Source of the DNA: an uncultured Myxococcales bacterium
Lineage (GTDB): Bacteria > Myxococcota_A > Polyangia > Polyangiales > Houyiibacteriaceae
Direction of reading: 5' to 3'
NCBI GenBank assembly: GCA_937893795.1
Contig: CALCTH010000244.1
Location: 1 to 40,840 of the forward strand
Length of the DNA stretch: 40,840 nucleotides
Below the pieces are notes generated by a model. The model had not been told where the DNA came from and ran no database searches. It saw nothing but the letters and a program-made list of their open reading frames with translations. Positions 1 to 40,840 of this stretch are shown here, one piece after another (positions within the stretch are counted from its first letter, which is position 1; the number at the start of each line of letters is the position of its first letter). A program made the position numbers and the translations under genes.

Positions 1-1
1 G

Positions 2-919
2 GCCGTCTGGAGCCGCGTCGATGGGCCCCTCGGGCTGCTCCAACGCATCGAGCGCCATCCCCTCGGGGCGCCGATCGCCGTCGTGCCGAACGCCGAGCGG
101 GTGCGCGAGCTCCTCCTGGCGCACTTCGGTGCCCAGCAGATCGGCGGCGTGCACGTGACGCGACGCATCGGTGAGGCAGGGGAGATCGACAGCCTCGAGG
201 CCTATCAGCCGGGCATGGATCTCCGCCAGGTCGACTGGAAGAGCTCCGCCCGGCACCAGGCGCTCCGGGTGCGTCGGCATCGCATGGAGCAGAACCAGCG
301 TCTGCTCCTGGCCATCGACACCGGCCGGCTCATGGCGGACCCGATACACGGCGTCGAGCGCCTGGACCACGCCATCCACGCGGCGCTGCTTCTCGGGCAG
401 GTGGCGCTCCGCGGCGGCGACCTCGTCGGACTGCACGCCTATGGCGCGCACCCCGTGACCTGGGAGGCGCCGCGCGGTGGGCTGCGGCACATGACGCGCC
501 TGCGTCGCGCCCTCGCGAGATTGAAGAGCGCGCCCGAGGAGACGAACCACGTGCTCGGGCTGCACGCGCTCGTGGGGCGCCTTCGGCGCCGCGGTCTCGT
601 GGTCGTCTTCACCGAGTTCAGCGACCCCACGACCGCCGAGCTCATGGTGGAGCGCGTGGCGCACCTGACGCGGCGGCACCTCGTGGTCTTCGTGGCCCTC
701 GACGACCCGGCCATCGAGGCCCCGCTCGACACGATGCCCGCCGCGGGCGCCGACGTGGCGGCGGCGGTCGTGGCCTCGGGCATCCGCGCCGACCGGGAGC
801 GCGTGCTGAGGCGCCTCCGGCGCTCCGGCGTCGACGTGGTGAGCGGCCCGCCGGGGCCCGCGGCGCTGGCGCTCCTCGAGCGCTACGTGCGCATCAAGCG
901 CCGGGGGCTCATCGGATGA
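2..919 (+). CDS. DUF58 domain protein, 5' end cut by window
   Basis: The reading frame is open from base 2, so the gene begins before the window and 305 residues are visible. The GTG at 83 is internal, because conserved family sequence continues upstream of it (RVDGPLGLLQRIERHPLGAP). The DUF58 core is visible: an E-x-YQPG-D-RQVDW block followed by SARH and LRVRR, then a von Willebrand-like strand LLLAIDTG. In DUF58 proteins the Asp-x-Ser-x-Ser metal site of true VWA domains is often degraded, and here it reads DTGRLM, so metal binding is doubtful. DUF58 genes usually travel with MoxR AAA ATPases and envelope proteins; the matching MoxR gene would lie to the left. The stop overlaps the next start by four bases (ATGA), which suggests translational coupling. 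Family is sure; role (assembly or chaperoning of membrane complexes) is inference. Confidence 0.88.
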   Translation, partial: AVWSRVDGPLGLLQRIERHPLGAPIAVVPNAERVRELLLAHFGAQQIGGVHVTRRIGEAGEIDSLEAYQPGMDLRQVDWKSSARHQALRVRRHRMEQNQRLLLAIDTGRLMADPIHGVERLDHAIHAALLLGQVALRGGDLVGLHAYGAHPVTWEAPRGGLRHMTRLRRALARLKSAPEETNHVLGLHALVGRLRRRGLVVVFTEFSDPTTAELMVERVAHLTRRHLVVFVALDDPAIEAPLDTMPAAGADVAAAVVASGIRADRERVLRRLRRSGVDVVSGPPGPAALALLERYVRIKRRGLIG

Positions 920-1926
920 GCGACGCGGGCGCACGTGGCGCGGCGCCGCGCTCGGTGGCCTTCCGCCGGGAACGCGAAGCGCTCTGGTTCGAGCTCGACG
1001 CGCTCGTCGACAAGGCGCTCCGGCGAGGCCTCGGCTCCCTCGACGCCGAAGCGCTTCACCGGCTCCCGGTGCTCTACCGGTCGACGCTCGCGAGCCTCTC
1101 CGTCGCGCGGCGCACGGCGCTCGACCAGGCCCTCGTACGCTATCTCGAAGCGCTCTGCGCCCGGGCCTACCTCGCCATCTACGGAAGCCAGCGTTCCGTC
1201 CGCGGGGCCGTGCGCGAGGCCTTGCTGGTGACCTTCCCGCGCATGGTGCGCGCGCTCCGCGTCGAGGTGGCGCTGAGCGTGGCCATCACCACCGCCGGGG
1301 CCGTCATCGCCTGGATGCTCATGGACGTGGAGCCCGGCTGGTACGACGCCTTCGTCGACCCGGGCCTCGCGAGCGGGCGGGACCCGCACGCGACCACCGA
1401 GGCGCTGCGCGAACCCCTCTACGGAGGCGGTGAGGGCGCGCTCGCGACCTTCGCGAGCTTCCTCTTCGTGCACAACGCGGGCATCGGCATCATGTGCTTC
1501 GCCCTCGGCTTCGCGGCGGGCATCCCGACGGCGCTGCTGCTCTTCACGAACGGGCTCATGCTTGGGGCGTTCCTGCAGCTCTACGCCTCGCGTGGGCTGC
1601 TCTTCGAGCTCGTCGGCTGGCTCCTCCCGCACGGGATCCCCGAGATCGGCGCCGTCGTGCTCTGCGGCGCGGCGGGGCTTCACGTGGGCCGGGCGCTCAT
1701 CGATCCCGGTCGGCATACGCACGCGGACGCGCTGCTGCGCGCCGGGCGCCGCGCGTCGATGGTCGTCGTCGGCTGCGTCGTGCTCTTCGCCATCGCCGGC
1801 GTCGTCGAGGGCGTCTTCCGGCAGGTCGTGACCGACGATGGGCTCCGCTACGCGCTGGCCCTCTTCAACGGCCTCTGGTTCTTCGGCTGGCTGCTCCTCG
1901 GCGGGCGACGGCGGGGGGCCACGTGA
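916..1926 (+). CDS. SpoIIM-family (DUF95) integral membrane protein
   Basis: This 336-residue protein has a charged N-terminal half of about 110 residues predicted soluble and helical, then several hydrophobic segments (about residues 115-140, 175-215, 230-255, 280-300, 310-330). The signature of the stage II sporulation protein M family is visible: an HN-x-GIG-x-M segment, then LPHGIPEI, in which His-Gly-x-x-Glu is the family hallmark. The start at 916 is fixed by the ATGA overlap with the DUF58 gene. In non-sporulating bacteria this family occurs beside DUF58 and RDD genes, exactly as here, so a sporulation role should not be assumed from the name. The function is probably membrane or envelope maintenance, as an inference from context. 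The gene runs directly into the RDD gene with a GTGA overlap. Confidence 0.87.
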   Translation: MSDAGARGAAPRSVAFRREREALWFELDALVDKALRRGLGSLDAEALHRLPVLYRSTLASLSVARRTALDQALVRYLEALCARAYLAIYGSQRSVRGAVREALLVTFPRMVRALRVEVALSVAITTAGAVIAWMLMDVEPGWYDAFVDPGLASGRDPHATTEALREPLYGGGEGALATFASFLFVHNAGIGIMCFALGFAAGIPTALLLFTNGLMLGAFLQLYASRGLLFELVGWLLPHGIPEIGAVVLCGAAGLHVGRALIDPGRHTHADALLRAGRRASMVVVGCVVLFAIAGVVEGVFRQVVTDDGLRYALALFNGLWFFGWLLLGGRRRGAT

Positions 1927-2777
1927 ACGAGTCGCTCGAGATCGTGGGCCCCGAGGGCGTGCCCCTCCGCTTTCCCGCGGCGAGCCTGCCGGAGCGGGCC
2001 TCGGCCTTCTTCTTCGATCTCTTCGTGATCGGCTGCGGCATCGGCGCGCTCGTCCTGCTGCTCATCGGCGCGGCGGGCTTCGGGGTGGGTTTCCCGCTCG
2101 TCCTGATCGGATTCTTCGTGCTCCGGCACTTCTACTTCGCGCTCTTCGAGCTGCTCTGGCGCGGCGCGACGCCGGGGAAGCGCTTGCTCCGGATTCGGGT
2201 GATCAGCCGGGACGGCCTCGGGCTGCGCCCGGAGGCGGTCTTCGCCCGAAACCTCGTGCGCGACGTGGAGCTCTTCGTGCCGCTGGTCGTGCTCTCGGCG
2301 CCGGAGCAGGTGATGGGCCCAGCGCCGGGGTGGCTTCGCCTACTGATGGGCCTCTGGGTGCTGGTCATGGCCTTCATGCCGGTGCTGACCCGCGAGGGCA
2401 CCCGCGTCGGCGACCTCGTGGGCGGTACGCGGGTGGTGCGGGTCCCGGCGGCGGACCTCGTGGCGGACGCGGCCGACCGAAGCTCGACCGCGCCGGCGGC
2501 CTTCACCGAGGCGCAGCTCGCCCACTACGGCGAGAAGGAGCTCGAGACGCTGGCGGACCTGCTTCGCCGCTTCGAAGAGCGGCGGGCCGAGCTTTCGGAC
2601 CTCTACGTTGTCTCGACGACCATCGCCCGGAAGATCGGCTACGCCGGGGACCAGCCGGCCCAGGACCCGCCGCGCTTCCTCCGCAGCTTCTACCAGCACC
2701 AGCGCGCGGCGCTCGAGCGGCAGCTGCTCTTCGGCACGCGCAAGGCGAGCAAGCTGGACGGCGCGCGGCGGGGGTAG
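1923..2777 (+). CDS. RDD-family membrane protein
   Basis: The protein is 284 residues when started at the GTG at 1923, which overlaps the SpoIIM stop by four bases; a longer in-frame opening upstream lies inside the SpoIIM gene and is not used. The RDD domain fills the first 170 residues: R-x-x-AFFFDLFVIG in the first membrane segment, a second segment around 45-70, then the GATPGKRLLRIRV turn and FARNLVRD, and a third segment near 125-150 ending in GTRVGDLVGGTRVV. RDD proteins are small transporters or membrane anchors, some linked to ion or compatible-solute stress. The last 100 residues are soluble, charged and probably helical (KELETLADLLRRFEERRAE), an extension frequent in DUF58/SpoIIM/RDD clusters. 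Specific substrate unknown. Confidence 0.85.
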   Translation: MNESLEIVGPEGVPLRFPAASLPERASAFFFDLFVIGCGIGALVLLLIGAAGFGVGFPLVLIGFFVLRHFYFALFELLWRGATPGKRLLRIRVISRDGLGLRPEAVFARNLVRDVELFVPLVVLSAPEQVMGPAPGWLRLLMGLWVLVMAFMPVLTREGTRVGDLVGGTRVVRVPAADLVADAADRSSTAPAAFTEAQLAHYGEKELETLADLLRRFEERRAELSDLYVVSTTIARKIGYAGDQPAQDPPRFLRSFYQHQRAALERQLLFGTRKASKLDGARRG

Positions 2778-3040
2778 CGCGCCGCGGCGTCGGCCACGTG
2801 GCCCGTCGAGCCGTCGCGGGTGCCCTCGGGCCCTCGCCGTCCACTGCCCGGGCAGGGCGCCCCAAGGGCATTCCCACTCGTGGGTCCGGGCATCACGGCT
2901 GCCCGTTCGCTCTCTCCGGCGCGGCAGCGGCGACGCGCGAGCGCGTCCCGGAGGCCACGGACGGGGAGCTTCCGGCTGCGCGATGCACCGAAACTAGGCG
3001 CAAAAGTGCTCTGGCACGGGGGACGCAACCCGGAGCGAAC

Positions 3041-5638
3041 ATGGACCTCGCCCGCTCGCTTCGAAGCGCCCTCGCCGCTCTCACCCTGCTCGCTGGCTTG
3101 GCGAGCGCGCGCCCCGCGGCCGCCAGCGCGGCGGGCTCCCTCCGCGCGTTGAGCCCGGACCGGACGCTGCTCGGGGCGTGTCCTCTCGAGCGCACCGACG
3201 TCCGTATCGAGGTCGCCGGGGGCATCGCGCGCTCCGTCGTGCGCCAGCGCTTCCGCAACCCCTTCGATGGGCCGATCGAGGCGGTCTATGCCTTTCCCCT
3301 CCCGGAGGACGCGGCGGTGCACGCGATGGAGATGCGCGTCGACGACCGCGTGGTCCGCGCCCAGCTCATGCGGCGCGCGGCGGCCCGGGAGAGCTATGAG
3401 GGCGCGCGGCGCGCCGGACGGACGGCCAGCCTGCTGGAGCAGGAGCGCCCCAACGTCTTCACCACCTCCGTCGCCAACGTACGTCCCGGTCACCCGATCA
3501 GCGTGACGCTCACCTATGTCCACGAGGTGCCCTACGAAGACGGTCACTATGGCCTCGTCTTTCCGATGACCGTCGGGCCGCGCTTCGTCGGCGGCGACCC
3601 GACGGGACATGCAGGGACGGGCTGGGCCGCCGATACGGACGCGGTGCCCGATGCTTCGCGGATCACGCCGCCCGTCGCCCCCGCCGGCGCGAGCGGATAT
3701 CACGTCACGCTGGAGGTGGAGATCGACGCCGGCGTCCCGATGGGGATGCCGACCGCGACCACCCACGGCATCGCCATCGCTCGCCGTGACGCCAACTGTG
3801 TCCGTGTCGTGCTCGAGCCGCCGCAGCGAGCTCCCGACGCGGACTTCGTGCTCCGCTGGCCCGTCGCACCCGCGCGCGTCGCCTCGGGCGTGCTCGCCCA
3901 CCGACGCGACCCGAGCCGGCCGGGCTACCTCTCGCTCGTCCTCCAGCCCGATCCGGCGCCCCCGGCCGAGGAGATCACGCCGAAGGAGATCGTCTTCGTG
4001 CTCGATACCTCCGGTTCCATGAGCGGGCGTCCCATGGAGCTCAGCAAGGCCCTCATGCGGAAGCTCCTCGAGGACCTGCATCCGGCGGACACCTTCGGCG
4101 TGCTTCGCTACGACGAGGCCACCAGCGCGCTCTCCCCGGCGCCGCTCCCGAACACGGCCGCGAATCGCCAGCAGGCGCTCCGCTACGTCGCCGCGCTCGC
4201 CGGCTCCGGGGGAACCGACGCGCTCGCGGGCGTGCGCGCGGCCTTCGCCTACCCGAGCGACCCGGAGCGTCTCCGCGTCGTCGTCTTCCTCAGTGACGGG
4301 TATGTGGGCAACGAGCGGTCCATCCTCGCGGAGATCCAGCATCGCATCGGCGACGCCCGCCTCTTCGGCTTCGGGGTTGGGTCGAGCGTCAATCGCTACC
4401 TCCTGGAGGAGATGGGCCGCATCGGCCGCGGCACGACGGCCATCGTCACGCTGGAGGAGAACCCCGAGGAGCAGGTCGAGCGCTTCTACCGTCGCCTCCA
4501 AAGCCCCTACCTCACGGAGCTACAGGTGGCCTGGGAGGGCCTCGACGTGACCGACGTGCAGCCGGCGCCGCTGCCCGACCTCTTCGCCGGGCAACCGCTC
4601 CAGCTCCTCGCGCGCTACGGCGCGCCGGGGACCGGCCGCGTGCGCATCACCGGCCGGCTGGCCGGGGCGCCTTATGAGCACGTCCTCCCCGTGACGCTGC
4701 CCGCGCAGGAGGGCGCGCACGCGGCGCTCGCCCCGCTCTGGGGACGTGCGCGCGTCGCCGAGATCGAGCGCGGCCTGCACGGCGAGGGCCAGGGCTCCCG
4801 GCGCGACGCCGAAGAGAATGCGCTCGTCGCCGTCGCCCTCGAGCACGATCTGCTGACGCGGCTCACGAGCTTCGTCGCCGTCGAGCACCGCGTGGTGGTC
4901 GACCCTTCGGGCGGCGAGCCACGTCTGGTGGCCGTGCCCGCCGAGCTGCCGCGCGGCGTGAGCGCCGAAGGCGTCTTCGGCGCGGATCTCTCGCTGGCGC
5001 GCTTCCAGCCCGGGGACCCGGAGCTTCGCGTGGATGCACCCGCAGACGCGCGCTCCGTGGTCGCTCTCTTCCCCTTCGCGGAGTCGAAGGAGCTTCGCTT
5101 CGAGCCGCGCCTCGGACGGTGGACGGCCCGCTTCCTCGTGCCCCGCGGCACCCCGGAGGGGAACTACCGCATCGAGATCCTCGTGACGCTCGCGGACGGG
5201 AGCCTCGAGCGGCTGGTCGAGCGCTACACCGTCGACGCGTCGGCTCCCGAGGTCGCGCTCGAGCTCGACGGCCCCGCGCGCCCTGGCGCGACGGTGCGCG
5301 TGCTGGCGCACCAGCGCTTCACGGAGGCGGATCGCGCGCTCCACGGCCGCCGACGTCGCGTGAGCATCCGGAGCGACGTGTCGCGGCTGCGGGTGACGGC
5401 AGGAGAGGGGGGCACGTCGGTGTCGGTATCGCTCCGCCTCGTGGAGCCAGGCGTGTGGGCCGGCGAGCTCACCGTTCCCGACGCGGCGACGGAGCTCCGG
5501 CTACGCGTCACGGCCTACGACGTGGCCGGCAACGGTGGCACGCGCGTGCATCGCTTCCCCGTGCTCGCGCCGCCCGCCGGGAGCCCGGTGATCTCGCGAG
5601 AGCTCATGTCCACCCCGTCCGCCGCGAGGGGACGATGA
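3041..5638 (+). CDS. Exported VIT and von Willebrand factor A domain protein
   Basis: The start is ATG 3041 because a signal peptide follows at once (MDLARSLRSALAALTLLAGL, cleavage near AAA-S) and a GGAG lies just upstream; the frame is open further up without coding character. The 865-residue product has a VIT domain (about 40-170; T-DVRIEVAGGIARSVVRQ, then NPFDGPIEAVYAFPLP) and a VWA domain (about 315-490) with an intact metal-ion site, Asp322-x-Ser324-x-Ser326, in VLDTSGSMSG. Beta-rich repeats fill residues 520-860. VIT plus VWA is the architecture of inter-alpha-trypsin inhibitor heavy chains and of bacterial surface adhesin-like proteins. No C-terminal sorting signal or membrane helix is seen, so it is probably periplasmic or secreted. 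It overlaps the propeller gene by four bases, so the two products may act together. Confidence 0.88.
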   Translation: MDLARSLRSALAALTLLAGLASARPAAASAAGSLRALSPDRTLLGACPLERTDVRIEVAGGIARSVVRQRFRNPFDGPIEAVYAFPLPEDAAVHAMEMRVDDRVVRAQLMRRAAARESYEGARRAGRTASLLEQERPNVFTTSVANVRPGHPISVTLTYVHEVPYEDGHYGLVFPMTVGPRFVGGDPTGHAGTGWAADTDAVPDASRITPPVAPAGASGYHVTLEVEIDAGVPMGMPTATTHGIAIARRDANCVRVVLEPPQRAPDADFVLRWPVAPARVASGVLAHRRDPSRPGYLSLVLQPDPAPPAEEITPKEIVFVLDTSGSMSGRPMELSKALMRKLLEDLHPADTFGVLRYDEATSALSPAPLPNTAANRQQALRYVAALAGSGGTDALAGVRAAFAYPSDPERLRVVVFLSDGYVGNERSILAEIQHRIGDARLFGFGVGSSVNRYLLEEMGRIGRGTTAIVTLEENPEEQVERFYRRLQSPYLTELQVAWEGLDVTDVQPAPLPDLFAGQPLQLLARYGAPGTGRVRITGRLAGAPYEHVLPVTLPAQEGAHAALAPLWGRARVAEIERGLHGEGQGSRRDAEENALVAVALEHDLLTRLTSFVAVEHRVVVDPSGGEPRLVAVPAELPRGVSAEGVFGADLSLARFQPGDPELRVDAPADARSVVALFPFAESKELRFEPRLGRWTARFLVPRGTPEGNYRIEILVTLADGSLERLVERYTVDASAPEVALELDGPARPGATVRVLAHQRFTEADRALHGRRRRVSIRSDVSRLRVTAGEGGTSVSVSLRLVEPGVWAGELTVPDAATELRLRVTAYDVAGNGGTRVHRFPVLAPPAGSPVISRELMSTPSAARGR

Positions 5639-8109
5639 TCGCCGCCTTGGGGGTGCTCGCGCTCCTGGCGAGCACGGCCGACGTACGGGCGCTCGCCTCC
5701 GATGGGGACGTCGTCTGGGCGGGAACCACCGGGGGGCTCGTGCGCGTCGACGGGGAGGGTGCGCGGGTCTTCACGCCGCGCGAGGGACTCCCGGACGGGA
5801 CGGTGCGTGCCCTGCTGGTCCAGGGCGACGCGCTCTGGGTGGGCACGGACCGAGGCGTCGTCCGCTGCCACTCGGTGCCGGCCTTCGCCTGTGATGCTCC
5901 TCTGGCACGCGGCCACCGCGTCGAGGCGCTCGCTCTCCACGAAGGCGCGCTCCTCGTCGGGACCACACATGGTCTCCTCGTCCAGCAGGCCGACGGCGCG
6001 CTCGTCCAGGACCCGCGCGTCGGCCGCGCGGCGAGCGTCGTGAGCTTCGAGGGGACGCTCCACGTCGCGTCCCCCGGGACCGGGCTCGTGCGCCTCGGAG
6101 CGGGGGAGGCCGAGCGCCTTCCTGGCGACCGCCTCATGTGGGACCTCGCCGTGCACGGCACCACCCTCTACGCCGCCACGAGCCGAGGGCTCGAGGCCTA
6201 CCGCGATGGGAGGCGTCGGTGGGATGCCCGGACCCGTGCCTCCCGAGACCTCGCGGTACGGGACCTTCGCGTGGTCTCCGTGGTGGGGGCGGACCTCGCC
6301 ATCGGGTCCTGGGGAGGCGGCAGTCACCGTTGGAACGGCGAGGCCTTCGTTCGCGTGGGGCCGGGCGACGCGCGGGTGCAGGCGCTCCACCGCGGAGCGG
6401 CGGGCTGGTTCGTCGGCACACCGGCAGGCCTCGCCGGGGATGCGCCCGTGAACCTCTCGGCCCTGGGCGCCGCCCTGCCCTCGAACGACCTGAGCGCGCT
6501 CGCGCGCACCGAGGAGGGGCTCTTCATCGGGACCTTCGATTCGGGCCTCGTTCTCCTGAGACCCGATGGAGTCCTCGTGTGCTTCGACGAGGCGGGCGGC
6601 CTCCTCGACGATCGCATCAACCGCCTCGCCGTCGACGCGGAGGGGGACCTCTGGGTGGCCACGGAGCGTGGCGTGGTCGAGCGCGAGGGCGATGGCTTCG
6701 CCCTGCGCGGCCTCCTCGACCGTCACGTCTTTGCCCTCGCCTTCGCCGAGGGGGCCATTCATGCCGGCGTGGGGCGGGACAGCTACCGCTGGGATGGTGG
6801 GGACTTCGTGCGCGTCGCCCACCCGGGCGATCGGCCGCAGGACTTCGTCGCGGCAGAGGGTCGCCTGGTCGTCGCCACGGCCGAAGGGCTCGCCGCCCGC
6901 GATCCCGCGGGCGCCTGGACGCTCAGGACCCTGGAGACCGGGCTCACCGACGACTGGGTCACCGCCGTCGCGTTCGTCGGCGACACGCTCGTCGCGGGGA
7001 CGTACGCCCGTGGCCTTCAGCGCATGAGCTCCAGCGGCCGGGTGGAGGTGCTGCGCGAGGACCTGTGGGTGAATGCCGGCGCCCTCGTCCCGCTCGGTGC
7101 GGAGGATCTCGCCGTGGGCACGCTCGACGACGGCCTATGGCTCTTCCGCGGCGGCGCATGGACCCGTGTCGGCACGCGCGAGGGGCTCCCGGACGACGAC
7201 GTCACCGCCGTCGTTTCCGGTGGCGACGGGCTCCTCTGGGTCGCGACGCGCGGCGGGCTCGCGCTGCTGCGGGTGGGCCCTTCTCCGGCGCGCGTTCGCG
7301 CCGGCCACCACGCGCCGTCAGCCGAGGCTCGGGTCGACGAGGAACTTCTCGCCCGTCGCCTTTCGCTCGTAGGCGCGGGCCGTCTCCGGGTCGATCATCT
7401 CGCTCAGACCGATGGTCCGCGTGTAGTGGCTGGCGAAGATGCCGTTTCGCTCCTCGATGGCGTAGCGCCGCATGGCGACCATGCGCTCGAGGCCGGCGGC
7501 CTGCAGCCGCGGCGTCAAGAGCCAGCCGCCCACGCCCCAGTACATCCCGTGGCTCGGCGTCAGCTCCGTCGGGCGGAGGTCGAGGCGGCCGTAGATGTAG
7601 ACCTGCTTGTGCACCGGCGTGCCGTAGATGCTCGCCTCGTGGCCGCTGCGCAGGAGCGCCTGCTCCATGGCCGTCAGCATGGTGCTCGCCATGGTGCCGC
7701 CGCCGATGGCGTCGAAGCCGAGCGTCGCGCCGGTCGCGGCGCACGCGGCGATGAGGTCACCCATGAAGCTCTCCCTCGAAGAGTCGACGACGTGCTCGAC
7801 GCCCAGCCCCCCGAGCAGCGCCCGCTGCGCCTCCTTCCGCACGATGGCGACGAGCGGCACGCCTTCCTTGGCGCAGAGCTTCGCGAGCATTTGTCCGAGG
7901 TTCGACGCCGCCGCCGTGTGCACGATGGCCTGGTGGCCTTCCTCGCGCATGGTCGTGAGGAACGCCTGCACCGTCATCGGGTTCACGAAGAGCGAGGCGC
8001 CCTCCGCCGGCGCCGCACCCTCGGGCAGCGGCATGGCCTCGCGGGCCTTCATCACCCGGTGCGTGCGGTACATCTGACCACCGACGAGGGTGACCGTCGC
8101 CCCGAGTGA
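5635..8109 (+). CDS. Regulator-type beta-propeller protein; frame lacks a stop before the next gene
   Basis: The start is ATG 5635 inside the ATGA overlap with the VIT/VWA gene. A short hydrophobic leader (MIAALGVLALLAS) suggests export. About a dozen propeller repeats follow to residue 555, each with the pattern LW-V/A-GT-x-x-GL (for example WVGTDRGVV, WVATERGVV, WVATRGGLA), as in the sensor propellers of hybrid two-component systems. No kinase or DNA-binding domain follows. The propeller ends near base 7300, but the same frame has no stop until 8109, so the last 264 codons lie antisense to the oxidoreductase gene and look like shadow sequence (Arg- and His-rich). Either the stop was lost, a frameshift sits near 7250-7320, or a true long overlap exists. 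The exported core is secure; everything after base 7317 is doubtful. Confidence 0.72.
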   Translation: MIAALGVLALLASTADVRALASDGDVVWAGTTGGLVRVDGEGARVFTPREGLPDGTVRALLVQGDALWVGTDRGVVRCHSVPAFACDAPLARGHRVEALALHEGALLVGTTHGLLVQQADGALVQDPRVGRAASVVSFEGTLHVASPGTGLVRLGAGEAERLPGDRLMWDLAVHGTTLYAATSRGLEAYRDGRRRWDARTRASRDLAVRDLRVVSVVGADLAIGSWGGGSHRWNGEAFVRVGPGDARVQALHRGAAGWFVGTPAGLAGDAPVNLSALGAALPSNDLSALARTEEGLFIGTFDSGLVLLRPDGVLVCFDEAGGLLDDRINRLAVDAEGDLWVATERGVVEREGDGFALRGLLDRHVFALAFAEGAIHAGVGRDSYRWDGGDFVRVAHPGDRPQDFVAAEGRLVVATAEGLAARDPAGAWTLRTLETGLTDDWVTAVAFVGDTLVAGTYARGLQRMSSSGRVEVLREDLWVNAGALVPLGAEDLAVGTLDDGLWLFRGGAWTRVGTREGLPDDDVTAVVSGGDGLLWVATRGGLALLRVGPSPARVRAGHHAPSAEARVDEELLARRLSLVGAGRLRVDHLAQTDGPRVVAGEDAVSLLDGVAPHGDHALEAGGLQPRRQEPAAHAPVHPVARRQLRRAEVEAAVDVDLLVHRRAVDARLVAAAQERLLHGRQHGARHGAAADGVEAERRAGRGARGDEVTHEALPRRVDDVLDAQPPEQRPLRLLPHDGDERHAFLGAELREHLSEVRRRRRVHDGLVAFLAHGREERLHRHRVHEERGALRRRRTLGQRHGLAGLHHPVRAVHLTTDEGDRRPE

Positions 8110-8445
8110 GGCCTCGGCGCCCGCACCCGCCGCCACCACGACGCCCGCGCCCTCGTTGCCCGCCGGCAGCTTCTTGCCCGCGCGCGCCGCCGCCATGCGC
8201 CGGAGCGCCGGTCGGACGTCGGCGACGAGCGCCGGATGACCGCCCACGGTCTCGCTTCGAAGCGTCTTCATGTCCGCGGGCCCGAGGAGGAGCCCTAGGT
8301 CACTCGGGTTGATGGGGGCGGCCTTCATCTCCACGACGACCTCCCCCGGGCCCGGCTCGGGTACGTCCAGCGGCTCGAGGGAGAGCACGAGGCGATGGTC
8401 GTCGGTCACGGTGGTGAAGAGCTGGCGTGCGTCGCTGAAGGTCAT
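7318..8445 (-). CDS. MDR-family zinc-binding-type dehydrogenase / quinone reductase-like protein
   Basis: The 375-residue protein has the medium-chain dehydrogenase/reductase layout. An N-terminal GroES-like domain (about 1-170) contains PGPGEVVVEMKAAPINPSDL and the GNEGAGVV turn, and a Rossmann domain (about 170-300) contains HTAAASNLGQMLAKLC and later FDAIGGG. The catalytic-zinc Cys/His pair of alcohol dehydrogenases is not seen in the usual place, so it resembles the zinc-free quinone-oxidoreductase/enoyl reductase branch and would use NAD(P)H; the substrate cannot be told. The start ATG at 8445 has a GAGGAGG only one base upstream, an unusually short spacing, so a slightly later start is possible. 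It is divergent from the gene at 8532. Its 3' 790 bases are overlapped by the open frame of the propeller gene on the other strand. Confidence 0.86.
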   Translation of the reverse strand: MTFSDARQLFTTVTDDHRLVLSLEPLDVPEPGPGEVVVEMKAAPINPSDLGLLLGPADMKTLRSETVGGHPALVADVRPALRRMAAARAGKKLPAGNEGAGVVVAAGAGAEASLGATVTLVGGQMYRTHRVMKAREAMPLPEGAAPAEGASLFVNPMTVQAFLTTMREEGHQAIVHTAAASNLGQMLAKLCAKEGVPLVAIVRKEAQRALLGGLGVEHVVDSSRESFMGDLIAACAATGATLGFDAIGGGTMASTMLTAMEQALLRSGHEASIYGTPVHKQVYIYGRLDLRPTELTPSHGMYWGVGGWLLTPRLQAAGLERMVAMRRYAIEERNGIFASHYTRTIGLSEMIDPETARAYERKATGEKFLVDPSLG

Positions 8446-8531
8446 GCCTCCTCGTTGTTGCTCGCGCGCGGCTGCGGCAACCCGGCGCCCTCGCGTCGGC
8501 GATCCCGCCTGCCTTCCGTTAGGCTGAGGAC

Positions 8532-9005
8532 ATGACGCCCCTCGCGCCCGACGCTCCGACGCCTACCGCCCCCGGCCGCGGAACCGCCTGGTCGCTGGCC
8601 GAAGGGGTGCCGCGCCCGCCGGCGTCGGCGCGCGCCCGACATACGCCGCTCTTCGTCGCGGCCGCGGCGTTTCTGATGGGCTTCGCGGGGCAGATGGTCG
8701 CCCTGAGCCGTCATCCGGCCCGCCATGCGCTTCCGGAAGGGGCGGAGATCCTGCACGAGCTCCGCACCTGGAACGGCGCCTATCGCCTCGAGGCGACCAT
8801 GACCCGCGCGGAGTACGAGACCTGGGTGGGGGAGCTCGGGCTCCGCCCGGTGGCTCATCCTGCCCGGCGGCTGCCGGCCGTCGCCGAGCACGTAGGTGTC
8901 CGGGAACGCCCCGAGGCCGAGCGCTGGGGCCGCGGCTGCTGCCACGCCGAGGCGCGATGGCGCGCGCCGTCCCTCGGCGCGCTCGAGGTCGACTGTCACG
9001 ACTGA
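8532..9005 (+). CDS. Hypothetical single-pass membrane protein
   Basis: I do not recognise a family. The 157-residue product has a Pro/Ala-rich, basic cytosolic N terminus, one membrane segment at about residues 39-58 (LFVAAAAFLMGFAGQMVAL) and a C-terminal soluble part with a charged helix (TRAEYETWVGELGLRPV) and two adjacent Cys near the end (GRGCCH). The start ATG has GAGGA six bases upstream. A TAGGCT hexamer just before it could be a -10 element, which would give a very short leader. The gene is transcribed away from the oxidoreductase and towards the penicillin-acylase gene, with 106 bases between. Coding is plausible from the membrane helix and start context but not proved. Confidence 0.5.
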   Translation: MTPLAPDAPTPTAPGRGTAWSLAEGVPRPPASARARHTPLFVAAAAFLMGFAGQMVALSRHPARHALPEGAEILHELRTWNGAYRLEATMTRAEYETWVGELGLRPVAHPARRLPAVAEHVGVRERPEAERWGRGCCHAEARWRAPSLGALEVDCHD

Positions 9006-9111
9006 CGCCCGGGCGGCCCGAGCCGCGCGCTCCCTCGGGCCTCGCGCTCCGGCGCACCGGATCGCTCCGCGCGGACGCTTACGCGGCGCCGTCTCGCGCG
9101 ACCACTCAGGT

Positions 9112-11415
9112 GTGCGTCGCTCTCGCCTTCCTCTCCGCGGCCTCGTGCCGCTCGCGCTCCTCGCTACGCTCACGGCCTGCGGCATCCTCCGCCGCGCGCC
9201 GGCCCCGCTCGCCGCCACCGCGGCCGAGGGTGCGCTGCGCCTGGCGCCCTTCCCGGAGGAAGGCGCCCCGGTCCGCGGCCCGGTGCGCATCTCCTGGGAC
9301 GCGCATGGCATCCCCTTCATCGAAGCCGAGAGCGACCATGACGCGGCGGTGGCTCTCGGCATGGTCCACGCCCACTTGCGGCTGGGGCAGATCGAGGTGG
9401 TCCGCCGCGCTGCGCAGGGACGCCTGAGCGAGTCCGTCGGGTTTCTGGCCGCCGACGTGGACCACGCTCTCCGCCTGCTCGACCTCGGCCGGGGCGTGCC
9501 CGCGAGCCTGGCGGCGCTGCCTCCCGACGTGCGCGGCTGGCTCGAGGCCTTCTGCCGCGGCCTCAACCACGTGCAGTCGCGCCTCGATCCGCTCCCCTGG
9601 GAGCACCAGCGCCTCGGCATCGACCCCGAGCCCTGGACCCCCGCGGACGTACTCCTCGTCGGGCGCCTCGTCAGCGTCGACGTCAACTGGCTCGGCTGGG
9701 CCTCCCTGCTTCAGCTCGAGGGCGATCCCCACCGCGAGACGCTCGCGGCCTTGCGGGCCGAGGATGGCGTCACGAGCCGGCCCTCCTTCTCGCCGGAGCG
9801 TCCCGGCGACGGGATGGCGCAGCTTCTCGGCCACCTCGGCGGCAGCGGTCGCACGGGAAGCAACGCCTTCGCCATCGCCGGAGACCGCACGGCGTCGGGC
9901 GCGCCGCTCTTCGCCAACGATCCGCACCTCGGCTTCGCGTGGCCCAACTTCTGGCTCGCCGTCGGCGTCCGCACGCCCACGCTCGCCGTGACCGGCCTGA
10001 TGGTGCCCGGCGTGCCCGCCGTGGCCGTGGGCCGGAACGAGGCCTTCGCCTTCGGCGGGACCAACATGCGCTCCGCGAGCAGTGACCTCGTCGAGGTCCC
10101 CCTCGACGGGTCGGTGCCCCTCACGGAGCGGCAGGAGCGGCTTCGGGTGCGGGGCTGGGCCGACCGGGAGCTCACGCTCCGGAGCACGCCCTTCGGTCCG
10201 CTGCTGAGCGACGCGGAACTGCTCGGCTGGGAGCGGGAAGACGTCGGCCTCGCGCTTCACTGGGTGGGTCACGAGGCGACGGGGGAGCTGACCGCGCTCT
10301 TCCGCATGAACCGCGCCCGCGACTTCGGCGGCTTCCGCGAGGCCTTCCGGAGCTGGCAGGTCAGCGGCCAGAACTACCTCTACGCCGACGCCGCCGGGAA
10401 CATCGGGCAGATCATGGCCGTCGGCCTTCCCACCCGGGGCGACGTGAGCGCGAGGGGCTATCGCGTGCCCATCGCCGCCGCGCCCTGGGGCGCGATCCGC
10501 ACCGCGCCGGAGCTGCCCTTCGCGCTCAACCCGGCGGCGGGGTTCTTGGCCTCCGCCAACAACCTGCCCACCCGGGAGGCGCCGGTCCCAATCGGCTTCG
10601 ACTTCGCGCCCGACCAGCGCATCGCGCGGCTGGAGGCGCTGCTCGCCGCCGAGGCGGAGGGCTGGGACTTCGAGGCGGCCCGGGCCGTTCAAGGGGACAG
10701 CTACAGCGCCAGCTCCGTCGAGGTCCGGGACGCCCTCCTCGCCGCCGCCGCGCTCCTACCGGAGGCACCGTCGCCGCTGCTGGAGCGCCTCCATGGCTGG
10801 GATGGGCACTACCGCGTCGAGTCCGAGGGCGCCGCGGCCTTCGAGCTCACCTACGCGCCGCTCGCCGAGGCGTATTGGCGGTCGCGTCTCGAGGGAGAGC
10901 CGCCCAACGCGCTCGCGTCGGCCTTCGGGACGCGCCGCCGGGTCGCCGCGGCGCTCCGCGAGGCGACGGCCGCCGGGGACGCGGAGGCGCTCCGAGGCTG
11001 GCTCGCCCCGGCCCTCGACGAGGCCGAGGAGAGGAGTGAGGCCGGGACGTCCTGGGGCGAGCTCCACCGCTTACGCATCCAGCATCCCTTCGGTGCGCTG
11101 CCCTTCGTGGGCCGAAGCTACCGCTTCGTGGACGCGCCGGTGCCGGGGGCCGTCGAGACGCTCTGGAAGAGCGCTCACGGCCCCGTCGAGGGCGTGCACG
11201 CGACCAGCTTCGGTGCCCAGGCCCGCTTCCTCGCCGACCTCGGCGATCTCGACGCCAGCCGGGTTATCATCCTCGGAGTGCAGGATGGCTGGCTCGGCAG
11301 CGCGCACGCCGTCGACCAGGCCGCGGACTTCCTCGGGCTTCGCGACCTCCCGCTGCCCCTCCGCCCGGCCACGGCGCGGGCGCGGGCCGTGGCGACGACC
11401 CGCCTGCGTCCCTGA
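9112..11415 (+). CDS. Penicillin acylase-family lipoprotein (Ntn hydrolase)
   Basis: The frame is open from 8896, but the first credible start is GTG 9112: it gives MRRSRLPLRGLVPLALLAT then LTAC, a lipoprotein signal with lipobox Cys, and avoids overlap with the gene upstream. The 767-residue precursor is typical of the penicillin/acyl-homoserine-lactone acylase family. The N-terminal A chain carries VRISWDAHGIPFIEA and GMVHAHLRLGQIE. The self-cleavage site is GRTGSN, with Ser250 becoming the N-terminal nucleophile of the B chain (SNAFAIAGDRT then ANDPHLGF). The C-terminal part keeps family features such as the oxyanion-region Asn block YLYADAAGNIGQI. Substrates may be acylated amino acids, antibiotics or quorum-sensing lactones and cannot be told from sequence. 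Likely in the periplasm, anchored to a membrane. Confidence 0.9.
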   Translation: MRRSRLPLRGLVPLALLATLTACGILRRAPAPLAATAAEGALRLAPFPEEGAPVRGPVRISWDAHGIPFIEAESDHDAAVALGMVHAHLRLGQIEVVRRAAQGRLSESVGFLAADVDHALRLLDLGRGVPASLAALPPDVRGWLEAFCRGLNHVQSRLDPLPWEHQRLGIDPEPWTPADVLLVGRLVSVDVNWLGWASLLQLEGDPHRETLAALRAEDGVTSRPSFSPERPGDGMAQLLGHLGGSGRTGSNAFAIAGDRTASGAPLFANDPHLGFAWPNFWLAVGVRTPTLAVTGLMVPGVPAVAVGRNEAFAFGGTNMRSASSDLVEVPLDGSVPLTERQERLRVRGWADRELTLRSTPFGPLLSDAELLGWEREDVGLALHWVGHEATGELTALFRMNRARDFGGFREAFRSWQVSGQNYLYADAAGNIGQIMAVGLPTRGDVSARGYRVPIAAAPWGAIRTAPELPFALNPAAGFLASANNLPTREAPVPIGFDFAPDQRIARLEALLAAEAEGWDFEAARAVQGDSYSASSVEVRDALLAAAALLPEAPSPLLERLHGWDGHYRVESEGAAAFELTYAPLAEAYWRSRLEGEPPNALASAFGTRRRVAAALREATAAGDAEALRGWLAPALDEAEERSEAGTSWGELHRLRIQHPFGALPFVGRSYRFVDAPVPGAVETLWKSAHGPVEGVHATSFGAQARFLADLGDLDASRVIILGVQDGWLGSAHAVDQAADFLGLRDLPLPLRPATARARAVATTRLRP

Positions 11416-11458
11416 GCCGCCCGCTTGTGATTTCGGCCCGGCCGCGCTTCTCTCCCGC

Positions 11459-12091
11459 ATGGCCTCGGCGCCGCGCGGGGTGCTGCGCCCGGGCAGCACC
11501 ATCCATCGGGCCTCCGGCGCCGGCGGATGCCTCGGCGCCGTCGTGCTGCGCGGCGCCGCCGCCTTCGGCCTCTCGAACGCCCACGTGCTCGCAGGCCCCG
11601 AGCCCGTCGACGCGGGCGCCACGCTCTACGACGCCGAACGGCGGCCCCTCGGCACCCTGCACGCGCACACGCCTCTGCTGCTCGACCCGGAGCACGTGCA
11701 CCGCCACGACCTCGCGGTCTTTCGCGTTTCGCCCGAGGTCGCGGTGGACCCGGCCATCCCCGGCCTCGGCGTGCCCGAGCTCGGCATCTTCGAGCGCCCC
11801 CCCAAGGGAACCGCCGTGACCTGCCTCGGACGCGGGGGCGTGCTTCGCCACGGCCACGTGGTGGAGCCGGAGTGCGGCATGTGGGTGGACGTGCCGCGCG
11901 GGGGCTTGCGCTTCGAGGGCCTCGTGGCCGTGGCCGGGGCCGACGGCGCGCCCTTCAGCGTGCCAGGGGATAGCGGCGCGCTCGTCGTCGCGGCAGCGAG
12001 CCGCCGCGCCCTCGGCCTCCTGGTGGGCGGCGAAGGTGACGTCAGCGTCATGTGTCCGCTCGACCTCGCGCTTCTCGCGCTGCCGCCATGA
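11459..12091 (+). CDS. Trypsin-like serine protease domain protein without signal peptide
   Basis: The frame is open much further upstream, but that part is a shadow of the acylase gene, and ATG 11459 begins a compact 210-residue protein. A chymotrypsin-fold catalytic triad can be read in order: His42 in LSNAHVLAG, Asp84 in RHDLAVF and Ser172 in PGDSGALV, each in its classic context. No signal peptide, transmembrane segment or PDZ domain is visible, so the protein appears to stay in the cytosol or leave by another route, which is unusual for this fold. The spacing to the acylase gene is 43 bases and to the first FHA gene 54 bases, so all may be co-transcribed. Substrate unknown. Confidence 0.78.
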   Translation: MASAPRGVLRPGSTIHRASGAGGCLGAVVLRGAAAFGLSNAHVLAGPEPVDAGATLYDAERRPLGTLHAHTPLLLDPEHVHRHDLAVFRVSPEVAVDPAIPGLGVPELGIFERPPKGTAVTCLGRGGVLRHGHVVEPECGMWVDVPRGGLRFEGLVAVAGADGAPFSVPGDSGALVVAAASRRALGLLVGGEGDVSVMCPLDLALLALPP

Positions 12092-12145
12092 CCAGGTCCA
12101 TTTTCCACGGACGAGCGCCGTTCACATACGGTACCGTCGGCCCTG

Positions 12146-13084
12146 GTGGGGACGATCCGCGAAGAGTCGGGCCGGCGGTTGACGCTCGGAAACCGGACCA
12201 TCGTGGGCCGCTCGGAGGCCTGCGCGTTGCGCCTCGAGGACCCCCGCGTCTCCGGAGAGCACGCCGCGATCTTTCACCGGCAGAGGACGTGGTACGTGCG
12301 CGATCTGGCGAGCCGCAACGGGACCATGCTCAACGAGCGCTACCTGCGGCCCGGGAAGCCCCAGGCGCTCGCCGCCGGGGACCGGCTGACCTTCGGCGCC
12401 CGCGGCGCGCGCCCCTGGGTGCTCGCGGACGAGAGCCCCCCGGGGCCCCGCGCGGTCTGCGAGGGTCAAATCGTCATGGCGGGCTCCTCGTCGCTGCTCA
12501 TGATTCCCGACGGCGACGAGCCGGGCCTGACCGTGCACGCCGACGGTCGGCACTGGATCGCCGAGCACTTCGAAGGCGACGACGTCTTCCACGCCATCGA
12601 CCAGATGAGCGTCGAGGTCGGCGGGAAGCGCTGGCGCCTCGAGCTGCCGAGCCTGGAAGCCCAGCAGCCCGACCCGGGCACGACCGTCGACGGGACCGGT
12701 CGCTTCAAGGGCGTGGCGGGCGTCTCCTTTCGCATCCAGCACAGCCGCGACGAGGAGTACGTGCGGATCTCTGCGCGCCTCGGCATGCGCAAGCACGTCC
12801 TCGACGGCCGTGCCTTTCACTACATGGTGCTCGTGTTGGCACGGGCGCGGCTGAGCGACGCGCTCCGCGAGGATCTCACCCCCGACGAGCATGGCTGGGT
12901 CTACGCCGAGGACCTCGCTCGGGACCTCGGGATTACGCGGCCCAGGCTCAACGTCTACATCTTCCGCGCGCGCAAGCAGCTCGAGGGCCTCGGCGTGGAC
13001 GACGCCGCACGGATCATTCAGCGGCGACCGCAGACGCAGCAGCTCCGCCTCGGGGTCGAGGACCTCGAGGTCGCGCCGCGCTGA
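12146..13084 (+). CDS. FHA domain protein with C-terminal helix-turn-helix-like domain (copy 1)
   Basis: The start is GTG 12146, the first start that places the FHA strands correctly. The 312-residue protein has an N-terminal FHA domain (about 10-85) with the phosphothreonine-binding residues Gly21-Arg22, Ser36, His39 and Asn58-Gly59 all present. A beta-rich middle region (about 95-215) follows. The C-terminal domain (about 245-305) contains VYAEDLARDLGITRPRLN, then IFRARKQLEGLGV and RRPQTQQLRLG, which reads like a winged helix with a recognition helix and a closing hairpin. FHA domains bind phosphothreonine peptides from Ser/Thr kinases, so a phosphorylation-controlled DNA-binding regulator is inferred. 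No kinase gene is adjacent. The gene 3' to it is a clear paralogue in tandem. Confidence 0.85.
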   Translation: MGTIREESGRRLTLGNRTIVGRSEACALRLEDPRVSGEHAAIFHRQRTWYVRDLASRNGTMLNERYLRPGKPQALAAGDRLTFGARGARPWVLADESPPGPRAVCEGQIVMAGSSSLLMIPDGDEPGLTVHADGRHWIAEHFEGDDVFHAIDQMSVEVGGKRWRLELPSLEAQQPDPGTTVDGTGRFKGVAGVSFRIQHSRDEEYVRISARLGMRKHVLDGRAFHYMVLVLARARLSDALREDLTPDEHGWVYAEDLARDLGITRPRLNVYIFRARKQLEGLGVDDAARIIQRRPQTQQLRLGVEDLEVAPR

Positions 13085-13138
13085 GTGAGGTCCCTCCGGT
13101 CCAGATCAGCCGACGTTCAGGGCCCGGGCACGGGCTAC

Positions 13139-13168
13139 TGGAACAGTCCGTCTCCAAGCGTGTAATGT
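13139..13168 (+). promoter_or_regulatory. Possible promoter of second FHA gene
   Basis: A TGGAAC hexamer at 13139-13144 and a TAATGT hexamer at 13163-13168 are separated by 18 bases, and the latter is preceded by TG in the extended -10 manner (TGTAATGT). A similar GTGTA-rich block precedes the TerB-like gene (29775-29783). The match to the -35 consensus is poor (three of six), so this is weak support from sequence alone. Confidence 0.25.
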
Positions 13169-13209
13169 GCCGAAATGGAAGGCGGGCCTAGAGCCCCCAA
13201 CCTAAGACT

Positions 13210-14151
13210 GTGGCTGTTCTTGGCGAAGCAGGAACCGCACGACGCGCTTCCCTCGGCGTTCGCATGCTGATCGGGCGGGCGGAGGGCTGCGGAATCCGAA
13301 TCACGGACCACTACGTGTCCGCCGAACACGCCTCCGTCTACTGGCAGGACGGAGAGTGGCGTTTGCGCGATCTCGCCTCCACCAACGGCACCTTCGTGGA
13401 CGGCAGGGCCCTCGCCGTCGGAGAGACCGTCGCCCTGCGCGTCGGGCAGGTGCTCGCCTTTGGCGGCAGCGAGCAGGCCCCGCGCTGGATTCTCCTCGAC
13501 GACTCGCCGCCTCAGCCGCGGGGCGTCTCCCTCGACGGCGTCGAGCCCCGCGTCGGCTCCTCGGAGATGCTCGCCCTCCCCGACGAGGAGGCTCCGGAGC
13601 TCGTGATCTCCACGGAGGGTTCCCGGTGGGTGGGCGAGCGTGGCGAGGACGGCGCCCTCATCCCCGTCGCCGATCAGGACGTCATCGAGCTCGCGAGCGG
13701 GAGCTGGCGCCTCGAGCTTCCGCCTCCCACCGAGGTCGTCACCAACGAAAAGACGGTGGAGCGCGACGCGGACCTCCGGAACATCGAAGCGCTTCGGCTG
13801 CGCTTTCGGGCTTCGCCGGGGAGCCAGCACGTCGATGTGCTCGCGGAGCTCGGGCCAGAGCGCACGCGGCTGGCACCGCGCGCGTACCACCAGCTTCTGC
13901 TTCGGCTCGCCCGGGCGCGGCGCCAGGACGCCGAGTCCGGGGTCTCGCCTCAGGAGCAGGGCTGGCTCTACGCCGACCGGGTGGCGGAGGAGCTCTCCAT
14001 CAGCCGCGCCAAGCTCAACGTCGACATCTTCCGGGCGCGCAAGCAGATCGCGGACCTCGGGGTACGCGGCGCGGCGCGGGGCATCGAGCGACGGCCGCAG
14101 ACGCAGCAGCTCCGGCTCGGCGTCCCGGAGCTGGTCTTCGAGGAGCCCTGA
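13210..14151 (+). CDS. FHA domain protein with C-terminal helix-turn-helix-like domain (copy 2)
   Basis: This 313-residue paralogue of the preceding gene has the same three-part layout. The FHA ligand residues Gly22-Arg23, Ser37, His40 and Asn59-Gly60 are conserved, as is the RDLAS-x-NGT motif. The C-terminal domain is the best preserved part between the copies (IFRARKQ, AAR-x-I-x-RRPQTQQLRLGV are shared), while the middle region has diverged, which points to a fixed output and a varied input. The start is GTG 13210. A possible extended -10 promoter (GTGTAATGT at 13160-13168) lies upstream, so it may be transcribed on its own as well as with copy 1. The stop is eight bases from the stop of the convergent pntB gene. 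Confidence 0.85.
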   Translation: MAVLGEAGTARRASLGVRMLIGRAEGCGIRITDHYVSAEHASVYWQDGEWRLRDLASTNGTFVDGRALAVGETVALRVGQVLAFGGSEQAPRWILLDDSPPQPRGVSLDGVEPRVGSSEMLALPDEEAPELVISTEGSRWVGERGEDGALIPVADQDVIELASGSWRLELPPPTEVVTNEKTVERDADLRNIEALRLRFRASPGSQHVDVLAELGPERTRLAPRAYHQLLLRLARARRQDAESGVSPQEQGWLYADRVAEELSISRAKLNVDIFRARKQIADLGVRGAARGIERRPQTQQLRLGVPELVFEEP

Positions 14152-14160
14152 GCGGGGCTC
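14143..14160. terminator. Short GC hairpin between convergent FHA2 and pntB stops
   Basis: GAGCCC (14143-14148) and GGGCTC (14155-14160) form a perfect six-base stem with a six-base loop that covers the stop of the second FHA gene and reaches the stop of pntB. It lies exactly at the convergence point. There is no T-tract on either side, so it would be a weak terminator or a chance hairpin in GC-rich DNA. Confidence 0.3.
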
Positions 14161-15604
14161 AGAGCTCCCGGAGCTCCTTCAGCGTCTCCTGCACCATCTT
14201 CTTCGCGTCGCCGAAGAGCATCATGGAGTTGTCCCGCTCGAAAAGCGGGTTCTTGATGCCGGCGTAGCCGGGGCTCAGCGAGCGCTTGATCACGAAGACC
14301 GAGCGCGCCTCGTGCACGTTCAGAATGGGCATACCCGCGATGGGGCTCTGCGGGTCCTCGATGGCCGAGGGGTTCACGACGTCGTTGGCGCCGAGCACGA
14401 TCACTGCGTCCGTCGTCGCGAACTCGCCGTTGATGGCCTCCATCTCGACGAGCTTCTCGTAGGGCACGTTCGCCTCGGCGAGGAGCACGTTCATGTGGCC
14501 GGGCATGCGGCCGGCGACGGGGTGGATGGCGTAGCGCACCGTGGTGCCCATCTTCTCGAGCTCCTGGTCGAGCTCGTGAATGGCGTGCTGCGCCTGAGCG
14601 ACGGCCAGACCGTAGCCGGGCACGATGATGACGCTGCTGGCGGACTCGAGGAGCATGGCCGTCTCTTCCGGCCCCGTGCTGGTGACGTTCTCGTAGTCGC
14701 GCGCGTCCTCGGCCGTCGCGGCCTCGCCGAAGCCGCCGACGAGCACGTTCACGAGGGAGCGGTTCATGGCCACGCACATGATTTGCGTGAGGATGAGGCC
14801 CGCCGCGCCGACCATGGCGCCGGCGATGATGAGCGCCGGGTTGCCCACCACGAAGCCCGCGGCCGAAGCTGCGACGCCCGAGTAGGAGTGCAGCAGGCTC
14901 ACCACGACGGGCATGTCCGCGCCGCCGATGGGGATGACGAGCAGAATGCCGAGGAGCAGGGAGATGCCCGTGAGCGCTCCTACCGCCGTGAGCAGCTGGT
15001 CCGGCCCCGCGGCGACGCCCGTGAACCAGGCGATGCAACCGAGACCGGCGAGCACGAGCAGGCCGTTGATGAGGTGCCGCGCGGGGAGCAGGATCGGCTT
15101 TCCGTTTCGGAGGCTCCCGTTGAGCTTCATGAAGGCGATGATGCTGCCCGTGAAGGTCAGCGCGCCGATGACGATGGAGAGCGCCGACGTGAACGCCTCG
15201 GCGCCGCCGAGGGCGGAGGCCGCCGTGCGCAGGTCCACGATCTGATGCTCCGCGCCATCGAGGCCCTCGATGCCCGTGCCCCAGAAGATGCTGAGCGCGA
15301 CCACGGCGCTCGCGGCGCCGCCGAAGCCGTTGAAGAGGGCGACCATCTCCGGCATGGAGGTCATCTCGACCTTGACGGCCGCGATGCCGCCCACGAGGCC
15401 GCCGATGACGACGCCGGCGACCACCCACTGCCAGGGGATGGTCTCCATCTCGACGAGGGTGCCGACGACCGCGAGGGCCATGGCGCCGGCGGCCATCTGA
15501 TTGCCCGCGCGGGCCGTCTTGACCTTGGAGAGGCGCTTGAGGCCCAGGATGAAGAGGGCGCTCGAGAGCAGGTAGGCGACGTTCGCCAGGGTGGCCGCGG
15601 TCAC
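14159..15604 (-). CDS. pntB: NAD(P) transhydrogenase subunit beta
   Basis: The 481-residue protein is full length for PntB. The N-terminal half is a bundle of membrane helices beginning NVAYLLSSALFILGLKRLS and containing GNQMAAGAMALAVVGTL; this is the proton channel shared with PntAB. The C-terminal domain III binds NADP(H), with VPGYGLAVAQAQH and HPVAGRMPGHMNVLLAEA, and ends with the family's GDAKK and ELREL. With PntAA it couples hydride transfer from NADH to NADP+ to proton entry. The start codon is GTG at 15604 and overlaps the pntAB stop (GTGA), so translation is coupled. It is the last gene of a three-gene operon and converges on the FHA genes. Confidence 0.97.
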   Translation of the reverse strand: MTAATLANVAYLLSSALFILGLKRLSKVKTARAGNQMAAGAMALAVVGTLVEMETIPWQWVVAGVVIGGLVGGIAAVKVEMTSMPEMVALFNGFGGAASAVVALSIFWGTGIEGLDGAEHQIVDLRTAASALGGAEAFTSALSIVIGALTFTGSIIAFMKLNGSLRNGKPILLPARHLINGLLVLAGLGCIAWFTGVAAGPDQLLTAVGALTGISLLLGILLVIPIGGADMPVVVSLLHSYSGVAASAAGFVVGNPALIIAGAMVGAAGLILTQIMCVAMNRSLVNVLVGGFGEAATAEDARDYENVTSTGPEETAMLLESASSVIIVPGYGLAVAQAQHAIHELDQELEKMGTTVRYAIHPVAGRMPGHMNVLLAEANVPYEKLVEMEAINGEFATTDAVIVLGANDVVNPSAIEDPQSPIAGMPILNVHEARSVFVIKRSLSPGYAGIKNPLFERDNSMMLFGDAKKMVQETLKELREL

Positions 15605-15885
15605 TTCTTCCCCCCGAACATGCGGAGCATCCGGTCGGTCACGAGGAAGCCGCCGATGACGTTGATGGTGGCGAAGGCGATGGCGGCCACGGCGAGGATG
15701 GCGCTCACCGTGGGCTCCGTGGTCTTCGCAGCCACCAGCGCACCGACGATGGTGATGCCGCTGATCGCGTTGGCGCCGCTCATGAGCGGCGTGTGAAGCG
15801 TCGGCGGCACCTTCGAGATGAGCTCGAAGCCCACGAAGCAGGCGAGGAGGAAGGCGTATAGGCCCAGGAGAAGCGGTCCGGTCAT
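15601..15885 (-). CDS. pntAB: NAD(P) transhydrogenase alpha subunit part 2 (membrane part)
   Basis: The 94-residue protein holds three hydrophobic segments (about 4-20, 42-55, 62-85), including FELISKVPPTLHTPLMSGANAISG, the strongly conserved signature of the alpha-subunit membrane domain. The alpha subunit is split into separate soluble and membrane genes, as in Rhodospirillum rubrum and many alpha- and deltaproteobacteria, whereas E. coli has one fused pntA. The gap to pntAA is 36 bases and the stop overlaps the pntB start. Confidence 0.96.
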   Translation of the reverse strand: MTGPLLLGLYAFLLACFVGFELISKVPPTLHTPLMSGANAISGITIVGALVAAKTTEPTVSAILAVAAIAFATINVIGGFLVTDRMLRMFGGKK

Positions 15886-15921
15886 GGCGAAGTGCTTTGC
15901 GCTGCGGGGTCGGGGTGCCGT

Positions 15922-17067
15922 TCAGGCCTCGGCGAGGGCGTCGCGCGTGCGGCCGTGGCGGACCTCGCCGCCGTGCGTGAGGAGGGAGCCCACCGCGATC
16001 TCGTCCTCTTCGTCGAGGAGCGCGGCGAGCTTCGAGTTGCCTTCGTCCGTCAAGTGCCGGAGCAGGGTCTCGACGTTGCGGGCGTAGAGGCGGCTCGCGT
16101 CCGCGGGCACCGTGGCCGGCACGTTCGAGGGCGCGAGGATGGTGACGCCATGGGCCGTGACGATCTCGTCGGGCTTGGCGAGCGCGCAGTTGCCACCGCG
16201 GGCGATGGCCATGTCCACGATCACCGCGCCCGGGCGCATGCCCTTCACCATCTCTTCGCTGATGAGCTTCGGCGCCGGGCGCCCGGGGATGAGCGCCGTG
16301 GTGATGGCGAGGTCGGCGTGCGTCAGGCGCTCGGCGACGATCTCCCGCTGCTTCCGAAGGAAGTCCTCGCTCATCTGCTTCGCGTAGCCGCCCTCGGCCT
16401 CGCCCTTCTCCTCCATCGGCAGATCGATGAAGCGGCCGCCGAGGGACTCGACCTCCTCTCGGACGGCCTCGCGGATGTCGCTCACCTCGACGGTCGCGCC
16501 GAGGCGACGGCAGGTCGCGATGGCCTGCAGGCCGGCCACGCCCGCGCCCATGATGACGGCGCGCGCGGGCTGAATCGTCCCGGCGGCGGTCATGAGGAGC
16601 GGGAAGTACTTGTCGAGGTGCGCCGCGGCGAGGAGCGCCGCCTTGTAGCCCGCGAGGCTGGCTTGCGACGAGAGCGCGTCCATGGACTGGGCTCGCGTGA
16701 TGCGCGGGATGAGCTCCATGGCGATGCTCGTGACCTTCGCGTCCCGGAGCGCCTTCACCATCTCCAGGTTCCGGTCGGGCTCGAGGAAGCCGACGAGGAG
16801 CGCGCCCTCCTTGAGCTCGGCGGCCTGGCTCGGCTCGGGGGCGCGCACGCCGATGACGGCGTCGGCCTGACCCCAGTGCGCGGCAAGCTCCTCCACGACC
16901 GTGGCGCCAGCTTCCGTGTAGGCCGCGTCGGGGAAGCCCGCGGCGAGGCCCGCGTCCTTCTCGACGACGACCTCGTGCTGCTTCTTGAGGAGCTTCCCGA
17001 CGGTCTCGGGCGTGGCGGCTACGCGCCGCTCACGGGGGGCGCGCTCGTGTGGGACTTGAACTCTCAT
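15922..17067 (-). CDS. pntAA: NAD(P) transhydrogenase alpha subunit part 1 (NAD-binding)
   Basis: The 381-residue soluble domain I protein resembles alanine dehydrogenase. Visible family marks are the N-terminal RVAATPETVGKLLKK, the central IPRITRAQSMDALSSQA, the Rossmann motif MGAGVAGLQAIATCRRLGA and VDMAIARGGNCALA. It binds NADH and passes hydride to domain III of PntB. The start ATG at 17067 gives an N terminus slightly different from the usual MKIGVP but keeps the first beta strand (RVQVPHERAPRERRVA). It is first in the pnt operon; the 275 bases upstream hold no gene and presumably the promoter, though no clear -10/-35 pair can be picked out. Confidence 0.96.
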   Translation of the reverse strand: MRVQVPHERAPRERRVAATPETVGKLLKKQHEVVVEKDAGLAAGFPDAAYTEAGATVVEELAAHWGQADAVIGVRAPEPSQAAELKEGALLVGFLEPDRNLEMVKALRDAKVTSIAMELIPRITRAQSMDALSSQASLAGYKAALLAAAHLDKYFPLLMTAAGTIQPARAVIMGAGVAGLQAIATCRRLGATVEVSDIREAVREEVESLGGRFIDLPMEEKGEAEGGYAKQMSEDFLRKQREIVAERLTHADLAITTALIPGRPAPKLISEEMVKGMRPGAVIVDMAIARGGNCALAKPDEIVTAHGVTILAPSNVPATVPADASRLYARNVETLLRHLTDEGNSKLAALLDEEDEIAVGSLLTHGGEVRHGRTRDALAEA

Positions 17068-17342
17068 GTACGCTGGCGGGGCGCGGTATAGGGGGCGAAG
17101 GCGTGGGGCGCGTCGTTCGCGCGGGACCTACGGCGGATGGGCGCGTGTAGCACGCCCGGCGGCGTGGGGGGCCGGCAGGCCCGTATTTCGTCGGCTAGCG
17201 CCGTTCGGGGACGGTCCCAGCGAGGCCGGCGCCGCGCGGGATATGGTGGCCCTCGGCGCCGAAGAAAAGGGGCAACGCGCACGGCGCGAGGCGGGAGCCA
17301 CCGCGTGGGGAGGGAGCGCCCGGTCTCGCGAGCGCCGCTCCT

Positions 17343-17645
17343 TCAGCTCTCGTGCTTCTTCGCGCCGTCGCTGAAGGCCGCCTTCTGCGCGTCCGTGGCT
17401 TCGGTCTGGTACTTCGACCGCCACTCCTCGTAGGGCATCCCGTAGACGATCTCCCGGGCCGCGGCCTTGTCGAGCTCGTGCCCCTTCGCCTCGGCGGCTT
17501 CGCCGTACCAGCGCGAAAGGCAGTTTCGGCAGAAGCCAGCCAGATTCATCAGATCGATGTTCTGCACGTTCGTCCGCTCGCGGAGGTGCTCCACGAGGCG
17601 ACGGAAGGCCGCAGCTTCGATCTCGGTGCGCGTCGCGTCGTCCAT
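17343..17645 (-). CDS. DUF1244 domain protein
   Basis: The frame opens at 17687, but ATG 17645 begins the family-type N terminus (MDDATRTEIEAAAFRRLVEHL), giving 100 residues, the usual size. The hallmark NIDLMNLAGFCRNCLSRWY is complete, including the two Cys spaced three apart, followed by GYxEEW-like YGMPYEEWRSKYQ. DUF1244 proteins are small, helical and conserved in proteobacteria; their biochemical role is not established, though the Cys pair suggests metal or redox chemistry. The gene stands alone, separated from lon by the lon terminator. A possible weak hairpin (17313-17341) follows its stop. Confidence 0.93.
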   Translation of the reverse strand: MDDATRTEIEAAAFRRLVEHLRERTNVQNIDLMNLAGFCRNCLSRWYGEAAEAKGHELDKAAAREIVYGMPYEEWRSKYQTEATDAQKAAFSDGAKKHES

Positions 17646-17695
17646 AGGCGCCCTGTGTAGAGCCGGGCGCGCGCCTTTGCTCGTCACGGCGACGG

Positions 17696-17757
17696 AAAAA
17701 GGTCGCCCGACCGCCGGCGAGAGGGAGGGAGGGGGAGAGGAGCCGGCGGTCGGGCGA
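17696..17757 (-). terminator. Intrinsic terminator of lon with long pyrimidine loop
   Basis: The arms 17703-17718 and 17742-17757 are a perfect 16-base inverted repeat of very high GC content, with a 23-base loop. Read on the minus strand, the stem is followed by CC and then five T (17700-17696), so it fits a Rho-independent terminator placed 67 bases after the lon stop. On the plus strand the loop is almost pure purine with three G-runs (GGGAGGGAGGGGG), while the lon transcript would carry a C/U loop. The length and perfection of the stem make chance very unlikely. Confidence 0.85.
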
Positions 17758-17823
17758 TGGGAGGGTTCACAGAGGTAGATGCGCGAGGAGCCGATGCGTT
17801 AGCCCCTCATGCGCCGAAACCGC

Positions 17824-20208
<2,385 letters not shown>

Positions 20209-20213
20209 GAGGT

Positions 20214-20290
20214 CAAGCTAAATCGGCTACGGCGTCGGTCAACGGGGTCCATGAATTTGAAATTATTAATGAAAGTTCTGTCGCGAGGCA
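20214..20290 (-). promoter_or_regulatory. AT-rich promoter region of lon
   Basis: The 45 bases around 20250-20280 are strikingly AT-rich for this genome. Read on the minus strand they hold AATAAT (20267-20262), five of six to the -10 consensus. Nearer the start is TTGACC (20242-20237), followed after 16 bases by TAGCTT, which would give an almost leaderless message. A short perfect palindrome AATTTGAAATT sits at 20254-20264. No heat-shock sigma-32 spacing and no CIRCE element could be fitted. Which element is used cannot be decided from sequence. Confidence 0.35.
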
Positions 20291-20361
20291 GGTAACGAAT
20301 CGCCGCGCATCGCGTCTACGCGCGGGCGGAGAGACGTGCCCGGAGGGCGGTCCCGAGGCGC

Positions 20362-21237
20362 CTACGCGCTCTCGTGGAGCGAGGTGCCCAGGAGGCGTTC
20401 GGCGAGCGCCGGGAGCAGGTCGCCAGCGCGGGCGCGCACGAGGAGCTCTGCGTGGGGGTCCCCGCGGCTCTCCGAGAGGTTCACGATGGCGACGGGCTGG
20501 CCCCGCTTGGCGGCCCCGCGCACGAAGCGATAGCCGCTGAACACCGCGAGGCTCGAGCCCACGACGAGGAGCACGTCGGCGGCATCGACGAGGGCCCATG
20601 CGGCGTCGACGCGTGGCTTGGGGACACCTTCGCCGAAGAAGACGACGTCGGGCTTTAGAGGTCCGCCGCAGCGCTTGCAGTGCACGAGCTCGAAGCGTGC
20701 GACGTCGTCGACTTCGGCGTCACCGTCGGGGGCAGCTTCGGCCTTGCCGCGGAAGCTCTCGACCCAGCCTGGGTTTCGCCGCTCGAGCTCGTGCTGCAGC
20801 GCGACGCGGTCGGTCCGGGCGCCGCAGCTCAGGCAGACGACGTCGGCGAGCGCGCCGTGGAGCTCGACCACGTGGCGGCTGCCGCCCGCCTGGTGGAGCC
20901 GGTCGACGTTCTGCGTAACCACGCCCTCGATGACGCCGCCGCGTTCGAGGGCCGCGAGGGCTCGGTGTGCGTCGTTGGGCTGCTTGCCGTCGAACTTGCG
21001 CCAGCCGACCACCGCGCGCGCCCAGTAGCGTCGCCGCGCCGCCGGGTCGTCGATGAAGCGGCGGTATTGGATGGGATTCCGGGCGCGGCGCCGCGTCTCG
21101 GGGCCGCGATAGTCCGGGATGCCGGACTCGGTGCTGCAGCCGGCGCCCGTGAGCACGGCGACGCGCTTGGTGCGCAGCATCGCAGCGAGGTCGTCGAGCT
21201 CGCGCGTAGGGAGCGGTACGGCGGGAGCGAGGTCCAC
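20362..21237 (-). CDS. NAD-dependent protein deacylase (sirtuin, Sir2 family)
   Basis: The 291-residue protein contains all sirtuin landmarks. The NAD-binding Rossmann segment is LTGAGCSTESGIPDYRG; the TQNVDRLHQ motif and catalytic His in VVELHG follow; the zinc site is CLSC then CKRC about 55 residues later; and the closing segments are LKPDVVFFGE, VVGSSLAV and VNLS. The insert between the zinc Cys pairs is longer than in CobB-type enzymes and rich in charge. The GIPDYRGPETRRRARNP pattern is closest to class II (SIRT4-like) sirtuins. It would remove acyl groups from lysine using NAD. The gene stands alone behind lon on the same strand, 40 bases after the MOSC gene start, so co-transcription with MOSC is possible. 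Confidence 0.93.
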   Translation of the reverse strand: MDLAPAVPLPTRELDDLAAMLRTKRVAVLTGAGCSTESGIPDYRGPETRRRARNPIQYRRFIDDPAARRRYWARAVVGWRKFDGKQPNDAHRALAALERGGVIEGVVTQNVDRLHQAGGSRHVVELHGALADVVCLSCGARTDRVALQHELERRNPGWVESFRGKAEAAPDGDAEVDDVARFELVHCKRCGGPLKPDVVFFGEGVPKPRVDAAWALVDAADVLLVVGSSLAVFSGYRFVRGAAKRGQPVAIVNLSESRGDPHAELLVRARAGDLLPALAERLLGTSLHESA

Positions 21238-21276
21238 GGACCAGAGCGTAGGGCGGCGGGGCGTGGAGGCGAGGGG

Positions 21277-21795
21277 TCAGACGCCCCGTCGCGAGGTTGC
21301 GGCCTTCGCCGGTCCGAGGCTCTGCACCGGGTCGCCCACGCGTAGCGTCCCGCCCAGAGCCACACGGGCGACGATGCCGCCGTGGCCGCGCATCGCCGCG
21401 AAGCCTCCCTCGCCGAGCGCGGTCTCCATCTTCCCGCAGGGTGCGCAGGCGCCGGCGCCCTCGAGGACGACGTCGCCCACGCGAAATCGATGGGTCTTCA
21501 GCGCGAGGAGGTTGATGCCGCGCACGACGAGGTTCCGGCGGAGCTGCTCCGGCGCGACCTCGACGCCAGCCCAGGCCGCGAGGAGGGGGAGGTGCTCAGC
21601 CTGGATCAGCGAGACCTGGCGCTTGCCGGCGCCACCCTGCCGTCCGCGGTAGCGGTCGCCCACGAGGCCCTGCCCCGGCTCGGCGTTCGTGGAGGTCACG
21701 CGGGCCATGGGCGCGTCGCGCGCGGGGCGGAGAAGGATGAGCTCGAGGGCGCCCACGTGCGGGACGCGAGCGAGAAGCTCTTGGAGGGTAGGCAC
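21277..21795 (-). CDS. MOSC domain protein
   Basis: The 172-residue protein starts at GTG 21795. It matches the MOSC (molybdenum cofactor sulfurase C-terminal) family in its single-domain form: LRPARDAPM near residue 25, GLVGDRY, then RQVSLIQAEHL, LRRNLVVRGINLLAL, and the conserved Cys region GAGACAPCGKME with the presumed sulfur-carrying Cys. The C-terminal MRGHGGIVARVALGGTLRVGD is also typical. Such proteins are thought to move sulfur to molybdenum cofactors or to act as YiiM-like molybdoenzymes on N-hydroxylated compounds. No molybdoenzyme gene is in the window. It is preceded by a 103-base spacer that carries one copy of a dispersed repeat. Confidence 0.92.
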   Translation of the reverse strand: MPTLQELLARVPHVGALELILLRPARDAPMARVTSTNAEPGQGLVGDRYRGRQGGAGKRQVSLIQAEHLPLLAAWAGVEVAPEQLRRNLVVRGINLLALKTHRFRVGDVVLEGAGACAPCGKMETALGEGGFAAMRGHGGIVARVALGGTLRVGDPVQSLGPAKAATSRRGV

Positions 21796-21846
21796 GAGGG
21801 GGCTCTGCGGTACCCGGGCCGTGCGGGGCGTCGTGGCCGCCCGACC

Positions 21847-21898
21847 GGGATCACGTGGGTTTCGTGGGACGTTGGTTTCTTTGGTTCCGTCCGTCCCC
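21847..21898 (-). repeat. Dispersed 52-base repeat, copy A
   Basis: Read on the minus strand this segment begins directly after the methyltransferase stop codon with GGGGACGGACGGAACCAAAG. It matches copy B at 31161-31212: the first 29 bases agree at 25 positions and the following 23 at 15, without gaps. Both copies sit at the 3' end of a gene and point the same way relative to it. It is AT-richer than its surroundings. Function unknown; candidates are a 3'-end RNA element or a small interspersed repeat. Confidence 0.6.
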
Positions 21899-22963
21899 TC
21901 AGGCAGGGCGGGCGATGGCGAGCTGGAGGCCGCGGCCTGGGGCGTTCGCGCGGGCCAGCCAAGGGGAGGTCAGGACGAGGCCGGCGGCCCAGAAGGGGAA
22001 GAGGGCCCACGCCGGGTGGCGTCCGAAGCGGAACCCGACGCGGTCGATCAGCGAGAGCGCTACCAGCGTCCAGGGGAGCAGCGTGCCCGCGCGGCGATGG
22101 TGCGTGATCTCGAAGCCCGAGGACTCGAGCATCTGGCGGAGGGACTCGGGCTCGAAGAGCGAGGCGTGGCGCGGCGTGTGGTGGCCGGCCCAGCTGCCGC
22201 CGAAGCGCTTGGCCAAGCCCGACGATTCGTCGGGCACCTCGACCACCAGGACACCGTCCTTCGCCAGGTGCTCCCGCGCCCACGCGAGCGTCTCGCGCGG
22301 CGCCGGGTCGTGCTCCAGCGCGTGCCAGAGCGTGATCGCGGCGTAGGGCGCCTGCTCCTCCGCCAAGGGCGGGAGCTTTGGCAGCGCCGCTTCGGCGCAA
22401 CGAACGGCGGCGCCGGGCCCGGCGCTCCAGGGCGTGCCCGCGGGGTTCGCGGGAGCGAGGTGATCGAGGCCCAGGCCCGCGGCGCCCGTCGCCCCGTGGA
22501 GTCGGTCGAGAAAGGAGCCCCGGCCGCAGCCGAGGTCGAGCACCCGGTCACCGGGGCCGAGGTCGCGCGCCCGCCGCACGATCCGTACGCGGCGCGCGTC
22601 CACCCGCGACTCCGAGAACGCGACCACCGGCGCGAAGGGGCCCCAGAGCGCTGAGCCTCGGTGCAGCGGGTAGTCGGCGTCGTAGAGTCGGTCCTGGGCC
22701 TCCGGCCGGACCTGCTCGCGCAGATACGCCTGGCCGCAGTGGCAGCGCGCCGCCTCGAAGCTCTGGGCGTGCGGCAGAAGCTGCCCCGGGAGCTGCCAGG
22801 TCTCTCGAGGTCGGTCGTCGCCGCAGGCCGGACAGCGCGCGCTCGCGGTGGGGAGCAGCCGCGACGCGTCGACGTGCGCGCCGGGCTCGTGCGTCGCGCC
22901 CGTCCGCGGCGCCTCATCGCGGGTTGCGTCGGTGCGCGCCGCCTTCTCGAAGGTCGCTTCCAT
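21899..22963 (-). CDS. Class I SAM-dependent methyltransferase with N-terminal zinc-ribbon-like segment
   Basis: The 354-residue protein has a polar, low-complexity N terminus (about 1-40) and a Cys motif CPACGDD plus CHCGQAY (about 44-80) that could bind zinc. A Rossmann methyltransferase domain follows, with motif I VLDLGCGRGSFLDRL, an acidic strand GLGLDHL, and the post-motif LWHALEHDPAPRETLAWAREHLAKDGVLVVEVPD. This order (Cys ribbon, methyltransferase, H-HTPRHASLFEPESL) is common in the Methyltransf_23-type proteins that modify sugars or natural products. The C terminus has two hydrophobic stretches (TLVALSLIDRV, ALFPFWAAGLVLTS) that may dip into a membrane. Substrate unknown. The stop codon is followed at once by the dispersed repeat. 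Confidence 0.85.
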   Translation of the reverse strand: MEATFEKAARTDATRDEAPRTGATHEPGAHVDASRLLPTASARCPACGDDRPRETWQLPGQLLPHAQSFEAARCHCGQAYLREQVRPEAQDRLYDADYPLHRGSALWGPFAPVVAFSESRVDARRVRIVRRARDLGPGDRVLDLGCGRGSFLDRLHGATGAAGLGLDHLAPANPAGTPWSAGPGAAVRCAEAALPKLPPLAEEQAPYAAITLWHALEHDPAPRETLAWAREHLAKDGVLVVEVPDESSGLAKRFGGSWAGHHTPRHASLFEPESLRQMLESSGFEITHHRRAGTLLPWTLVALSLIDRVGFRFGRHPAWALFPFWAAGLVLTSPWLARANAPGRGLQLAIARPA

Positions 22964-23002
22964 GCCCTCGTGAACATGGGACGGAACTGCGGGAACGGAG
23001 AG

Positions 23003-23017
23003 TCCCCCATCGGGGGA
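23003..23017 (-). terminator. Hairpin after the hydroxylase gene
   Basis: TCCCCC (23003-23008), a three-base loop and GGGGGA (23012-23017) form a perfect six-base stem ten bases after the hydroxylase stop on the minus strand. The bases that follow on that strand are CTCTCCG, not a U-run, so it would be a weak or Rho-assisted terminator. It also lies in the leader of the methyltransferase gene. Confidence 0.35.
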
Positions 23018-23026
23018 TGTACGGGC

Positions 23027-23782
23027 CTACTCGGCGGCGAAGGGCAGGTCGGCGGTCTGGAGGAGCCCGCGCGCGTGCAGGTCGCGCGCGTGGCCGAACA
23101 TGGCGTCGCGGAGCTGTCCGAAGTCCTCGAGCACGTAGAGGATCGGCTGGAAGTGGTCGATCTCGAAGTCCGTCGCGAGGATGGCGTCGAGGTCGAAGGG
23201 GCGCCGATCGACCGCCGCGGAGCGAAGCGCGTGGCGCCCCTCGCCCGGGCTCGAGAGCAGCCCGGCGCCGTAGAGCTTCACGTCGCCGGCCTCACGCACG
23301 AGGCCGAACTCCACGGTAAACCAGAAGAGGCGGGCGAGGCCCTCGGAGGCCACATGGTCGTCCACCGCGAGCGCAGTCCGGCCGAAGGTCTGGAGAAAGT
23401 CCGCGAAGGCCGGGTCCGCGTGGCGCGGTACGTGACCGAAGACGTCGTGAATGATGTCCGGCTCCGGCAGGTACTCGATTTGCTCGGGCGGTCGCACGCT
23501 GATGGTGGTCGGAAAGCGGCGCTCGGCCAGGAAGGCGAAGAAGGAGCGCGGCGGCAGGTAGCCGGGCACGGCCACGCTGCGCCAGCCGGTCATGGGCTCG
23601 AGGTAGCCGTTGATCTCGTCGAGCACCGGCACCTTCGCGTTCCCCAGGCGGATGGTCTCCATGCCTCGGAGAAAGACGCTCGAGCCGTCCTCGCGAAGCT
23701 CCTCCATGCGACGGTCGAAGACGGAACGCCAGACGCGATGGTCCACCTCGCGGTACTTCGAGGCGTCCTGCGTGATGGTCAT
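23027..23782 (-). CDS. phhA: Phenylalanine 4-monooxygenase-like aromatic amino acid hydroxylase
   Basis: The catalytic domain of the tetrahydropterin-dependent aromatic hydroxylases is complete. The iron ligands are His112 and His117 in PDIIHDVFGHVP and Glu158 in WFTVEFGL (numbering from ATG 23782). Other marks are VPVLDEINGYLEPMTGW, VPGYLPPRSFF, the GAGLLSSPGEG loop and FEIDHFQP. Started at ATG 23782 it has 251 residues, slightly short of the 262-297 of studied bacterial enzymes; GTG 23893 in frame would give 288, so the start is uncertain. No ACT regulatory domain is present, as usual in bacteria. It would turn phenylalanine into tyrosine. No pterin carbinolamine dehydratase (phhB) gene is adjacent. 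It is divergent from the nitrate-reductase-associated-type gene. Confidence 0.92.
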   Translation of the reverse strand: MTITQDASKYREVDHRVWRSVFDRRMEELREDGSSVFLRGMETIRLGNAKVPVLDEINGYLEPMTGWRSVAVPGYLPPRSFFAFLAERRFPTTISVRPPEQIEYLPEPDIIHDVFGHVPRHADPAFADFLQTFGRTALAVDDHVASEGLARLFWFTVEFGLVREAGDVKLYGAGLLSSPGEGRHALRSAAVDRRPFDLDAILATDFEIDHFQPILYVLEDFGQLRDAMFGHARDLHARGLLQTADLPFAAE

Positions 23783-23927
23783 CTTGGCGAGTTGAAAGCT
23801 GCCGGCGGGGAGCGTCGCCTGGCGCTCACCCTCGGACAGAGCGTCTTGCGCTTCGTCGGAATCGATGACGTGGTGAAAGATCGAAGCGGACACCGCGGAG
23901 GCGTAGGGTCTTCCGACGCGACGCGTT

Positions 23928-24419
23928 ATGCGATCCGTCACGCGGCAATTGTTCGATGTGTTTGTAATCACGGGCCTTTTCGCCGCCGGTGGTTCGAACG
24001 AGGCAGATCCATCGAAATTGCGCGACCCTGGCCTCGAGCGTGACGTGATCTTCACTTTCGAGAGCGCCGAGGCGCACCGCCTCGAGCACCTCCCGCTGGC
24101 TGCCCGGCGCGCGCTGGACCGCGCCGGCTTGAAGCTGGGCCTCGCGGCATGGACCGCGCTGTCCCTTCGGATGCGTGAACGGCTCGTCACCCTCGGAGCT
24201 GAAGTGACCGTGGACGTGGACACCGTCCACGCGCTCCTCGCGGAGGCAGGGGCGGCCCCCATCGACCGAGCAGCGCCGCCGGCGCGGCCTGCGGGTGTGG
24301 ACGCGCACGAGTGGAAGGCGCTCACCCCGCTCGGCCGCTTCGCCGTCGCCCATCACGCACGGCGGGGCCGCGACGCCAAGGTCCGCCAAGCGCTCCGCGC
24401 GCTCCTCGGCCCACGCTGA
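23928..24419 (+). CDS. Nitrate reductase-associated protein family homologue
   Basis: The protein has 163 residues from ATG 23928. From residue 40 it matches the small family named nitrate reductase-associated protein: IFTFE, then RLEHLPLAARRALDRAGLKLGLAAWTAL, matching the family pattern FxFE, IPM-x-x-R-x-KLD-x-x-G-x-KL-x-x-x-W, and finally EWKALTPLGRFAVAHHAR, matching its conserved C-terminal block. The first 39 residues do not resemble the family and come from AT-richer DNA, so GTG 24045 just before the match may be the real start, leaving a 262-base divergent spacer with the hydroxylase. Despite the family name no nitrate reductase gene is in the window. Function unproven. Its stop is three bases from the stop of the convergent TfoX-like gene. 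Confidence 0.75.
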   Translation: MRSVTRQLFDVFVITGLFAAGGSNEADPSKLRDPGLERDVIFTFESAEAHRLEHLPLAARRALDRAGLKLGLAAWTALSLRMRERLVTLGAEVTVDVDTVHALLAEAGAAPIDRAAPPARPAGVDAHEWKALTPLGRFAVAHHARRGRDAKVRQALRALLGPR

Positions 24420-24422
24420 GGG

Positions 24423-24872
24423 CTAGCGCTTCGCGGTCTTCTTCGCGGTGGTCTTCTCGGGCTTCGCGGCGGCCTTCGTCTTCGCGGCCTTCTTCTTCGG
24501 CGTCGCCGGTTTCGCGTCCACGTAGGCGAAGCTCTTGCCGAAGAGAGGGGCGAGCGCCTGCGGGTCCGCGAGGAGCGCCGGAGGCACGGCCACGTACTCC
24601 TTCATGACGGCGCCGTAGGAGATCACGGGCTCGGTCTCATGCTCGGCCACGAAGGCCTCGCGATCGGGTCTGCCGAGGCGTAGGGCCAGCGTCCCGTCGG
24701 CCGCCATGAAGCTGAACATGTGCGTGTTGTGCGAGGTGTAGGCCGACTTCGCGCCCTTGCGCGTGACCTCCGGGTGGCCCCCGCCCGCGAGCGCATTGTA
24801 CGTCGCGATGAGCGCGTCGTAGCGGGCCAGCGCCTCGGGCGGCACGTCGGGGGGCGGCTTCTTCCTCGCCAT
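24423..24872 (-). CDS. TfoX N-terminal-like protein with histone H1-like basic tail
   Basis: ATG 24872 gives 149 residues; the frame is open further up inside metH but without sense. The core (about 12-120) resembles the TfoX/Sxy N-terminal domain: a helix with LARYDALIATYNAL, strands MFSFMAADGTLALRLGRPDREAFV, and the closing MKEYVAVPPALL followed by LFGKSFAYV. The last 27 residues are a run of Lys, Ala and Thr with KKTAK-type repeats, like histone H1 or HU tails of other high-GC bacteria, and suggest contact with nucleic acid. TfoX-family proteins are linked to competence regulation, but many single-domain members are uncharacterised. The gene follows metH on the same strand with 32 bases between, so it is probably in the metH operon. 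Confidence 0.75.
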   Translation of the reverse strand: MARKKPPPDVPPEALARYDALIATYNALAGGGHPEVTRKGAKSAYTSHNTHMFSFMAADGTLALRLGRPDREAFVAEHETEPVISYGAVMKEYVAVPPALLADPQALAPLFGKSFAYVDAKPATPKKKAAKTKAAAKPEKTTAKKTAKR

Positions 24873-24904
24873 TCGACGAGGGTACGCCGCTGCCCGCGCC
24901 GCGC

Positions 24905-28613
<3,709 letters not shown>

Positions 28614-28627
<14 letters not shown>

Positions 28628-29669
28628 CGCTCACTCCTGCGTCGTCCGATTCCGGCCGCTCGGCGACGGCGGTGATGACTTCGAAACCCGGGTTCTTCCG
28701 CTCCCGGGAGGTGATGCCCACGCTCGCCACGTTCAGGCCGGCGCCCTCGAGCACCCGCGCGAGGGCCTCGGGCGCGAAGCCCGCGTTCTGGTGCCCGTAG
28801 GCATCCGTGACCACTCCGTGTCCGTGAGCGGCGAGGGTGGTGACCACGAGCCGCCCGCCGCGCCGGAGCACCCGCGCCGCCTCCCCGAGCGCGCGCTCCG
28901 GCGCACGCGCGTAGCTGAGCACGTGAAAGAGGAGCACCGCGTCGAAGGCGGCGCCATCGAAGGGGAGGGCCTCCATCTCGCCCTGCACGAAGCGCACGTG
29001 GTCCGTGCCGGCGAGGCGAGCGCGCGCGGCGCCGAGCACCTTCTCGCTTCGGTCGAGGCCCACGTAGGAACGGCAGCGCGGCGCGAGCATGCGCGCCGAC
29101 CAGCCGTCACCGCAGCCCACGTCGAGCACGTCGCCGAGGCGCAGCAGCGCGCTGAGGCCATGCGCGTACGCCTCCCAGGTGCGCCCTGGCGAGTAATGGC
29201 GCTCCATCTCGCCCGCGATGGCCTCCGGCCAGGGAGCGTCCGCCGCGCGGGCGCGCAGCAGCGCCTCGCAGCGCACCTCGTCTTGCCGGAGGGTCGCGTC
29301 CTCGAGCTGAGCCCGGACGACGGCCCAGAGGCGCTCGGCGGGCGCCGGCATGCGCGCATGGGCGCGATAGCGGGTCGAGGGGCCGAGGCGACGATCGTGG
29401 AGAAGTCCCGCCTCCCGAAGGCGCTTGAGGTGCGTGGAGACCCGCGACTGCGCCAGACCCGTCACGGCCACCAGCTCCGCGACGCTGAGCTCGTGGCGCC
29501 CGAGCAGCGTCAGCAGCCGCACCCGCGTCGGGTCCGCGAAGAGCTGCAGCAGACCCACGGAGTCATGAAGGCTCGTGGTGTCCGCGGTGGAGCGCTCGGG
29601 CGTCGAGCGCTGGGCGTGGGGAGTGGCGCCGGGCATGCAGGAGGCTTGAGAGAGCGAGAGGGCTTTCAT
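28614..29669 (-). CDS. ArsR-family regulator fused to SAM-dependent methyltransferase domain (SahR-like)
   Basis: From ATG 29669 the product has 351 residues. The N-terminal winged helix (about 35-105) has [28 protein letters not shown], then [21 protein letters not shown], which is ArsR type. The metal-binding ELCVCDL motif of arsenic and zinc sensors is replaced by ELSVAEL, so metal sensing is unlikely. The methyltransferase domain (about 165-330) has motif [17 protein letters not shown] and [20 protein letters not shown]. This two-domain order, next to metH, matches the SahR regulators of the methionine cycle in Proteobacteria, which respond to S-adenosylhomocysteine; assignment here is by analogy. 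It overlaps metH by 14 bases. A palindrome touches the chosen start; ATG 29636 is an alternative that would leave it in the leader. Confidence 0.85.
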
Positions 29670-29692
29670 CCGCTCATACGGATGAGTGGATG
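29667..29692. promoter_or_regulatory. Palindromic operator at the start of the ArsR-methyltransferase/metH operon
   Basis: A 26-base inverted repeat pairs at 11 of 13 positions. The inner part is CTCAT-ACGG-ATGAG and the outer part CATCC...GGATG. It abuts or overlaps the start codon of the regulator gene and is set in DNA that is otherwise not palindromic. Its size and placement suit an ArsR-type dimer site that shuts off its own operon. Binding is inferred. Confidence 0.6.
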
Positions 29693-29802
29693 AATCCTGG
29701 CGCCGAAGGCTCCCTGGCGCAAGCGCGCCCCCCTCGCTTCCGCCGCGCGCGCGCCCGCCGAGGCCCGGCGTGGCGTGTAGAGTGCGCGGCGGAGACAGGG
29801 CC

Positions 29803-30315
29803 ATGAGCGACGAGACCGAGCTGGACGTCAGGGCCGCGGAGGGCGAAGGGGCCACCGCGCCTCAGCTGCCGCAGGAAGTGTTCCTCGCGCTGGCGGCGAT
29901 CGGCTGGGCCGACGGGGACCTAGACGCGGAGGAAGCCGACGCCATCGTCGCGGCGGCCCTCGACGCGGGCTACGCGCTGGAGGAGGTGGCGGCGCTCGAC
30001 GCGGCCACGCGGCAGAGGCCCCGGCTCGCGGAGCTGGACTTCCGGGCCCTCTCCGCCGCCGATCGCGCCTTCACCTTCAGCGTGGCCGTGTGGGTCTCCG
30101 CGCTCGACGGAGACCGGTCGCTCGCGGAGCGCGAGGTTCTCGAAGAGCTCGGCGCGGCTCTCGGCCTCGACGCGGAGGCGCAGGCCGCGGCGGATGCCCG
30201 CATCGTCGAGGTGGCGGCGCGCACCGGGGAGCATCGGCCGGGGCGCTTCGACCTGGCCGCGCTGCGTGAGCTCGTGGACGCGGACGACTGGCTCGCCGCG
30301 CTCGGTGAGTCGTGA
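29803..30315 (+). CDS. TerB-like acidic helical protein
   Basis: The 170-residue protein from ATG 29803 has GGAGA eight bases upstream and a possible -10 TAGAGT at 29778-29783. It is acidic and all-helical. The TerB-fold pattern is readable: AAIGWADGDLDAEEADAIVAAALDAGY, then VSALDGDRSLAEREVLEELGAALGLDAEA, which is two repeats of the D-G-x-x-x-x-E-E-x-x-x-L motif. TerB-like domains occur in tellurite-resistance operons and in many unrelated membrane-stress proteins; no other ter gene is nearby, so no resistance role is claimed. The stop overlaps the next gene start by four bases. Confidence 0.72.
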   Translation: MSDETELDVRAAEGEGATAPQLPQEVFLALAAIGWADGDLDAEEADAIVAAALDAGYALEEVAALDAATRQRPRLAELDFRALSAADRAFTFSVAVWVSALDGDRSLAEREVLEELGAALGLDAEAQAAADARIVEVAARTGEHRPGRFDLAALRELVDADDWLAALGES

Positions 30316-31178
30316 AGGTCCTGATCGCGGGTTGCGGCTACGTCGGAAAGGCGCTCGCCGCGGAGCTCGTCGCGGCGGGGCATGAGGTGGTCGGCCTCAG
30401 GCGCACCCCGACGGGGCTGCCCGAGCGCGCGCATGCGCTCGCCGCAGACCTCTTCGACGCTGCGGCGCTCGCGAAGGCGCTCGCGCCTCACGCGGACACG
30501 GACGCGGTCGTGTACGCCGCGAGCCCCGGCGTGCGCGACCGGAGCAAGGCGCGGGAAGCGTACGAGCGAACCTACGCCCAGGGCCCGGCGAACGTGCTCG
30601 ACGCTCTTGCACCAAAGCGCTTCATCCTCGTCTCCAGCACCGGCGTCTACGGGGCGGCCGACGGTCGCTGGGTCGACGAAGGCACGCGGCCGGAGCCGAC
30701 GCGCGCGACCGGTGAGGCGCTCCTCGCGGGCGAGCAGGCGCTGTACGCGCGCCGACCGGACGCCATCGTGCTGCGCCTGAGCGGCATCTACGGACCGACG
30801 CGCACGATGCTCGTCCGCTCGGTGCGGGACGGGCGCGCGCGCCGTCCGGCGACGACCCGGTGGACCAACCGCATCCACCGTGACGACTGCGCCGGTGCGC
30901 TCCATCACCTTCTCACGCTCGAGGACCCGGCGCCGCTCTACTGCGGCACGGACGACGCGCCGGCTCCGCTCGCAGAGGTGCAGGCCTTCCTGGCCGAGCG
31001 CTTGGGCGTCCCGGTGCCGGGGCCCGGCGAGGGCCAGGAGGCTCCGGGCCGCGGCGGTAGCAAACGCATCCGCAACGCCCTTCTCCGCGCGAGCGGCTAC
31101 ACCTTCCGCATCCCGAGCTACCGCGAGGGCTACCCGCCCATCGTCGACGCCGTCCTCCAAGGGGACGGACCGAACTAA
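30312..31178 (+). CDS. YeeZ-like NAD(P)-binding epimerase/dehydratase-family protein
   Basis: The 288-residue protein starts at GTG 30312 in the overlap with the TerB-like gene. The Rossmann motif GCGYVGKALAAEL is followed by strand ends DAVVYAASPG and FILVSSTGVYG, as in extended short-chain dehydrogenases. The Tyr-x3-Lys catalytic pair of true epimerases is not visible at the expected place (the stretch reads TRATGEALLAGEQAL), which is usual for the atypical YeeZ-type subfamily, whose reaction is not established. Further family marks are LRLSGIYGPTR and NRIHRDDCAGAL. The stop codon lies inside copy B of the dispersed repeat. Confidence 0.83.
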   Translation: MKVLIAGCGYVGKALAAELVAAGHEVVGLRRTPTGLPERAHALAADLFDAAALAKALAPHADTDAVVYAASPGVRDRSKAREAYERTYAQGPANVLDALAPKRFILVSSTGVYGAADGRWVDEGTRPEPTRATGEALLAGEQALYARRPDAIVLRLSGIYGPTRTMLVRSVRDGRARRPATTRWTNRIHRDDCAGALHHLLTLEDPAPLYCGTDDAPAPLAEVQAFLAERLGVPVPGPGEGQEAPGRGGSKRIRNALLRASGYTFRIPSYREGYPPIVDAVLQGDGPN

Positions 31179-31212
31179 TGAAACCAATGACGCCGAAAAC
31201 CCGCATGATCTC
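31161..31212 (+). repeat. Dispersed 52-base repeat, copy B
   Basis: Begins GGGGACGGACCGAACTAATG and contains the stop codon of the YeeZ-like gene at 31176-31178. It aligns without gaps to the reverse complement of 21847-21898 with 40 of 52 matches. Relative to the host gene it has the same orientation as copy A, but the stop falls 15 bases later in the element. In the minus-strand reading both copies share the peptide pattern GF-(F/I)-x-SVRPL. Confidence 0.6.
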
Positions 31213-31254
31213 CGCGACGCCCTGCGCGCGGAGCTGGCTCGGGAGAACGCCGCG

Positions 31255-32052
31255 ATGAGCACGCCGGACCCTCAGCGCCCCCGCATCACCTACGAAGCGC
31301 GCGGGCACCTGCGCCTCATCGGCCTCGATCGGGCCGAGAAGCGGAACGCCTTCGACCTCCGCATGCTCCGGGAGCTCGCCGAGGCGTACACGCGCTTCGA
31401 GGAGGACGACGCGGCCCGCTGCGCTGTGCTCTTCGCCCACGGCGACCACTTCACCGGCGGCCTCGATCTCGCCGAGGTCGGGCCCGCCGTGGCCCGCGGC
31501 GAGACGCTCTTCCCACCCGGGAGCGTCGATCCGCTGGGGCTCGGCGAGCGCGTGCGTACGAAACCGACCGTCATGGCCATCCAGGGCATCACGCTCACCA
31601 TCGGCATCGAGCTCGCGCTGGCCCAGGACGTGCGGGTGGCCTCGGACGACGTGAGCTTCGGCCAGATCGAGGTCAATCGCGGCAGCTTCCCCTTCGGCGG
31701 GGCCACGCTCCGGCTTCCGCGGATCGCCGGCTGGGGCGATGCCATGCGCTGGCTGCTCACGGGCGATCGCTTCGGCGCGGAGGAGGCGCACCGGCTGGGG
31801 CTGGTCCAGGAGGTGGTGCCCGCCGGCGCCGCGCTCGGGCGCGCCGTCGGCCTCGCCGAGACCATCGCGCGCCGGGCGCCCCTCGGCATCCAGGCCACGC
31901 TCGCGTCGGCGCGCGCCGCGGTGGAGCGGGGCCACGCCGCGGGCCACGCCGACATGATGCGCCGGCTCCCCGGCGTGCTCGCCTCGGCCGACGCCGAGGA
32001 GGGCGTCCGGAGCTTCCTCGAACGCCGCGAAGCTACCTTCGAAGGCCGTTAG
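31255..32052 (+). CDS. Crotonase / enoyl-CoA hydratase-family protein
   Basis: ATG 31255 gives 265 residues, the family's usual size; the frame is open upstream through the previous gene but is shadow there. Visible features are the first strands RGHLRLIGLDRAEKRNAF, the oxyanion-hole block HFTGGLDLAEV, the second active-site segment IQGITLTIGIELALAQDVRVAS, and FGQIEVNRGSFPFGGATLRLPR. The catalytic Glu pair of true hydratases cannot be assigned with certainty, so isomerase or hydrolase activity is also possible. It ends in a four-base TTAG overlap with the convergent lipoprotein gene. Confidence 0.9.
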   Translation: MSTPDPQRPRITYEARGHLRLIGLDRAEKRNAFDLRMLRELAEAYTRFEEDDAARCAVLFAHGDHFTGGLDLAEVGPAVARGETLFPPGSVDPLGLGERVRTKPTVMAIQGITLTIGIELALAQDVRVASDDVSFGQIEVNRGSFPFGGATLRLPRIAGWGDAMRWLLTGDRFGAEEAHRLGLVQEVVPAGAALGRAVGLAETIARRAPLGIQATLASARAAVERGHAAGHADMMRRLPGVLASADAEEGVRSFLERREATFEGR

Positions 32053-32735
32053 CGCCGGTCTTCGGCCCGCACCGCCTCGGCGAGGGCCGCACCCAAGCGC
32101 TCGGCGCCGCGCCGCGAAGGATGGACGCCGTCGCCGTCGTAGAGCTCCGTGTGGGTCGGGGACACCCATGGGCTCGCCCGCACGAAGGTCACCCCTTCGT
32201 GCGCGGCCGCCATGCGCGCGAGGCGGAGGTTCAGGCCGTGCATCTCGTCGCCGCAGCGCGCCACGCCGAAGGCCGCGCCCGGCGGGAAGGCGTAGTAGCC
32301 CAGCACCAGCACCCGGCTCCCCCGAGCTCGGATGCCACGCACCAGCGTGGGCATCCCGCCGGCGCGCCCGTCCTCGCTCACCAGCGCGTCGAGCACCTCC
32401 CGACAGGCGCCGCAGTCGCAGGTGATGTTCACGTCGTTCAGCCCGCCATTGACCAGCACCCACGGCGCCGCCTCCTCCGGAAGCTGCGTTGGGATGGCCT
32501 CGTCGCCGCCGAGCACCCGCGTGCCGCCGACGGCCTCGTTCCGCACGTTCCAGCCGAGCGTCCGCGCGGCCACATGGGGAATCGACGCGCCCTCCTCGCC
32601 ATGCCACGCGAGGATGGAGTCGCCGATCGCGTGCAGGGTCCGCGGCGTCACGGCCGGCGTCCCCTCCGCGCAGCCCGTGAGGCCGACGATCAGGAGAAGC
32701 GCGACGCATCGCGCCGATGGCCGGAGCTCTCGCAT
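32049..32735 (-). CDS. SGNH/GDSL hydrolase-family lipoprotein
   Basis: The 228-residue precursor has a lipoprotein signal (RPSARCVALLLIV then LTGC, Cys22). The SGNH blocks are AIGDSIL with nucleophile Ser40, GGTRVLGG with the block II Gly, VNGGLNDVN with the block III Asn, and GDGVHPSRRG with the catalytic Asp and His. This family removes acyl or acetyl groups from lipids, peptidoglycan sugars or polysaccharides; the target is unknown. CDCGAC near residue 115 could form a disulfide in the periplasm. It is followed by the convergent crotonase gene with overlapping stops. Confidence 0.9.
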   Translation of the reverse strand: MRELRPSARCVALLLIVGLTGCAEGTPAVTPRTLHAIGDSILAWHGEEGASIPHVAARTLGWNVRNEAVGGTRVLGGDEAIPTQLPEEAAPWVLVNGGLNDVNITCDCGACREVLDALVSEDGRAGGMPTLVRGIRARGSRVLVLGYYAFPPGAAFGVARCGDEMHGLNLRLARMAAAHEGVTFVRASPWVSPTHTELYDGDGVHPSRRGAERLGAALAEAVRAEDRR

Positions 32736-32775
32736 GGCGCGCCGAGTCTCTCAGCGGCTCCCTTCGCCGACCAGG

Positions 32776-32937
32776 TCAGCCACCGAGGAAGAGCGCCAGG
32801 CCCAGCCAATACGCCTTCGGCCGGCGTCCCTCGAGGAGCTCCTTGCGGCGCTCGTTCCAGCGCCCCGCCAGCTGGCCCAGGTGGCGCGAGAGCGTCGGGA
32901 GATCGCGGGGCGTCGAGAGCGTCGTGGGCTGCGTCAT
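32776..32937 (-). CDS. Small membrane-tail protein of 53 residues
   Basis: The frame is open from 33006, but ATG 32937 has a good ribosome site (AGGAGA seven bases upstream) and gives 53 residues. The sequence is mostly a charged amphipathic helix (LSRHLGQLAGRWNERRKELLEGRRP) ending in a short hydrophobic tail (AYWLGLALFLGG). I recognise no family. It lies after the desaturase on the same strand, with 118 bases between, and may be a small accessory or stress protein. The ribosome site supports translation; the function is unknown. Confidence 0.5.
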   Translation of the reverse strand: MTQPTTLSTPRDLPTLSRHLGQLAGRWNERRKELLEGRRPKAYWLGLALFLGG

Positions 32938-33055
32938 GTGTCGTCTCCTGCCCCTGCCGGCGCAGCGGGCAGGGGGGACAGGCGCTGGCGCCGCGCCTTC
33001 GATCACGAAAGGTCCCCGCGAGGGCCACGAAAGGGCACCGCTTCCCCTTTCGGCC

Positions 33056-34033
33056 TCAGGCGACCGCCGGGTCGGGCGTCACGACCCGGCGAAGCACCGC
33101 GCCGTAGCCCGGAGCGACGTGCGCGCCTGCGAGCGCCCCCCGTTCGCGCAAAAGCCGATGGAAGGCCGGCAGCCGGAAGAAGGGCACGCTCATCAGCGCA
33201 TGGTGCTCGAGGTGGTAGTTCACCCCGTGCGGCGCCACGGTGAGCCGCGCGAGCCACCCGGCCTCGGTCGTCCGCGTCGAGGGAAAGGCCGCGGGCCCCT
33301 CCCCGGTGCAGCTGTGCTCGGCAATGGCCCGAACGCGCAGGAAGAGTGAGTAGGTCGTGAGCAGCGCCGCCAGCCACACCGCGTAGAGCCAGGGCGCACC
33401 GGCGACCCAGCAGAGGCCGAAGAGCACGGACTGCGACACGACGAAGGGGGCCATGCGTCGCGCGACCCGGCGCCACGTGCCCGCGGGCCGGTCGGCGGGA
33501 CCGAGGCGCCGCGCCCCGCCCGACGCCGTGTAGCTCAGCCGCTCCGTGTCCATCAGGAAGATGGCCACGAGGCGCTTGAGCCCGGCCACGCCCGTGAGAT
33601 CACGCGCCACCTTGCGCAGCAGGCTCGCCCGCGTGGTGGGGAAAGGCGTCACGAGGCAGAGGTCCGGATCCTTGGCGGTGCCCGTGAAGGCATGGTGCGC
33701 CAGGTGGTGCTTTCGGTAGCGACGGAGATCCGCCCACACGGGCCCCGCGCAGAGCCACTCCCCCACAACGTCGTTGAGCAGGCGTGTTCGGAAGAGCGTC
33801 CGATGCGCGGCCTCGTGCATCAGGATGGAGAAGCCGAGCTGGCGGCCGCCCAGGACCACGAGCGCCACGGCCACCGTCACGACGTTCGGCCAGGCCCCGA
33901 CGAGCGCGAGCGCGGCGCCCACGAACGCCCAATCGCCGGCCACCGCGAGCGCACCGCGCAGGTCGCTCGGCGCCATGAGCGCCGCCCGCTCTTCCGGACC
34001 GAGCACGCCGAGGAGCTCTTCGTCGGTCGTCAT
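33056..34033 (-). CDS. Membrane fatty acid desaturase
   Basis: The 325-residue protein shows the three histidine boxes of acyl-lipid/acyl-CoA desaturases in order: HEAAH (about residue 73), HHLAHH (about 109) and HLEHH (about 279, NYHLEHHALMSVPF), which bind a di-iron centre. Hydrophobic segments flank them at about 30-65, 195-235. DPDLCLVTPFP and EHSCTGEG are typical of the fatty-acid desaturase / beta-carotene hydroxylase superfamily, where lipids are more likely than carotenoids. It would add a double bond to membrane acyl chains using electrons from a ferredoxin-type partner that is not in the window. Its start is 13 bases after the PaaX-family stop, so the two form an operon. Confidence 0.92.
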   Translation of the reverse strand: MTTDEELLGVLGPEERAALMAPSDLRGALAVAGDWAFVGAALALVGAWPNVVTVAVALVVLGGRQLGFSILMHEAAHRTLFRTRLLNDVVGEWLCAGPVWADLRRYRKHHLAHHAFTGTAKDPDLCLVTPFPTTRASLLRKVARDLTGVAGLKRLVAIFLMDTERLSYTASGGARRLGPADRPAGTWRRVARRMAPFVVSQSVLFGLCWVAGAPWLYAVWLAALLTTYSLFLRVRAIAEHSCTGEGPAAFPSTRTTEAGWLARLTVAPHGVNYHLEHHALMSVPFFRLPAFHRLLRERGALAGAHVAPGYGAVLRRVVTPDPAVA

Positions 34034-34046
34034 CGCTGCGTCGCCC

Positions 34047-34829
34047 TCATGGTCGCAGCGCCTGCAGGGGCCGACCGAGGGGCGTCGCGCCCGCGAGGCC
34101 GAGCCGCGTGGCCCAGAGCGCGCGCGCGCGCCGGTCGTAGCGGCTCATGGCCGACTGAAGTCGCTGCCGAGGCTCCGCGGACGCGAGCGCGGGGGGAAGG
34201 CGCGGGTCGAGGTGGAGGCTCCGCAGCGCGGCCCCGCCCAGCCGGAAGGCCGTCGCGAGCGCCGCATCGTCCGCTGGAGTGGCCGTCCGAAGCGCCGCCA
34301 GCCCGGTCTCGAGGGCCTCGGCGAGCGCGGTCTGCTTCGCCCGTCGCGCGCGCACGCTCCACAGGGCCTCGGCGTCGGGCGCGGGCTCGAGGGCGCTGGC
34401 GAGGAAGACCGCGCGACCGGCGCCGAGCTCTCCGCGCAGCGCGTCCACACCGCCGCGCAGGTTCGCCGGCCGCATGGAGAGCCCACGGAGCACCGGCCGA
34501 AAGCCCAGCCAGCGGAGCGCCTCGGGGAGCTCACCCAGCTCGTGCACGGCCAGCCAGCTCGTGCCGTCCCATGGAGAGAGCAGCGCGTCGTCGGTGGCCG
34601 TCCACGGCGTGGGCGGGCGCGGCGGCGCCGCCGGACCGAGCACGTAGGCCCCACGCGACGGGCTCGCGATGGCGTCGCGGGCGCGAAGGCGGCTCAGCGC
34701 GACGCGCAGCGCGTTCTCCTTGATACCCAGGATGACCCCCGCTTCGACGATGGCTCGGGCCGCGACCGGGACCGGCGAGGCCGCCGCCAGAAGGTCGAGG
34801 ACGAGCTGCCGGGGTCGCGTCAGCGGCAT
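34047..34829 (-). CDS. PaaX-family transcriptional regulator
   Basis: The 260-residue protein starts with the PaaX N-terminal winged helix: TRPRQLVLDLLAAAS, a helix with GIKENALRVALSRLRARDAI and the wing SPSRGAYVLG. A central WDGTSWLAVHELGELPEALRWLGFRPV segment and an all-helical C-terminal domain follow, as in PaaX. Known members sense phenylacetyl-CoA or other acyl-CoA thioesters and repress degradation genes. No phenylacetate genes are present here; instead it sits directly upstream of a desaturase gene, so an acyl-CoA signal for membrane lipid control is an attractive inference. Upstream are repeated AT-rich sequences suitable for self-regulation. Confidence 0.88.
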   Translation of the reverse strand: MPLTRPRQLVLDLLAAASPVPVAARAIVEAGVILGIKENALRVALSRLRARDAIASPSRGAYVLGPAAPPRPPTPWTATDDALLSPWDGTSWLAVHELGELPEALRWLGFRPVLRGLSMRPANLRGGVDALRGELGAGRAVFLASALEPAPDAEALWSVRARRAKQTALAEALETGLAALRTATPADDAALATAFRLGGAALRSLHLDPRLPPALASAEPRQRLQSAMSRYDRRARALWATRLGLAGATPLGRPLQALRP

Positions 34830-34832
34830 GCG

Positions 34833-34895
34833 GACATATATTACACCGATCGCGTCTCATTACAACGATCGACATATATTCGATTCACGTAATGA
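34833..34895. promoter_or_regulatory. Repeated AT-rich operator/promoter region between PaaX-type gene and caspase lipoprotein
   Basis: Two direct repeats of ATTACAmCGATCG occur at 34840-34852 and 34859-34871, 19 bases apart. The decamer GACATATATT occurs at 34833-34842 and 34871-34880, and TCATTAC (34858-34864) is inverted as GTAATGA (34889-34895). On the plus strand TATATT (34875-34880) could be a -10 for the caspase gene, and on the minus strand TGTAATAT one for the regulator gene. Such duplicated blocks in a divergent spacer are typical of cooperative operators. Confidence 0.6.
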
Positions 34896-34966
34896 TGGCG
34901 GCATGGGGAACGGCGAGCGACCGCATCGGGTACAAAAGCAGCGGCTGGCGTGGCCCGGAGGACCGC

Positions 34967-37942
34967 ATGGCGAGTGGACGATGGCGTGCGTGGATGCTGT
35001 GGCTCGGGCTCCTCGGTGCCTGCGAGTGCGGCGAAGGCAAGGGCGCCCGGCAGCTCCCGCCGACGCCGACCGGGGACGCCGCGCTCCTCGACCATAGCGG
35101 TGCGCTGGTCGGCCTCGAAGGCGCCCCGGGGCGCGCGAGCTTCGACGTCCCCGTCGCCGCCGGCGACCACATCGTGGTCGACCTTCGGGCCCAGGGCTTC
35201 GACCCGCGCCTCGAGGTGACGCCGCCGAGTGGCGGGACGCTTCGCAACGACGACTTCCAGGGCGATCGCTTGCGCTCGCGGTTGAGCCTGCTCGTGGCGG
35301 AGGCGGGCGTGATGAAGGTGCGCGTGGCGAGCCACCGTCCCGGCGAGGGCGGGAGCTACCACGTGCGCGTGAGCCGCGAGTCGCCGGCCGACGCCGCTGC
35401 GCCGCTCCTCTCGCTCGGGACGAGCTACGAGGGCGAGCTCGACGCCAGCGACGGTCGCGGGCCCGAAGGGCGCCTTCAGGACGTGTGGCTCGTGCCCGGC
35501 GGGGACACCGGACCCCTCGAGCTCCGCATCGAAGCCCGCGGCGACGCCGTGCCGCTGGCGCTGCTCGTGGACACGCAGGGCCGGGCGCTCTCCGCCGCGG
35601 GGAGCGGCGTGTACCGGCTGGTGGAGCCGGGCTTCCATCGCCTCCAGCTGCTCTCGCCGGGCCCGGAGGCCGAGGCCGGCTACCGGCTCTCGCTGCAGCG
35701 CGCGACGGCGGGCGCGACGCCGGTGCTGAGCCGAGCGCACCACCAGCTGCCCCCGGAGGCGGCCACGGTGACGCTCGCGGTGGGAGAGGCGCGAAGCGCG
35801 GCTCTCGGCGACGGCGAAGGCACCTTGCCCACGGGCGAGCCCGCCGACCTCTACGCGCTCGAAGGCCGGGAGGGCCAGACCCTGCGCCTCGAGCTGCGCT
35901 CCGACGCCTTCGACCCCTATCTCCTGGTCATCGCGCCGAGCGGCCGGCACTTCGAGAACGACGACAGCGGCGGCACGATGCATGCGGCCCTCGAGCTCGA
36001 GCTTCCCGAGGACGGGACCTACCGCGTCGTCGCCACGGCCTACCGGGCCGGCATGCGCGGGGCCTACGAGCTCAAGCTGAGCGAGGGCGCGCGTCCCTCG
36101 ATCGCGCCGGCGGCGCTGGCGGCCGCCGCGGGGCCGGGTGGAGACGCGCTCGTACGCACCGGACAGCTCGCGGCCGGCGACGCCACGCTCTCCAGCGGTG
36201 AGCTCGCCGACCGCTTCACCTTCGCGTGGGAGCCCGGGCAGCGCTGGGATCTTCGCCTGACCAGCCCGGCCTTCGACCCCTACCTCATCGTGCGCTCACC
36301 GAGCGGCGAACAGCGAGACAACGACGACGTCTCCGAGTCCGACCGGAGCGCGGGGCTGCTCTTCGAGACCAGCGAGGCCGGGGCCCACGAGGTGCTCGTC
36401 ACGAGCTACTCGCCCGGCGAGACGGGCGCCTACGAGCTCACGCTCACGGAACAGGCCGGCGGCGACACGCCCACGCCGCCGCCCTCGGTGGCCGCTGCGA
36501 CCGGTGGCGGTGACACGCTCCACGGCGAGCTCGCGCAGGGAGACGCCACGTTACGGAGCGGGGAGCTCGCGGACACGCACGAGCTCACGCTCGCGGCGGG
36601 GGAGCATGTGCATCTCGAGGTGCGGAGCGCGGCCTTCGACACCTACGTCATCGTGAAGCCGCCCTCGGGCGAGCAGCAGGAGAATGACGACGCGCCCGGT
36701 GGTGGCACCAACGCGGGGCTCGAGCTCGTGGCGCAGAGCGCGGGCACCTACCGCGTGCTCGTCACGAGCTACCGACCGGGCGAAACGGGTCCCTACGAGC
36801 TCGTGGTGCGCCGCGGCGGCGCCGCCCCCGCGCCGAGCGCGAATGCCGACGCGCGCTCCGTGGCGGCGGAGGGCGATACGCAGAGCGGCGCCCTCGCCCG
36901 GGGCGACGCGACGCTCTCGACGGGGGAGCTCGCGGACCGCTACACGCGCAGCTTCACGGCGGGCACGCCGGTGCGCATTCGGCTTCGCTCCAGCGCCTTC
37001 GACCCCTACCTGATCGTGCGCACGCCGAGCGGCCGGCAGATCGACAATGACGATGAGAACGCCACCACGCGCGACTCGCTCGTGGAGCTCCCCTCCGCGG
37101 AGACGGGTGCCTACCAGATCACGGTCACGAGCTATCAGGCCGGCGAGACCGGCGCCTATGCGCTGGCCTTCGAGGCCGGCACGGCGATACCCCGCGCGGA
37201 CGCCCACGGCGCCGGCGGTGCGGGCCGCGTCTTCGGCCTCTTCGCGGGCATCACCGACTACCCGCCGGGCGTGGGGGACCTTCCCGAGTGCGCCAACGAC
37301 GCCATCAAGCTCGCCGAAGCGCTTCGCAACGAAGGGCTCCTCGACGCGAGCCGGCAGGTGCTCCTGACGGACGCGCAGGCGACCACGACCAACGTTCGGA
37401 GCGCCATGCGACGCTTCGCCGGCGAGGTGGGCCCGGACGACGTCTTTCTCTTCTTCTATTCGGGCCACGGCGGGCAGCGCCCCGGGAGCCGGGACGGGCG
37501 GGAGATCGACGCGACGGACGAGTACCTGGTGCTCCACGACGGCCCGCTCCTCGACGATGAGCTCGGCCAGCTCTTCGACGGCGTCGGCGCGCAGGTCGCC
37601 GTGGCGGCGCTCGACGCCTGCTACAGCGGCGGCTTCGCGAAGGACCTCATCACGCAGCCCGGGCGCGTCGGGCTCTTCAGCTCCGAGGAGGACGTGCTCA
37701 GCGCCGTGGCGGGCCAGTTCCAGGCCGGCGGCTATCTCAGCCACTTCCTCCGCACCGCGGTCACGGGAGAAGCGGACCGGGCGCCGGCCGATCGGGTGCT
37801 CACCGTCGGCGAGCTGACGCACTTTCTCTACACGCAGTTCGGCCGTCACGCCGCGGACGTCGAGCTCCAGGGCGCCTACCAGCACCTCGTCGTCGATCGC
37901 GGCGCGGTGAGCGTGGACCAGGTGCTCTGGGCGTACCGATAG
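34967..37942 (+). CDS. Lipoprotein with six PPC-like modules and a C-terminal caspase-like (peptidase C14) domain
   Basis: ATG 34967 is chosen over 34892 because it has GGAGG seven bases upstream and starts a lipoprotein signal (MASGRWRAWMLWLGLLGAC, lipobox LGAC). The product has 991 residues. Six modules of about 100-120 residues follow, near 45, 150, 270, 394, 517 and 637. The last four repeat GDATL-S-GELADR, AFDPYLIV, PSG-x-x-x-x-NDD and a closing V-TSY-PGETG-YEL, which is the bacterial pre-peptidase C-terminal fold; the second module is degenerate. The C-terminal domain (752-990) has the caspase dyad, His834 in FFYSGHGG and Cys885 in ALDACYSGG. Orthocaspases cut after Arg or Lys. The anchored, multi-PPC form should act in the envelope or at the surface. 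Confidence 0.92.
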   Translation: MASGRWRAWMLWLGLLGACECGEGKGARQLPPTPTGDAALLDHSGALVGLEGAPGRASFDVPVAAGDHIVVDLRAQGFDPRLEVTPPSGGTLRNDDFQGDRLRSRLSLLVAEAGVMKVRVASHRPGEGGSYHVRVSRESPADAAAPLLSLGTSYEGELDASDGRGPEGRLQDVWLVPGGDTGPLELRIEARGDAVPLALLVDTQGRALSAAGSGVYRLVEPGFHRLQLLSPGPEAEAGYRLSLQRATAGATPVLSRAHHQLPPEAATVTLAVGEARSAALGDGEGTLPTGEPADLYALEGREGQTLRLELRSDAFDPYLLVIAPSGRHFENDDSGGTMHAALELELPEDGTYRVVATAYRAGMRGAYELKLSEGARPSIAPAALAAAAGPGGDALVRTGQLAAGDATLSSGELADRFTFAWEPGQRWDLRLTSPAFDPYLIVRSPSGEQRDNDDVSESDRSAGLLFETSEAGAHEVLVTSYSPGETGAYELTLTEQAGGDTPTPPPSVAAATGGGDTLHGELAQGDATLRSGELADTHELTLAAGEHVHLEVRSAAFDTYVIVKPPSGEQQENDDAPGGGTNAGLELVAQSAGTYRVLVTSYRPGETGPYELVVRRGGAAPAPSANADARSVAAEGDTQSGALARGDATLSTGELADRYTRSFTAGTPVRIRLRSSAFDPYLIVRTPSGRQIDNDDENATTRDSLVELPSAETGAYQITVTSYQAGETGAYALAFEAGTAIPRADAHGAGGAGRVFGLFAGITDYPPGVGDLPECANDAIKLAEALRNEGLLDASRQVLLTDAQATTTNVRSAMRRFAGEVGPDDVFLFFYSGHGGQRPGSRDGREIDATDEYLVLHDGPLLDDELGQLFDGVGAQVAVAALDACYSGGFAKDLITQPGRVGLFSSEEDVLSAVAGQFQAGGYLSHFLRTAVTGEADRAPADRVLTVGELTHFLYTQFGRHAADVELQGAYQHLVVDRGAVSVDQVLWAYR

Positions 37943-37969
37943 CCGAACGAAAGGAGCGGTGGTTCCCCA

Positions 37970-39934
37970 CTAGGGCACGCGAGGGTCGTCCGCTTCGCAG
38001 ATGAAGCGCTCGAAGACGAGGCAGTTGGCGACCTCCCAGTCGCCGCTGCGTCCCGGGCCGTCCTCCATGCGCACGCAGTCGTCCGAGCCGCTCGCGCGCG
38101 GCTCGGAGGCGTCCCAGCTGTCGAAGCTGCCGAGCGCCGTACCATCGACCCACTCGTAGTCGCCCTCCGTGTCGCGGTCGTTGAGGCCGATCCAGTGCTC
38201 GCGGTCCGGGGACACGGTGTCCTCGAGGAGCGTCTGCTCGGCGGCGTCGTCGACGGTCACGAGCGCGTAGCCGCGACTCGTGCAGGACGCCCGGGCGACG
38301 GCCCAGGGCTCGGAGAAGCACACGAGGTAGATGCGACCGGCGCCGTCGAAGGTGGCGCAGCCGGTGCATCCGCTCTCGTCGACCTCGCCGTCGCAATCGT
38401 CGTCGACGGCGTTGCAGACCTCCGCGGGCACGTCGGGCGCGTCGCAGTCGACGAACGCGCCGGCCTCGCAGACCTCGGTCCCGGGCGTCCCGCAGGCGTT
38501 GGCGCAGGCGCGCGTGAGCGCCTCGTCCACGTCGCCGTCGCAGTCGTCGTCGACGTCGTTGCACGCCTCGACGTCGTCCCCCGTGGCGTCGTCGCAGCTC
38601 ACCATGCCCCCCGCGCAGCTCGAGGTCCCCTCCTCGCATTCGTCGGCGTCGGGGCCATCGCAGGGGATCGCCACGCGCGGGTCGTCGACGCCGTCCGCCG
38701 TGTCCGATCGGCAGTCGTCGTCGAGGCCGTTGCAGAGCTCCAGGTCGTCCCCGCTTCGGTCGTCGCAGGCGATGATCCCCCCGCCGATGCACTGCACGAC
38801 GCCTTCCTCGCAGGCGTCCGCGTCGTCCCCGTCGCAGGCCACACCCACGCGCGCGTCGTCCGCGCCGTCGGCAGTGCCAGGGCGACAGTCGTCATCCGCG
38901 TCGTTGCAGAGCTCCAGGTTGTCGCCGGTCATGTCGCTGCAGACCGTCGCCCCGCCCCGGCACTCGACGACGCCCTCCGTACAGGCGTCGGCGTCGTCGC
39001 CGTCGCAGGCGCCGCCCACCGCCGGATCCTCCGCGCCGTCGACGCTCGCGGGGTCGCAGTCGTCGTCCATCCCGTTGCAGACGTCCCGGTCGTCCCCGGT
39101 GGTGTCCGTGCACCGGAGCGCGCTCCGGCGGCACTCGATGACGCCCTCCTGGCAAAGGTCGCCGTCGTCCCCGTCGCAGCGCTGGCCCAGCCTCGCCTCG
39201 CAGGCGCCGTCGGGCGTGTCCCCGCGGCAGTCGTCGTCCATCCCGTTGCAGAGCTCGGGGTTGTCTCCGCTCTCGTCGCTGCACACCAGGCTTCCGCCCC
39301 GGCACGAGAGGGTGCCCTCGTCGCAGCGGTCGGCGTCCGCGCCGTCGCAGGCGGCGCCGTCCATGGGATCGGCCGCGCCGTCCGGCGTCGCCGGGTCGCA
39401 GTCGTTGTCGACGCCGTCGCAGATTTCCTGGCCCGCGCCGCCGGGGTCGTCGCAGCGAAGGGCGCCGCCCTCGCATACGAAGAGCCCCCCCGCGCAATCG
39501 TCCGGGTCGTCCCCGTCGCAGCCGGTCCCCACGCGGGCGTCGCCGCTGCCGTCCGGGGTCGACGGGTCGCAGTCGTCGTCCATGCCGTTGCACACGTCGG
39601 GGGCGTCGTCGCTGGCGTCCTCGCACTCGAGGCTGCCGGCGACGCAGCCGACCCTGCCATCCTCGCAGAGGTCGGCGTCGATGCCGTCGCAGGGCGCGCC
39701 GAAGCCAGCGCTCGCGGACCCGTTCGGGGTGCTCGGGTCGCAGTCGTTGTCGACGAGGTCACAGACGTCCGGCCCCTCGATGACGCACTCGCACACGCCG
39801 TCACCGTCGAGGTCCCGCCGGCCCTCGGGGCAGTCCGTGCCGGCATCGGCGCCGCCGTCGCTCTCGAAGAGCCCGCCACGTTCGGGCACCGCGCAGGCGG
39901 CCAGCACGACGAGCATGAGGACCCGGTGGGGCAC
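37970..39934 (-). CDS. Lipoprotein with MopE-like Cys/Asp repeats and a C-type lectin domain
   Basis: The 654-residue product starts at GTG 39934 with a short lipoprotein signal (MPHRVLMLVVLAAC, Cys14). After DLDGDGVCEC come seven 57-58-residue repeats (58-457), a shortened eighth (458-506) and a final half unit. Each unit opens with CNGMDDDCDPSTPDG-type sequence, rich in Asp and with six or so Cys, like the putative metal-binding motif (MopE-type) of myxobacterial surface proteins. Calcium or copper binding is plausible. From about 526 a C-type lectin domain follows, with WIGLNDRDTEGDYEWVDG, and EPR-x4-DDC and DWEVANC in place of the sugar-binding EPN and WND motifs, so sugar specificity is uncertain. 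It converges on the caspase gene with 27 bases between. Confidence 0.93.
   Translation of the reverse strand: MPHRVLMLVVLAACAVPERGGLFESDGGADAGTDCPEGRRDLDGDGVCECVIEGPDVCDLVDNDCDPSTPNGSASAGFGAPCDGIDADLCEDGRVGCVAGSLECEDASDDAPDVCNGMDDDCDPSTPDGSGDARVGTGCDGDDPDDCAGGLFVCEGGALRCDDPGGAGQEICDGVDNDCDPATPDGAADPMDGAACDGADADRCDEGTLSCRGGSLVCSDESGDNPELCNGMDDDCRGDTPDGACEARLGQRCDGDDGDLCQEGVIECRRSALRCTDTTGDDRDVCNGMDDDCDPASVDGAEDPAVGGACDGDDADACTEGVVECRGGATVCSDMTGDNLELCNDADDDCRPGTADGADDARVGVACDGDDADACEEGVVQCIGGGIIACDDRSGDDLELCNGLDDDCRSDTADGVDDPRVAIPCDGPDADECEEGTSSCAGGMVSCDDATGDDVEACNDVDDDCDGDVDEALTRACANACGTPGTEVCEAGAFVDCDAPDVPAEVCNAVDDDCDGEVDESGCTGCATFDGAGRIYLVCFSEPWAVARASCTSRGYALVTVDDAAEQTLLEDTVSPDREHWIGLNDRDTEGDYEWVDGTALGSFDSWDASEPRASGSDDCVRMEDGPGRSGDWEVANCLVFERFICEADDPRVP
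38417..39763 (-). repeat. Tandem coding repeats of about 171 bases
   Basis: Seven near-equal units of 57-58 codons and one shortened unit encode the Cys/Asp-rich repeats. Every unit carries a CNGMDDDC-like start, CDGDDAD-x-C in the middle and CxGGxxxCxD near the end. Unit 4 has an extra Cys (GACEARLG), and unit 6 is one codon longer, so the array has drifted at both DNA and protein level. It should vary in copy number by recombination between strains. Confidence 0.85.
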
Positions 39935-39980
39935 GCGGCGAGTATATCGCGTCCCCTCGTTGCGTCCCGTGCCGGTCCCG

Positions 39981-39998
39981 CCCGGTAACGTGACCGGG
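39981..39998. promoter_or_regulatory. 18-base palindrome between MenE-like and lectin lipoprotein genes
   Basis: CCCGGT-AACGTG-ACCGGG pairs at eight of nine positions and has an ACGT centre. It lies 9 bases past the MenE-like stop and 46 bases before the lectin gene start, both on the minus strand. Without a T-run it is a poor terminator; an operator or RNA hairpin is possible. Confidence 0.35.
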
Positions 39999-40007
39999 AT
40001 GTCGCGC

Positions 40008-40840
40008 TCAGGTGCTGCCCGGGAGTGGCTCGAAGGGTAGCGCGCGGAGGGCGCGGCGATCGACCTTGCCCGCGGGCGTCCGGGGTAGCTCGGTCAGGAG
40101 GGCGATGGCCCGCGGTCGCTGATGAGCGGCCAGCGACGTGCGCCGGAGGGCCTCGTGGGCGGCGCGCTCGTCCGCGCCCGCGAAGGCGACCGCGACGCGC
40201 TCGCCCCACTCCTCGTCCGCGAGGCCGACGACCGCGGCCTCGACGCCGGGCAGGGCCTCCGCGAGGAGCGCTTCCACCTCCGCCGGATATACGTTCTCGC
40301 CTCCGGTCACGATGAGGTCGGCGCGCCGTCCGCGCAGGTGAAGACGCCCGGACGCATCGAGCGTCCCGAGGTCGCCGCTCGCCCACCAGCCGTCGGGCGT
40401 GCGCGCGGGATCGAGGCTGCCGTCCTCGCCGAGGTAGCCGTCGAAGAGCGTCGGGCCGCGAAGCTCCACGCGCCCCTCCCGCACGCGAAGCGCGACCCCC
40501 GGGAGCGGTGCGCCGACCCCGGCGTCGGCGGGGGGCGGCGTGCCCGGCGCGCGCGTCGCGGCCTGCGCGCAGGTCTCCGTCGCGCCGTAGGTGGGCAGCG
40601 CAGGGACGCCCGCACCTTCGGCACGGGCCAGCAGCGTCCGTGTGGCCGCGGCGCCGCCGAGGAGCACGGCCCGCAGGCTCGAAGGCGGGCGCCAGCCCTT
40701 CTCCAGCAGCCGGTGCAGCATGGTCGGCACCAGGGAGGTCAGCGTCGCCCGATGCGCGGCCAGATCCCGCGCCGTCGCGCCCACGGAGCAGCGCCGCGGC
40801 CCCAGGACGACGGCGCGCCGCCCGAGCAGGCAGCGCACCA
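40008..40840 (-). CDS. menE: MenE-like acyl-CoA ligase (o-succinylbenzoate-CoA ligase type), 5' end cut by window
   Basis: The frame is open to the right edge, so the N-terminal half (including the AMP-binding P-loop) is missing and about 276 residues are seen. LVPTMLHRLLEKGW and RAVLLGGAA, then PTYGATETCAQ, are the adenylate-forming motif in the form typical of MenE. GDLGTLDASGRLHLRGRRADLIVTGGENVYP is the hinge region (core A8), and the C-terminal lysine is in TPAGKVDRRAL. The enzyme would activate o-succinylbenzoate for menaquinone synthesis, but acyl-CoA ligases are hard to assign and the partners (menB, menC) are not in the window. Confidence 0.8.
   Translation of the reverse strand, partial: VRCLLGRRAVVLGPRRCSVGATARDLAAHRATLTSLVPTMLHRLLEKGWRPPSSLRAVLLGGAAATRTLLARAEGAGVPALPTYGATETCAQAATRAPGTPPPADAGVGAPLPGVALRVREGRVELRGPTLFDGYLGEDGSLDPARTPDGWWASGDLGTLDASGRLHLRGRRADLIVTGGENVYPAEVEALLAEALPGVEAAVVGLADEEWGERVAVAFAGADERAAHEALRRTSLAAHQRPRAIALLTELPRTPAGKVDRRALRALPFEPLPGST

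Follow-up and report, generated by a model that had tools for sequence, protein, structure and literature searches.

Acyl-CoA control of desaturase or fatty-acid genes is known from regulators of the DesT and FadR type, which belong to the TetR and GntR families. Nearly all that is known of PaaX, to our knowledge, concerns aromatic catabolism. In Escherichia coli and Pseudomonas, PaaX binds and responds to phenylacetyl-CoA, and the E. coli PaaX operator is TGATTC-N27-GAATCA (PMC9493321). The window, i.e., the whole stretch of 40,840 nucleotides from an uncultured Myxococcales bacterium that was analysed here, contains a gene for a PaaX-like regulator followed by a desaturase gene. The best explanation of this locus, to which a probability of roughly 0.68 is given, is that both genes are part of a conserved module consisting of an autoregulated PaaX-superfamily repressor and a desaturase, in which the repressor would act at a long-gap operator and would be released by a CoA thioester.

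The regulator gene (34047..34829, minus strand) encodes a PaaX-like transcriptional regulator of 260 amino acids, and 13 bp separate its stop codon from the start codon of the desaturase gene (33056..34033, minus strand). Both open reading frames and their spacing agree with the original prediction, and only the start of the divergent gene falls one base past the end of the interval given there. This gene (34967..37942, plus strand) encodes a caspase-domain lipoprotein with PPC-type domains and lies outside the conserved module. Its most likely start is 34967, which is followed by a signal peptide whose lipobox is LGAC. A second copy of the caspase-PPC lipoprotein, 49% identical, is present in the genome at G000:C270:6695-9634, and orthologues (about 60%) are present in several relatives. 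Other genes around the regulator are a GDSL lipase and an enoyl-CoA hydratase/isomerase (31252..32052, plus strand; PF00378, E 4e-41), which lies approximately 1 kb past the desaturase.

The regulator itself matches the N-terminal winged-helix domain of PaaX (PF07848) with an E-value of 0.0066 and 17.1 bits, under the gathering score of 24.8, and no sequence-level matches to PaaX_M and PaaX_C were found in the window protein. Among the 17 members of the regulator alignment, PF07848 is matched by all 17 (best 2e-9), the Cas2-like central domain PaaX_M by 16 and the C-terminal domain PaaX_C by 14. In addition, the profile of the regulator family gives matches to E. coli PaaX (PDB 8a39, E 9.6e-14) and Mycobacterium tuberculosis Rv0674 (3kfw, 3e-22), and the AlphaFold (AF2) model of the regulator (pLDDT 89) has the PaaX fold, with only the PaaX-family structures 3kfw, 8a39 and 3l09 below an E-value of 1e-3. 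Judged by these profiles and the model, the regulator is a member of the PaaX superfamily, and the family assignment of the original prediction is borne out by the relatives' domains, the profile matches and the model fold. An orthologue of the phenylacetate regulator PaaX was considered and rejected, because there are no adjoining paa genes, the half-sites differ and the gap in the window is 25. Also, genome-wide no complete paa cluster was found, with one marginal PaaA/PaaC match. The predicted role outside aromatic catabolism is supported.

The downstream protein of 325 amino acids matches PF00487 with an E-value of 1.3e-36. In an alignment of 34 sequences the histidine boxes HX3H, HX2HH and HX2HH are invariant (H73/H77, H110/H113/H114 and H274/H277/H278, plus H240), and the protein is modelled with a helical membrane-type fold (pLDDT 93). 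From sequence and model, it is a FADS-type desaturase with all of the di-iron histidines, i.e., a putative membrane fatty-acid desaturase-type enzyme. When the model was compared with the PDB, two chains of chloroplast motor complexes were nearest, followed by AlkB (E 0.01), which is the nearest named enzyme fold; SCD1 was not significant. There was no sequence match in the PDB, and no close characterised relative was found. The best NCBIfam match, which is far under the cut-off, is the guanitoxin arginine hydroxylase GntB, and this counts against the best explanation, in which the substrate of the putative desaturase would be a lipid.

Pairing of the regulator with the desaturase extends well past the window. 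When 318 genomes of the class were searched with a profile, 45 contained the regulator. Of the 44 class loci that were read together with their neighbourhood, 23 have the desaturase next to the regulator (22 directly downstream on the same strand and one divergent). Conversely, 43 of the best 80 desaturase loci in named genomes have the regulator as a neighbour, 41 of them immediately upstream and the other 2 on the opposite strand. The pair is found in Myxococcota, Binatota and Pseudomonadota (Pseudomonas insulae, Mangrovitalea, Sinimarinibacterium, Alcanivorax, Acinetobacter and Aquabacterium), and in MAGs labelled Pedobacter and Spirochaeta. Two findings count against the best explanation: 37 of the 80 related desaturases lack a neighbouring regulator, and the paired loci have a patchy distribution on the desaturase tree, where approximately 22 changes are needed, so that repeated loss or regain of the pairing is probable. 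In about 15 other class loci (genus g2 and G009; L005-L013, L016 and L141-L145), a lipase-type alpha/beta hydrolase is located downstream and pdxJ is divergent. At one locus (L137, genome G130), the matches to the divergent desaturase fall in two overlapping frames, which points to a frameshift or an assembly error. Another desaturase, on a contig of a MAG labelled Klebsiella pneumoniae (L197), groups with those of Binatota and Myxococcota, and this bin is probably mislabelled.

The promoters of these regulators share a conserved operator, in support of the original prediction on this point. The exact dyad ATTAC-N27-GTAAT is found in 44 of 82 regulator promoters, and each of the other gaps between 8 and 45 in 0 to 2 of them. 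When one mismatch is allowed, gap 27 is found in 56 promoters and other gaps in at most 5; the 26 of 82 promoters that lack the N27 dyad even at one mismatch count against the best explanation. After clustering of the regulators at 60% identity, the exact N27 dyad is present in 24 of 51 clusters and the one-mismatch form in 30, with a mean of 1.3 for other gaps. Of the 23 desaturase-class promoters, 12 have the exact dyad, compared with 0.015 expected from shuffles (gaps 24-30). For the set of 82 promoters, a reversed-arm control at gap 29 was left out, since it recovers these sites again with a one-base shift and is not independent. In most promoters the GTAAT arm ends 7-11 nt ahead of the start codon, and about half of the sites have a -35 element resembling TTGAC approximately 5 nt past the distal arm, followed by 17 bp and a TAATAT-like -10 element that overlaps the proximal arm. 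The -35 and -10 elements each fit the consensus in about half of the promoters. Such a geometry points to transcripts that are nearly leaderless and to a repressor lying over the promoter. In Sinimarinibacterium (the cultured S. flocculans has the pair and a single site) and Aquabacterium there is one N27 site per genome, at the regulator. The sister group in genus g2, of which the regulator is 34-37% identical to that of the window, has the N27 operator and the same promoter layout as the desaturase-linked loci, and no such dyad was found in G009 of the lipase-linked group. In the g2 sister group, the N27 dyad often precedes a further GTAATATTAC palindrome.

In the window, both pairs of repeats that had been predicted are present in the spacer. 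The 13-bp repeat occurs on the plus strand as ATTACACCGATCG (34840-34852) and ATTACAACGATCG (34859-34871), with a start-to-start distance of 19, and the two copies of GACATATATT (34833-34842, within the -10/start region of the regulator, and 34871-34880, within the dyad spacer) start 38 nt apart. In the whole genome of 6.42 Mb, the 13-mer ATTACAMCGATCG with at most one mismatch is confined to the two reported sites and is therefore not a chance element of the genome. A third arm, GTAAT at 34889-34893, had been missed and is the inverted partner of the second 13-bp copy. The resulting long-gap dyad ATTAC-N25-GTAAT (34859..34893) is the window version of the family operator and is unique genome-wide when gaps of 25-29 are allowed. 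On the regulator strand, the spacer reads ATTAC-N25-GTAAT-N14-GTAAT-10 nt-ATG, and the 13-bp direct repeat consists of the duplicated GTAAT arm plus CGATCG. Copy 2 is thus one arm of the dyad and copy 1 the extra, duplicated arm. Half-sites of a dyad with a long gap are a better reading of them than two direct repeats that form a self-contained operator, and this replaces the original view. What is conserved among relatives is ATTAC-N27-GTAAT and not the form seen here, with a gap of 25 and an extra arm, which counts against the best explanation. Under the best explanation, the window dyad would be a derived version of the operator. It is possible that the window regulator uses a changed operator geometry, because the gap is unusual and the identity of this regulator to the others is only 23-40%.

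The proposed regulator promoter (34838..34865, minus strand) was read from the sequence and consists of TTGTAA (34865-34860), 16 bp and TAATAT (34843-34838), a layout that is shared by relatives; it was not among the matches of a consensus promoter scan. In regulator-strand order, the first repeat copy overlaps the -35 element and the second, with its GTAAT, the -10 element. The latter ends 8 nt before the start codon, and the regulator transcript is therefore probably leaderless. Genome-wide site scans found no regulon beyond the locus; a single one-mismatch N27 match, on contig C623, looks like chance and was dismissed.

The operator is also found apart from the regulator gene. In five loci the dyad lies directly before a desaturase, and in four of these the regulator gene is located elsewhere: on the other strand 5 kb away in two Cellvibrionaceae-type loci (L215 and L219), on the other strand and downstream in a third (L240), and elsewhere in the genome in Limnobacter (L232). 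In the fifth (L208), the dyad sits between the regulator and desaturase genes. The operator is therefore associated with the desaturase and not just with the regulator gene. In the other 34 of 37 desaturases without an adjacent regulator, the exact dyad is absent from the 300 bp upstream.

In the proposed mechanism, the PaaX-superfamily repressor would control its own promoter, and hence the co-transcribed desaturase, via ATTAC-N27-GTAAT. The dyad brackets the -35 element, overlaps the -10 element and lies near the transcription start. With two DNA-binding arms approximately three helical turns apart, the repressor would keep RNA polymerase from the promoter, in the way that E. coli PaaX acts on the promoter of its own gene. 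Release would come from a CoA thioester, for which a fatty-acyl-CoA is the most likely candidate. The proposed ligand is based on analogy with phenylacetyl-CoA, the ligand of PaaX, and on the neighbouring genes, and the acyl-CoA link that had been suggested for this locus is plausible in this light. Where an enoyl-CoA hydratase gene is divergent, a single dyad between both start codons would control both genes. More broadly, it is an evenly balanced question whether a widespread PaaX branch serves as the dedicated acyl-CoA switch of membrane desaturases (and enoyl-CoA hydratase), with a conserved 37-bp operator, ATTAC-N27-GTAAT, and near-leaderless, sometimes bidirectional promoters. If so, the 27-bp gap would be a fixed mechanical feature throughout the superfamily, with diverging half-sites and ligands.

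Enoyl-CoA hydratase accounts for 12 of 53 upstream or divergent regulator neighbours, and every other function for at most 3; one neighbour was taken per paired locus by an ORF heuristic, except that for L170 the following gene outwards was chosen manually. The orthologue of the window enoyl-CoA hydratase in G253 (E 2e-97) lies on the same strand, upstream of the regulator and the desaturase. At two loci (L122 and L123, in G283 and G284), the dyad is 8 nt from both start codons of the divergent enoyl-CoA hydratase and regulator genes, apparently forming a compact bidirectional leaderless promoter. Such relatives, with the dyad plainly between two start codons, lend some weight to the idea that the divergent caspase lipoprotein gene in this genome is a further target of repression by the regulator, which would be compatible with the autoregulated repressor-desaturase module as an addition to it. 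The dyad is unique in the genome, and the sole plus-strand promoter-like match towards the caspase gene, TCGACA-N16-AATGAT (34869..34896; 9 of 12 consensus matches, 0.1 expected), overlaps it. Against this, the caspase adjoins the regulator only in the window (1 of the 53 neighbours), its homologues in G005, G008 and G035 are on another contig or approximately 2.5 Mb from the regulator, and none of the seven caspase-homologue promoters inspected has dyad arms. Repression of the caspase gene in this genome is therefore rather unlikely. For the same reasons the caspase was rejected as a conserved regulon member, the predicted switch shared by desaturase and caspase is not supported, and the caspase is probably next to the regulator by chance.

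An unlikely alternative is that the ligand is an aromatic acyl-CoA, e.g., phenylacetyl-CoA, and that the substrate of the desaturase-family enzyme is aromatic or derived from an amino acid instead of being a lipid. The response of E. coli and Pseudomonas PaaX to phenylacetyl-CoA (PMC9493321) is in its favour, as are the hydroxylases within the FADS superfamily and the GntB match, but the neighbours (enoyl-CoA hydratase, acyl-CoA dehydrogenase and, in the sister group, a lipase-type hydrolase) and the single marginal PaaA/PaaC match in the genome argue against it. That the regulator is an activator of the desaturase is quite improbable: the distal arm does lie just upstream of the -35 element, a place where activators can bind, but the proximal arm overlaps the -10 element and adjoins the start, both elements are near consensus in about half of the promoters, which fits repression, and PaaX is a repressor. 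Accident, finally, could be argued from the patchy pairing among desaturases, but it is exceedingly improbable as an explanation of dozens of loci in several phyla with a fixed 27-bp gap. The original prediction had named, as signs of an accident, regulators beside other genes in relatives together with unconserved repeats; the conservation in 23 of 44 regulator loci and 43 of 80 desaturase loci indicates that the pair is not accidental. The preferred reading remains the autoregulated repressor-desaturase module.

If this reading is true, many bacteria would have, in a cross-phylum branch of PaaX tied to desaturases, a means of controlling lipid unsaturation that has not yet been named. A fixed 27-bp gap common to branches with different half-sites would tell how the family grips DNA, and the operator is specific enough for direct target prediction, several GC-rich genomes having a single site each. 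In the open-access literature no paper linking PaaX relatives to desaturases or fatty acid was found; subscription papers were outside this search, and the novelty is therefore provisional.

Compared with the known systems, DesT and FadR-type regulators would be similar in their working but differ in protein family, and their operators are short and compact. The closest solved structure to the regulator, by sequence profile and Foldseek rank, is the PaaX-like Rv0674 of M. tuberculosis (3kfw), for which we know of no ligand or operator. The lipase-linked PaaX-like group (genus g2 and G009) is set apart by its downstream hydrolase and divergent pdxJ, unlike the desaturase of the window. E. coli PaaX, the repressor of phenylacetate catabolism (8a39), is alike in fold, domain order and autoregulation geometry over the promoter, and its operator gap of 27 bp is the same as in most relatives, whereas that of the window regulator is 25 bp. 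The two differ in their half-sites (ATTAC/GTAAT in the window family and TGATTC/GAATCA in E. coli) and in their linked genes, which are the desaturase and enoyl-CoA hydratase in the window family and the paa genes in E. coli.
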